Source: Lasiosphaeria ovina
Taxonomy: Eukaryota; Ascomycota; Sordariomycetes; Sordariales; Lasiosphaeriaceae
Reading direction: 5' to 3'
NCBI GenBank assembly: GCA_033439765.1
Contig: JAULSN010000004.1
Location: 1,932,001-1,996,000, forward strand
Length of the DNA stretch: 64,000 nucleotides
This document shows, in pieces, positions 1-64,000 of this stretch. Position 1 is the stretch's first letter. The number at the start of each line of letters is the position of its first letter. Made by a program: the position numbers and the translations under genes. A model generated the notes under the pieces. It was not told the origin of the DNA. It ran no database searches and saw nothing but the letters and a program-made list of their open reading frames with translations.

Positions 1-1548
1 GGAGTCGGTTGCTATGGAAGTCCACTCACGGCCTGATGCCGCCTGGCTGTACGACGGTGATATTTGACCTCGCGTATTTCTGCTTGAGACACTCGTAGAG
101 ATACGGGCTGCTGCCCAGGCCGCCAACCAGGATGATTTTCTTCATACAGCCAGCCCGTTAGCTACCTTTACACAAAGTCGGTTTTGGGGGATCGAAGGAA
201 CCCACTGAGACGGCCAGCCGTTGGGACTTGACTTCGTTGATCTGTGCGGTTATCAGCCGTTTAATTCCTTCAAAGGCTTGGGCGAAGGCCTTTTGGATGT
301 CATCACTGCCGACTTGCATTAGAAATCTCTAGAAAAAACCAACGGCTGTTGTTCTGTGTGACTTGCCTGCTAAAGTGGATGCAACCGTATTTGATAAACG
401 GCTTCCTTGAGGTGTCATCCAGGCTGGAGTTGGCAAAAGCTTCGACTGGGATTCGGACGATATACTCCTTGTTTGCATTCCCCGGTTTGAACCGGGTCTT
501 GATGATCTGTTCCCAGTCTCCTTTCATGATCTCCTTAATACCGGCCTTACTAAGGTGGTCCCACCTGCGGCCTAATCGTGCCTTGCACATGGACTCAAAG
601 GCCTCGTCAACGAAGATGCCGCCATAGAGGCCCCCTAGATGTTTGGCGGTTTGTTAGGCATATATGCTTTCATCAAGCAGTGGGGTTTCCACTCAAAGCT
701 AACTGACCTGTGCCCACGACAGCCTCCTCCATAGCGATAGGATCTACCCGGTCGATTTTGTAGCTGATCAAGTCGACTGTGCCGCCTCCAGCGTCGCAAA
801 TGACGTAAACCTCGCCGGGCTTTGCCTTGCAGTTTGGCTCGCAAAACGTGGACATGGCGGCCGCTTCGGGCTCTGGGGCAAACGACAGCTTCGTCGGACC
901 GGCAGGGCGGCGGTCCAGGATGCCGGCCGCCTTGGCAGCCCGCTGCATGCCCTGGCGGGCATAGTTCTTCCAGATGGCTGGCACCGTGAGCACGACGTGG
1001 AAGGGCATGGCGTCGACAACCGGCTCGCCGTAGACCTTGTGGATGCTCTCGAGGATGTGCTGCCACAGGAGGCGGAGGTAGTCACTGATGAGGTCGATGG
1101 CAGTTTTGCCGTTCTCCCGCAGCATCCGCCGGGCGCGCAAGAGCGACTCGGAGGACCTCAGATTCTTGTCAAGGTCTTCGTCTTTTAGCAGAAGAAGCTT
1201 GAACCAGCGGACAGGGTCTGCATCGGTGGGGATTTCGTAACCCCAGAGGACTTTGTCGTCCTCGTAAAACAGTTCCGTCGGCGCCTTGGCGTCCTCTTCG
1301 TCGGTTCCGGGCCAGTCCGTGATCAGGTTGACCTGGTTGCTCTTAAGATCGGCCGCTGTGGCCCACGCCGCGCCCGAAAAACTAGGTAGCGAGACGTTAG
1401 TTCTGCGTTCTTGAGCCTAGGTTGTTGGGAGGAGTACATGTACGCACGTCGTTCCAAAGTCTATCCCAATTACCATTACTTCATCTTCGTCGTCCGAGCC
1501 ATGTCGGTTTTTGGGCCGCGAGGCCAGCACCTGGTTTTGCCAACTCAT
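1..1548 (-). CDS. Hsp70-like ATPase (fungal Hsp70 family), 3' part outside window
   Basis: This is an actin-like ATPase of the Hsp70 superfamily, of the divergent fungal type often found among accessory genes. Exon 1 is 1548-1448 and exon 2 is 1381-708; joining them gives the phosphate-1 loop VIGIDFGTTFSGAAW. Exon 2 also carries the phosphate-2 motif VICDAGGGTVDL. Exon 3 starts at 634 (VVGTG/GLYGGIFVDEAF) and runs to about 345. Exon 4 is about 310-190. The last visible exon, 139-30, carries the adenosine motif ILVGGLGSSPYLYE and ends at a GTGAGT donor at 29, so the gene continues beyond position 1. Introns 1 and 2 are well supported by frame. The junction near 310-350 is not clean in any phase I tried, so a mis-assigned splice or minor damage there is possible. 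The peptide-binding domain is not in view, so the client and role are unknown. Confidence 0.85.
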
Positions 1549-1693
1549 GATCGGTACCTAAGCTAAGGCGCAAGGTGGTACCTAGGTAAGAGTCTCGAAC
1601 AAGTTGAAGATGGTAGCCATAAGGAGTACCAGTCTCCCCGGAATGGTGCCTCCTATTTAAGCAGAGGGAAGAAAGGAGAGGCAACACTGGAAC

Positions 1694-2143
1694 CGGCCGG
1701 CCGGGTCAGACTCGGTATACATTAAGCGTTTTGAGAGAACCAGGCTGACGCAGACGCCCCCTTGTTGGATCATGACATGGTAAGGACCTAGGTCTAGATG
1801 GTTCAACGGAGGCGTCTCAGCCTGCCTGCCATCCAGTTCGAACATAACGGTTTGCATCTTGCCTGCACAAAGACCGCCTTTTGTGCTCCGATGGCGGGAA
1901 CGGGCCGGTCGGGTCAGAGTTAGATATCCCTTAAACGCCCTGACTTACTTTGAGAGAACCAGGTTGACGCAGATGTCTTTCTCGGGTCTTGAAATGGTCG
2001 GGACCTAGATCTTGATGGTACAGGGAGGCGTCTCAGCCTGCCTGCCTATCAGTAACCCGCGTATTTTTGCCTGCAGCTCGGGCATAACGGTTTGCACCGT
2101 GCCTGCACAAAGACAAAGACCCCTTTTGTGCTCCGATGGCGTT
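1694..2143. repeat. Degenerate tandem duplication (two ~200-240 bp copies)
   Basis: Two diverged direct copies lie side by side: about 1694-1894 and about 1906-2143. Shared blocks in the same order include GGAGGCGTCTCAGCCTGCCT, CATAACGGTTTGCA and CCTTTTGTGCTCCGATGGCG, plus a common GAGAGAACCAGGYTGACGCAGA start. On the minus strand both read QTVM-x-EL...GRQAETPP, so a coding segment may have been duplicated, but no complete gene can be built. The 1549-1693 flank between this array and the Hsp70-like start holds only promoter-type sequence with GGTACCTA repeats. Confidence 0.7.
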
Positions 2144-2499
2144 CATGGCTGCCTGCATATCCTGCTTTGCATTGTACCTACAGCATCCCCTGTAACTGAC
2201 AAAGAACGTATTCCGCCATTCTTCCCCCCTCTCCCCCTTGAAATGGACTGGGTACCCAGCTGAGCCTTCCGATTCGATTCTGTTCCTTAAAGAATCAGTT
2301 TTGAACTCAAAGTCTAGCTCCTCATTGCTTGCGGGAACAATAGGCAACAACAAAAGTGAGGACACCGACGCCGACATGGTCGACCAGCCCGCTCCTCTTC
2401 CTCCCTGGTCTCTAGAGATGCTCCTGGATATGGCGACACGGGAGCTAATGGTTCGGCCAATCCTCATCATCGTCCTCAAGGCGGTGAAGCCGGCGAGTC

Positions 2500-3803
2500 T
2501 CTCGTGGCCCTAACGACTCAGAGACCGTCCTCTCATGTCAAAGTGACTCGGATGACGGGGTTGCAGTACCATGGGCCAGCCGGCGAGAGTCGGGCTCAGT
2601 TCTGGGACCAGGCGGCACAAGAACTAGAGAATGAGGTCGCCGACCTCGGATCTCGGGCCGCCAAGCTCAAAGGAAACTCGCCGAAACAGTTGCAGATGAT
2701 GATGCAAGAACAGTCGGCGACCTTCGCGTTCCGCTCGCTGTCGGGGGCAGCCGCAGCCGTAGAGAAGAAGCCCCCGAGAGCGAGCTGCGACAGAAGACGG
2801 CCGAAGCCAAGGAAGCAGTGAGACAGTGGAAGGAGATGGGTCGCGAGCTGAACCATCTCCACGCCTCGGCCCAGGCGGGGCTCTAAATAGTCACCGACGA
2901 TTACCTGACACAGCTGGCCAACACGTTGCGCTTCAATATCCAGAACCTCGCCTTCCAATATTTTGGAGGAGACGCCCCGCCAAAGAGGAGCAAGATCGGA
3001 AGACAAACCGAATACTTCAAGCGTTACCTTGAACCTGTCAAAGACTGGTATCCCTACATTTCCTCGAGAGACAGGTGCCACAGTATCATCCAGAGGTTCC
3101 TGTGGAGGGCTGTAGTCCACCGCATCTTCGATAACTTCCACTAGGCCGGTGAGGCGGCCCCATTAGTTTACCGGCTGGCCGAATTGTTAAGGCCTGGTTA
3201 GTCTAGTCCCCTCCGACGGTAAAACCGCATCTCGCTATAGATGAAGACGTCCAACTAACCCTTACGCAATTAGAGACCCAGCTGCAACGGACTGCTGGGT
3301 CCTACTCTAGAGCCGCCGTAGATTCCGAAGCCCAACGCAAGTTCCAGCGGTGGAGGGCGTCCACAGCCGCGCTCTTCACGGCCGAAGTCGATGCTGAAGA
3401 CAAGCGGCGGGACCGAGAAGGCCTGTCAGCAGCCAAACGCAGAATCCACGACGGGATATACAGCACAATTCAGCCGTTCGCCAGGTCTGGAAGCGAAGGC
3501 TTAGCCCAGGAGCTCAGCCATATTATCGACGGTGCGATTGCCTTGGACAAGGAGATCGGCCGGCAGCTGGCCGTGGTACAGTGGGAGTTTGGCAATGTTG
3601 ACGGGCCTGGGACAATGGCATTTGACCCGACGACGATGAAGCTGAAGCCGGGTCAAAAGCCGCCGTCAGTGAACAGCCCCAGAAACAGGGCCGTGTGTCT
3701 TGTCATCGAGCCAGCCATGGTGAAGCGAGGGAGAGTGACGGGAGAAGACTATGGCACAGAGACGTTGCTGTTGCCGATGCAAGTGTCGTTGAGAAGGCCG
3801 TAG
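2500..3803 (+). pseudogene. Broken coiled-coil hypothetical gene
   Basis: A fungal coiled-coil protein of unknown function reads through this stretch but is interrupted. Charged helical sequence (QELENEVADLGSRAAKLK) from about 2610 passes by a frameshift, somewhere between 2660 and 2790, into ESELRQKTAEAKEAV. It then meets TAA at 2884-2886 just before IVTDDYLTQLANTLRF, and TAG at 3142-3144 after RIFDNFH. After a plausible intron (GTTAGT donor near 3196, CTATAG acceptor ending near 3240, phase 1) the frame is open to a natural stop at 3803 (DEDVQLTLTQLETQLQ ... LLLPMQVSLRRP). TAA fits CAA->TAA and TAG fits TGG->TAG, both CpA->TpA type changes. The upstream limit is unclear; open sequence from 2238 may belong to it. 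Function unknown. Confidence 0.65.
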
Positions 3804-4721
3804 ACAGAGTCCTGATTCGACAATTATGGTAGCTCGCCTACGGAGAGTACATTGGGATTAGGATTATATGTTGAGAGAAAAGGTTGGCCCGGAACGGAAG
3901 GAGCAGGCGGGAGCGGCGAGTGCGCCATTTAGTCGGCACGAGAATGGCGTCACACCCGTACGATACCGCTGGAAAACACGGCAGGCACGGCCCACGGCCC
4001 GAGGCCAGCTTAGCAGATCAGACCAAAAGAGAACGGGCAATAATGGAAGGACAAATAACGAGGGCAGGAGCGGCGCCGGAGCGGCGCCGGAGCATCGTAG
4101 AGGATCTGGTAGGGACGAGAGGGGAGCACCTTCCAAAGAAGGGGGCAGGGGGCACCCCCCACCCACTGTACCATAGAGTCCGCGCGAGCGGTATTGAGCC
4201 CAGTAGAGGGACCCCATACCCATAAGGGTAATTATGCTGTGGCTGGTTGGGTTTCCGACGGAGGACGGGCATATGTAGGAGGTAGGCAGCTTTCATACAC
4301 TGCACAATACTGATATCACTTTCGGAACTAGTCTACGTTGCAAAAGGGGGCAAGTTTATTTACGCTGCGAGCGAACAGCTCACTCTAATTTCCATTTACC
4401 ATTATTTCCATTTTTTACAATTTACTTCCAGCGCAGAAAAATTGCACATTCCTAGAAAAATACAGTGAATGTCTGTCTATCGAACGCCTTTCTTTTTCAC
4501 TCTCCTTCTGAGGGCAAGTGATCTACCGAGAAAGAAAATAAGATGTACGTGTGTATGTGTGTATGTGTGTGTGAGAGGCACTATCTGCCGTACAACAAGC
4601 AAGACAGGGTGTGTTCCACCGCTGCAGCAGGAGTGGTATTTGAGCAGGGAAGGTAAATAGTCTTGCTGTAAAAAAAAAAAGGAGAGCGTCTCCCCCCTCA
4701 AAAACATGCCAGCCAAGGGGT
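3804..4721. other. Intergenic, no gene seen
   Basis: About 0.9 kb between the broken coiled-coil gene and the 3' end of MIC12. It contains a short internal duplication of GAGCGGCGCCG near 4070-4095 and a GT-rich run at 4549-4571. Small open frames on both strands overlap each other and lack protein-like composition. Confidence 0.6.
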
Positions 4722-5791
4722 TTATATCCCCCGTAACCTCGTGTTGTCCCGCTTGTCTATCGGCGTGTAGCGGGCCCGCAGGAGCTCGTCGACGCTCTGG
4801 CCCATGATGGCGTCGGGGTCCTTCTTCTCGTAGCGCTCGGCCAGCGCCTTCTCGACATCGGACAGGTGCATCAGCTTGGCGTCGACCTTCGCCTCGGCGC
4901 GCTCCTCAGCCAGCAGCACCGCCGCCTGCGCCCGCCCAATCATCTGGCGGCCCTTCTCGATGCCGCGCTCGATCGTCTTGCCCACGACGCCCCTCGCCGC
5001 GCTCGCCTCCTCCTGCACCGCGTGCGCCGTCTCGACGGCCTGCGCCCGCGCCGACGCCGCCCGCGTCTTAATCTCTCCCGCCACGGCGCGCGATTCCTCC
5101 CGCACCGCGTGCGCCACCTCTCCCGCTCGCGCCTTAGCTCCGTCCGCCGCCTCGCCCGCCCACGCCTTGGCTCCGTCCACGCGGCTCCGGATCCCCGCGG
5201 CAGCCGCCTGCGCGTCCTCCCTTGCCTGGCGCGCGGCGGCCGCCCCAACCACGTCTCGCGTCGTCGTGTTGCCGCTGGTGCTGTCGGCGGCGGCGGCGCT
5301 CCTCTCGAGGCCGAGCAGGCGCGCGGCCGCGTCCTCGGCGGTCTCGACGGCGGCGGTCCAGTCCTTGTTCTGCGCCCAGCGCACGGCACCCTCGATCTCG
5401 GCGTTCCAGCGGTCCTTGGCGCTCTCGACAAAGTGCGCGCGCTCCTGGGCGGCCAGCTCCCGCCGCGTCGGCCGTGGCAGCAGCGCGTCGGCCGCGGCCC
5501 GGCTGCTCGCGTCCGAGTACGGCGACGACGGCGTCGCCAGGCCGTGCAGCACCAGCGCCTGGGCGCGCAGCACGTCGGCCTGCGCCTGCCGGTTACGCTC
5601 GTGCGCCGCGACCGCGAGGTAGGTTGCGCCTAGGGTGAGCGTGATGCCGCCGGTCTGTAGTGGGGGGGTTGGTTAGCGACGGGAGTTGGGAACGGGACAT
5701 GGGCACGAAGTGGGCGGGCATCAATCAGGATGAGATAACGAGGCAACGGAGGAAGGGAGGAGAAACATACAAGGCCTGCGAGAAAGCCCAT
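4722..5791 (-). CDS. MIC12: MICOS complex subunit Mic12
   Basis: This is Mic12 (Aim5/Fmp51 family), a small inner-membrane subunit of the mitochondrial MICOS complex that shapes cristae junctions. Exon 1 is 5791-5771 (MGFLAGL); the GTATGT donor is at 5770 and the CTACAG acceptor ends at 5655. Exon 2 is 5654-4722. The spliced product is 317 aa. The N-terminus MGFLAGL/TGGITLTLGATYLAVAAHERN is the single membrane segment typical of the family, followed by ERAHFVESAKDRWNAEIEGAVRWAQ, the family signature. The middle is an alanine-rich helical region with repeated AGEVAHAV / AVETAHAV blocks, longer than in yeast. The first exon codes for only seven residues, so it is easily missed in automatic annotation. 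It is transcribed divergently from the mitochondrial bL17 gene. Confidence 0.93.
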
Positions 5792-6433
5792 GGTTACTGT
5801 TTAAATTGGTCTATCTCCGTCTTTGGATAGACGCTGAGCGGACGAAAGAGAAGGAACACGCTGCGGGATTTGGGAGTCTGACTGGCGACGGTCCGGGAGA
5901 TGCTGAGAAATGAATGCGCAAGTCCAATTGGGTGCCAATTATGTCTGCGTCTGCTGCGCGCGGCGTAGTTTTGCAAGGCTTATTATGTGCGAGCGCCCAC
6001 GGTTGGCTGGTCGGACATGATTGCTGATTTTGCGATTGGGGTGTTGGCGGGTGACGTAGTTCTCGTGGAATGCCTCTTCGTTTCGAGCGTCGTCGAAAAG
6101 AGGCGGGTGGAGCTTAGCCAGTTGCATTATTACCCCTGCATCTGCATCGCCAAGTTGGATCTCCCAGCGCATTGAGATTTTGAGATCCGGGTTAGGGTTA
6201 AAGTTTTGCCCAGTAGCACCAGCTTGAGTGGGGGCAAATTTTCAAAGGCAAGCAGCGGCCATCCGCAGCAGCAGCCGAAGTGTGTCAAGCAAAGCCTCAG
6301 TTCTTGTTACGAGTAACGAACGAACGATACGGCCACATTCCCATCTCCGCCGGCCAATTGCCGCCCCGCCGCACCTCCGACCGGCGACGACGACCTCCCA
6401 ACAGAAGAGACTAAACAGAGAAAGAGACACACG
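5792..6433. promoter_or_regulatory. Shared divergent promoter region MIC12 | mrpl8
   Basis: A 642-bp region lies between the start codons of two nuclear genes for mitochondrial proteins transcribed away from each other. It must hold both promoters and 5' leaders. No coding sequence was recognised in it. Co-regulation is an inference from layout only. Confidence 0.6.
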
Positions 6434-7030
6434 ATGGCGGGCGGCGGCACGGCGTACCGGCATCTCGGCCGCGACTCGGCCCATCGCCAGGCCCTGCTGC
6501 GCAACCTGGTCACGTCGCTGATCCGCGACGAGAGCATCCAGACGACGTGGCCCAAGGCCAAGGAGGCTCAGCGTATGGCCGAGAAGCTGATCACGCTGGC
6601 CAAGAAGAACAACGAGACGTCGCGCCGCAAGATCCAGGGCATGCTCTTTGTGAGTTTGATCCCCCCTCCCCACCCCGTCCCTCCGACCAACTCTAACAAA
6701 AACGGGCAGACACCACAAGAACTCATGCCCAAGGTCCTCGGCGAGCTGCGTGAGCGCTACGCCGACCGCGCGGGCGGGTGCACGCGGGTGCTGCGCACGG
6801 AGCCCAAGGACACTTACTCGCAGGCGCCGTCGGCGATCCTGGAGCTGGTCGACGGGCCCAAGGACATGCGGTTCGCCGTGACGGCGGCGGCGGTTGCGCG
6901 CGACCGCCGCATGGGCGTCGAGCACTCGCGGCTGACGCTCAAGAACGTGGACAAGGTCACGCGCTACCGCCCCGGCGGCAAGCAGGCGTTTGAGGACATG
7001 GTCAAGCGTGTCAGCAAGCTCGCGCTGTGA
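6434..7030 (+). CDS. mrpl8: Mitochondrial large-subunit ribosomal protein bL17m
   Basis: This is the bacterial-type L17 protein of the mitochondrial ribosome (yeast Mrpl8). Exons are 6434-6649 and 6710-7030, giving 178 aa. The L17 core is clear: YRHLGRDSAHRQALLRNLVTSLI near the N-terminus, then AQRMAEKLITLAKK, then GGCTRVLRT. The C-terminus extends past the bacterial domain with DMRFAVTAAAVARDRRMG, as in fungal homologues. The intron 6650-6709 has donor GTGAGT and acceptor GGGCAG. It is 60 nt long with no in-frame stop, so a retained-intron transcript would add 20 residues without breaking the frame. The conserved block GMLF/TPQELMPKVLGEL supports the spliced form. Confidence 0.95.
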   Translation: MAGGGTAYRHLGRDSAHRQALLRNLVTSLIRDESIQTTWPKAKEAQRMAEKLITLAKKNNETSRRKIQGMLFVSLIPPPHPVPPTNSNKNGQTPQELMPKVLGELRERYADRAGGCTRVLRTEPKDTYSQAPSAILELVDGPKDMRFAVTAAAVARDRRMGVEHSRLTLKNVDKVTRYRPGGKQAFEDMVKRVSKLAL

Positions 7031-7571
7031 TCTGATCTCACTGTCGAAACAAGAATAAAAGAATAAATCCAATAAGAACGAAAAAAAGGGGGGAGGGGCT
7101 GTAAGTTGCAAGCCCGCCGCAGCCGAGCAAGAGAAGGCAAGGCAAGGTAGGCAGGCCGGCGTGTATATGTATATATAAATATTTGTATCTATGGTGTAAT
7201 CCTCATTTCTTTTGCTCTTTTTCATTTTTAAAAACACTCCTGACTGCTAGAGGACAAGTCCCGCCCAAGCATAGAGGCAATTCTCGGGTCTTTTTTCTCT
7301 CTTTTTTCTCTAGACTTGGACAGGGAAATAGAAGTGGCAGAATTTGTGTAGGTATTGTTGCTACCCTTCATACAAAGAAAGAAAGAAAGAAAGAAAGATA
7401 AATTCAACACAATAAATTGATATAGAACTATACACACCTCCGTCTCCAAACCACCAATTAGCTGACAACGCCCGAAATCGCAGGAGGCCACAGATCCTTT
7501 CTCTCTCCATTTTTCATTACCAAACTTATAGAACCCTTTTACACAAATATATATATATATACCCACGCCAT
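7031..7571. other. Convergent 3' UTR region with (AAAG)n
   Basis: This is the shared 3' flank of the bL17m and UTP25 genes. It contains an AAAG microsatellite at 7374-7398 (about six units) and an AT run near 7548-7560. No gene seen. Confidence 0.7.
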
Positions 7572-10030
7572 CTACACAAAGTCAAACGTGTCGCCCTGGT
7601 CGTTGAGCATCTTGGCGACGCGCTGGGTGCCGACGATGCGCTCGAGCTTCATGACGTCGTAGCGAGAGAATATAGCGCGGACAGCGCCGCGCGAGGGGTC
7701 GAGCAGCAGGGCTTGCTCGCTGCGCTGCAGGAAGCCGCCGGCGATCTCGGCGTAGAACAGCGGGTTGTCGGGCAGGGCGTAGAAGACGACGCGGCGGACG
7801 CCCTTGACCTGGTAGCGGCGGAAGTGGTGGGCGCGCTCCGTGTAGAGCAGCACGCGGTGGCGGCCCGTCAGGAAGTGCGAGCGCGCGCGCGACGCCTCGG
7901 GCACGTCGGCGTACTCGGAGATGGTGCCAAACGTGATGCTCTCGGCGGCGGCGTCGTTGGCGAAGTAGTTGCGCACGCGCACAAAGTCGAGGTACGACGG
8001 GATTAAGATGAGGGTGCCGCCGGCGTCCTTGGCGCCGCGCTTGGCCAGCGCCGGCACGATGGCCTTGGTGAAGTAGGCGAAGCGCGCGTCCGGGTCGCCG
8101 GCCACCGACGGCGCCTCGAAGCGGCTGAAGGTCTGCTTGGCCTTGACGCCGAGCTGCTGCAGCACGCCCGCGCACTCCTGCTGCAGCCGCGCCTTGCCGG
8201 CCCAGTTGTGGCAGTGCACACGGAGCAGCTCCGTCAGCTCGGGCGTGTTGAAGGCGCTGAGCACCACCGTCTGGCGGAAGTACTTGGCCTGGTCGTCCAG
8301 GTACCACGTCCGCACCCGGCTGAAGTCGCAGCCGTGGGCGTCCTTGGGCTGGATGTTGAGGTGCTCAAAGACGTACTCGACGTGCTCCCAGTTCTGCATC
8401 AGCAGCGCGTCGGCCTGGTCGACAATCACCACCTCGATGGAGCTGAGGAAGTCGTAGTCCATCTTCTTCTCCTCCTCGGACCCGATGGCCATGCGCAGCC
8501 CCAGCGGGCTGGCAAAGATGATGTCCGAGTTGTAGAACTGCGAAAAGTACTTGATGGTCTTGCGCGTGAACTTCATGCCCAGCCGGAACATGTCGTCGTC
8601 GTTGCCGGCGAAGAGGTCCCGGAAGTCGTCGGGCTTGTCGTCGGAGAACTTGGACTGCTTGTCCGTGTATCCGTCGTCGAAGCGCTTCCTGTTCTCCTGC
8701 TGCGTCGGCTCGATGATGCTGCAGATCATCTCTACCATCTTTACGCACGACTGCCGTGTCGGCAGGATTATCAACACCTTGGGCCGCGTGAAGCCTTGGT
8801 CCCGCAGCTCTAGGTCCTCGCTGCCCGGCTGTTGCCGCGACAGCCTGTCGTTGTTCTTGACCACCCGGTCGCGCGTTCTAGTGTCTTGTCAGTTGATAGG
8901 CACCGGATTGCTTTCATCCCTTTGTCTTGACGTACTTGAAAATGTGATTGAGGGCATGCAGACAGGCCATCCGCCTCACACTCTCGGCTCCGGCAACTGT
9001 TCGGTTGCAGTAGAGCAGATCGGAGTAGTTGAAGAGGAGCGGCGCGATTGTCTGCTCAATGGGGTCGAATGTGGCGTGCTTGGGCCCCATTGTCTCGCTC
9101 AGCTTCTTCTTGAGCTTGAGGCCGCTAATTCCAGACACGGGTCTCGGGAGAAGCGCCGAGTCGCCCGAGTCACTGGAATCCCCTACGTCGGGCGTGTGGA
9201 TGAGAGTCCTTATGGGTTTGGCGACAACTCGGTGCGTGCGCCATTTGTCCTCCTGGATGGCCTTGAGCCGCGGGAGCAGCAGCGCTTGGTCTGGGTCGAC
9301 AAAGTGCGTCTCGAAGGGATCCTCAGCATCGGCTTCTTCGTCGTCGTAGTCAAACAAATCTTCCGGCTTCACGTCGGCAGGGTCCTCCTCTGGCTCCTCG
9401 ACTCGGTCGACGTCTTCGGCATTTTCGTCGTCGTCCTCGCCGGCGGCGTTTGCGGCAGACTCTGGGGTGGGCTGTTCAGTCCTGTCGTCGGCCGAGGGGT
9501 GGTCCAGCTTCCGCCTTTTCGCTTTGTGAAGGGCGCTTTCCACAAGACTTTGCATAAGGCTCAGATAGGGCTTCCCAGATGCGCCAGTCTGCACATCGTC
9601 GTCGTCGTCGTCGCCCGAGTCGATCCCGCCGTCATCGTCGGCGCCGGACCCATCTTCGGACATGTCCTCGGCCGAGTCCATTTCCTCATCTCCATCCTCG
9701 CTGTTTTCGCAGTCAGCATTGAAATTGCCAGGCTACCCAAGAACAGGTACAGCAGGGGGAATGGAAGCATGCGCGCGCGTACTCTTCCTTTGCGGCGAGC
9801 CGTTCCGTGTCGAAGCGCGAACGGGGCCCTGCGCGCGCATATGTAGTGGTGCCCCTGCCCCTTCCTCTACCCCTACCCCTAGAGTTGCCTCTCCCGCCGT
9901 CAAAGCTGCTGCTGCCTCTGCCGCCCCTGAAGCCTCCTCTCGAGCCTCCTCTGAATCCTCCCTGGGGGCCTCCTCTGCCTCTCGGCGCTCCCGACCCGCC
10001 TCGTGGTCCACCACGGCCTCTATGTGCCAT
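7572..10030 (-). CDS. utp25: U3 snoRNA-associated protein 25 (UTP25)
   Basis: Utp25 (digestive-organ-expansion-factor family) is a nucleolar component of the small-subunit processome needed for early 18S rRNA processing. Exon 1 is 10030-9783, exon 2 is 9700-8936 and exon 3 is 8877-7572; the sum is 2319 nt, or 772 aa. The N-terminus is an RGG-rich tail ([12 protein letters not shown]...), followed by an acidic region ([21 protein letters not shown]) and then the DEAD-helicase-like fold with degenerate motifs: [61 protein letters not shown]. Donors are GTACGC and GTACGT; the first acceptor ACAG follows a GCTGAC branch site. All three phases agree (2, 2, then closed). It pairs divergently with the eIF3f gene. 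Confidence 0.94.
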
Positions 10031-10684
10031 ATCTTGATTACAATTTATAGCCTGCCAATTTTGGTTAGGCGCGGTTATATCACGGTAGAAAATGGGGGCG
10101 TTGGTGGACAATTTGAGCCGTCGACCTCGAACTCGACGAGCAAAAAAAAGTTGCAGATAATTGTTCTTCAGCCTTGTCTGCCAAGCCCACTGAAATTGGA
10201 GTTATTGGACCTTGGACTTGGACCCCGCCAAAACGGCACCATTGAACCGGTCAGCCTTGCACGCCACGGGCTGCACAAGGTGGGGTTATGCTCTTATCGC
10301 CGTCTGCCAAGACTGCTTATCTTAGCGCGCACAACCACACACATCCCAAGTTACGTACCCGCAATGGGCCAAAACCAAAAATTCGAAAGCGGGCGGCACT
10401 CCACACAGGGGAAACTGGCCTGGTTTTTGGTTGAAAGAATAGCGACGACGGGTCGTGAGAAAGAAACGAAGTTGCGCCAAAAGCTTACTGCCGACTCGCC
10501 CCGGCCTGACAGAACTTTGCCAATCCGCGACCCTTTTTTTTTTGCCCTTGGATTTTCCGCTTCTTTCTTTTCCCTCTCTAATCCACCAAGACCCCCAACC
10601 CCTGCCTGCCCGCCAACAAACCCTCTTCAGTGTTGAGACAGGCCAGACAGGACAGACCGAACAATACACACACCTTCTGCAAAT
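10031..10684. promoter_or_regulatory. Shared divergent promoter UTP25 | eIF3f
   Basis: 654 bp between the start codons of a ribosome-biogenesis gene and a translation-initiation gene. There is a pyrimidine-rich stretch upstream of the eIF3f start (about 10530-10620). No coding sequence was recognised. Joint control is plausible from layout alone. Confidence 0.55.
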
Positions 10685-12078
10685 ATGGCAGTCGACCAAG
10701 AACATTTCGTCCATCTCGCCCGGCCACTCGCGCCGAGCGCTATCGGATTCAGCGCCAGTACTGCCCCGCTTACCGTTAACATCCAGCCTCAAGTACGAAA
10801 GCCCCTCCTCCCCCTCCTCTCCATCTTTGCCTTTCTCAACCCCCTTGTCTCGCGCCCCTATTACCTCCAAGATACGCCGTCGTTCTAGCCGAGCATGTGG
10901 TGTAGAAGCAGAATGATTCATTATTCACAAACACATAACCCCCCCCCCCCCAACATGTGCTTCGCGATCCACGTCTTGGTGGAGGGGTGGTTGACAGACA
11001 GCACACCTCCCCCCCTGAACAACTAACAATACTCGTGGACCCCAAGCTTACCTCTCCCTCACCCACTCTCTAGGCCATCTTCTCCATCATCGACCATGCG
11101 GTGCGGCGGGACACCAAGGACACCCAGTCGACGCGGGTGATCGGGGCGCTGGTGGGGGTGCGCAGCGAGGACGGCAGCGAGGTCGAGGTGCGGTCGTGCT
11201 TCGCGATCCCGCACACGGAGAACGAGGACCAGGTCGAGGTGGACGTCGAGTACCAGAAGAACATGCTGGCACTGACGCTCAAGGCGAGCCCGCGCGAGAC
11301 GCTGCTGGGCTGGTACACGACGTCGCACGAGCTCAACAGCTTCAGCGCGCTGATCCAGAACTTCTTCGCCTCGCCCGAGACAGGCACTTTCCCGCACCCG
11401 GCCGTGCACCTGACCATGAGCACCGAGGCCGGCCGCGCCATCGAGACCAAGACGTACATCTCGGCGCCCGTCGCCGTCAACGCCGAGCGCGCCGCCGAGT
11501 CGTGCCTCTTCATCGAGGTGCCGCACAAGCTCAACTTCACCGACGCCGAGCGCGTCGCCCTGGGCGGCGTGGCCGCCGCCGCCGAGACGGAGACGCGCGC
11601 CGCGCCCCTAGGCACCGACATCGAGGGGCTCGTGCAGGCCTTTGAGACGGTGTCGGACCTGCTGGAGCGCGTCAGCGGCTTCGTCGGCGAGGTGCTCGAC
11701 GAGGAGCGCGACGGCAACCACGCGCTGGGCCAGTACCTGATGAACGCGCTGTCGCTGGCGCCCAAGGTGTCCAACACGGCCATCGAGCACGACTTCAACA
11801 ACCACATCCAGGACGTGCTGATGGTCTCGTACCTGGCGAACACCATCCGCACCCAGATCGACCTGGCCCAGCGCCTAGCCACGGCCCCGCTGGTGGCCGG
11901 CGAGAAGGAGGGTGGCGAGAAAGGCAAGGACGGTGAGGAGGGTGGTAACAAGGAGGGCGGCGGCGGTGGTCGCGGCGGACGGGGCGGACGCGGCGGTCGT
12001 GGCCGCGGCGGTGGAAGGGGCGGCGGCCAGCAGAGGGAGCCGAGGGAGCCGAGGGAGCCCAGAGAAAACGGCGAGTAG
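10685..12078 (+). CDS. eif3f: Eukaryotic translation initiation factor 3 subunit F
   Basis: eIF3f is a non-catalytic MPN-domain subunit of the eIF3 complex that promotes 43S pre-initiation complex assembly. Exon 1 is 10685-10792 ([17 protein letters not shown]...VNIQPQ) and exon 2 is 11074-12078, for 370 aa. The join gives the conserved [18 protein letters not shown]. The MPN core follows with [40 protein letters not shown] and AVHLTMST; the JAMM zinc ligands of active MPN proteins are not obvious, as expected for the F subunit. NAIARL-like helices follow ([24 protein letters not shown]). The C-terminal tail is an RGG-rich extension. The intron of 281 nt is long for this region and contains a run of about 14 C residues near 10940. 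Confidence 0.96.
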
Positions 12079-12929
12079 AGAGAATGAGAGAAAGTGAATG
12101 AGAAAGAGAGACCCAAAAAAAAGACTACCATCATCATATCATCAACGCTACTATCGTCGTCACAAATCTTCTTTCTTACGCCGGAGAAAGGGGTTTCTAC
12201 TGCTTTCTCCGCTACCGGGCAAGAAGAGAGGGAGGGGGAAATTCTTGTTTCTCATATCTCATTTAAGCTGAAAAGACCAAACAAAAAAAAAACCATTCAA
12301 CAGCGCTCTAACTTGGTCCATGTTGTGTTGTGCCGCTGATAATAAAGACCTTTCACAACATGCTGAATATGCCTGACAGCATATATTTGCTCTGGGGGTT
12401 TATTTACTTCGCTTTTTGGAGAAACTTTCTCTACTGTATGGGAACCATTTCTCTGACGCCAGAGACACAGGATCACATACAGAGGGCCTAACAGGCGGTT
12501 GAGGAAGACGGGCTTAGACAGGCGTCTTAGGTAGACCAACCGCAAAGACAAAGAGTACAAGTGAAAAGGAACGAAGGTCGATGCATAACCGTTTTTAATT
12601 TCTATTCTGACATATCTCTATAAACCACCCCTGGCGGCCTGTCCGTCTGTCTGTGAGTGTCGTCATGAAGAAGTATACTGCCATAATCTTTTCACACCTT
12701 TCACCCGACTCCTTCCTTCCTTGGTGGCCTCTGTGGTTGCTCGCAGCTCAAACTCATTACCAAGTGCATTATTTCTCACCATTTTACGAACAGAGAGACA
12801 GACAGCCAGCCAGGCGCGCTTTCATAACCTACCAACTTACTCCTAGAACGCCCCGATCCATGCCCTGATCCATTGTGCCTCATGACCTGGTATCCCGTCG
12901 CCCATGGACACCGCTCGATGCTCAAACTC
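12079..12929. other. Convergent 3' UTR region
   Basis: 851 bp between the eIF3f stop and the stop of the R3H-SUZ gene, which point towards each other. AT-rich, with several possible polyadenylation stretches such as AATAAAG near 12340. No gene seen. Confidence 0.6.
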
Positions 12930-15662
12930 CTAAGTGGATGGTTTCTGCGGTAAGGTGGCAGGATTCCCGTAATTTGGTAGATGACTGAAAGTCTGGCCGA
13001 GTCCCGCTCCGATGGGCCCGGGAGGCCCAGCTGACTTGTTAGATAGATTGGATGTCGGATTCTGTTGTAGATATTGCGGCCCATGCGGCGGCAGGTGGGA
13101 AGGTTGATATGCTGCGTGGTACGGACCCATAGAGCTGCTTGAGCCCTGCCTTGCCATGCTATAGGCCCCCGGTCCAGGAGCGTAGCCCGGCTGAGGTATT
13201 GGCTGCGGCTGGTAGCCGGTGTAGCTCATGTGTTGCGAGTTAAACTGAGGGCTGCCATGGTGAGAGCTGGAACTCCCATAAGGGGCCGGAGCCGGTCCAG
13301 GCCCTGAAGCCGAGGGTATCGGGCCCATGCCGTTTCCAGGCACGAAGGATTGCGTCTTTGGGTTGAATGCCTGACGGTTGTAGCTGCCCGGAATAGGGTG
13401 CTGACTCTTAGGGTCATTGGGGTTAACATTGACGGGCAGTTGTCCATAGAGGTACGGAACCCCGTTAACTGAAGGACTGCCCCGGCCCGGGAATGTGTTT
13501 TGGTTGAAGGGTTGCTGTTGCGGCCAGGCAGGTTGTGACAAACTTGGCACAGGGCTGCTGTATGGCGCAGGCATGGGGGGGCTCGAAGGCGGCGGGTAGC
13601 GCGGTTGCTGCGGCGGCGCTGCCGGAGCTGCTACGGGCGGACTCGGATACTGGGAGTGGTTAGAAGAGCGCGTTGGATAAAACGCACCGGCAACATCTGA
13701 CTTACAGTCGGCATCCCATTATACTGAGGGGCGAACGCGCCATTTGCCGCCATTTGCGGATAAGCCTGGTTGGGCCCGTACGCCGTTTGCAGCGAGTTCT
13801 GGTATGGCTGCTGGTATGGCGCAGTATACGGAGATCCGCTGACGGGAAAATACTGAGGTGCCGCCGGCGCCTGTGCCCAAGTTGATTGTTGAGGTCCACA
13901 CCAAGCAACATATTGGGATCGCGAATCAAAACTTTCCGAATCATCGCGACGCTGCTTGTTTGGCTTCCTCTTGGTAGCGCCGTTCGACCGATCCTTGGCA
14001 GAAACAGAGCTTGTCCGAGAGATATCATTCGCGTCTTCACCCTCTGCGCTATGGTCAGTAGCCATTAGAAGGGGAGGATTATCGGACGACGAACCTGGGG
14101 TAGAAGACTCGGTTTTCTCAATACTCGCAAAAATGCGTAGCCGAGCTCGGTTATAAGCTTCCTCACGCTCTTCTCTAGTGAGTCTTTGCAGATCACCTGG
14201 TTAGCTATTAGGCCCTTTTTGTGGCGAGCGGCTAGGAGCGTACTTTTCTCTCGACCCAGCTTTGTCCTTCCCGTCACTGCCTGCCTCAGACGTGGCCTTG
14301 GAGGCACCAGCGCTCATGAAACCAAACTCCCCGTCCTCGCCTCGCCGCATGATCTTCCGCGGCAGGAGTGCCGGAGCAGGGGAGCTGCTGCTTGGAGTGC
14401 TTGCGGCGATGCTGGACAAGGAAGGCGGAATTCTACAGAATGGGGTTTTGAAAATGCGCACTGCTCCTGCTGTCGCCTCAAACTGATGCGTCATGTGATA
14501 GTAGTCTGCTAGCTTGTGGGTCAACATTCTGCAAAACGAGTTGCTCGGAGGCAAGTCCATAAATGGCTCTCTGTCAAGGACCATGTCAGCTATCACGAAT
14601 GGAATGTCTGCGGATGGAGTTGGCATACTCAGATGCCTGTGCAAAGTCAATAACTTGCTGTTCAAGCCGTAACAGAAATATCCGGTCCTTGGGAGATTGC
14701 ATGGCCTCGAGAAGTTTCTCATCGGGGTTCTGGCTCAGGAAGTTAGGGGCAGCCATAACGTCGGGCGCCACAATGGCTCCGACCAAAGGCAGCTTTGCTT
14801 CCTCGGCCGGCTGCTTGTCCGAGACTCCGCTCTGCGGCGTCACGATTCCCTGACTCTGGCTGCTCCCCGTTAGGGCATGCGAGGTTATTGTCCTCGGGGG
14901 CATGTCGCCAATCTGGATGCGATGAATGCGCGCGGCAACATCAGAGCCCATGCGGGAGCCCGCAATATACGACCCTCGCATAGAGAAAGTATCGTCGTCC
15001 TCGGCAGCGGCCTTAACGCTGGCACTGTCATCGGGGCGTAGCGACTCTTTTTCGTCGAGGGCAAACGTTGTACCAGATGCGATGCTCTTGCCATCCAGGC
15101 TGGGGGGCTTGGTGCCCAGCTCGGAGCTCGAGTCGGCTCTCTGAGAGTTGTCGTCGGACGGCGTCTGGCTGGTGCCTGTCTTGCCCGGCCTGTCAGTGGC
15201 GCTCGGCACGGACCCGTTGACGACTAGGTTGGATGTCTTCGTCTCCAGCTTGAGCTCCTTCAGCCCGGCAACAATCTTGCTCTCGGCGAGCTGGGCACTC
15301 TTGGGAACAACCGGCGGGGATTCCCCGACGACAGCTGGGACCGCAGATAGTGAGCCTACTGGGGCAGTCACTGGCACAAGGGCGGGCATCGCCGCAGAAG
15401 AATGCGGATTCGGGTCCCGCCTGTCCCTGGCAGCAGCGGGGACGGGCGCTCGAGCGATGGCAGTGATGGAGGTCGGATCCTTGGATGCAGAGGCGGCGGC
15501 GACCTGGATGCAAAGGGCAGTGTCAGTGTCGGCGCCAATTTCAAGTGTCAGGTGCCGGATATTTGGGGACTTGAGCGGCCTGTCGGAGAACAATCAGCGC
15601 CTAGAGGGCACTAAACGCCGGCCTACCTTTGCAAAGGACAGCTTCCTGATGTCGCTGGCCAT
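12930..15662 (-). CDS. R3H and SUZ domain RNA-binding protein
   Basis: A single-stranded nucleic-acid-binding protein of the R3H-SUZ family (fungal Rbs1-like; animal R3HDM relatives). Five exons fit: 15662-15627, 15503-14629, 14570-14244, 14183-13706 and 13649-12930, totalling 2436 nt, or 811 aa. It starts MASDIRKLSFAK/VAAASASK. The R3H domain is FLLRLEQQVIDFAQASE/EPFMDLPPSNSF...LTHKLADYYHMTH. The SUZ motif is PRKIMRRGEDGEFG ... GSREK/LTREEREEAYNRAR. The C-terminal third is a Q/P/G-rich low-complexity tail typical of mRNP proteins. Donors are GTAGGC, GTATGC, GTACGC and GTAAGT; each acceptor has a CTGAC or CTAAC branch site upstream. The most 5' intron is 123 nt. Likely cytoplasmic and mRNA-associated (inference from family). 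Confidence 0.88.
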
Positions 15663-16275
15663 GTTGGGAATGGCCGCTAGGTCAGGTTCCCTGAACGTGT
15701 AAAAGGTGGGGCGGGGCACGGGTATTTGCACTCAGATTTTACGGGTGTCGCTGAATCAATCACGTGCGTGCACCATTCCCGCGACGCTCACAGGAGGCGC
15801 GATCGCCCAATCAGCCGGGTCCGTTCCAGACTTCCAGTTTGGTGAAGTCGCCGCGTATCTCACCTCAGATCCAGACGACATCGAGAATTCACTGTCACAG
15901 TCGTGAGAACTACGAGTACGGGTCTCAGTTCGGAAACTTGGTCTAGCTAACCCAAAAGTGCACCTTCAGGCACTGACACTCTTCAGGACAGCAGCGTTTC
16001 GGCTCCGGTTTCGACGTTTGACCAGGAGGACGGGGCTTCCCAGATTGCCTGATTGCCTGATTGCTGCCTCGCCAGCCAGTCAAGCCAAGTCTGCCGCCGC
16101 TGGATCCTCGCAATTTCAAAGCACCGAGCTTGTCCTTATTCTCGTTACATTTTCGCGTTGTACGGAAACGCGCATCATCACCGGTGCATATCCTTACCAT
16201 TCCCGAGTGCATTATCTCAGCTTGTCGTGCTTGATCCTCCGGCCTTTGGCCCATTCACAACCACCCACACACATC
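15663..16275. promoter_or_regulatory. Shared divergent promoter R3H-SUZ | zinc-knuckle gene
   Basis: 613 bp between divergent start codons of two RNA-related genes. There is a CCAATCA box near 15808. Open frames that cross it are not protein-like. Confidence 0.5.
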
Positions 16276-17261
16276 ATGTTCTCTTCGAGACGCGGCGGCG
16301 CGTCCAGAGCAGCACCAGCAAATGTTCAGTGCCAGAAATGCCTGAAGAAAGATATGTAACCCCCACCTCATGGCCATGTGTGAGCCTAGACTAACATTCT
16401 CAGCACGGCACTACTCATATGAGTGCAAGGCAGCTCCTCAGGAGAGACCCTATATCGCCAGGCCTTCGCGCACTCAGCAGCTCTTTAACCCTAAGCTACT
16501 GCCAAAGCTCTCAAACGAGGTGCCCGATGCTCTTCAGCGGAAGTCAGTCGCAAGCTCGTTGTATTATTAGTGTGTACAATCTAGCTAACATGCTGCTCAG
16601 AAAAGGTGTAGCCGACGAGGAGTTGGCCAAGAAGGAGGCTGAGCGGGCAAGGAAGCGCGCACTTGAGGAAGAAGACGAAGAGGATACGGCCCCCGACGAC
16701 TCGCCACCGAAGCGGCGGAGGTCTCACTCTTACGACTCAGTGTCTACCATTTCCACGCGCTCGCCGTCTCCCGCGCCGCCGCCGAGACGTGTTTCCCGAT
16801 CTCCGCCCAGAGTCAAGGCTCGCGACCTTTCGCTTTCTCCCAGACCATCGCACAGCCGCCGGCGTTCTACCGCGTCCAGTGACGGCCACTCCAGCCGGCT
16901 GTCGCGCAGCCCAGAGAGCCCAGAGAGGGGCTATTCACGCAGAGCCCCGCCAGACGCCCGTTCGCCGTCACCTCCGGTACGGGTTTCCAAGCGGTCACGC
17001 CGCGGTGGACACTCGGGCAGAGACTATGGGAGGGCAGCACCGGCCGAGCGGCATTATTCTAGATCCAGATCGCCAACACGGTCTCCAGTTGGTAGGAGAG
17101 ACCAGCAGCAGAGGCCCAATTATCGAGATAGAGACAATCATAGCCAGCAGGGAACAAGACTTCCGCCTCGGCGGGAGCCCTCTCCGCCGCCCAGGGAGCG
17201 AAGTCTGAGCCCCTTTAGCAAGAGGTTAGCGCTGACGCAGTCGATGAATATGGGTAGATAG
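16276..17261 (+). CDS. CCHC zinc-knuckle, SR-rich protein (ZCCHC10-like)
   Basis: A small nuclear-type protein with one CCHC zinc knuckle followed by a lysine/glutamate helix and an arginine-serine-rich tail, resembling the ZCCHC10 family; a role in mRNA metabolism is inferred. Exon 1 is 16276-16351, exon 2 is 16407-16542 and exon 3 is 16601-17261; total 873 nt, 290 aa. Exons 1 and 2 join as VQCQKCLKKG/HYSYECK, an exact C-x2-C-x4-H-x4-C knuckle, followed by AAPQERPYIARPSRTQQL, the family hallmark. Exons 2 and 3 join as LQRK/KGVADEELAKKEAERARKR using a GTCAGT donor and CTCAG acceptor. The first intron has AT and AC ends rather than GT and AG (see its own entry). The tail holds many SPSP / RSRSPTRSP repeats. 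Confidence 0.85.
16352..16406 (+). other. Apparent AT-AC intron in the zinc-knuckle gene
   Basis: The 55-nt intron begins ATATGTAACC and ends CTCAGCAC. With these ends, phase 1 is kept and the knuckle reads CLKKG/HYSYEC with exact spacing. The branch region is GACTAAC, the usual U2-type fungal branch sequence, 10-16 nt before the 3' end, so this looks like a U2-dependent AT-AC intron rather than U12-type. A GT..AG alternative (GTAACC to CCTAG, 34 nt) is in frame but too short for this genome and would place six extra residues inside the knuckle. Confidence 0.72.
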
Positions 17262-17457
17262 GATGGGTAGATAGGACACGGGTATCAAAATGTATGCATA
17301 CTTGGCTGCGTTTTCCAAACAGAACAAAAAAAGATTCTCGTGTGCCAGTCAGAAACGTCAAATTCTGACCCCTTTTCCCGCTCAATGTGCCCTTGCTTTT
17401 AGAACCTCGGGTTTGGGTGCCGCCGCGGGCGGGCTCAGACCTCAGCCTCGGACGGCT

Positions 17458-18159
17458 TCAGGCCAAGTCCGCCTCCTCCAGCTCTCGCTCCCGTCTCGTC
17501 TCCTCCTCCTCCTCCTTCTCCCTCAGCCGCATGCCCTCGACAAGCGCAGCGCCGTCCAGCAAATCTCCACTACCCGCCGCCGCCTTCTCACTGCTCTGCG
17601 ATTGAGACTGGGACGACGACGCAGCAGCCTTCTTGGCGGCCAGGCGCTCGCGCACGAGCCGCGCAATGGCGTTGTCGGTGCGCACGTTGAGCACCTCGAG
17701 CTTGCGACCCAGCTCGCGCTTGAGGTCCCAGTTGGGCTTCTTGGGCTGCAGCTTGAACAGATCGATGCCCTTGTCGTCCGCCGCGTCCGCCGCCGCCTGC
17801 CGCCGCGACGCCTCCTCCAGCGACGCCGCCTGCTCCTCCAGCGTCGCCGTCTCCAGGCCCAGCGTCGGCGGCGCCTCGAACCCCAGCTTCGGCCCCCGCG
17901 CCGCCGCGTCGTAGTTGCGCCCCGACAGGTGCAGCCGCGCTACGTCGTTGGATGGGGGGCTGGGGGGGGCGTCGCCGTTGTTGTCATTGTTGTTGTTGTT
18001 GGTGGTGCTGTCGTCGTTGTGGTCGTGGGATGGAGCCGCGCCGTCGCCGCCGTCGTTGTCGTGGTCCTCGCCGGGCTGTTTGCGCTTGAGGCTCTTGAGC
18101 TTGGCGAGCCGGGCCTTGCGGTCGTCGGCCGCTGCGCTCAGTGTTGCGTGTGACGACAT
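17458..18159 (-). CDS. cwf18: Pre-mRNA splicing factor Cwf18 (CCDC12 family)
   Basis: Cwf18/CCDC12 is a small component of the spliceosome (Prp19/Cdc5-associated). The protein is 233 aa in one exon. Its start, MSSHATLSAAADDRKARLAKLKSLKRKQP, matches the family N-terminus; open sequence 43 codons further upstream is Q-rich and looks like leader, so the methionine at 18159 is chosen. Signature blocks are RNYDAAARGPKLGFEAPP, then LFKLQPKKPNWDLKRELGRKLEVLNVRTDNAIARLVRERL. An Asn/Asp-rich insert (about residues 45-70) and a long acidic-charged C-terminus are extra to the core. It converges on the zinc-knuckle gene, with 196 bp between stops, and diverges from the PPR gene. Confidence 0.93.
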   Translation of the reverse strand: MSSHATLSAAADDRKARLAKLKSLKRKQPGEDHDNDGGDGAAPSHDHNDDSTTNNNNNDNNGDAPPSPPSNDVARLHLSGRNYDAAARGPKLGFEAPPTLGLETATLEEQAASLEEASRRQAAADAADDKGIDLFKLQPKKPNWDLKRELGRKLEVLNVRTDNAIARLVRERLAAKKAAASSSQSQSQSSEKAAAGSGDLLDGAALVEGMRLREKEEEEETRRERELEEADLA

Positions 18160-18672
18160 GTGTGGCGGGATTGTGGGCGGCGTCCTACTTAGTGTTTGGC
18201 GAAAGCGAGGATTCTTGTTGAATTCTTGTTGTGGTTGTTGTTGTTGTTGTGGGGCAAATTCCATATGTAAGGTATCCGTTCCGTTCACTTTAGGCCAATG
18301 CGTGCTGGACGTTGAGAAGTGGTATTCCGTATCCGTAGGTAATTTTGGTACCTAGGAGCTTGAAGCGGTAAAAGTTGTCTTAGCGTCCTTTCGCCTGTAC
18401 TTAGTGGGCGGGGCACAGCACAGACCATAGCGGGCGCATATCGCACTACCACTGGGCTGCGTCCTGACAGGGGGCATTTTTGTACCGAAGACGCTGGCCA
18501 AAACGGATCACCAAAAAAAGCTCGACGACGGACTTTACAAACTTTTCCTTTTTCTCGGAGCGCCGCTCAGGCGGGCACATTCTAACACCTCTACGCAATG
18601 CGCGACAGATGAGAAGATCCGATCAGAGCGGTATCTTGCCGCGATTCACCAAGTCGCCCGCTGCAAAGTAAA
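18160..18672. promoter_or_regulatory. Shared divergent promoter CWF18 | PPR gene
   Basis: 513 bp between divergent starts. It contains a GTTGTTGTTGTTG run (18230-18250) and one GGTACCTAGG palindrome at about 18348. No coding function is assigned. Confidence 0.5.
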
Positions 18673-21423
18673 ATGCAGCGGTCCGCTTTCGTCTGCCGGT
18701 CCTGTCTTGCTCGAGCCGGCCTACGAGTCCGCCTCTATGCCCAGAACGAGAACCACCATAGGAACGGACAGCGCCTGCGACAGTCCAGTACCCTGACGCT
18801 GCCTCTGGCCCCCGACATTGGCAGAGACAGACAGCTAGCGCTAGCATCAGTTCCAGCGCCAGAACCAGCATCGGCCTCGGCGCGCCAAACAACCCCTCAA
18901 ACCAACCTCGCTAGTGCCATACCTCGCCACGACGACCGAGAAAACAAGGTCTTGGAAGTGCTGCAAGATGAAGCAAGTCAATGGATAGACGGGCCAGGAG
19001 GCAGCCGGCACAGAGTAGACCCAGCCATAAGGTGGAAAGCGCGACACCAACATGCTCGAGAGATTTTCGAACTAGATCGGTCCTTGATGTTCCAGATGCT
19101 CGCTCGCAAGACATGGTCCCGGACTCAGGCACAGGATGCGGCACTGTTCCGAGATTGGAGGGATGGCTTTGAGGCTGCCTATTGGCGCCTCTACACTCAA
19201 GGCAACACATCCTTGGGTATGGAGCCGTGGAAGCCGCCCGAGTTTCCCACGAAGCTGGAACGCACGCCTGCTTTTGGCTTATGGCGCCGGTGGGCCGACA
19301 GCAAAATGAGCGTTATAGAAATGAGGGAAGAATGGGAGGCTCGCCCCAGAATCGTGTACAGGAGTGTAGAGTGGTGCAATGTCGTGGCACTGACCCTCCG
19401 GTACACTCCTCACATAGCCTGCGAGGTGTTCGAGGCCATATGGGCGGACTCCGCCGCGCCACAATACGCGCTGAGGGATGCCGTCACTTTTCTATGTCAT
19501 AGTCTAGAGCTGCTACCCCCCGACGCCCGGCCGGAACGCGCTGCGGCTGTCACTCGTCTGATTGTCCAGATGTTGTCTCAACGTTCCGCACGGCGCATCA
19601 GGTTCAAAGATGAAGCAATTTCGTGCTTGATAGGTCTCTTGGATCAGCCCAAGACCGTGGCCGAGCTGTACTCGGCCCTCGAAAGCAACTACCACCCGCT
19701 TAAATTCTTCACCAGGCTTCGGTTTGCCAACCGGCTGGCGCCGATTGTGGCACACAAGCAAATGGTTCTCGACATGCTTGGGGACCTAGTCGCAGATGCG
19801 AAAAAAAAAGGGGTATCGTTTTTCGAGACCCACGTGGGCGGCGCCCTGGCCACGTCCCTCTTGTCGTTTGGCCGGGCAGACCCCAATGACCCGGCCCAAG
19901 TGGTCCTCCGCGTAGGAGTGTACCAAGCCCTCATCGAGGCCGGGCTGCGGCCGAATCTCGCCAACTTCACGGCCATCATCAGGGGGTTTGGCATCAACAA
20001 AGACTCGCGCACGGCGATGAAGGTGTTCAAGTTGGCGTTAGAACAAGGCATCGAGCCCGACAAGTTCCTGTACTCGACCATATTTCATGCCATAAAACTC
20101 GGTGGGAACCCGTGGCTGATGGCCAGGATCATTGGTATGGTGTCCGAGGGTGGCATCCGGGGGGGATCGCTAATCTTTTGGAACGATGTGCTCCACGCCA
20201 TCTACTTGAGCGCGTGGCGCGAGGTCAAGTTCCTTCGGAGCCCTCGGCGCGATGTCCGCAGCTTCGAGGTGATGCTTTTCGCCTATTCGAAGATCTTCAA
20301 GATGGATATGCTGAGAAAGCTCATTCCGTCTTACCACCTGGATAGAATGCTCGAGTCCGTCACAGAGACCCTCAAAGGCACGCGGCCGGCTTCGCTCTGG
20401 TTCACAAAGGTGAGGCGGGTGGCCGACGAGTTGCCATCCTCCACACCGCTCCAAAGCCTCTTTGATCCCGACAACTACACACTCGCGGTCATGGTCCTTA
20501 GCTTCGTCAAGGACATATCTCACACATACACCATCATCACCTGGTACGCGCACTTTCGGGCGCTGCTCAAGAGCGGCGACCCCGTGGCACTCATGCTTGT
20601 CAAGGGCAGCGACGCCTTCCCCCAGTCGATTGTGTACGATTCCGTCATTAAGCGGGCGACCGAGATAGACGGCCGGCTGCGGTTTGCGCTCGACGTCTTT
20701 GACGAAATGCTCCAGGATTCGGCGGCGGGCGCCGCGGCAGGCCCCGGCGACAAGACGCCGCGACACCCGGCGCCCAGCATCTACACGTACAACATCTTGC
20801 TCGACGCCTTCGCGCGGAGTCGAGAGTCAGCTAACAGCGAGGCCCTCCTAGACTTGATGCGCAAGAACGGCATCGAGCCCAACATTGTCACGTGGAACAG
20901 CCTCATAAGCGGCCACGCCATCAGGGGGAACGTTGTAGAGACAGTAAAGACCATGCAGAACATGGAGCTTGCCGGCTGCGTCCCCGACAGGCGCACGGGA
21001 AGCGCGTTTAGGTTCCTCCATGGCGTTGACCGGATCGCTGCGTACGAAATGATGGACACGATGGTGGGCAATGTGCCGCCTGTCGCAGAGGCGGCACCGG
21101 AAGCGGCACTGGAAGCGGCACCGGAAGAGGCACCGGACCTGCAGCGACAGATTTCGGGCCGAGAGATGCAGCCCGTCCTGCCGAAGCAGAAAAGAGGCCC
21201 GCGGGCGCATCGGTGGGCAAAGAACCAATTCTCGAAGCTGGAGGAGCAATTGTCGACCGAAGACCCATCTTCGGACCCCTTCTCTCAGTTGTCTGCTGCA
21301 GAAGCAGCAGCAAGAGAAGCAGCAAAGCGCCTCCCGTCGGCGGGCAAGAAGCCCGCTGTCGACAGCTTCCCACTGGCCCCCTCTCGTTTTCCCCAGGCCA
21401 CAGGGGACACTCCCAGGCAATAG
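18673..21423 (+). CDS. Mitochondrial pentatricopeptide repeat (PPR) protein
   Basis: A 916-aa single-exon PPR protein, probably an organelle RNA-binding factor. The N-terminus MQRSAFVCRSCLARAGLRVRLYAQ is basic, lacks acids and fits a mitochondrial presequence. PPR-type helices are clearest at about residues 395-470 (LIEAGLRPNLANFTAIIRGFGINKDSRTAMKVFK, ALEQGIEPDKFLYSTIFHAIK) and 690-770 (TYNILLDAFARSRESANSEALLDLM, IEPNIVTWNSLISGHAIRGNV, MELAGCVPD). The region 75-390 is helical without clear PPR consensus. Near residue 800 lies a short EAAPEAALEAAPEEAP repeat. The exact orthologue (for example a Pet309/cya-5-type or other translational activator) is not determined. Confidence 0.85.
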   Translation: MQRSAFVCRSCLARAGLRVRLYAQNENHHRNGQRLRQSSTLTLPLAPDIGRDRQLALASVPAPEPASASARQTTPQTNLASAIPRHDDRENKVLEVLQDEASQWIDGPGGSRHRVDPAIRWKARHQHAREIFELDRSLMFQMLARKTWSRTQAQDAALFRDWRDGFEAAYWRLYTQGNTSLGMEPWKPPEFPTKLERTPAFGLWRRWADSKMSVIEMREEWEARPRIVYRSVEWCNVVALTLRYTPHIACEVFEAIWADSAAPQYALRDAVTFLCHSLELLPPDARPERAAAVTRLIVQMLSQRSARRIRFKDEAISCLIGLLDQPKTVAELYSALESNYHPLKFFTRLRFANRLAPIVAHKQMVLDMLGDLVADAKKKGVSFFETHVGGALATSLLSFGRADPNDPAQVVLRVGVYQALIEAGLRPNLANFTAIIRGFGINKDSRTAMKVFKLALEQGIEPDKFLYSTIFHAIKLGGNPWLMARIIGMVSEGGIRGGSLIFWNDVLHAIYLSAWREVKFLRSPRRDVRSFEVMLFAYSKIFKMDMLRKLIPSYHLDRMLESVTETLKGTRPASLWFTKVRRVADELPSSTPLQSLFDPDNYTLAVMVLSFVKDISHTYTIITWYAHFRALLKSGDPVALMLVKGSDAFPQSIVYDSVIKRATEIDGRLRFALDVFDEMLQDSAAGAAAGPGDKTPRHPAPSIYTYNILLDAFARSRESANSEALLDLMRKNGIEPNIVTWNSLISGHAIRGNVVETVKTMQNMELAGCVPDRRTGSAFRFLHGVDRIAAYEMMDTMVGNVPPVAEAAPEAALEAAPEEAPDLQRQISGREMQPVLPKQKRGPRAHRWAKNQFSKLEEQLSTEDPSSDPFSQLSAAEAAAREAAKRLPSAGKKPAVDSFPLAPSRFPQATGDTPRQ

Positions 21424-22150
21424 ACATGCATGTAATGAAAAACGTGCCTGTCTGTCCAGGCACACGACCGCTCAAAATAGGTATCACTTCCGTGTATATA
21501 TCTTGTTATTCTTATTACTATCATCATCATCATAATCATCATTATCGTCGTTCGTCGTCATACCTGCATCTGCATGGTTTGGGGCAGGAGGTTGGCTACT
21601 TACTCATTATAGACGGATTTAGACGGACAAGAACCACTGTATTTGTATTTGAAAGAAGGGGGTGGGATTTGAAGCGTATAGAATAAATCCATGGACCTAT
21701 ATATATGTGTGTATATATGTATATACCCGCTTGTAAAGAGTCATGAATAACACCAGAAACAGAGAATGCGGTGTTCTGGCCGCCGAATTTGGCTGGCGCG
21801 TGTCGCCATTTTCGGCGGCTTCGACACCAAGCACACAATTCTCTTACAAGTAAGTACCATGTGGGTACCTGTGTCATAGAAGGCAGGGCTGCGCCCCGCC
21901 GTCAGATTACTTTCGAATAGGGTGGCGGGACTCAGCTCTCCGTGCGATCATGGAATGAAATCGGAATTGTGGCTTTCTCTAGTGCCCGCCGACCAACCGT
22001 TGCCCACTGAGGTATTTTGCGCCAGGCGAGCACCCTCTTCCTCCCAAAAAGCGTCCGAGGCTGCCATCCGTCTACAACTCCGCTCTCTGTAGCGTTATCC
22101 AAAGTAGATAGATAGAGTTTCAGAAGAGACCTGGTCTCCCCGCCTGCTAC
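21424..22150. other. Intergenic, no gene seen
   Basis: 727 bp downstream of the PPR gene, with an (ATC)n-like run at 21521-21545 and TATATAT-rich sequence near 21700-21725. No gene recognised. Confidence 0.6.
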
Positions 22151-24004
22151 ATGAGGCTCATCAACACGGAAACCTTTCAGCTTGGCGACTTCTCCGGTGT
22201 CGACAGCGCCCCGCCTTTCGCTATCCTTTCCCACACATGGGGCGAGCAGGAATGCAGCCTCTCCGACATGCAAGATCCGAAAGTCGCCCTACGAGCTGGA
22301 TATGCAAAGATCGAGTACTGTTGCAAAGCAGGCGAAGAAGGACGGCCTACAATGGGCGTGGATCGATACGTGCGTAGCCTTTACTCACAGAAACAGGCCT
22401 GCTTGGCTGACGAAGCACACAAAGTTGCTGTACAGACAAAACATCCAGCGCAGAGCTCTCTGAAGCTATCAACTCTATGTTCGAGTGGTATGCGCAGTCG
22501 AGTGTTTGTTATGTCTATCTTTCCGACATCAGCTTGCCAAAGGACTCTCCGGATATGCTTACCGCCGAGGACCTCGGTCGGTCTCGATGGGTGTCGCGCG
22601 GATGGACCCTCCAAGAGCTTATCGCGCCGGATTATGTCAGATTCTTTTCAGACGACTGGACTGAGTGCGGCAATCGAAGAGCGCTTGCCACAATAATTCA
22701 CCGGGTTACAAACATTGCCCCCGAAATCCTTGACCGACCTCCTGGTTCCGAGGGGCTCGAATCGCTCGCTATACTTGTTCAACATCTCTACACGCATGTC
22801 GTGGGCTGCAAAGAGACAAACAACAAGACCAGAAGACAGAGCATATTGTCTTCTTGGTCTCTTCCGCGTTAACATGGCGATGCTGTATGGAGAAGGAGGA
22901 CCCAGAGCCTTTTATCGACTCCAGGAAGAAATCATGAAGAGTTCGACAGACCAAAGTATCTTAGCATGGACTCCCATCCAACCAGAGCCGTCCGCGACCA
23001 CGAGTGTCCTGGCTGACTCGCCTGCGGCGTTTTCAAAAGGATCACGGATCCTCTCAATCCCAGGGCCTGGAACGTTCGAAATGACGAATCGTGGGATGAC
23101 GAATCGTGGGCTCCGCATCGCCCCTCGACTCTTCCGCGTCAATGGCCAACTGCGCACGGCTCTCCTCAATTGTGTGTACTCTGATGATCCAACTGGCCAG
23201 TTGGGCATCAGGATCATTCTAACAGAGGATGACTCTGGATTATCCACCGGCTATTCAAGAGTTCGACAGGGCCCAGTCATAGTTCCCTTAGAGCTGCTCA
23301 AAGCAGAAGAGGATATACAGTCGATTGAGGGCGTCAACACCGATGTTTATTCTCATTTCAATTTCGGTTACTATAACCTGCACCCGAGTCAGCCAGCGAA
23401 GATCGGAACTGTTAAAGAGGCGTTCGACACCCTTGAGACAACCCTTCAGCAGTCGTTTAGAGAAATTAAGAAATATATCCAGAGATCTGAAAGAGACATT
23501 TACGTCGCACATGTCACGAACCGGATTCCACGAGTCAAAGACGGCAACATATATTGCTCTTTTAACCTAAAGACGGCGGCAGGACGCTCCATGGTATGCC
23601 CGACTATCTCCTCTACCGGTATTGAAGGCGGCAAGATTTACACCATGAAACAACCTGCTCCACCACAAACAATCGACTTGTATATCACCGAGCTGCAGAC
23701 GGATCAGGGGCCAGATTCTTCGTTATGCAGAATTGGACTCTCGCCCAGGCAGGATTACTCGTCTAAACTTATCGTGACAACCATTGGATGCAAGTGTGGG
23801 GATGCGCCCAGCGTTAATGAATACGACCTCCATTGCGGGAGCTGCGGTGTCAACTTGCATGTTACCGACACGAGCGAGATCATCTCGAGCAGGTTGTACA
23901 ATACCATTGATATCGATCTAAAAGTCTATCCACCCCAAGACGTTGTAGAATCAAGCCCAAAAAAGAAATGGAAGCTTTGGTACAAACTTCAAGGGCGGCA
24001 TTAA
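22151..24004 (+). pseudogene. HET-domain gene with two frameshifts
   Basis: HET-domain proteins trigger heterokaryon incompatibility and related immune-type cell death. The sequence starts MRLINTETFQLGDF...PFAILSHTWGEQECS and shows the HET motifs WAWIDTC/CTDKTSSAELSEAINSM, YVYLSDI, RWVSRGWTLQELIAP and MSWAAKRQTTRPEDRAYCLLGLF...LYGEGG. A 55-nt intron (22370-22424; GTGCGT donor, GCTGAC branch, AAAG end) joins WIDT to CCTDK. Two breaks remain: a +1 shift at about 22325 (KIEYCCK to QAKKDGLQW; one extra A in AAA would explain it) and another +1 shift between about 22742 and 22775. After that 429 codons are open to 24004. The C-terminus has a cysteine cluster (CKCGDAPSVNEYDLHCGSCG). Either a pseudogene or two assembly indels. 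Confidence 0.8.
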
Positions 24005-25560
24005 CTTAGCTTAGACACATATACTATAGCCCCACGTTCATAAACATTGAACTTTCTAAAACATTGCTTTATTTTTACTAAATAAAGTCGGGTATCTGCT
24101 CGCTAATAGGTTTCTGTCTATCTAGGTGACTATCTAATCGGTAGCTATATTTGCTTATACATTGCCCTGGTGCCAACCACCCCCTTCTATTACTGCTTTT
24201 TTGGTTTATAGTCTTGGTGTAGATGGTGATGTCGACAGCCGGCCGGAGCAATGTTTCATCGTACAAGGGGTACAGAACTCGACACCATACCCTCCCCTGT
24301 TCATTCTTTTTCACCCAGACAGTCAACTGGCAGCACTACGGCCATCGCCAGTAGTGCCGCGATTAGCGGGAGGTCTTGCGTAGTCGCTCACCGTCCTGAG
24401 CGGCGACGCACCAGGCTTTGGACATATTTACTGGGCTGTGCGTTGAGGGCGCCATGTCCCCTGGGCGAGCAAGCTGGTTGGTACATCGTCTTTCTTGTCC
24501 TTGCGAGTTGTGCGGATGGATGAGGAAGAGGGGATTGGACTGGGGGCTGAATCAAGGTCCTCGCATAGGACGTAGACGCCTTTGACTTGTGCGGTCGAGG
24601 GCCAATCAAATACGATCTACGAATTCTCAACCTTGTTGGCCGACTGGGCGGTCGAGATGCGCCGGGTGATAGGGTCGACCCAGCCGCCACGCCGCTAAAC
24701 TCGCTGCAACACTTTCCTTTGGCCAGCGTTATAGGAAAGTTTATCATAGGCATATATGGCAAAGTCGCCCGGACGGAAGACTGAAATCCCAAGTCGGGGA
24801 TGCCTACATGCCCTGCTGAAGGGAGTATTTTGAATGTCTTGTGGATTTTATACGTATACCTCGGCAGTATCGCGGCGGTCTGAAGGCGACAAGTAACTGC
24901 TAACTACAAGTCTAGTCGTATACAAACCAGCCAGCCAGGGCGCAGCTCTCATACTAAAATACTTGGAAGAAACCTGGGCCGGGCGCAGACGCAACTCTAA
25001 GCGCGGCGGGGTATCGAGACATGGTAGACTCAGTGTGAATCTAGAGCTGAGGGGATGATGCCAGCAATCGGAATGCAAATTTTGGAAGATGTTGCTTTGG
25101 AGAAGCTATCAGCACAGGAACAGTCGATTTTAGGCATCCGGGTGGTGGTGCCAGAGGTTGCCCCAGCAGCTGCCGGCTTTGTTTACTCCGCCCCTGACTC
25201 GCTCGCGGCTGATTTCAGCCCAAGAAGTAAGAAAAGACACGACCAAAGCCACTACAAAGCCCCATACTGCCCACAATCACCGCCATCTGATAATGATATG
25301 AGCTGCAAAGTATCGCCGTTTTGTAGCGTATTTGTCAAACAGCAGCGTTCGCCCCACCAGCCCGCGTACGACATCAGACCTCTATTTACGGGCCCCTAAG
25401 TCAGCACAGCAACCGCAGAATGACGACGTGACACAGCCCGCCGCACGCCCCGTGAATAGGCGGTGCTACCACCTGCTTGTATTTTGGGATTCGTACATAT
25501 ACATAACTCATTCACTCGTCTGGATTTCATCATCACCCATAGCGCCGTACCCCGTAGCCG
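24005..25560. other. Gene-poor intergenic stretch
   Basis: About 1.55 kb without a convincing gene. A 134-codon open frame on the minus strand (24388-24792) has no recognisable domain and no splice context, so it is not called. The first 150 bp are AT-rich. Confidence 0.55.
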
Positions 25561-25569
25561 TAGAGAAAA

Positions 25570-25960
25570 GGGAAAAAGACCTCAATTTAAAAACTAGGCC
25601 CCGGAGGAAGAAAAGAAAAAGGCTCCAAGCCCCAGGCCCGACGCCTCGAGTAAGAAGACGCAGGCCCAAGTAAGAAAAAGCCCGGCCTGAAAGAGAAACC
25701 ACCAGCCCTAAAAAGAAAAGAAAAAGGCCCCGTTCCCCGAAACCATACGCCACGAGAGGAAAGAAAATGGCACTTTGCCTCCAAACTAGACGCCCCGAGC
25801 GAAAAGACCTAGGCCCAAGTAAACAACCACAACCCCTATCGCGAGAGTCCCCACGCCTTGAAAATAAAGAATAAGGCCGTATGGCCGGTAAAAAAAAAAA
25901 AAAGCCCCCAAGCCCCTATTAAAATAACAAAAGAAAAAGAAAAAGAAAAGAGAAAAGAGA
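25570..25960. repeat. Degenerate GGCCC / AAGAAAA repeat tract
   Basis: Alternating GC-rich (GGCCC, AGCCCC) and A-rich (AAGAAAAAG) blocks repeat irregularly. Two larger units can be lined up about 140 bp apart: GACGCCTCGAGTAAGAAGAC..GCAGGCCCAAGTAA near 25650 and GACGCCCCGAGCGAAAAGAC..TAGGCCCAAGTAA near 25790. It lies just 3' of the Q-rich gene. It resembles, in style but not in sequence, the GGCCT repeat at 46.1 kb. Confidence 0.55.
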
Positions 25961-25971
25961 AAAAAAGAAGA

Positions 25972-27438
25972 TCAGCCACACCGGCTCCAGCCCTGCAGAC
26001 CAAGGAAATACCCACCACTCTCCTCGTCGCCCTGGTCGCCATCCTCGTCCTCCTCGCGGATCAGTTCCAGCGCGGGACCGCGGCCCCCGCCTCCTGCTCC
26101 GCGCGAATGTCGCGACGGGCTCAGCTGGCTGTGCTGCTGGCGCTGGCGGTACATGGCGCGGTCGATGCGGCGCGCCTGGTCGTGCTCGTAGGGCTCGTAT
26201 CCGCCGGTGGCCTGGTGCTGCTCCTGCTGGGTCTGGACTTGGGACTGCTGCTGCGTGTACGGGTCGTCGTAGAACTGCTGCTGCTGCTGCTGCTGCTGGT
26301 GGTGGTGGTGGTGAGTCTGGTGGTGGTGGAGCATCAGCTGGGCGCGCAGCCGCTGGTCGTACTGCTGCTGGATGGCGTGCAGCTGCGGCGGCACGTGGTG
26401 CTGCTGCTGCTCCTGCTCAAACCCGGCGCGCGCCTGCTGCTGCTCGAACCGCTCCAGCGCCAGCATGTACTGCTCGGCGGCCTGCTCCGTCGACTGGCGC
26501 CCCTGCTCCAGCGACTGGCGCTCCTGCTCCAGCGACTGGCGCTCCTGCTCCAGCGACTGGCGCTCCTGCTGCAGAGACTGACGCTCGTCGTCGAGGCGCT
26601 GCTGCTCCGCGTCCAGGTACTGCTGCCGCTCGTCGAGTTCCTGCTGCTTCGCGGCTAGGTCCTGCTGCTGCGCGTCGTGGCGGCGGCGCTGCGCCGAGAT
26701 GCGCACGTGCTGCCGCTGCAGGTAGCGCAGCGACGGGTTGGGCGGCGAGCACGGGGCCAGCGGCGACGACGGAGACGAGGCAGAGGGCGAGCACCAAGAC
26801 GGCGTGGATGGCACGGGCTGCGGCACGGCGGCGGTTCTGAAGGTGACCACGTCGGCCGGGTTGCTGGCTGGCTGGAACGGGAAGCGGTCCTGGAACGACG
26901 AAAAGTCGAGAGCCTCGAGGAATAGTCGGTGGCGCGTCTCGTCGTCTTCTTCTTCCTGTCCGACGTTGATGGGAAGGGCAGGGGCTGCGATGCTGAAAGA
27001 ATCCTGTGCCAAGAGAGACTGCTGCTGGCGGAGCGTGTCGTCGTGCTCGTACTCGTCGTCCTCCTCTTCGACAAGAGCGGGAACAGGGGCAGCAACAGAA
27101 GAAGCGCGGCCGCCGAGGTCTCTGCTCGTCAGGCGCGACGGCAGGAAGAGCGCGCCGGCGGGGGGGACCTCGCAGAAGAGCGGGAAGCGCGTGGTGGTGG
27201 TGGTGGTGGTGGCTCTGCTGCTGCTTCCACTGCCGTCGCCGCTGGCGGGCAGGAGCGCGGGCTCGAGGCCCATTATGGCTTCGACGCCAGAACCGGCAGG
27301 CGCCACGGGCGATGAAGAAAGAGGGCGCGGGCCAAGACCAAGACCAAGACCAGGAGGGGCGACGACGTCGCCGGCAAAAGCGGTGGGAATGGGGGGGACG
27401 GGGGGGACAACCGAGAGGGGGCGGGCTCGGCGAGACAC
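25972..27438 (-). CDS. Q/H-rich coiled-coil protein, start unresolved
   Basis: Unrecognised protein. A long open frame ends at 25972; its first ATG is at 27273 (MGLEPALLPASGDG), but the frame is open and proline-rich upstream to beyond 27438, so an upstream exon is likely. Order of parts: Pro/Ser-rich N-terminus, acidic patch (EEEDDEYEHDD), a second acidic patch (VGQEEEDDETRHRLFLEALDF), a Pro/Ser-rich linker, then a coiled coil with exact heptads (RQSLEQE repeated four times, 21-bp DNA units at about 26505-26570), then poly-His/poly-Gln (near 26275-26330). Function unknown; composition suggests a scaffold or regulatory protein. It is on the same strand as the acidic gene upstream. Confidence 0.6.
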   Translation of the reverse strand: MSRRARPLSVVPPVPPIPTAFAGDVVAPPGLGLGLGPRPLSSSPVAPAGSGVEAIMGLEPALLPASGDGSGSSSRATTTTTTTRFPLFCEVPPAGALFLPSRLTSRDLGGRASSVAAPVPALVEEEDDEYEHDDTLRQQQSLLAQDSFSIAAPALPINVGQEEEDDETRHRLFLEALDFSSFQDRFPFQPASNPADVVTFRTAAVPQPVPSTPSWCSPSASSPSSPLAPCSPPNPSLRYLQRQHVRISAQRRRHDAQQQDLAAKQQELDERQQYLDAEQQRLDDERQSLQQERQSLEQERQSLEQERQSLEQGRQSTEQAAEQYMLALERFEQQQARAGFEQEQQQHHVPPQLHAIQQQYDQRLRAQLMLHHHQTHHHHHQQQQQQQQFYDDPYTQQQSQVQTQQEQHQATGGYEPYEHDQARRIDRAMYRQRQQHSQLSPSRHSRGAGGGGRGPALELIREEDEDGDQGDEESGGYFLGLQGWSRCG

Positions 27439-27635
27439 AAACGGAGAGAGCAGAAAGGGGCGCAGCCGCGAGGGCGACGACGACGGAGAAGGCGGCGACG
27501 AAGATGGCGATGATGATGAGGGTGGCGGCGGTGGGGAGTTCTGGTGTCGGCGACCTGGAAAGAACCTGGGTTGGCCCTCTCTGGCCGGGAAGGGGCGACG
27601 GCCCGCAGCCTCCTATGGCTGGCGGCGCCGCGCTG

Positions 27636-27671
27636 CTTCTTCTTCTTCTTCTTCTTCTTCTTCTTCTTCTT
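27636..27671. repeat. (CTT)12 microsatellite
   Basis: Twelve uninterrupted CTT units directly 3' of the acidic gene's stop codon (minus-strand GAA). Confidence 0.9.
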
Positions 27672-27673
27672 GT

Positions 27674-27731
27674 CTAGTGTTTAGTGACGGGGCCCTGGTT
27701 CCGCGCGCGAGGAGATGGTTTTGATGGTTTA

Positions 27732-27770
<39 letters not shown>

Positions 27771-28360
27771 CTGCCCTTCTTGACCTTGGCGTCGTCGTCC
27801 TCGTCGTCTGATCCGTAGATCTCGTCGTCGCTGATGTACAGCTGGGCGCGCACGCTGGCCCAAAAGGCCTTGACCTCCTCGGGGTCCCGCTTCTCCGCTG
27901 CCTCCTTTTGAGGCGTGGTCTCTTTCTCTGCCTGCTTTTCAGGCGTGGTGGTGTCGTCGGCGGCGGTGCCGCTTGCCTCTGCTGTGAGGGCTTGGAGCTC
28001 CTCGATCAGCTTGTCGAGCTCGCTGAGCTCGGTAGGGGGATCTCGAGCCCCGGATGCCGACTCACCGGCGGCAGCAGCTGGTTCCTGGCTCTGGTCCAGG
28101 GATCGGCCCAGGGCCGGGGTTGCCAAATAGGCCTTGTATTCGAGAAAGGTCAGCGCGTCTTCCTCGTCCTCGTCGAAGCGGGCGCGGCGGGGCCGGGGTT
28201 TCTGGGTCGAGGGCGGTGCCTCGCGGCAGGGCTTGCTTCTTACCCGCTCTTGGCCGACGAGCTTTGCGTCGACCGGCACCTTGGTGCCCAGCTTCTTCTT
28301 CAGGAGCGCCTCCTGCGCCCCCGACGTCTTGGGCTCTTCGTTGCCCTTGCCCTTGTCCAT
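27674..28360 (-). CDS. Acidic hypothetical protein
   Basis: A 228-aa single-exon frame starting CACCATGGACAAGGG, a good Kozak context. The sequence begins MDKGKGNEEPKTSGAQEALLKKKLG, has a basic patch (STQKPRPRRARFDEDEEDALTFLEYKAYL), a helical middle (ELSELDKLIEELQALTAEASG), then AFWASVRAQLYISDDEIYGSDDEDDD and an (ED)n run encoded by CCTCGT repeats at 27731-27770. No family recognised. The acidic C-terminus and basic patches suggest a nuclear protein (inference). The gap to the Q-rich gene is under 400 bp and both are on the minus strand. Confidence 0.65.
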
Positions 28361-29710
28361 GGTGTCTTGCTGCTTCTAGAGCGAGTAATCATTAGCAAAT
28401 ATGGACAAGTAAGACGAAAGTGAGAGATGGCTGAGGTGGTCTCATGCAGTTGTTATTTACCTGCAAATTAACGCTCCGTGCCGAACGTAAATCAGGCGAG
28501 GTCAAGGCGAGGACGAGGTGGGGAGAGGGAGAGGAAGAGGGAGAGGAAGAGGGAGAGGAAGAGGGAGAGGAAGAGGGGCAGAGAGAGTGATGCGTTGGAG
28601 TTTTTCGTGGAAGGGCAGAGAGAGGGGCAGAGGGGCAAAAAGGCAGATAAGCAAATGAGCAAAGAGGGCGGAGGAGAGGGTGTTGGGACGATAGGCCCTG
28701 GCCGACCGACGAAAAAGACAGCGAGGAAGAGATGAAGATGGGGGTGAAGAGGGGAGGCGTGGTGGCTGTCTAGGCCGCGGCGAAATGACTTACCGGAATT
28801 CTCTGGTCGAAATAGTCGGCCGAAACTATGCAGGTCAAGACTAGAGGTTGAAAGAGGAAGGAAAGAGGAAGAGGCCCGGGGGAGGACAGGTATTTATGCA
28901 GAGAGGAAACGGCCGTCCATGTGCCCGGTGGGTCCGCCTCGACCGCAGCTGAGCTGTCTAAACATCAGATGAACAATAGTAGCACGGGGGGACAATAGGA
29001 ACACTTTTATTTATTGACGGGTGGCTCCACAGTCTTCTGGTGCCTATTATGCTCACAGTATCAGTGGGCGGTAACGGAAAAGTGAGGCAAGGGTGAATAT
29101 GTGATGTGATTCTGAGGAGTCCAAGATATATCATATTGGGAATGCTGACTTTCATCCCGGCGTATCTCGTCTTTCACACCCGTAATTAGACGTACATATT
29201 ACAGCAGGTCAAAGGAAAACCAGCTTGTCTCTTGTTTACCAGGCCCAGAAGAATGATAAATGGTTTAGAACGAGGTGTTTGACCACACGAGCGGACTTGT
29301 TTGAATTTGTCGACACACACATGAGAGCTTGTCTAGATATATTAATAATGTTTCCTTGGCCGCCCCAATTCTAGCATCGCCTATCCTTCCCCTAAAATCA
29401 ACCTGTCCAGATGTAGCTCAGCTTTACTCGAGCTTCTTCACCTTCACCTGCCTTTAGTCACCAGATCCTTGGAACGAGAACACCGCCGAATGTTCCCAGC
29501 CACATGTTTTCCAAGTTGGGAATTAATTAAATACTTAGTACCTTTTATTAAAAAATGCGTTCTAGCGGCAGCAGTGATATCTTTTCAAGTACATGGTAAT
29601 TAAGGTGGGTGGGTGGTTGGCATTTCTTCTGAATTTAAGAGTCGTAATAATTTGTTCCCACTGATGCGTGTAACCACCCGATATGGACCCCGTTTCCCTC
29701 CTAAACTGCC
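28361..29710. other. Intergenic with purine minisatellite
   Basis: About 1.35 kb. It holds a 12-bp GAGAGGAAGAGG-type tandem array at about 28523-28577 (four to five units) and, further on, AT-rich sequence without genes. The first few hundred bases are the likely promoter and leader of the acidic gene. Confidence 0.6.
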
Positions 29711-29829
29711 ACATACGACCATAGGCACTGGAAAATTCGGGATCCCGTCCGCTCTCCCATAGACAAGCCAGCGACCGCCAGACTAGTAGTTGGGTGGGTG
29801 ACCACCAGCGAATCCCTGGTGTTGTATGT
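29711..29829 (+). rRNA. 5S ribosomal RNA gene, intact
   Basis: The sequence begins ACATACGACCATAGG and ends GTTGTATGT, followed by a T7 terminator run. It contains the conserved CCCGTCCGCTCTCCC and the internal control region GTAGTTGGGTGGGTGACC, then ACCAGCGAATCCCTG. Ends pair as the terminal helix (ACATAC / GTATGT) and GGCACTGG pairs with CCAGCGACC. The layout matches Neurospora-type dispersed 5S genes, about 119 nt. RNA polymerase III transcription is expected from the internal box and T-run. Confidence 0.96.
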
Positions 29830-29869
29830 TTTTTTCTTTCCTTTTGGATATTTAGTGGGGATTTCCTTG

Positions 29870-30823
29870 TCAGCCAGGCAACGTTGGTGTAGTTCTAGAG
29901 TGCAAGATGTTACGCAAGTGAGCCGCGTCAACTGGTTCCGTCGTGTCGTATCGGAGGTTCTCGGAAAATGCGACGTGTCGCTGATCGTGTTTGATGGTAT
30001 TCAGACTGTCAACGAGGCTACCAATTAAGTTGTTGTGTTTGTCGTTTTCCTCACGTAGGCCTTTGGTGTCAGCGTACAGCTTGATGATGGACTTGGCTCG
30101 CTTATCGACCTTGGCCGTGAGGTCCTCGATCTTTTGCTCAAGAAGCGGTAATGTGCTTATCCTTCTTGTCATTACCTTCCTCTTGCTGCTCCCTCTTCTT
30201 CTTTTTGACAGGCGGCTTAACGACTACGAGTTTATGAGACGGAAAAGATAGTGGAAATAAAAGCATTGAGCGAGGCTACCACTCCAGTCTCCTAGTAACA
30301 CGGATATACCTACATTTTCATCATCAACATAGGTCAAAGGTACGTACCTTCTATTAGCGAGGCAATCGGGCTCAGCAGAGCCCGTTTGCCATCTTTCCAC
30401 GAGGTACACTCTCATTTTTTCGTGTTCCTCCATCTTGACACAACCTTGGCCATGCCACACATCGATCTTTTCCAATATCTCTTTACACTTCTGAGCAAAC
30501 TCTGGATCGCCGTTGTATATGTGCGCTCCATCCTTGATAAAGATCGCTGGCACAGCTTCTGGCTTGTCGAATCCGGACGTCGGCTGTGGTTTATTATTAT
30601 TTTCGCGAAACAAGTCGCTGGCTTGGCTTTCCGTCAGAGGCTGGTTCTTGACTGCTGCTGAATCACGCAGCTTTAAGACAAGCTCAGCTCTACCAAGTTA
30701 CGCCTCGTACCAACAATGTAAAGACTCCTGACGGACAGCTTCCCGTCCGTCAAGACCCGGAGAAATTAGGGTACCTACAAGAGAGAGGGGTTGTGGACGA
30801 TCGTCGAATTCTGACGACGACAT
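29870..30823 (-). pseudogene. Coiled-coil hypothetical gene with one in-frame stop
   Basis: An unrecognised gene whose model is otherwise coherent: exon 1 30823-30344 (MSSSEFDDRPQPLSLVG ... FIKDGAHIYNGDPEFAQKCKEI), intron 30343-30224 (GTACCT donor, TCGTAG acceptor), exon 2 30223-29870 ending with a coiled coil (LLEQKIEDLTAKVDKRAKSI...LIGSLVDSLNTI). Both junctions are phase 0 and the total is 834 nt. A single TAA at 30700-30698 (after CWYEA) interrupts exon 1; CAA->TAA would be a RIP-type change. It ends 41 bp from the intact 5S gene, tail to tail. Function unknown. Confidence 0.55.
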
Positions 30824-30839
30824 AATCATCATTATTATG

Positions 30840-31789
30840 CCAAGAAACCTTGAGAGTTATCTTCACGGCATGCTTTTTAAAAAAGGCAGACTAGATATTC
30901 GGATGACTTATATATGCCTTTGGACGGCCGAAGGGGCTTTTGAAAATCTAGAATAGGCCTTTAAATAATCTCACTTGTTCACTCCGTTGCTGCCAGGCAT
31001 CTGCATGTCCGAGGAACTGAAAAGCGGACCGGGAATGACGCTGTCGGCGTGTACATGTACCGAGGGCAGGCGAACTCATGCCGTAGGTGAGGAAAGTGTC
31101 TATTACCCTACCTACATAGACCCAGTCTCTACCGCATTTGATCCCATGGAAACAACAGCCACGGCTTAGTTCACCGTGACTAGGCGCCCGAGATCATATC
31201 TTGGAAGAATATTCTTACCAGTACTATAGCCTCTTCTCTGCCGGTAACGATCTGCTTAACTGGTGTGTTTTGCTTTGTGACCACTACCTTCCGACAACCG
31301 TGGAGGAGTTTTAACATCTGGAAAAACTCACAATAGACAACACCATCCCGGCAGGCATACGAGCAATTGCAACATAAAGATGTGAAATAGACTAGTAAGG
31401 TATATAGATATAGATATAGGATGGGTATGGGTATGGGTATAGATATGATCGTCGACTTCATGTGCGGCAACATGTGGTATGGATATACAAGTAAGTAGGT
31501 AGTTTTTGTCCCTAGCCCTCCTTCCCCCTTCATGATTGTAGACACAGAGAGAGTAGAAAAGCCACCCCAAAAAAGGAATGATGAAAGATATTCGCGCTCG
31601 CTCCAATTCCGTTTCATTAAAATTTTCCCGCCGACAAATAGCAGCACGTACACGCCTCCCGGGGCATTATAGTCGTCGTCCGTCTCTTATAATGTAATTA
31701 ACCCCAGGGGCATATACAGAAGCCACGCGGCATCAGCACCAAAGAAGACATTGCTCATGCGTCAGACAGCAGACCGACGGGCCTTAGTA
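30840..31789. other. Intergenic, no gene seen
   Basis: About 950 bp with simple-sequence patches (TAGATATAGATATAGG and GGGTATGGGTATGGG near 31400-31440). No coding region supported. Confidence 0.55.
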
Positions 31790-32572
31790 CTAGCGCCTAG
31801 ACCACCAGCGGCGGCGGCCGTAAACGGGCTGGGTGCGCGGAGGAGAGATGTACTCGGTCTTGGTCGTGGCAGCTGTGCGGCGATGGCGGCGGCCGGAGCA
31901 GCAGGTGAGGAAGACGATGATCGTAGCGAGCAACAGCAAAATCGCCGCGGCGAGCAGGCACCAGATGGCCGTGCTAAAGTACGCTGCCGCACCAGTACCG
32001 TTATCGTTGATATTGTTGCGCACGACGGCGAAGGCGACAAAGTCGATGATGGTGATGATGGCCGTGAGCAGGAAGGCTAGGAAGGCGACGACCGAGGCTA
32101 GGAACGAGCCTAGCACGCCGGCGCCGAGCGCTAGCAGGAAGGCGATGAAGCTGACGCCGCAGGCGATGGGGTGCAGCACCATGGCCTTGGTCAGGGCGCG
32201 CGTCGTGTCGCGCGCGTAGTCGGAGAACTGCGTGTTGTCCTGCGAGTTGATGACGTCGGCCGGCGAGTAGCCGACGTGCGAGCTGGAGCACGTGTCGCTG
32301 TGTTGTTGTGTCAGTATTTTTTTCTCTCTTTTATTTTATTTATTTATTTATTTAATTGAGGGAAAAACTCACCCGTCGACATTGTTGATGCACCAGCCAA
32401 AGGTGCCAAAGGTGACGGTGGCGTGCTGCGACGTCGGCCGGTTGCCCAGCTCGACCTTGAGGATGGCAATGTCGTGGACCACGGGCGCCGAGATGCACAC
32501 GATGATGAGCAGGATGGTCGACACAAACAGCAGGAACGTGCCGATGTGGTGGAAGAAGCCCGTCTGAGCCAT
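31790..32572 (-). CDS. SUR7/PalI family membrane protein
   Basis: A tetraspan plasma-membrane protein of the SUR7/PalI (Rim9) family, linked in fungi to eisosomes, cell-wall integrity or ambient-pH sensing. Exons are 32572-32373 and 32297-31790, total 708 nt, 235 aa. Membrane segment 1 is TFLLFVSTILLIIVCISAPVV. The extracellular loop has FGTFGWCINNVDG/DTCSSSHVGYSPADV, with the two cysteines of the family motif spanning the splice. Segments 2-4 are PIACGVSFIAFLLALGAGVL, SVVAFLAFLLTAIITIIDFVAF and IWCLLAAAILLLLATIIVFL. The C-terminus is short and basic. Donor GTGAGT and acceptor ACACAG are phase 2. Whether it is the pH-response PalI itself or a paralogue cannot be told; the tail is much shorter than that of classical PalI. 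Confidence 0.88.
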
Positions 32573-33928
32573 GGCGGCGGTTTGATACCCGGGGGTAATA
32601 TGTAAGTCAAGTGAGGAGGTGGTTGGGTTCTGCGTCGAGGATCTAGTCTCGAGACTCGGAAAATAACAGACTGCAGTCACTAGAGAGTATTCAAAAGCAG
32701 AAGCATAGGAAGCCCGGGGACGAGGGGATATAACAGGGCGACGGCTTTTTGACTATTTCTCGTTGGGTGGCCTCCCCCGGATCGGCCAGCGACGTCATCT
32801 GCCCTGGCAACCAAGATTGCCGTCTGATGTGTGGAGTGAGTCTGGGGCAGCTTGCCTTCCACCCACGCAAGCTAACAGCTCTTTAGCTCCCTAGCTCCTT
32901 CTCCAGGACCCTTCTTCGGCCGGCTGGTCTAACCTAGGGCGCAAATACCTCTCTCACGTGCTGCTGGCTGCTGGCGCTGCCGCTCCACCCGCAAAAGCCA
33001 AGTTTCAAACGGCTGAAGGAGAGAAAAGCGCAGGTGACGGGACGGCAGGAGACATGAAATCGGGCGAATTGCGTCGACGACAGGTGCCGCGGGCCCCGCC
33101 GTTAACCCCAGGCCTGGCCCCTGCGTCCATGACGTAACGCCGGCATGCAGCCAAGCGAGCATCGACAGCCGCAATGCCAAGCAACTTGCAAGCCACATCC
33201 TGTTTTGGTGCCATTCCTCATCTCTTCTCCCTGTGGTGGTGTGATGACATGACGGAACAGCCCATCGCCGCTCACACGCACCGGGGTTGGGCAGGTCCAT
33301 CCGAGTTTTGTCAGGTAAGGTCCTTCCCACTTCGAACATGCTTGTCCAAGACTTGAAATCAAGAATTGCATTACACTACACGAGATCTAGGAAGCCACAG
33401 CACTTTCCCGTTATTTCCAGAACCCGTCTTGCATGTTGAACCTCGTCTCTAGTTCGTTCGGAAAATTATCCAGGCAAAACGTTCTGGAAAGAGAAGCTCT
33501 AGCGATGCGAATTCGCCAGGTAGTAAATTGGCAAATCATTTGTCCCTTTTTGCCATGCAAACACGCCGACCTAGATTTTTCACCCCGCTTGTTGCCTTGG
33601 TAGTTCCCCGGGGGGGCTTGGTAGGCTAGGCTCACCTCCGCCAGCCCCCTCTAGTAAAGAGATTGGAGCTCGTCTTCTTTCGTCTCGACAAACTCGGTAC
33701 CGTTCACGGACGAAGGATGGCTGGCAACTGAGCGCGACGGCTCAACCGTACCTAGCATAGAATAAACAAATCCTGCTTTTCTGGCACCCGTGTAGACGCC
33801 CAAAAAGAAGGAAAAAATGGCAAATAACCCCCTAGCCCCTCACCCATGCCTTTTGTTTCTGGCCACCGCTAGGGCGCTAGCGGCCACGCCACGGTATATA
33901 CAATCACCTGCGACTAAGCGGTTGTGGT
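32573..33928. other. Intergenic, no gene seen
   Basis: About 1.36 kb: the promoter side of the SUR7-family gene and the 3' side of the next gene. Short open frames on both strands lack domains. Confidence 0.55.
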
Positions 33929-34864
33929 TTATTTAGTTTTATTCTCTGCTGCGCTTCCGTCCTCGGCGCCCCCAAGCAGGCTCGTGATCTCGTCTCGGCT
34001 AGCCTGCCGCAGCTTGCGGCGCCTGATGTGGTCCATCTTGACGGCGTCGTTGGACGCAGCAGCGGCAGCGGCATCTGGGCTGCTGCTGATCCTCGCCGAC
34101 GCCGGTATCCTGGGAGAAAGGCTCTCGTCTATGCCGCCGGCGCCGACGCCAATCTCCCAGTCCGCCAGGGCGCTGGAGCCCGCCATGTTCGGTATGATGG
34201 ACCGCAGCGTCTCGGTCGCAAACGTGGCGTTGGCGAGCGGGTCGTCCTTCCTGACGGGCCGCGGGTCTTGCTGCCAGCCGGGCCTCGCGTCGTAGTTCCT
34301 GCCGGGCCACGGGCCGTGCAGCGGCGACTGTTCGATGTGCACGTGGTGCTGGTAGCCCGGTGCGAGGGACGCCCCGATCGTAAACGTCTTTTCGCCGCCA
34401 TCGCTCGTAGGACCACCGGCATCGGCATCGGCATCGGCATCGGCAGCATCGTCTGTAGGTGATGCTGTAGCAGCACCACTCCCAAGCACCCGCGGGTCGG
34501 GGTGCACGCCGGACCGTTCGGGGATGTGGTCGAACTGCAGAGGGCAGCGGCTGACCATGAGCCGGGCCCTCGTGCTGGTCTTGACGACGGCAATGAACGA
34601 CGAGGGATCCTAAGACGGCCAAACGTGTCAGCGGGCAGGCGGCGTCTTCTTCAAATGTTCGTCCGACTACCGACTGACCTGGAGCTGCTTAAAAACCTGC
34701 AGGTCGCCGAGGGCGTGCTGCTTCAGGGCTGCCAGGACCGCGCGGCGCTCCGACAGGTTGATGGGCGCGGGCTTGACCCGGACGTACAGCGACCGGAGCG
34801 CAATCGCCTCTACTGGGGCCGCCCACGTCGCCCGCGACAGCAGCGCCCGCGGCGCGTGAGCCAT
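33929..34864 (-). CDS. Probable mitochondrial protein of unknown function
   Basis: Two exons, 34864-34679 and 34609-33929, give 288 aa with phase 0 at CAG/GTCAGT and CTTAG/GATCCC. The start MAHAPRALLSRATWAAPVEAIALRSLYVRV has the basic, hydroxylated look of a mitochondrial presequence; an upstream in-frame ATG at 34984 would add 40 residues. The core NLSERRAVLAALKQHALGDLQVFKQLQ/DPSSFIAVVKTSTRARLMVSRCPLQF resembles conserved fungal mitochondrial proteins, but I cannot name a family with confidence. A short (DA)n repeat from GGCATC units (34420-34445) lies in a variable middle part. The C-terminus KMDHIRRRKLRQASRDEITSLL is basic. Confidence 0.7.
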
Positions 34865-34984
34865 GTTCCGGGCTGCTCCAAGGGCGCAGCGCTTTGTCGC
34901 GTGGAGTGCCGCGTAGTTGCACAATTGACGCCGCCAACCGAAGTGAGTGAGGTTGTTTGCGATGGAGGGTTTCGCGGGCCCCAT

Positions 34985-37900
34985 CGGCCTGCAATCCGAA
35001 GTGGGGGCTGTCTGCCGCCTGCACGTCTAACTTCCCCTGTCAGGGCTTGGCGGCCTGCATTGCAGCCTACAGCTTAGGCGTTGCAAGTCAAAATATACCT
35101 CAACCCTCTGGAAGTAAACTTTGGCTTGACGGATCCGATTTTTGGTTGTCTCTGGAGTTATGAACACTTCTGAAAGATGAAGCTATAATGCCTTTGGAGA
35201 TTTCTAGGTTCCCACCTTTCTAGCTGTCATTTACCTCGGGGAGAAAGTAGAAACCGACGCCTCAACAGGGGCGATTGCCAGGTCGAATCTCACATCAACT
35301 CCCATCGTTGGCGAAAGTCTGTGTGTGGAGTTGGACAATAATAACCCAATAACGGGTGGTGGGACTGGCGGTATTCTTCCCCGGATCATCATTCCGAGTT
35401 GAGAGCAATAATGGCCAGGCCCCAAGCTACCTTACTTTATAAGCTTTACCCAATAATGCCATCACATCTACGGCGAGCACGTTCTCCAATAGGTCTCTAA
35501 AAGTTTTGCACTGCTCCCAGTGACGCAGAACCATCTTCCCTTTGTCTGGTGTCTGGAACATCGGAAGTGGCTTACTCTTGAGCTTCGTAATATCCATATT
35601 GACATCTGAAGAAGGGCAATCCTCTCTTCAGTCTTTAAGACAACAGCACGGCTTCCGGTGACGACGTCAAGCGGCCATCACTTGTGTTTTGCTCTAACTC
35701 TAAATTCACAACTCGCACAGCCGGAAGCCTCTCTCCCTCTTTCTCTGCCTCCTGGGTAGGGTAGCACCGAACAACAGCTTTGACGAGATGAACCGAACAC
35801 AAACTGGAAATAAAGGAGAGCAAAGGAACAAGAAGAGTTTCTGGGCACCTAGGTAGGCATGAAGCGAGGCCACGGCAAACCCTGCGCTGTGATAGTGAAT
35901 AATTATACTCCCCTTTCGAATTCGGAAACACTTCCACGGACTTCAAGAAAGATACACGCGAGCAAAAGCGAAGTACCGAGAGACGAAAAATGTCAGGGGC
36001 TGCGGCTGGGTCGTGATGTTTCCAAGATGCAGAATCCTCCGTCCCAAAATGGAAACGAGGGAAGGGCAGCCAGCGCACGGCCGCCGCCGTGAGCAAAAAA
36101 ACCCTGAGACGACGGACAAGATATCCTCGCAACTCTTTTATTTTATTTTGAATTCCTTTTTGAACCAACAGCCCGGCTTATCCTCCACAGGCCAGGGACT
36201 GCCTTCTCCCGTTTGGAACGAGAAATCCCCAAAAGAATTCGAGTCGATTTTGTGGACAAGCAGAGTTGAGTTGATTTGAGCACATACCTACTGATAAGAG
36301 TATAGACAGGTTACTGTCTCTCGTCCTCCCAAAGATGAGGGAACGGGGAGTGCCTCTAGCTACCTTGCATACACAAAATCCAAACCCTGAATGTTTGTTA
36401 CTCAGTAGAGGGGGATGGGGGACTATTCAAGACGTGAAAGGCCTCGCTGCCTTGTAACTAGCCCTAAATGTTCTCTCCGAGGGATGCAATAGGTAGCTAT
36501 CTACATCACACACCTACATATTGGAGTCACTGGTACTTATATTACCTCAACTACCCTCTACCAACGCGGAGAGGCTACGCAGGCAGGTACGTACCTACCT
36601 TTGGCAAGTGGGCGCAGCCTTTCTGGCTGGAAAAGGAGTTTGTGGAAACTTGGTAAAGCGGCTCGGAATGCTACGTCGAGGTTCTAAAGTTAAAACCTTG
36701 TTCCTTCTTGTTGTGTCTTGTGGCTGAGTTTGAGGGGCGCGTTGATGTTTCGCTCTGAAATTCTAGAGCAGGTTGTCTCTTTTGGCGCCCGCCCACTTTT
36801 ATTGAGCGAGTATTCGTATCCAGTACCCACGCACGCCGGGGGGGGCGTAGGGGGAAAAAGGATTCCTGTGAGCGGCGCGCGCCTACTTCGCCGTTGAGGA
36901 TCCATGGAACCGTTGCGTGTGGGCGCCCCGCTCGGGCTCGGGTCGGGTCCGCGGACGGGGGAGGAGGGGGGGGGCGGGAGCGGCACCTTTTTACCTCTTC
37001 CATCCACTCTCTGGGTTCCATGGTGGGGAGTAGCATCACCAAAATAGACAACCAGAGTTGCAGTTTCTAATTCAAGAGCAACAATAATCGGTCGGCGGTC
37101 CTGGAAAGCGCAGGTCGGGAAGTGCCATCCGAGTGGACCAGTTTTCTTAATTCAAACCGTTGCAGTGCTTCTCGTTGAGTTCCAATACAGTTTTGTGGGT
37201 GAGCCCGGGGAAGCAAGCCTCCAAAGCAACGCGAGTGTCTGGGCGTTTGCAAACCTAAAGTGGAATTCGAGGCGCACTGTGAAGGCAGGGATCGCGGCTG
37301 CAGCTCGAAATGTGGAAAATAGATCCGGCGACCCTCGAGCAATAATGGTTGATGCCAGCAGCTCCTCCTGTCAAATTTTGACACATTGCCATCATGCTGT
37401 CTGCCGCCGAAAGGCAGGTGCGTCAAACAAACGACTCCAGCAAACTCACTTGAGACGGCCATTCAGTCCAATCCCACGGCTCGCAGAAGAAGCAAACAGA
37501 TTTGCCCCAGCCCGGCAGGTCAGGCGGTGTCTCCCGTTGGTGGGTTTGCGGAGCCGAACTGCGGCCCTCTGTTTCAGCTTTCCCGACGGGACGGGTGGAT
37601 TGGCCCCCCTCCAAAAAGATCGTCAAATGTCAAGTTCGCGGCTGCAAGTCTGGGACTTATCAAGGCTCTGGCCACTAGCCACCCACGGCCCAGCGCTCTG
37701 GTCTATGGTGAGAGCGAAGCTTCGCTTGTCGCACAAACCAAGACACAGTCCGAGCTCTTCTCTCGGGTCCGTAAGACGGGCCCATCCCCCTCCCCCGCTT
37801 TGGAGGAGCATAGTGGGGAGACCTTCCAACAACCTGATGAAACTTTTAAAGTTGGGATTGTATTCCAGGCTCGGAAAAAAATTATACTACCAGTTCCTGG

Positions 37901-40788
37901 ATGCAGTGAGGTGGCGGTCGTGGGATGCTGCATCGGCAGATCTGCTAAATCGGGCTCTAGGAAACGGCCACACAGTGCAGCAAAGCCAAGGATGTCGATC
38001 AGCTAAGGCACCCGTAGCAAGTCAACGCCCAGGGGGGGTTGCGGCCCGCGAGGTTCGATTTGTTCACTCCGACGGCCTCGGGTCAAATCGTCGCCTTTCG
38101 TGTGCTAGCGAGGTAATCATATCTCGCCCGTAATCTGAACGATGCCGTCACAGCCGTCGAGGCTCAAGGTTAGTCAGGGGACACAAGAAAAAGCCCAACA
38201 TATTTTCTTGACTTCCACGGGTACTCGGAATGGAAGCCTTTCTCTCGGTCTCACGATTCTGGTCGCGCGAGTCTGGAGCTTGCCTGGCTCGGGTTCTAGT
38301 GTAACAGCAAGGTCCCTGGGGTCCAACACAGAATGCCATCGGTGTTACAGGAATCGGATCCCTCCGCCGTGCAGAATTAAGTCCGCGAGATGGATTCCTC
38401 CCTACAGGGTAAGCTGTGATTGGAAAGCTTGTGTGGGGACTCGCCCGTTAATCGGAAGTGGGCTTGGCGGAGGTTTCTTCGCGACATGACATTCGGCACA
38501 ATGCGTGCCGGATGTCAGGCTGTTGAGCCGGAGCGGCAGCCCCCACCCCTGCTGCTCGATTGCGCAGCAATTCCGTCGTCACAACGATGGATGTGATGGG
38601 CAAGGGGCCAGCTCAGCAGTGAAGCACAGAGTCACTATTCCGTAGGAGTGTGAGAAACGTTCACAGCTCACACATCTGGCCTCTGAGGGATGCGAGGGCG
38701 ATGAATACACATGTGTCATGCATGTGCTCTTAGAACGGACAGCACGTGGTCGATTGTCGGAAGGGGCACGGGCAGCGGGGAGCTGAGAACTCGTGTCTCT
38801 CAAGGTGGTCCACGTCGTGAGAATGAGATGCAGCCGAGCATCATCTTGACGCAATAACATTTCGTGACTCCGTCAGCGGACAAATGAGCGATTATCACAA
38901 AACCCAAACGCGAAAACGTGAAAGGAATCCCAAGTACTTGTAAGTTCGGTGTAAGTTGAAGGCAACTTGAGACTTGCACAGTGCCTTCTAACGTCCCTCA
39001 GCTGTCTGAGCGCCCAGGGCGTTTGGTTGCTAAGGTATGACATATCAGCGAATGGAAGGGATGAAGTCTTACTCCGTATGGAGCACGGCTTGATTAGGGT
39101 ATTTCTTCCTGATCCTGGGACGGACCCAACGGGTTGGTAAGAGCAATCACAGTGCGTGGACTGTACGGCGCGCAAGAATCCGTCGCTCGTCGAGATTGGC
39201 TGCGGCCGGCTGGGGAAAGGGAATTTTGGCGGCGGGCAATGTCCAGTCGGCAGCACAGGACGAGGCCCTTCCAAGGAAAAAGTGAAGTGCGCTGGGACCT
39301 TGAGCCGGGCTCGGGGTGCCTTGGAGGGATTGGAAGGCGCGCTGTGAGTGGCTGCCAGGTCCCCAGTTCCAAGAGTTGGGGTCTGGCCTGGCAGGTCTGA
39401 CGAACGGGCTGCACCCATCTTGGGCGGTTTGGGGAGGAGCAGCCCCAGTTGCAGTTGCAGGCCTCGGGTTTGCGCGCAGCGTGGAGCGGAGTTGGTGAGG
39501 GCCACGCGGAACACTCGCCTGCATTGGCGCATCCTCCAAATGCTGGGCTGCCATTCTTTCTGCCCGCCGAGTGCGCCTGCCGGGCAGAGCGGGCAGAGTG
39601 GGCAGGCACCTGGTGTTGCAACTTCCGACACACTCACAGGGCAGCAAGGCACAAGGCACAGCACGTCACCCACCGAGTGTGACTGTGATTTGCGTGCAAC
39701 ATCTCATGGAACTGAAGCGACCGGGTTTTCAGGATCCCGCTCAGAAATGGCTATTTGAAGCGAATTTCAATTACAACCTAATTATACACGGAATTCAGCA
39801 AGACCTAAACCATACGCGGAGAGCCAAGTAGCGACGGTGTTTCTCGCTACTCCTAGGTAGGTAGCTTGTCGGGCAGCTGTCAGCGCCCAGCTCCAGCTGC
39901 GCTCCGCTCCCGGCGTGTCTGTCTCGCCGCCTCTCGCAGGCCGTCTCCGAGGGCTTGGGTCTGGGTGCTGTTGCCACTCCACGCCTCACGGCAGGCACAC
40001 CTCCCAGGACGCCTGGGCCCACGCACGGCGCCCATCAGCCAACCACAGGCGGCCCAGCAAGCCCAGTTCCTAGAGAGTTCCCAGACAGTGCGAAGTCGTG
40101 GGCCGCAACCGGCCAATCATGCCAGCTCAAGGCCCCAATCCCCGGAGCCCAGGGGTTCTCATTCGCAGCTTCCCAAGGACCATCTGACACGGGCGCGGGC
40201 GCGGGCGCACACTCCAAAGACGGGACTATAGACTTGGCTCGACACAGCTTAGGGCCGTTCAGCAGCGTGTGTGCGTCTGTCTGCGCTCTGCACTTCTGCA
40301 CTCTGCATTCTGCTTGGGACAGGCATGGCCATTCAGGGCGGAGACGCTCGATTTCTCTCCTGTCGTGTTCACATCACAACAATCCAAGACTTAGACACGC
40401 CGTGAGCGGGCTGCCCCGCAGTCGTGTCGCCATCGTCGCCGTCGTCACCAATTCGTCCGCAACAGCTCTCTGTGAGCCCGCCGCGTTGTACACTGCCAGT
40501 GTATCCGTAAATACCGTAATATAAGCTCGCCTCGCCTCGCTTTCGTCTCTCGCTACAGACGACAGTTAGTTGGCTGCCCATCATCGGACGACATCTGCCC
40601 ATGTGGGCCGCCGCAGCCTTTAACTCATTACACGAGCCCGTGCAGCTACCCGCCGGCGCCAATGACTCCCCTTTGACTGCCGGGTCCTCTGGCCATCTTC
40701 TCTCGGTCGCGCTGCCTCTTGCTCTAGGTAGAGGCCGCCCGCGTCCTTGACGATCCAGCCGGGCACAATAAATCGTCCCTGACACGTT
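34985..40788. other. 5.8-kb stretch without a recognisable gene
   Basis: No open frame here has credible composition, splice support or a domain; the longest (plus 37165-38133, minus 38873-39673) are cysteine-, proline- and arginine-rich and overlap equally long frames on the other strand. Repeated TACCTA/TAGGTA motifs occur (35848, 36590, 39852). Some of it is probably the promoter and 5' leader of the 40.8-kb gene. Non-coding RNA cannot be excluded. Confidence 0.5.
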
Positions 40789-41781
40789 ATGTTCGGATAC
40801 TATCCTGGCGGAATGCCGCCAAATCCGGCACCAGCACTGGGGGAGCGGCGAACAGGAACCCCAGTGGGAATACCTGCGGCGAGCACTTGCGATGACGGCC
40901 TAGCACTTCCAGCCGAAGATCAGGACGATGTCGCGAGACCGGCGAGGCTGGAGCCCTCCATGCTAAGCCGCCAGCATCCATTACCACAGCCACAACCACA
41001 ACCGCCACCATTACCGCCCTTGCCATTGACATCCGTCTTTGCCACCTCTCACTACTCACTGAGCGGGCAGAACCTGAAACTGAACGGCCGAGGCCGTGAA
41101 CCACTTCAACTAGATGCACCAGGCACCATTCAGTCGTGGTGGTCTGGCCTGCACATCGAGGACAGGCCGCATGTCGAGGACGAGTTGATGTTGTCCTCTC
41201 CGCCACCAGATCCCGGCTCGCCGATCGAGGTTGATCAACCATCGCCCCCCGCGCCCGAATCCACCTCGTGGGGCCGGCAAAGATGCAGCACGGCCGTGAT
41301 AGGCTCGCGGCTGGAGAACATGATAGCAAGCGAGACGCAGTGTACCGTGTACAGCGGACCCCGGCCGGCGGCGTCGTCCTTGTCGCCAACGCGGCTGGCG
41401 CCGATCCTCGAACCCAGGGCGAGCCCCCCGCTTGGCCTCGAGGTTGACGATGCCTATACCAACGGCACAGCTGATATCGAGGAGGAGGAAAGGGCCTTCA
41501 ACGAGTCCCTCCTATCCCTGCGGCGCGCTGGCCACCCCGACGGCATCCGGAAGCACGTCGGCATGAATGGTGCGGGCTACCCGCTGCGGTTTCGGTTATC
41601 TGCGGATGCAGCCCTGAGCTGTCAAAACGTGGTGCGGAGCCGGCCGAGAATGCGAAGGAGGGACAAGCGGCGCCCCGAGAGCGTCGCGTCGTCCGGAGTC
41701 ACGTCGATCATGTCGTCGCCGAGAATACCGCCGTCGATCCCCTCGCCACTCCTCTCACCCCAGCTCCATCCTGAATTATAG
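40789..41781 (+). CDS. Proline-rich hypothetical protein
   Basis: A 330-aa single-exon frame starting MFGYYPGGMPPNPAPALGERR. It contains a Pro/Gln run (QPQPQPPPLPPLPL), a segment FATSHYSLSGQNLKLNGRG, many SP motifs, an acidic stretch (ADIEEEERAFNESLLSLRRAG), and a basic C-terminus (RSRPRMRRRDKRRPESV) before SSPRIPPSIPSPLLSPQ. Many possible proline-directed kinase sites suggest a regulatory protein (inference). No family recognised. It has a very long upstream non-coding region. Confidence 0.55.
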   Translation: MFGYYPGGMPPNPAPALGERRTGTPVGIPAASTCDDGLALPAEDQDDVARPARLEPSMLSRQHPLPQPQPQPPPLPPLPLTSVFATSHYSLSGQNLKLNGRGREPLQLDAPGTIQSWWSGLHIEDRPHVEDELMLSSPPPDPGSPIEVDQPSPPAPESTSWGRQRCSTAVIGSRLENMIASETQCTVYSGPRPAASSLSPTRLAPILEPRASPPLGLEVDDAYTNGTADIEEEERAFNESLLSLRRAGHPDGIRKHVGMNGAGYPLRFRLSADAALSCQNVVRSRPRMRRRDKRRPESVASSGVTSIMSSPRIPPSIPSPLLSPQLHPEL

Positions 41782-43144
41782 CAGGGGTTTCCCATGTACG
41801 ATGTGCTTTGTTCTCAGATGCGGCAGGTGGTTATACCCTCGGAAATTCGGTTTGGAGTATTGCTCTTTTTTCTTCTTTTTCTTTCTTGTTTATCTGTTGG
41901 CCAATTACGGGAGTTTGGAGATGAGCGCATTATTTCGAATCGGGTTTTCACGGAGTAGGCGAAAGACAAGAGAGACGGGTGCCCAGCATCGGTGCATACT
42001 GAGACGTTCCACTATTGTCCGATCACAAAGAAACATTGCATTAAAACGGGGACATTCTAGATTTGGGGGGAGGGGGGTCAAGCGGGTTTTGATTGACCTC
42101 GCAGGTCTTTACATGCGCTTATTCTTGTGTTTCATTTTCCATTTCCATTCTTGATGGGGAGGGGGGATAGTGGGTTGGCTTGTTGGTTGTTTGTTTGCCT
42201 GATTGTTTGACTGCCAGGTCCAAATCGGCCGTCTGAAACAGGCTGGTGGTGGTTATGATTCACAAGACATCTACTTTAGATTTCGGAACACGCAATCCAT
42301 CACGATTTAATCTTCAGGGGATCGGCCCTCGCTAGTTTTGACCTCGGTTTCGGTGCTCGATTCTTCTGTTCTCTTGTGGCAGCTAACTTGGATGGAGAGC
42401 GCTCGGGAAGCGGAATGTTCCGGGAAGTCGTGTGACACGGACAGCCAGCGAGAAAAGTAAGTGCCTGCTTGGATCGAGATGCACCGGCGCTCCTGGCTTA
42501 CATGTCGCAGTCCCGCCTCTTCAGCTTGCAGGGCTTGGCTCTCTCGTCGTGTGCCAAAGATAACCATGTTAGCCTCAACAAGGACGCAACGCTATTGTGG
42601 CCGTACCTGGCCGCAGTAGCCCCGCATTCCAGAGACCTGAGCTCGACTCTTTGTCCTCGAAGATGGGTCCCACCCACCCAAGCTCAGCCGGGTCCCATAA
42701 CAATCACAAAGAGAGAAGGCACTTCTTTGTGCTTGTGGGGGGCCACCTTGAGCTTCCTGTCATGTCATGGTCAGAACACGCAGTTGCAAAGCTGTGGAAG
42801 TGACAGGACAGCAAGTCCACGTTACTGGAATGGATCATCGTTGGAAACCGACATGCCATTCCTCGGCAGACTCAGGGCTCGTATCGATATTGCCATCACC
42901 TACAAATGTCTGGCACATGCCCCCCTCTCTTCTCATCCCCCCCCCCCGTCTCATATTTTCTGTTGCTATAGCAGTCTGGGCGGTTTGTTGACTCTACACA
43001 ACCGCCGCCCCTAAACGCTCCTACACCCCTCGTTTTTTTCCGCCAGCATCATGGACCCCTGGAGACACGACCCAAACCTCCACTTTCAGCTTCTCCGCGC
43101 ATCACAACAATCTTGCAAACCACGGTGCGACGTTTTGCTTGGAA
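41782..43144. promoter_or_regulatory. Upstream region of wetA
   Basis: About 1.36 kb between the hypothetical gene and wetA. Five matches to CATTCY, the AbaA response element, occur: 42146-42151, 42625-42630 and 42857-42862 on the plus strand, and GGAATG at 42412-42417 and 42827-42832. In Aspergillus, AbaA activates wetA; the same link here is inference. Confidence 0.45.
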
Positions 43145-45364
43145 ATGGCGGGCGTCGAAGGCATGGATTTCTCAGCTGGCGGGCTCTCGCTGGAGAACAA
43201 AGGAAGCGACGCCCTCTACTGGCAGGACCCAATGGACCCAGAGGACGATGTAGGATCGGCAGATCTCTTTGACCAATTTGTGGTTCTCGACGGCGCTGAC
43301 TCGACCGCGGGAGAGGGCTTCGGCCAGTTATACGGAGCTACTGACATGCCCATCTCGCCACACGCTCTTGCAGCCGACGCAGCGCCGCCTGCTCTGCCCA
43401 CCAGCGGCAGCAGTTCAAGCTTGCACACCGCCTCCACTGCCAAGTTCCCCCCGCCACAGCAGTATAGGCACAGTCGAGGCGCGCCGCCCATGACAGACTT
43501 AACAGACCACCCCGCCGGAAATCCAAGACAAAGAGACGATGGCCTGTTTGCCCGCCATGAGGTACCTGGCGGCGGCTCTATTTCCGACTCGGAGCTGCTC
43601 AAGCTTGAGGGCTTGACGATGCGTTCTCCTCGCGTCCAAGTGCCCCCAGCGTCTGCCTCCGTGCCCGCGTCGCCTCCTACCCGGTCGACGAGCCCCCGCA
43701 AGGCCAACCGTCTGGAAACTCTGTATACTCGAATTCGTGACAACTTCCAAGGCAAACCAAGACCGCAGCAACAGCAACAGCAGCCACTAACACAGCCCCC
43801 TGTGCTTGTTCCGGCCCCAGCCATGTCGACCATCAAGATGGAGTCGGCTGGCATGGGGAGCCGGCCGCGACCGTTTAACCCCCATCTTTCCGAGACACAC
43901 ATGCCCCTGTCTCCGCCGCTCACCGGACCCCTCTCGGACACGTCGCAGCAGCCGCTGGGCACAGGCAGCAGCAGCAACAGCATGGGCTATATCAACAACT
44001 ACCTCGACAACCCCTTCTTCGAGACCCCTGGGCTCCCGTTTGAAAATACTACCGGCATTGACCCCCACTCGGTGCCCATACAGCCACCCCAGGGCATCAG
44101 CAGAGCCGCGATCCCCAGCACGCCGCTGCAGACGCCTCATCTCGCCAACTTCCCGCTGGCCAACAACGCTGCTCAGTCGGCCACCTGGCAGTTTGACGCT
44201 TCTGCCAACAACAACCCCAACGCCAGCAAGATGGGCTGGCCGTCGTCATCAGCGGCGGTGTCGTCGTCGTCATTTGTCACGCCCGGCGGCCAGGACACCA
44301 ACCGCTGGTGGGACGCGGGCGATGCCATGGACACGGACGCCGTGTCTTACCAGACAGCCGAGAGCCGGCAGGCCGCTTTCAACCTGGCCCTGCAGGGGTT
44401 CCAGTTCCCCCAGCTGCCGATGCACATGCCGCAGCCGAGGAGCCCGACGGGGCCTGCCGTGCTGCACCGCAACCACGGCGAGCTTCCTTCAGCTGCTCCG
44501 CACCAGTTCCACCTCGACATCATCAACGGCCACGACCAACACCACCACCCCCACCACGCCGGCAACGCCTTCCGACGCACCCGCTCCGAGCAGCAGCTTT
44601 ACCAGCCCCCACCGCCGCCATCACAGCAGCAGCGGCGTCCCAAGCCCAAGGCGCCGTCGTCGGGCGCCCGCCACCAACCCCCGGCGCACCAGCGCCACGC
44701 TTCGGGCAGCGGCAGCGGCGCCTTGACCAGCCCGCGCAAAGCGCGCACGGCCAGCGGTGGCTCCACGTCGTCGCCCAGCCCGACCCCCGGGCGGCTCCAG
44801 CGGCGCAGCGCGTCGATGCAGATGCTGCGGAGCACACCGGCGGCCGGGAGCGCGCTCGACGGTGGCCCAAGCAGCCCCGCCGCCGTGCGCAAGCGGCGGT
44901 CGTGGACGGGCCGCCGCGGGAATGTCAATGGCAATGCCAACGCCGCCGCCAACGCCAGCGCCACCGACCTCAACCGCGCCGCCCTGGCCGCCGCCGAACT
45001 GAATTTCGATGCGATGGACAGCCCGCACTACGCGCGCAAGCCGTCGTCGTCGGCCGCCACGGGCAGCAGCCGCCGCGGCAGCGCCAACAGCAGCGCCAGC
45101 CACCACCACAACCAACAAGCCAGCGACGGCGGCGGCGGCGGTGGTGGTAGAGGAGGAAGTAGCGCCTTCGTCAACTACACGCCCAGCGACCACAACCTGC
45201 TCATGACGGGCGTCGCGCCCAGCGGCAGCAGCAAGACCAAGGCCCGCCGCGACCGCGAGGCCCAGGAGAAGCAGCGCAAGCTGCGCGAGACCATACAAAA
45301 GGCCATTGCCGCGGCCGGCGGCGACGCGCGCAAGCTGGAGGACGGGATTCTGCTGGATGTTTGA
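43145..45364 (+). CDS. wetA: Conidial development regulator WetA
   Basis: WetA is the late regulator of conidiation (BrlA-AbaA-WetA cascade), controlling spore-wall maturation genes. The frame gives 739 aa from the ATG at 43145; the frame opens slightly upstream but without another ATG. The N-terminal signature is SADLFDQFVVLD. The middle is low complexity, with SPRKANRLETLYTRIRDNFQGK and FRRTRSEQQLYQ. The highly conserved C-terminal ESD1/WetA domain is intact: FVNYTPSDHNLLMTGVAPSGSSKTKARRDREAQEKQRKLRETI...AAGGDARKLEDGILL. Long Gln, Pro, Ser, His and Asn runs are normal for this family. No intron is needed. The 3' flank has a CA-rich run at 45586-45616. Confidence 0.94.
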   Translation: MAGVEGMDFSAGGLSLENKGSDALYWQDPMDPEDDVGSADLFDQFVVLDGADSTAGEGFGQLYGATDMPISPHALAADAAPPALPTSGSSSSLHTASTAKFPPPQQYRHSRGAPPMTDLTDHPAGNPRQRDDGLFARHEVPGGGSISDSELLKLEGLTMRSPRVQVPPASASVPASPPTRSTSPRKANRLETLYTRIRDNFQGKPRPQQQQQQPLTQPPVLVPAPAMSTIKMESAGMGSRPRPFNPHLSETHMPLSPPLTGPLSDTSQQPLGTGSSSNSMGYINNYLDNPFFETPGLPFENTTGIDPHSVPIQPPQGISRAAIPSTPLQTPHLANFPLANNAAQSATWQFDASANNNPNASKMGWPSSSAAVSSSSFVTPGGQDTNRWWDAGDAMDTDAVSYQTAESRQAAFNLALQGFQFPQLPMHMPQPRSPTGPAVLHRNHGELPSAAPHQFHLDIINGHDQHHHPHHAGNAFRRTRSEQQLYQPPPPPSQQQRRPKPKAPSSGARHQPPAHQRHASGSGSGALTSPRKARTASGGSTSSPSPTPGRLQRRSASMQMLRSTPAAGSALDGGPSSPAAVRKRRSWTGRRGNVNGNANAAANASATDLNRAALAAAELNFDAMDSPHYARKPSSSAATGSSRRGSANSSASHHHNQQASDGGGGGGGRGGSSAFVNYTPSDHNLLMTGVAPSGSSKTKARRDREAQEKQRKLRETIQKAIAAAGGDARKLEDGILLDV

Positions 45365-46138
45365 TGGTGCTTTGTAATCTCTTTCTGTCTGTCTGGTTGG
45401 TGTAGGTGTTGGTGTTGGTGCTGTGGTTGTGGGTGATCCTTTTTACAAATATTGTTTCAACATTCACTCCTTTTGTACCCCATTTTATAATCCGTCCTTT
45501 CGCTCCGTCAGGCGTGTCTGGTCTGTTCTGTTCTGTTCTGTTCTGCCTGGTGGTAGCTGCTGTGGTTGATCGCACTACAGCCCACACACACACACACAGA
45601 GACACAGACACACACATGTTGGCATGATGCAGGACGCAAAACCTCGCTTCGTCTGTCTCTCCCGTCTTTAGGTACCATGTCGAGATCTAGGAGTACGCTA
45701 GGTAATTGGGTCTTCAAAAAGGATATCCTTCTGATAATATATCCATCCGTCTACCTATCTATTTAACTCTCAATCCTGGCAAATTCTGGTAGGAACCATC
45801 TCGCCCAACCGCTGCATGATATCGTCAGCTAGAAGCTCATAACCTTACTACCATATCTCGGACATATGTTATGGAGCGTCTTCGTGGACAACGATGGCCG
45901 GTACGATGGGCCTTTACATCATGATAACTCGATGGCCGCCTATCCGAAGTATATGGACCGGCATCTAACGATGCTTGGCTCGGCGACCAAGACTCATACA
46001 ATGCGGACTTGGATAACCAGCTCGCATTTAACTCTCTACTTCCAGGCCGCTAGCCTTGGGTGGCGGCTCAGTTGCGGATTCGTCTCCATGTATATATATA
46101 TGCTAGCCCACATAAATGACCTTTCTGGCATTCGCTTT

Positions 46139-46350
46139 GAGGCCTCATAGAGAAACCCCTGGGCCTCGTGTGGAAAACTATAGGCCTAATCTAGAATCAC
46201 ATTGAGGTCTCGTAGAGAAACCTTGAGGCCTTGTAGAGAAACCTCGAGGGCTCATATATAATATCATAGGCGCAATTTAGAATCCCATTAAGGCCTTACA
46301 GAGAAACCCCGAGGCCTTATGTGGAATATCGCAGGCCTAATCTAGAATGT
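46139..46350. repeat. Compound GGCCT tandem repeat (three copies)
   Basis: Three diverged units of about 60-87 bp: 46139-46203, 46204-46290 and 46291-46350. Each unit is built from three subunits: GAGGCCTYRTAGAGAAACC, then GRGGCCTYRTnTGGAA, then AGGCCTAATCTAGAATC. The tract sits in AT-rich sequence between wetA and the next gene. No coding role is evident. The remainder of 45365-47220 holds no supported gene. Confidence 0.75.
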
Positions 46351-47220
46351 CAAAGTCCTCTCTTATTCTCACAACTCCCTTATAAAGGTTTTCCTAGGCT
46401 AGTTTTATTCTTCAAAACCGTATCAAGTTCTGGTGTTACATATATACATGACACGCAATTCTGCACATAATTCAACACATCCGCCCTGTCCAGTCCATTT
46501 CAGCTGTTGGCTAACCTGTGACATTCAAGGCTGCGGAGAAAGAAGATGGCGTATGTTTTAGTTGTTGACTGCCCTGTCAAGGACTGGAAGACTTGCAAGT
46601 TGGCTGCCTTATCAACGGCTTGGGTGGACTAGTTGGCTTTGTATGGTGCCCGCGGGGGGTTCGGGTAGGAAGTCGGAATACGTAGGACTGATCGGCTTAG
46701 GCAGTCCAGGTGCCTTCCAACAACTTGAAGTCGAAACGAAACGCAAAACAAAACAAATAAACGAAGCTTGCTCCTGCAGATGGCAACAAAGTTTCCAAGT
46801 GTAAGCTACCACTCTGCTCTACTTGCCTGGTATAACTTCGCTCACGCAAAGCCAGCAGCGAACGCCAACAAGGCTGCCGCGGTATGGTACCAGCCGAGAT
46901 TTTTTTTCGGGAGATCTACCTAACAATGCTGCAGTGCGCAACCTGTGGCCGCGGCGAGCAGTAGATAAATCGGTTTCGTCCAACTTTCCTTTTGCTTTGC
47001 TCCTGTGTTTTGGGGCTTGATGAGTGTGTATGAGACCCTGTGTGCATAGCCCTTCTACCTTTAGGCCACCTTCCATCTAGCTCATGGCCACGTTAGCCTT
47101 CTGTTTAAGTCTCAGGCAGATCATCCTTTGTCCACAAGGCATATCTGACTCTCTTACCCACAAGACGGCTCCTCTCAAACACATCTATCAACCGGAGAGC
47201 TTAGCAACTGGACTTACGAG

Positions 47221-48103
47221 ATGATGGTAGACATAGCCGAGCAACGAGGCCCCTCGAAAGAAGAAGTCGTGGGAGGACACGCAGACAAACCCAGGCACGG
47301 GTCCTGCGGCGGCGATCCGCTCGCCACGACGACCAGGTATTCGTATTCTGAGTGGCGCGCCAACCTCAATCTCTACCACCAGGAACTCGACACGCTCCGC
47401 CTCGAATGGGCCAAGGTGGCCATCGAGAGCCACACGGGGGCGGCGCTGTCAGCCCAGGACACTCACGACCTGAACACCACCAAACCTCCCTCTAAGACCC
47501 AACCAATCCTGGCTCGCTCGGACCCTGGCGGTGTTGGGAAGCTGGCTCATGGTCAAATGTTGCCTCCCCGTCCTGAAGCAAACCATTTCGGCCCTGTCTC
47601 CCATGCGACGAATCTATATCTAGCGCAAGTCGGCCATCAATATCAAGTACGGCCCCTTGCTCGGGATCGCGCCATTCCGCGATCCTTCCGTCCATTCTAG
47701 GCAGGTGATATATATATATATATATTATTTGGTCGTGCTGATCCCCAGAGAGTAGAATATCCTTCCCGGCGGATCTGGAGCGCTTGTTGTGGGCCTGGCC
47801 GCCGTTCTATCCGGGCCAGGACGTTCTCAACGTCAGAACTGACTCGGTCGCCACGCCCGGCAAGACGTTCCGGACCTGGCGTGTCTCGGTTCGTGCCCGG
47901 GGCAGCATGGTACGGGACAAGGACGACAAGGACGACAAGGACCGCGAGATGCTGCTGCAGCCCGTCTACTGCAGCTGGGGCGGCCAGCTGCCCGACTACT
48001 GCGGGCTCTGGATCTGGGAGAAGGGTGACGAGAACACCCCCAGGGCTGTGCATCGGCGCTGCATGGGCTTTGGCGCGTGCTTCAATCTTGGGTGGCGGCT
48101 ATA
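47221..48103 (+). pseudogene. Hypothetical gene with one in-frame TAG
   Basis: Unrecognised. A three-exon model fits: exon 1 from ATG 47221 (MMVDIAEQRGPSKEEVV ... ANLNLYHQELDTLRLEWAKVAIES) to about 47452; a short intron with GTCAGC donor and CTCTAAG end; exon 2 (PNQSWLARTLAVLGSWLM ... AINIKYGPLLGIAPFRDP) to about 47703; an intron with a (TA)n run; exon 3 from about 47755 (FPADLERLLWAWPPFYPGQD ... DYCGLWIWEKGDENT) to the stop at 48103. Exon 2 contains TAG at 47621-47623 after MRRIYI; CAG->TAG would be RIP-type. The exact acceptor of exon 3 is uncertain. Residues (DDK)n are encoded by GACGACAAG repeats near 47920. Confidence 0.45.
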
Positions 48104-48247
48104 GGACGGTTTGGGCAACAAGAAAGAGAGTGTTTTTGAGCGGGCTAGAGTTGAGTAGTCTGACTGCCTATGAGTGTATAGAAAAGACTTCAGTGGTTAT
48201 CACAAGTGATATGCCCCGGTGGTACATGCTTTCTCTTTTTTATTCGG

Positions 48248-48337
<90 letters not shown>
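48248..48337. repeat. (TGCTGT)15 hexanucleotide array
   Basis: Fifteen uninterrupted TGCTGT units, 90 bp, 145 bp beyond the preceding gene. Perfect units suggest recent expansion and length polymorphism. Confidence 0.95.
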
Positions 48338-48607
48338 CGCTTGTGTTGTTGTCTTGTCTTGCTGATGTTTATCTACGGAGGTGACCCTTTAATGCTCTGC
48401 CCTGTAAGCTGTACGTATGCACATACGGCGGACTTTTTTAAAGTTTTGAATCATCCTTGGCCTTGTCGGTATTCTCGCACGACAAACACAATACCAGATG
48501 CACAGTCTGTTGCACCGCACTGCAATATTTAGCTCCAACGAGACCATCAACCTCAAAGCACTTACACCCGAAGGGCTTGTTGGGCCATTACGTATAGAAC
48601 TTGATAG

Positions 48608-49240
48608 CCCTCCTTGGGGCTAAAAATTGCAGTGCAGCTTCGCCGGTTCCGATAGGAGCGCAGAGGGGGTAAGAATTCGATGGCCTCCTTGGAGCTAGAA
48701 ATTGCTGTGCAGAGACAAGACCCGACCACAGCCACAAGGCACATTTTTGGTTCCTCAAGGCGTGCTTGGATCTCCATGGCCTCCTTGGAGCTAAAAATTG
48801 CAGTGCAGAAAACTACCATTGGCTCCCAAATTCGACGCAACAGTCATACATGCAGTCAGCGGTATGTGCGACCCCAGCAGCGTGTCTGTCGACCACGGAG
48901 GGAACCAATGTAAAATGCTTCCGACATGCTGGAAACAGTACCATATAGCGGACTCGACCTGTAGATGCACTCTGGTGTAGTGTCGATGAGAGAGCGGAGA
49001 TGGTTGGTGAGGCCTGTTTTGAGCCAAAATGTGCAGTGTTCTCTCGATACCCAGCCATTCACTATGAGAACGGAAGTGGCGGAATTGAGGTAAAGGAGAG
49101 CGGAGGGGTTGGTTTCGAGGTCTCATTGGGAGCTAAAAATTGCAGTGCAGATCTGACTCCCGTAGATAAGATATTCTCCAAAGTCTTAGTTATAGGAGTC
49201 AAGGAGGCAAGACCTCCTTAGAGCTAAAAATTGCAGTGCA
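48608..49240. repeat. Five spaced copies of a ~30-bp repeat
   Basis: The core GCTAAAAATTGCAGTGCAG, preceded by CCTCCTTGGA, occurs at 48608-48637, 48683-48712 (two changes), 48778-48808, 49119-49150 and 49211-49240. Core spacings are 74, 96, 343 and 90 bp. All copies are in the same orientation. The left half CTCC-TT-GGAG is a small inverted repeat and the right half ends in near-palindromic TGCAGTGCA. Sequence between copies is unrelated. A weaker match (GAGCCAAAATGTGCAGTG) lies near 49020. Confidence 0.85.
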
Positions 49241-49585
49241 CGTGGCACCAATAACGGGGGATACATGACAGAAACCTACGAGGGGGTTGTACACAGTAGT
49301 TGCACTGGTGGGGTCAGTCAATCATTAAAACAGTCGATCGGAAGAAAGGGGTTGTCTTCCATGGCAGATGTCAATATCCTCTTTGTGCCGCCGAACTGCC
49401 ATTGTAATCTGCATTATCTTGTAATCGTGAAACTTTGTGTTAGCAATGATTGCCTACCTGGCCTTGTTCGTGGACACGGAAGTTGATCTATCCCCGTTCG
49501 TTTTACTTCTCGTCTCGACAACCCAACCCACCTCCACAACATGCCCTGCTTTCCGATATAACGAGCTTTTGCTGATCTGACAGAC

Positions 49586-49656
49586 ACATACGACCATACC
49601 CATTGGAAAATTCGGGATCCCGTCCGCTCTCCCAGTCAGACGAACCAATGAGGGCA
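49586..49656 (+). pseudogene. 5S rRNA gene fragment, 5' part
   Basis: ACATACGACCATACCC...TTCGGGATCCCGTCCGCT matches the intact 5S gene at 29711 up to and a little past CTCTCCCA. CCCATTGG can pair with CCAATGAGG, so helix II is present. The match stops at about ATGAGGGCA (49648-49656). The control region and 3' half are missing here; they reappear at 51889. Confidence 0.9.
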
Positions 49657-50006
49657 ATCTTAGTTACCGGAGTCAGAAGAATTCTGTAGTTACCGGAGTC
49701 GTAGACCTACTATTAATTGGATGTACCTAATAAGGTCACGATTGCTAAACGGATACCAAAACATAGCAACATAGCAACTAGCTTTTACCCCTACTCTCTC
49801 TTCTCTCCGATGCCGAATAGCTATGCAACTCGGGACCGCTTGAATTTGTCCGTGGCCTTGCGGTAGCTTCCCCTGAGGCTTAGCTTGGAGACCTTGTCCT
49901 CCTCTCCTTTATCAATGCCCTTGCCTTTATCAACGCTGATAACACAAACACTCATCTTCTGCTCTCCTTTCTGCATACGAACACTCATCTTCTGCTCTCC
50001 TTTCTG

Positions 50007-50152
50007 CTCTTCATCATGGCCATCGCCATCCTTGATCTGCTCGATGGGTGGATGCTCTTCATGGCCATCGCCATCCTTGATCTGCTCGATCTGCTCGATG
50101 GGTGGATGCTCTTCATGGCCATCGCCATCCTTGATCTGCTCGATAGGTGGAT
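50007..50152. repeat. ~45-bp tandem repeat (three units) in HNH pseudogene
   Basis: Units CTCTTCATGGCCATCGCCAT..TGATCTGCTCGATGGGTGG occur three times; the second has an extra CTGCTCGAT. On the minus strand they encode IKDGDGHEEHPPIEQ. A separate 27-bp unit (ACACTCATCTTCTGCTCTCC...) is duplicated just before, at about 49948-50006. Confidence 0.85.
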
Positions 50153-51380
50153 GGGGAGGGTTAGTTAGAGTAGGGAGATCCTAGCTGCCTTGTCCTTTCT
50201 CCTCCACCTTCTTACCCTTCTTTGTCGCTCTCTACTCAATATACTCAGCATGCCGCTCTTGGTAAGCTTGGTAAGCTGCCTCTGAAAAATAGCGCCTCCA
50301 TCCTTCCGCGGCCTCCACGCTAAGTATACCTTCTTGTTATGCAGCTTCGATGAGCATTTCCCAATCGCCAGGCATATATGCTTCATCCCGAACTGGGCCT
50401 TTAATACTCGGCGGTGGGCGGCGGAAGATGTCTTTTAGAGCCCCGGCAGCCTTCATACTAGCGAGCAATTTTTGTATGGCGTACCCGAGTCTCAGGAAGT
50501 CTATGTTTGGCAACGGGCATATTACTTCGTCCGCCGTCATAAGCTCATACACATCCCCATATTCGATAGCCGGAAAGGTATTGTTATCCCTACTACCGCG
50601 TCGGAAATCGGTAATAGTTCCGTTCTTTCCGTAGTCCTACGGACTTCGGGCGAGGTTGCCTTCTATTGAGATATCCTTCAGCTATACCATTTGTAGATAA
50701 AGCCGATGAGTCGGATCCGTAGGATGCTCAAGGGGTCGGAGGGCAAAGTAGTACTTATCCCAAAATTTATGGGCGTTAATCCTTAGAGGGAGAATATTCC
50801 GCTTTTCGTCGCCGCTAATTTTGAGATCGTCAAGATCCTTAAACGGCTAGAAAGCTCTCAATATCTCCTAGATTTTATAGGTATCCTTAGCTAGTCCTAT
50901 TTTCTTTATAACTCGGATATCAATAATATGAGCTACTTCTAATAAGAAAGTGGCGCCAGTAAGGGTACACATCTTATTATACTAGCCTAGGACGATTTTT
51001 TAGGTATCCCGATCCTCTTTAGGGCGATTAGGATCTTACTTATTATTTTAGTACTAGAGCTCCCCTAACTTATCGATATCGCGGAGGTAGCGATTATAGA
51101 GTGCTTTATACCTACGTTTAGCGAATTTGAACTTTTTCATTTTTATAAAATACTTGAACTACGTAATATTAGTGGCTTCAAGGGCCGAAGTTAGGTTATG
51201 GAGAATGGCTAACAAGCTATAGTAATTTTTTAGTATACCTATATCGACTTCGGGGTCGCGAAAATCGGCCTCAGGATCGGAGTCGCCCCTTACTCCGCGT
51301 ATTCGTTCTTTAACAAAAGCGATAAACCGTCGTCTGAGCTCCCTATCTATTAATGGGAACCCAGAATCGGAGACGGTGGA

Positions 51381-51541
51381 CTACGAGTCGAACATTTCCG
51401 ACGGCAAATCGGAAAGTTGAGAAGGACCATACGATGCCTGCGATTCACCCGGTGCCGGTAGTGTGGGCTGCGAGTCGAACATTTCCGACGGCAAATCGGA
51501 AAGTTGAGAAGGACTATACGATGCCTGCGATTCACCCGGTG
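51381..51541. repeat. 87-bp direct repeat in HNH pseudogene
   Basis: Two nearly identical units, 51381-51454 and 51468-51541, with an 87-bp period (29 codons). At the matching codon one unit has CAG (plus-strand CTG, 51468-51470) and the other TAG (CTA, 51381-51383), a CpA->TpA difference. Confidence 0.9.
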
Positions 51542-51888
51542 GTTCCCAGGCGATTGGGTAGTTGCCGACGAACTCGACTTGGATAATGGCCTGGGGCTGG
51601 TCTAGCTCCATGACGAACGACGCCTGATTGGCAAAGTCAGCCTTGGTTACAAAAAGAAATATCTCAATACATACCGACGCTCAAAGCAAAAGGCGTAGGT
51701 AGCTGAAACTGTTGCTAGGAAGGAATGATTTCGAATATGGAGGGGCGAAAAAAAAAATTGGTAGAGGAAATGGCAGTATTTTAGCGCGAGCCTCGGTAAA
51801 TGACGTCAACCCTACCATCTCCTCTTTTCGTAGGCAAATGGCCGTGGTAACCCAAAATGGGCACTTTTGAGCCCAGGAGAGAAGGGTT

Positions 51889-51950
51889 ATGAGGGGCAGA
51901 CGAGTAGCTGGGTCGGTGACGACCAGCGAATCCCTGGTCAACGTTGTATG
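51889..51950 (+). pseudogene. 5S rRNA gene fragment, 3' part
   Basis: GAGTAGCTGGGTCGGTGACG ACCAGCGAATCCCTGGT...GTTGTATGA matches the control region and 3' end of the intact 5S gene at 29711, followed by T-rich sequence. It begins at the repeated ATGAGGGGCA. Together with 49586-49656 it would make one full-length 5S gene. Confidence 0.9.
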
Positions 51951-52237
51951 ATTACTGATTACTTTTTTTCTTTTTTTTCTTATTTTTTTTTTCGCAGTTC
52001 ATCTATGAGCTAAATGTTCAAGCGGCGTTGTGTTGTTGCTGTTGTCGAGATGAGATGGTGGCTGGCTGATGTTGTACAGTCAGTAGCTCCGAAGTCGCGG
52101 GGTCTCGTGATTTGTTGTGGTCATCTCGATCCTGATGACTCTGGCGCTTGTCACCTCCTCAATTGCATCTCATCTCGACACACAACAAAATCCAAATACT
52201 GCGTCAAAGTGATACCGACACTAAAAGGTAGCCAGCC

Positions 52238-53717
52238 ATGCAGCAGGTGGCCGTGTACGTGCGGGCCACGGGCCGGCGGCTCGGGCGCGTCAATCGGCAC
52301 AACGTCGCAACGCTCCGGGGCGCGCCCGCCGCCGAGATCTCGGGCGCCCTCGGCGATCTCGGCACGCTGCTGCCGCTCATGATCGCCCTGGCCCTGCAGG
52401 GGTCCATCGACCTGCCGTCGACGCTAGTGTTCTCGGGCGTCTTCAACATTGTCACTGGCGCTGTGTTTGGCATTCCCTTGCCCGTGCAGCCCATGAAGGT
52501 CCGCACATGCCTGACTCTCGTCGTGCTCATGTTATCACATGGAAATCATGAACAATGGAGACAAATGACGCATGTGCTGTGCTGACGTGGTGTTATCTTT
52601 TATCTAGGCTATCGCGGCAGCCGCCATTGCCAGCGGCGCGTCGCTCCGGGACACTGTCGCCGCGGGCGCGTGTGTCGGCGCCGCGGTGCTGTTCCTCAGT
52701 GTCTCGGGCCTGCTGCGTCTGCTCACGGCCTACATCCCCGCGCCCATCGTGAAGGGCATCCAGGTCGGCGCCGGCTTCAGCCTGGCCATATCGGCTGGCT
52801 CGTCCCTGGTCGCGCAGCTGCCGTGGCTGTCGTGGTCGGCGGCGTCCCCCCTCGACAGCCGGCTCTGCGCGCTGGTCGTGTTTGCCGTCCTCGTCCTCAC
52901 CCAGCGCATGTATCGGCGCTTCCCGTTTGCCCTGGCCATCTTCATCTTGGGCTTGCTCGGCGCCGTGGTCAGCATCATGCTTCTCCAGCGAAGGTCAGAC
53001 AGCGAGTACGAAGAGCTGCCGCACTTCTCGCCTTGGAATCCGCGCCTCGTCTTCCCAGCCTGGGGCCACCGCGATGCCATCGGCATGGCCCTCGCCCAGC
53101 TTCCGCTCACGACGCTCAACTCCATCATCGCTGCTGCGGCGTTGGCTGCCGACCTGCTGCCTGCAGGCCATGCTGACAGCGTGCCGCCGCCGTCCACCAC
53201 GGCTCTCGGGCTGTCCGTGGGTGTCATGAACCTGGTCGGGTGCTGGTTCGGTGCCATGCCCGTCTGTCACGGTGCCGGTGGCCTCGCCGCGCAGTACCGC
53301 TTCGGAGCGCGCAGCGGGGCTTCCGTGGTGCTGCTCGGCGCCTTCAAAGCCATCGTCGGACTGGTCTGGGGCGATTCTCTGCGGGGTTTGCTGCACAGGT
53401 TCCCGCGCAGCCTCCTGGGGGTCATGGTGGCTGTGGCGGGTCTGGAACTGGCGCGCGTGGGGGCCGCCAGCTTGGATGATGCCGCGGGCAGTGTCGATGG
53501 CGTGGAGATAGCTGCGGCACGGCGCGAGGAATGGTGGACCGTCATGCTGGTCACGGCGGCAGGCATCCTCGCCTTCAAGAACGACGGCGTGGGCTTCGTA
53601 TTGGGCATGCTCTGCCACGGGGCCTACCGGCTAGCCGACTACGTCGAGGCCAAGAGGCAGAAGAACAGACTGGCGCGGATGCAAAGCGAGCACAGCCCGT
53701 TGCTGGGTTCGGGTTGA
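52238..53717 (+). CDS. Molybdate transporter, MOT1 family
   Basis: A multi-pass membrane protein of the MOT1 (sulfate-transporter-like) family that imports molybdate, needed for molybdenum cofactor enzymes such as nitrate reductase. Exons 52238-52498 and 52608-53717 give 456 aa. Both family motifs are present: EISGALGDLGTLLPLMIALA...GVFNIVTGAVFGIPLPVQPMK/AIAAAAIA near the N-terminus, and PLTTLNSIIAAAALAADLLP...GLSVGVMNLVGCWFGAMPVCHGAGGLAAQYRFGARSG in the second half. About ten hydrophobic segments are visible. The intron 52499-52607 (GTCCGC donor, TATCTAG acceptor) falls exactly after PMK. The C-terminus ends HSPLLGSG, a possible dileucine sorting signal (inference). Confidence 0.94.
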
Positions 53718-56700
53718 TTGATGCCAGGTCACGGGTGTGGGTATGGTATCATCCTGCCGGTAGGCAATAGACATTACGCATCGTACATACCTTCTAGTTC
53801 CATGCTTGTGTTGGCCGGCCGGGTCCAGGAGGAAGGCACCTGCTTCCATGTTGGGAGATCTAGATGGTCTGACTTACACTACTGGCACACCACTAATAGC
53901 ACTCCGGGTGTCGCACCTTCTTGGTTGACGATGTCGCTACTACTTCAAGTGATCTCGCAGTACCCAACGCACCTTCCTGCCGCTCTTCACTACCCCTTCC
54001 TCCCCCTCGTGATTCTTAGTGCTAGCAGTATGGACGCTTCCGAAGCAGTGCTCCGCCAAGACGGATAACGAGGAGAATTCGCTTGCATCTGCGAGGACCC
54101 CGTTGACACTCCGTCTCACATGTCGATGCAATTGGGTAACGGTTGGCCCTGACATGACAGTCCGTGATGCAGCGGAGCGGCCAAACCAACAAAATGGGTA
54201 CGGTTCCCGGATCCAAAATCCTTCAAAGGTCCTGGCGCTTCGCTGGGCCCCATTAATATCCATCATCCCTGACAATACGGGGACCCCCCAGCAGCTGGCG
54301 GCCGCGTTGGCGACCAATGCTGCGCCGTGCGTGCTCTCCATCTCCGCTGGCATTGATGCATGCTACTGCTAGCACGAGGTCAGAAACAAACAACAGCAAA
54401 CGACGGGGGAGGCTGTGCCACAGCGCCGCCATGAACATGATGCCCCATTGCCCACAACCCACCCCTCAAAACGATCCCGGCTGCCGAGCGGCGCGAGATC
54501 GGGCCACTTGGTGGGACGGACTTTGGACGTGTCTCCCGCCGCTGTGCCCCTCGGCCGGCGGCCCCAGGAGAAAGCTCGGCGTAAGATTTGGGGGCGGCAC
54601 TCGGTTGGTTTATGCATCCCATCCTCCAGTATCTCTCGTACACAATCTGGGCGAAACACGACCATGTGGGTGCGTGGAAACCGTCCAAGTGGAATAAGCA
54701 GACACAACCACATGGAACCATGGATGGGCCGGCGCCGGCCTCGCCCCGAACGGACAGGAGCACATGCCTGATGCGACCTGGGTTTCCCTTTGTCATTCTT
54801 TCGACCCTTGGTCGTGCGGCTGCTCCACGCCGCTTTTACATTTTCGCTTCTCTTCTTCAATTCGCTTCTTTCTTTTCTTATTCTTCACTTATCGGCGTGC
54901 GTGGCCAGCGTCGCATGGCCGGCGAGCTGAAAAGCCGAGCTAAACCCCTCACTGTTTCGTTTTGCACTAACCCCCAGGCATCTTGCCGCATTTCCTGATC
55001 CGTTCACCGCATTCCCGTCCTCGGTAGGCGGGGAGCCGATCTCCCAAGGCGCTAGTAACTGTGGCTTTTTATCTCCAATCCCCCTCACCCATGACCAGGA
55101 TGGACTGGGGGGGCTGATTCGACTTCCCCAGTTCCCCCATTCCGCGATCCGTCATGCTCGCATCCAGCCACAATCGTAGTGTCATTTTTCTGTCTGCCTC
55201 TCGGCATCGCTGATTGCTGGGACGAACCCGATGTCGTTTTAGGCAACCTTGGCAACCCGGCCGCATTTTCGAAGCTTCACCCTGCCCGGTCTCACTCACT
55301 CGCTCGCTGCTCACTGCTTGCTGCTACACGTCGTGTGTGTGTGTGCCCACACCAGAGAGTCAAAGTCTTACAAGCCGTCTTCCACACAGTAGGCCCCCCA
55401 GCTCCAAGCTTCCCGACCCAGCCAACCACACCTGTCTTCTGGAAGGCGTGAGGGACCTTCGATCAAGCCACTGTCTTGGGGGACACGAAAGGAAAAATCA
55501 GCCTTGGCTGGGGGGGTATCGCTGCATGGGGCGCAGCGGAACACTGCAGCAAGCAGCAAGTTCCAAACCCCATCGCCAGTCATGCCCGACAGCTGTTGGC
55601 CGAAATCAGACCCGTCGTCACGCTCCCGCCATCTCCCAGTGGGGAGACAGACAGCGGGAGTTTAATGTTCAATGCGCGCGGGCCCGAAAGGGGGGGCTGG
55701 CCTCCGTGCAGTGAACCGAAACCGCACTTCTTCAGACAATGTCACGGTACTTGTCCATGGACATCCAAGACCCACCCGTCCGTCCAAGCAAATCACCACA
55801 CTTACAATTTCCCAATTCGGCATATGGTATTTCCTCATTTGCCTCTCCGCTCCTCCTGTCATTACAAGTTTTCGCGCACATGACCCATTATCGGGCCCGG
55901 TATGGATATCTGTGAGCAAGGGAACTGTAATGCCAGTTGCGAATTACGGGCTGCGGATTCACTCTCTGCTTGCTTGGCTTTGCTGGGGTTGTTTGGGGCC
56001 GGTGGCCGAGACCGATGGTGACCTGGGGCCTGCCATCCATCCGTCGGCCTTGCTCTTCGTCTCGTGTCGTCTCGTCTTTGCTCGCCCTCTATGCATGCAT
56101 AACAGTAAAATGCCTACCTTCGGTGCCTTACCAACCTTACCTGCTATGTGCCACCCAAGGAGAGACATGTCTGCCCAATAGCTACCTAGATAAAAAAAAA
56201 AAAAACCCCCCGGGCGGCCTCACAGCAGCCCAGAGAGCCTGTCTTGCTTTCGGGTTGGCAGTTGGTGGGCGAGTCTTGGGCAAATAAGACACGGGCACGC
56301 AGGACAGGACGCTCCAGGCAGGACAGGACCTTCCAGACAAAGTAAAGAGGGACAATTCAGTGGAAGTGCTGATCTTGATGCCTTGGGTATCCGTGCAATA
56401 CGTCGTTATTTCCCCCCTTTATTACATTGTCCCAAGAGGAGATCTCAAGAACAAAGAACAGAAACGCAGACTTGTAAGTGCGCTGTGCATGTAGGCATGT
56501 AGGTAGGTAGTCTAGGTTTTAGTTGTTGATTGGTCTAGATTTTCCTTGCTGAGAAAGAAACATTACATGCATGCTTTGTTGAAAGAAATATGCAGTGGTC
56601 AAAACACACAAAGACGCAAAACAGCCGACCAGCAAGCAGTAAAGACAAGACATTATTGAATTGGCCCCCAAAAACTAAATAAACCAGAACAACAGTCGGT

Positions 56701-56941
56701 AGCTAGCTATCCAAGGTATCAAAAAGATGAGATAATTATCCATAAGAGCAACAACGTTTCCCCATAACCCTCCCGAGGGAAAAATAGCCTTGTGGTTTAT
56801 GTTGTATATATCTTGTATGTGCGCGCCCGAGGGACCATTTCATCCATCATAACGATCATCAGTAGTGTGCGATACATGTAAAAGGAAAAATATAAAAGGA
56901 GAAAAAAAAGGGACCGGATTGGTGAAACAAGGGGCTTGCGT
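53718..56941. other. 3.2-kb intergenic, no gene seen
   Basis: No convincing coding region between the molybdate transporter and the 3' end of the C2H2 gene. Contains simple motifs (TAGGTAGGTAG near 56500) and A-runs (56190-56203). Open frames lack codon structure. Confidence 0.5.
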
Positions 56942-59089
56942 TTAGCACCCATCGTCGTCCTCCTCGCCTTCTCCGTCGCGCAAGTCGTCGTCATCTTCCT
57001 CTTCCTCCTCGTTGTCGTCTTCGTCCATTTCCTCCCCCGTCACCACAATCTCCTCCTCTCCCTCTTCCTCGTCGTCACTGTGCAGCGCCGCGTTGCCAGC
57101 GGCAGCAGGTTGCACAGGCAGCAGAGCAGCAGGCATAGGAGTAGGAGTAATGACCACAGGGGCGGCGGCCACCACGAGCGTCGCCCCGCCGGGGCCGCGC
57201 CTGATGGGCGTGTTCAGCTCCCATGCGCCGGCGCGACCGGCCGGCGCGGGCTTGATAATGCCCACGTCCGGGCGCGAGGCCCACTGCACGAGCGTGGGGT
57301 CGTTGTCGCCGCCAAAGACAACGGAATCCTCCTTGCCGACGGCCGCCTTCTCGAGGTGCTTCGCAACATGCTCCATGCGCTGGTCCCAGGCGTCGGTGCC
57401 TTGGAACGCCTGGGTGCAGTCCCGCGCCGGGCACTGCATGTTGATTGGGAGCCTGCAGCGCTCCTGAATGGCCCGCTGCTGCAGGTTGCGGAGGTGCTCC
57501 TCCCACTCGAGCATTGACGGGTTACTGCTGGCGCTGCCAGCGTTGCCGACATTGGCGGACGGCACAGCGCTGCTGCCTCCGGATTTCTTGACCGCAGCTT
57601 GCTTCTTTTTGATGTTAGGTGGCGTGTGCATGCGGCGCAGGTGCTGAGTGTAGAGGTCCTTGCGATTGAAGATGGACCCGTTAGGAAGATTGGGTGCGGA
57701 AGAAGGCGTTGGGTTAGAGGCAGTGCTGCCACCTCGGGCCCTGCTCTTGGATCCGGCCGTCGTCGAAGCAGGGTGTGTGTTGCAAGTCTTTGCACATATC
57801 CCCTCTTGGCACAGCCAGTAGTGCAGGAGCAAGTGCTGGGAACTGACATGGCGCTTCCACTCGTTCTTGCTCGCGAATGTCGAGTCGCAGCCGGCAAAGT
57901 GGAAGACGCAGATAAAGGCCCGCGTGTGCTGCTTCTTGACATGGCTATCTAGGGTAGCTTGGTCTTTGAAGTGTTGCTGTGGGCATTTGCGACAAGTGAA
58001 AAGGCCTTTGACATTGCTGGATGTAGGAGGGAGCGCCTTAGGCGTCGACTGTTGATTGGCACTACTGGCGGCGCGTGTTGGCTTGCTTCCCTTCTTGGAC
58101 ACAGAAGGCATCGAGCGCGAAGGCGATGCGCTGGCGGCTGTGGCTTGCTTTGCTCTTGGTGCTCGTCGTGTTGGTGTTCGCTGGTTTGGCTTAGGTCGCT
58201 TGTCCGGTTGGTACTCGCCGTCTCCGTCTTCGTTCGGTCTCTTGAGAATTGGGGGCGCAGGCTCCTCGTCCGATTCGCGGTCTTCGTGATTGCCACCCTT
58301 TGACAGCGGCGGGTACTGGGGGGCTTCTGCCTCGATTTCTTCCTTGACGGCAGGCGCTAACTCGTCGGGGCTCGCCATTCGCTTTGTGCGGAGGCCGAGG
58401 ATGATTACAGGCTCACGGTCACACTGGCTGGCGGCCGAGTTGCAGCTCTCGAAGCTGTAGCCTCGCGAGGATAGACTGAAATCGTTTACGGCGCTCTCGT
58501 TTTCGCAGTACTCTAGTTGCTGGCTGGGGTTTACATCAATGGGGTTGACAAAGCTCTCGGTAGGTCCCATGCTCATGAACTGGATGGCGTGTGCGGGAGC
58601 ATTCCAATGCTCGAAGCCGCTATGATGCTGGTACGGCGAGAGCAGGGTAGTGTCTGGAGGCGTGCTGGGGAAGTTGCTGTCGAAGTGCGACTCGGTGTCG
58701 GCTGGAGGGCTCAGGGCACTGCTCTCCGAAGAGGAATGTTCGATAGACGATATGGGACTGGTGTAGCGGGCTGACTGCGACGGCGGCGGGACAGGGGGGA
58801 TGCCAACTGTTGGGCGCATATGTCCACGGCTCGCCGACATGTGTGAGGGAACATCGGCGTTGAAGAAGGCAGTCTTCTGGGTGTCTTCAAGGTAGCGCTG
58901 GACCAGCTGGGGAGGATTCCACTTGCTGAGATACGGGGCCGAGGGTGACGGGCTCTGGAGGCTCGGGTCGATGTAGCTCATGGGGACGTCCATGAGACCC
59001 TCTTCTGTATGCCCAAAGGGGGTGTTCTGGTAGGCCATGTCCTCGACGAAGGGATAGGCAGCGCCCGTAAACATGAAAGGGTTGTCCAT
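56942..59089 (-). CDS. C2H2 zinc-finger protein
   Basis: A putative fungal transcription factor of 715 aa in one exon, starting MDNPFMFTGAAYPFVEDM at 59089 (the frame opens 11 codons earlier but without an ATG). The N-terminal half is Ser/Pro-rich with KMAS/KEEIE-type charged patches and a nuclear-localisation-like run (RPNEDGDGEYQPDKRPKPNQRTPTRRAPRAK). Zinc fingers: FTCRKCPQQHFKDQATLDSHVKKQH (C-x2-C...H-x4-H), then CVFHFAGCDSTFASKNEWKRHVSSQH (C-x5-C...H-x4-H), and a distorted third region WLCQEGIC...RKDLYTQHLRRMH. A further C..C..H..H block lies near residue 580 (MQCPARDCTQAF...MEHVAKH). The C-terminus is very acidic (DEDDNEEEEEDDDD). Target genes unknown. Confidence 0.85.
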   Translation of the reverse strand: MDNPFMFTGAAYPFVEDMAYQNTPFGHTEEGLMDVPMSYIDPSLQSPSPSAPYLSKWNPPQLVQRYLEDTQKTAFFNADVPSHMSASRGHMRPTVGIPPVPPPSQSARYTSPISSIEHSSSESSALSPPADTESHFDSNFPSTPPDTTLLSPYQHHSGFEHWNAPAHAIQFMSMGPTESFVNPIDVNPSQQLEYCENESAVNDFSLSSRGYSFESCNSAASQCDREPVIILGLRTKRMASPDELAPAVKEEIEAEAPQYPPLSKGGNHEDRESDEEPAPPILKRPNEDGDGEYQPDKRPKPNQRTPTRRAPRAKQATAASASPSRSMPSVSKKGSKPTRAASSANQQSTPKALPPTSSNVKGLFTCRKCPQQHFKDQATLDSHVKKQHTRAFICVFHFAGCDSTFASKNEWKRHVSSQHLLLHYWLCQEGICAKTCNTHPASTTAGSKSRARGGSTASNPTPSSAPNLPNGSIFNRKDLYTQHLRRMHTPPNIKKKQAAVKKSGGSSAVPSANVGNAGSASSNPSMLEWEEHLRNLQQRAIQERCRLPINMQCPARDCTQAFQGTDAWDQRMEHVAKHLEKAAVGKEDSVVFGGDNDPTLVQWASRPDVGIIKPAPAGRAGAWELNTPIRRGPGGATLVVAAAPVVITPTPMPAALLPVQPAAAGNAALHSDDEEEGEEEIVVTGEEMDEDDNEEEEEDDDDLRDGEGEEDDDGC

Positions 59090-62000
59090 TTTGCGAGAGC
59101 GAGGGAAAAAGGCGTCAGTCACCGAGGCCGAGGCTCGCCCGGCGTTGGTCGGGCGGCGCTGGATGTGTTAAAGAATAAAGACGGAATGTCCTGGGAGCTG
59201 CAAGGCAAACCCAGACTAAAGCCTATTCAGCCTTGCTTGTGCGAGACTGGACGAGGTGAGGTGAGGCGATGAGGCGTGGGGAGAAGGCAGCGCCGCAAGG
59301 TCCCAGTCGGGAAGGCAGGGCGTAGTTTATTAGGTGAGTAATAAGGTAAGGTAGGTAGGTAGGTGGGCAGGGCTGGTAGGGGGGCGGGTTCGACAGAGCA
59401 AACCGCTTGGGAGGTCGGTCAGAGCGGGCAGGGGGGGCAAGCAAATATAACAGCAGCAGCAACAGCAACAAGAACCACAAGGTAGGTTCAAGTGATTGGC
59501 GACTATATAGGGAAGGCCTCAAGGCTTATACCGACTCGGGTGAGTGAGTGGAAGAGTACAACAAAAAAAGCCACACATGGTGTTGATGGAGGTGCAGACA
59601 AAAGTCTAGACCGGCGGGAGTGGGAAGGCGAGAAGATAAATGAGAGGACTCGTATTGTAAGAAGCAGTGTATGTATGTAGTGTATGTACAGTACCTGGCC
59701 AGACTCGATGGTGTCGTTGAGCGGAGCGGAAGAGCTGGCAGACGGCGTCTGTCTCCCCTCCATCGACCATGGCATGGCCCTGCCGCCCATGGCAGCAGAA
59801 GAGAAAGCTAGGGCCGTCAGGATGGCCGTGGGCATGGATGGCATGGGATGGGTCCTGGCATGGCGAGCTTGGCAGCTTTCCGGTTCTCCCCCCCTCTTCG
59901 CGTCTTCACAGCAAAAACCAGCAGAGCCTCATTAAGTCACCTCCCTCTGCAAGCATAGGCGCGAGAGTACAAGCAGGGGCTGGTTTGCGCTAGTAGGGGC
60001 TGGGAAGATGCCCGTCTATCGCTTTTGCTAGAACCAAGCCCATTCGAGCAAGGGCCCCCGCTGGCGGTCTTGGCGGTCTGCACCCCTGGCCCGCCCTTCT
60101 TGACGTTGCCAGAGGGTTGTCAGCGAAAGTCGAGCTTAATTTTATGTAAGCCGCGCTGGCAGGCAAGAGAGAGTCCTTCGTCCCGTTGTGTGGAGTCCCT
60201 GCGCCTCACAGGTGCTGCGCGTGCGAGAATAGGGTACCAGGGGGGCGTGCTGTGTCCTGGGTGTGGTGTCTGTGAGAAGTCTCTGGTAGTACTCTGTACA
60301 TAGACGCTGTACTGTGTACAGGACTCGCGAGCAGTGGGACAGACACGAGAGAGCCGAGAGAGTCGAAAGACGGTAGGTACTGTACTCCGTACACTCGTCC
60401 GCGGGGGGAACTGATCTGTCACAACAGTGGAAGTCTCAGACCCGCTCGTTCATCCTCCACACCTTCTTGCCTCCACGCCCCCTAGCAAGCCCCGGCTGGC
60501 CGTCGCTGCTTTGGCAGTGGGTGTAAGTCGTTCGCGCCCCGCCTGGCTTGGCACGCTCTAAAGAGGGGGCTGCGGGTGCGCAACAAAAGCACCAAGCAGC
60601 GCAGCACTTCCAGCAGCTTGTCTTGTCTTGCTTGCTTGCCGCCTGTACGCCCACGCCATCCATCCGCCGGTTTCGCTAATTTTACCCTACCGAGTTGCCC
60701 ATTCCGTCTGCTACCCACGCACCGATAACAAAATCACCTGCGAGGGCCTGAGAAGTGAGAAGGTTGAGGCTCTGCTGCCGCAACAACGAGCTCCCGCTGA
60801 TTCAACAGCGCAAACTTGACAAGCACCCGTCCCTAACACACTCGGTAACGACACGATGGCATGGCATGGCATGGCATGGCATGCTGCCACGGACGCCTCG
60901 ATTTATCAAGAAACTTTGCTCAGTCCCATCAGCCGTCCGGTGACCTGATGTTCTGATGGCCTGATGCGGACAAACGTATTATTTGACCCTTGTAGCAATG
61001 TGGCGGGCACGGCAAGCCACCGGACAGTGAAATGTGCTCGGCGATGCTTAGAATGCCGAAAGGGGAGAAGCCAGGTGTAGACGAGGTCAGGATAGACATA
61101 GGTTGGATCGGTCTCGACGTGAAAATATGCGCAATGGTGGCAGGTGAGGCGTTCGCCCAGGCCCTCCCCTCCACCTTTCCTCCACTAGACTCTACCCCTC
61201 CCCCAGAACTTCAAAAGCCACCACTTGATTTCTTCATGGGACCGAGCCAGGCAGATCGAGGCCGGTCCTCTCGGATTGGGTGGGCGGTGGTTGCCGAAGG
61301 TGGAATGCCTGACCGCTGCTACTGCAAGCCTGAAATCCTGAAAGCTATCGGACACTAGAACGCCTTCAATGGCGACCCAGCCCACCCAGCTCTCTATTTG
61401 CCGCTGCGCTGATCGCCCGGGTGGCATTGGGCCGGCGGCGTTTGCCGTCGCTTGTAGCTTCCGTCTCGAGCTTCTCGGGGGGCCCTTTCCCCAGCTGAGC
61501 GTTGGGTTGCGTCCTGTCAATTTGGAAACAGCTCAACATGTGCTATAATACGCCCTGGTAATTCTGGGATGCCAGCTGGTCCAGGCTCGCTATGTTGCTC
61601 TGCGTCGACTACCGTGATTCCCAGTTTGGACTCATGGTTCGAAGTCGGACGGAGCGGCTCATTATCGCGCCGTCGCCGGTCTCCTCGATGCCACTAGCAC
61701 AGCGTCGAGGCTGATCGACTTGCCCTACGCATGTTTATGTTTCGGGAATGCGGTCACCCCCATGGGAGGCGGGATGTAAAGATGACAGCATGGCTACCCT
61801 ACTACTGAGACCTTTTTTAGAGGCCCCGAGCATGGGATCCCACCTTGCCAAGAGGATGGATAGCCTCGAAGATATGGATACCGCCCGTACCTTTAGGTTA
61901 GTAGACAGCGTAGGGCCCTGGGAATGAAAGAACGACATCATCCGCAACTTGAGCTGAATAGACGTGGAAAAGAGAGTGACACGCGGTATCTTACCCCAAC

Positions 62001-64000
62001 CAACGCAGGCCGGTAGATACGGTACGGATACTCAAGGTAAGGTACCTCAGGTCTCGAAGATGAGGGATGGCCGACCAGTTAGTAACCAGTGCAGCGGTGG
62101 GCGTCGAGAGAGAGGGCTTCGGAGAATGGCCTGATCTTGAGACCTGATTTCAGATTTCAGGTGAACTACAACAAAAGCAACTTGTTTTGGAAGCCGCGTT
62201 CGTGAATGTGAATGGTGGAACAGCGGTGCTTGACGCCCTGGTCCCTGCCCCTGGCTCTTCGATTGCTCTTTCTCTCTTTGACCGGGCGCGGCGCCCCATC
62301 TGGACCCAAGCTTTTTAGGAACGCAAGTGATCGAGGATCGACACTCAACCGTACCTTCCTTCAATGACACGCGACGCTGCACTGCACCTCCGCTGTAATA
62401 AGTGAGCAGCACGCACTGCTCCGCGGTGTGTATGAATGAATGCGTACTTCGTGCACACTCGCTACCCTCAAGCCAGTCGTGTCGTCGGACTGGTCACATT
62501 GGGACCCATTTGCCTTTCGTCCCACAGGTCCCTTGCTCGCCGTGCGGGTGGTATTCGCACGTAGGAAGCACTGGAGACTCGAAGTATACCCTCCAAGTGA
62601 GATGTAATTTCTATCCGGGCATCACTCTTGCCCCGCAGAACCTCATCGCCCTTGTCCGTCAGTGGCCGGCCCCAGCCGACCAGGACGCTGATTCGATCAG
62701 ATGGTTAATTTTACCCTACGACTCCACTGCCCGACGTCCGTCCCCGCCGCCTCCTTCCACCTCAGCCCAGGTTCCTGTCTGTCATCATTCAATCTGTCTA
62801 GGTAGCGTCGCTAGTGGAGGAGGCATCTGCTCGGCCCGCCCCCAAGCCTCCCAAGGGCCCAAGTGCTTGGCCGCTTGGGCCGCTTCCCAATCGCTTCTCC
62901 TCCTGTACCCGATCTAGAAGCGACAGAGCAAGAAAGGTGTGGGCGGTCGCGAAGTGCCGTCCAGCTTAGGGCCAATCGATACCCAATGAGCTGAACAAAA
63001 CGAAATGGCTTTTTCTCAACCCGCAGCGGCTATTCCCAAAGGAAGCTCCCCGTCATTCGGGACTGTCTAGGTCGACGAGCCTGGCTAGTTGCCGCTTCAC
63101 AGATACCGCTGGCTTGGGCAGACTGCAAAAGCCGAATTGTGTCATCTATTGTATGTACAGTACATACCGCACATCTCTTGGGTCCTCGTAGGCCTCACGG
63201 TCTAGGGGCGCGTTGCGCACCCCGTCCCGCCCGGTCTCGTCCATGTGCCATGAGCAATATGTGTCTTGTGCCACAGCGCCCTCTCCTCTGGGCCTTGACA
63301 CCACCGACAGCCTGGAAACAATACCGACGGTGGGGTCGACCGACACCGAACGTACATCACCCGCCCCAAACCCACCTCGGAGCGAGCAACAATGCCACTA
63401 CTTCTTGCTAGTTCTATCTGGGGTCTCAGGTTTACATACCTACGTAGGTAGTGATGTCGTCGCTGAAGTCGTCATTCAATCCCGATTCGGTATCCTGAAC
63501 AAGGTAAGCGGATCGGATCGCTCAGGACGCCCGGCCACCAATAACAATACGTAACCCACTAATACTAGGCATTACCGTTGGCAAACGCCCTCTAGCGCGA
63601 GCATTTTTAATTCTGGAATCGAGAACTAGTTCAAGACGAGGAAAGCAGCAAAAGCCGTTTCACAGCCACAAGAGACTAACGTCCAGATGGAGCTTGGGCT
63701 GGACGCCCAACTAATCAGGCATTCAGGCACTGTGCTTTCTTTTCGAGTCGTCTTCAGGTTGTTTCTGCCTCGGTGAGCGTCTCGTCGGGTAATTGGCCCA
63801 AAGCCGTAATTGACCAAACAGATTAAGCCCGGTAAGGCGCCCGGGTCGGAGCGTCAGTGTCGCAGCGGCCGTGGTTGCCTCGTTTTTAGTGGGGCCCAAA
63901 GTACACTCTACTTGTGCTCTGGATCCTCAGTGCTTCGTTGACAACTTTACCAAGTTACCGTATTTTGGCGCGGCAATAAGAAGACAGACAGACAGACAGA
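59090..64000. other. 4.9-kb gene-poor flank
   Basis: No gene could be supported up to the window end. Parts are likely the promoter and leader of the C2H2 gene. It includes an (ATGGC)5 array at 60856-60880, several GTAC-rich motifs (60285-60395), a GTATGTACAGTACATAC palindrome at 63151-63167, and an (ACAG)n run starting at about 63981 and reaching the end. Confidence 0.5.

Follow-up and report, generated by a model that had tools for sequence, protein, structure and literature searches.

A 5S rRNA gene in the 64,000-nucleotide stretch of the Lasiosphaeria ovina genome that was analysed (the window) is broken after its position 68 (68/69), with both parts preserved in order and orientation (49586-51950), by an insert which is probably a miniature, captain-less member of a family of 5S-targeting Starship transposons, moved in trans and carrying an HNH nuclease gene as a passenger. 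The insert comprises 2,241 bp (49656-51896, one repeat copy included). Starships that target 5S genes are already known. Passages of the study that describes the Enterprise-family Osiris Starships report that these insert in 5S rDNA and fragment it, that 5S-targeting elements have direct repeats over 6 bp and that Starships are moved by a tyrosine recombinase (PMC12153272), the captain; in part of a second study DUF3435 genes are named as tyrosine recombinases (PMC12134995).

The 5' part of the gene (positions 1-68; 49586..49655, forward strand) was recognised as an RF00001 match from 49586 and ends in the left copy of a direct repeat; its first 49 nt are 94% identical to the intact 5S gene that starts at 29711, and over positions 1-68 it shows 89% identity to L006. 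The 3' part (positions 69-118; 51897..51950, forward strand) has a 4-nt insertion near its end and is 85% identical to the gene at 29711 over 54 nt. When joined, the parts align along the whole of the intact gene L068 with a few substitutions and three insertions, two of a single base and one of 4 bases (one of the mismatches comes from the use of base 49656 in place of 51897 in the join), which upholds the description in the initial annotation of one 5S gene in two ordered parts of the same orientation. The outer limits given there, a start at 49586 and a 3' part reaching 51950, were retained, but position 49656 is an insert base and the 3' part begins at 51897.

The boundaries of the insert carry an 8-bp direct repeat, ATGAGGGC on the left (49648-49655, forward strand) and ATGAGGGG on the right (51889-51896, forward strand), which is part of the 5S target, as is typical of Starship boundaries. 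The near-duplication noticed earlier at these edges is present, at 8 bp rather than 9-10 bp, and the extra G that had been supposed is a C/G difference. At the other four left junctions bearing the window type of tip the core reads TGAGGGC (three) or CAAGGGC (L011). Across the genome (51.7 Mb, 32 contigs) 47 5S matches were scored among 2,894 first-look candidates, and all 47 were read; most have GAGGGC, AAGGGC, GACCGC or AATCGC ahead of CAG. Intact 5S paralogues served as the proxy for the empty site in this comparison, which covered one genome with no allelic empty site seen. The gene at 29711 (29711-29830, 83.8 bits) is of the GACCGCC type and lies about 20 kb from the split one. Just upstream of the latter the window holds four copies of a GCTAAAAATTGCAGTGC motif with a partial TAGTTATAGGAGTC match (48625-49240), and a hexamer array (TGCTGT, 15.7 copies) occupies 48248-48341.

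Breakage of 5S genes is recurrent in this genome. Searches with the insert, with 5S halves and with a diverged tip recovered at least 16 broken 5' halves, the counts being lower bounds as the 5S-half searches scored the best 40 of 67 and the best 40 of 74 candidates. Nine of the 16 end at 68/69 with related tips directly attached: the window-type tip is found in the window, L011, L024, L025 and L028, and related, diverged left tips, 73-80% identical to the tip of the window or of the 56-kb element described below and joined at the same base, occur at L092, L093, L101 and L106. The initial annotation had proposed to look for recurrent insertion at the same 5S point, and this recurrence, together with the shared tips, bears out the view of the insert as a mobile element with 5S genes as its recurrent target. 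The other seven broken 5' halves are L094, L095, L097, L098, L099, L100 and L102 (L096 was left out because the gene is nearly intact). No recognisable tip was found at L094, L097, L099 and L100, at L098 one lies only about 300 bp away, and an inverted tip was seen by eye in L095 and L102, of which only L102 gave a weak match (E 7e-4). Among at least eight 5S 3' halves, five have the right tip of the window insert. Eleven flanks of 500 bp from eight split loci showed no mutual similarity, and on the upstream side the comparison could be made for six of them (the window, L011, L092, the 56-kb and 14.4-kb elements and the partial copy on C31), again with no similarity, so these six loci represent separate insertions.

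The tips are the features that relate the insert to much larger elements. The left tip (49656..49761, forward strand; about 106 bp) begins with AATCTTAGTTACCGGAGTC and the right tip (51848..51896, forward strand; about 49-50 bp) ends with GGAGAGAAGGGTTATGAGGGG; both are common to a 56-kb and a 14.4-kb element and may be named by their sequences, AATCTTAG and GAGAAGGGTT. A subterminal direct repeat within the left tip, TAGTTACCGGAGTC (49661..49674, forward strand), with a second copy at 49687..49700 (forward strand) detected by the repeat search, is a putative recombinase binding site. The left tip together with its 5S part (178 bp) is 92% identical to the 56-kb element and 89% identical to the 14.4-kb element, and the right tip with its 5S part (105 bp) is 90% identical to the 56-kb element; tip identity between the latter and the window insert is 89.5-92%. 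When up to three mismatches were allowed, a 35-nt pattern of the left end was found at six genome sites, five of them joined to 5S 5' halves, and a 24-nt pattern of the right end at five sites, all adjoining 5S 3' halves, against none for the reversed control of either pattern. The similarity of the window insert to the large elements is confined to these tips (about 106 bp on the left and 49 bp on the right). No exact match to the left tip was found in viral contigs.

The larger of these relatives, of about 56.0 kb, lies between two 5S halves at C31:520022-576061 (between search marks) and is strongly RIP-affected, with a TA/AT ratio near 1.7 over most of its length. The 14.4-kb element (C27:5086123-5100544, reverse strand) is likewise flanked by 5S halves and bears the tips of this family; it has no RIP signature and contains an open frame matching DUF7924, the one assignment from five scanned of its ten frames of at least 150 aa. 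Two partial copies of the 56-kb element were also recovered, one from C31:2959410 onward, which begins inside a 5S gene with the left tip (95% identity over the 15.6 kb fetched), and another on C12 up to 23976, whose right tip likewise lies in a 5S gene (94.6-96.4%); as both lie near contig ends, they may be one copy broken by the assembly. The C12 partial copy bears an insertion of about 6 kb with 300-bp end repeats and frames that look retroelement-like by eye, and one copy of the 300-bp repeat also occurs in L011. At C23:5632690-5654966 two same-strand 5S halves, possibly the ends of one element, stand about 22 kb apart, with the family right tip and an unrelated sequence at the left junction. 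No match to relatives of the HNH protein was obtained in either the 56-kb or the 14.4-kb element at E 0.01, a null result in which RIP could mask a gene in the former but hardly in the latter.

A captain was recognised in the 56-kb element. A decayed DUF3435 gene (PF11917), which reads inward as Starship captains do, lies 1.0-3.2 kb inside its right end and is also present in one partial copy. Its frame can be read only with stops read through, and its Pfam score is modest: scanning of the frame gave 24.7 bits, which falls short of the cut-off (25.8), and a shorter frame gave 28.6. Comparison of the captain frame with a DUF3435 protein of Lasiosphaeria miniovina (P0002, 615 aa), the sole match among 6001 candidates, gave E 2.4e-119, with 61% identity in the best local stretch, which covers 24% of the query. 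By tblastn P0002 matches both copies of the right end (C31:572846-575071 and C12:20761-22980) and 17 genome stretches, of which the best, C12:1256900-1258442, begins about 0.5 kb from the 5S 5' half with a diverged left tip at L092. This locus (5129-8500 of L092; C12:1255628 onward) holds a less mutated DUF3435 captain, and its position next to a left-type tip, as against the right tip in the 56-kb element, counts against the reading of the window insert as a miniature Starship. None of the 18 matches listed in a genome-wide PF11917 search is the captain of the 56-kb element, and tblastn with a different DUF3435 copy from this genome found no captain. With Pfam no captain was detected at the left end of either the 56-kb element, where one frame matched a protein kinase, or the partial copy on C31, nor in the 14.4-kb element (right end and two of its three left-end frames), nor at the C23 right tip.

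The interior of the window insert consists of an HNH_2 nuclease pseudogene (PF13391; 50181..51611, reverse strand) of 477 codons including the last stop, with 13 stops before it. The HNH_2 domain (50739..50969, reverse strand; residues 215-291 of the read-through frame) was recognised with E 5.1e-5 and 23.5 bits, above the cut-off of 21, with stops read through. The single HNH-like gene of the initial annotation is therefore confirmed as to its family, but it is degenerate: of the 14 stops, the last coincides with the end of the homologue P0003 and seven fall at Trp positions of all three aligned homologues, which points to an RIP-type mutation pattern. A protein search among the 7,998 candidates sharing most words with the query yielded 13 homologues at E <= 0.001, predicted full proteins of 370-508 aa with 33-63% identity (62% for the best-scoring), the named ones belonging to Echria, Chaetomium, Lasiosphaeria, Immersiella and Cercophora. 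The HNH_2 family has 29 matches across this genome. As had been noted at the outset, the insert is devoid of a visible transposase, LTR or long inverted repeats: no transposase was recognised (the HNH frame was scanned with Pfam; other listed ORFs have at most 99 aa), neither the ORF list nor the Pfam scan of the HNH frame revealed a DUF3435 frame, no LTR was found, and inverted repeats were limited to short or weak ones, at most 25 nt long (72%), with a 21-nt pair at 76% linking 49788-49808 with 51876-51896.

When the insert was searched against the genome 31 matches were obtained, 13 of them on contig C32. With pieces merged and a match of at least about 600 bp required, these correspond to eight HNH copies: the window, L010, L011, L012, L013 with L017, L014, L015 and L016. 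5S sequence adjoins two of the eight, on both sides in the window and on the left side only in L011; none was detected within 1.5 kb on each side of the other six (blast at E 0.001 and covariance model). The initial annotation had named beforehand HNH copies away from 5S genes as an observation that would speak against a targeted element; such copies make up this majority, although several of them are truncated and do not show the original insertion place of their unit. L011 has the left tip and the HNH interior in one colinear stretch within another 5S gene. It shows the left end only, and its upstream flank is unrelated to that of the window, so the small HNH unit may have been mobile on more than one occasion. 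Three features of these copies count against the miniature-Starship reading: L012 has an intact left tip away from 5S, both tips are present only in the window copy, and the right end of L011 is a different sequence common to L010. Beyond the region that they have in common with the other copies, L010 and L011 both continue into TTATCTCAGCAA..CTCAGACCAGTACCG, which forms another type of right end.

Tips in common, insertion at one and the same base, a repeat that matches part of the target and a relative that has a captain all agree with site-specific integration of the tyrosine-recombinase type. In such a mechanism the DUF3435 captain of the large members would recognise the two tips, about 106 bp long on the left and about 50 bp on the right, and a crossover in a short shared core, either GAGGGC or a similar sequence with GC at its end, would join the tips to 5S at 68/69 and leave the 8-bp repeat. 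As the window element has kept both tips, which it shares with an autonomous-type member, and has no recombinase, as a non-autonomous derivative would, movement in trans by a captain is the simplest account of it. The HNH_2 gene would form a passenger interior, this copy having been inactivated by C-to-T changes of RIP type. A passenger is the plain reading of the HNH protein, and a satellite nuclease is possible. The 2.2-kb elements might be nuclease-bearing satellites of Starships, keeping only the two tips of a Starship, moved by its captain in trans and with an HNH protein that may work with the helper or oppose it; this is quite unlikely, and such elements would be to transposons what satellites are to phages. 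The supposition that an HNH element was itself aimed at 5S genes did not hold, as the 56-kb and 14.4-kb elements use the same point and tips and gave no HNH match at E 0.01. Homing, in which the nuclease would cut 5S genes here and repair of the break would copy in the insert, was rejected because elements without a detectable HNH gene occupy the same 5S point; the idea draws on the location of a nuclease gene in a multicopy RNA gene and on homologues of similar length in other Sordariales, but the six HNH copies without 5S alongside oppose it, an 8-bp repeat and shared tips are unexpected under it, and it is highly improbable and largely refuted.

The small size of the insert might instead reflect decay, either of a full-length 5S Starship that lost its interior in place or of leftover tips that an HNH gene entered. 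Such a history is unlikely, though it accords with the decayed state of the insert, with the failure of genome searches with the insert and the tip patterns to find a second two-ended copy, and with a partial account of Starships losing their captains and becoming derelict (PMC12134995). The same left tip and HNH interior are, however, colinear in L011 behind an unrelated upstream flank, and decay occurring twice would not leave identical interiors in two 5S genes. That the two 5S parts come from different genes joined by a rearrangement, as the divergence of each part from intact genes could suggest, has a practically negligible probability, given that the joined parts restore one gene over its whole length and that two other loci (56 kb and 14.4 kb) show the same two-sided layout and tips.

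Among known systems, the miniature Starship proposed here is closest to Osiris of Aspergillus fumigatus (Enterprise), which, in the passages that describe it, is likewise found in 5S coding sequence with repeats >6 bp and has a tyrosine recombinase captain, as does the 56-kb relative. The type elements described in that study have sizes from 16,357 bp upward (PMC12153272), whereas the window element has 2.2 kb and no captain; at 2,241 bp with one gene it lacks the giant size and cargo of Starships. A link to Enterprise is at most putative, the point of agreement being the 5S target. Derelict, captain-less Starships, as far as they are presented in the section concerned (PMC12134995), share with the window element the presence of tips without a captain, but the left tip of the HNH element stands in two separate 5S genes and the element looks mobile. 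Fungal HNH_2 (PF13391) proteins are of similar length and predicted full-length, in contrast to the degenerate copy described here. No report of a non-autonomous miniature or 2.2-kb Starship-ended element was found among the open-licence papers searched, and the term "mini-starship" did not occur in the part of it that was searched; the use of "non-autonomous" found in a Starship context concerns, in the passage seen, a Tc1/mariner-type element inside a Starship, the "nonautonomous" passage of PMC11620798 deals with mimp elements, and none of the terms sought occur in PMC12289983 and PMC11623301.

If small Starship-tipped elements do move, about 106 bp plus 50 bp would suffice for mobilisation by a captain, and such elements would offer a compact substrate for testing captain recombination. 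Annotation would then have to widen, Starships being described by captain and large size in the sections of the literature consulted. The proposed family accounts for the repeated breakage of 5S genes at one base in this genome. Aspergillus nidulans reportedly has 5S pseudogenes with a foreign 3' half, in literature of the 1980s-90s; a 5S 5' half is joined in them to repeated foreign sequence, a likeness of value as a lead only. It is a reason to revisit such fungal pseudogenes.

A resemblance of the left tip to the absent 3' half of the 5S gene is suggestive only, shuffles, registers and folding giving it weak or no support. Rfam 5S model scores at the left junctions were 45.9 (L028), 43.2 (L025), 42.0 (L011), 38.2 (L024) and 34.9 (window), four of the five exceeding the gathering score of 38, and at all five the model was reported at full length through the tip; the right junctions scored lower (28.9, 27.8 and 24.4, with none listed for L038). 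The first 73 nt alone reached 33.9 in L028 vs 40.9 in an intact gene, which as a whole scored 88.9. In register, the window tip is identical to 5S at 19 of 51 positions (p about 0.04 by shuffling), and another register reaches 21. A position score, from a model built on the 38 of 47 5S genes of exactly 120 nt, gave together with helix I pairs a joint shuffle p of 0.001-0.016 and a genomic null of 457/127,896, and a shifted register does equally well on the position score. Helix I pairs can re-form, and the RNA folded no better than shuffles (z 0.52).

Two further observations concern the diverged tips. At L107 (C4:780235 region), at about 130-290, only a short core separates a weakly matching right-type tip (E 7e-4) from a left-type tip (94% over 36 bp), a layout as expected of tandem elements or of an integrated circle junction. 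The diverged left tips of L092, L093, L101, L106 and L107 have a run of 7-8 T about 25-29 nt in, which could be a candidate Pol III terminator.
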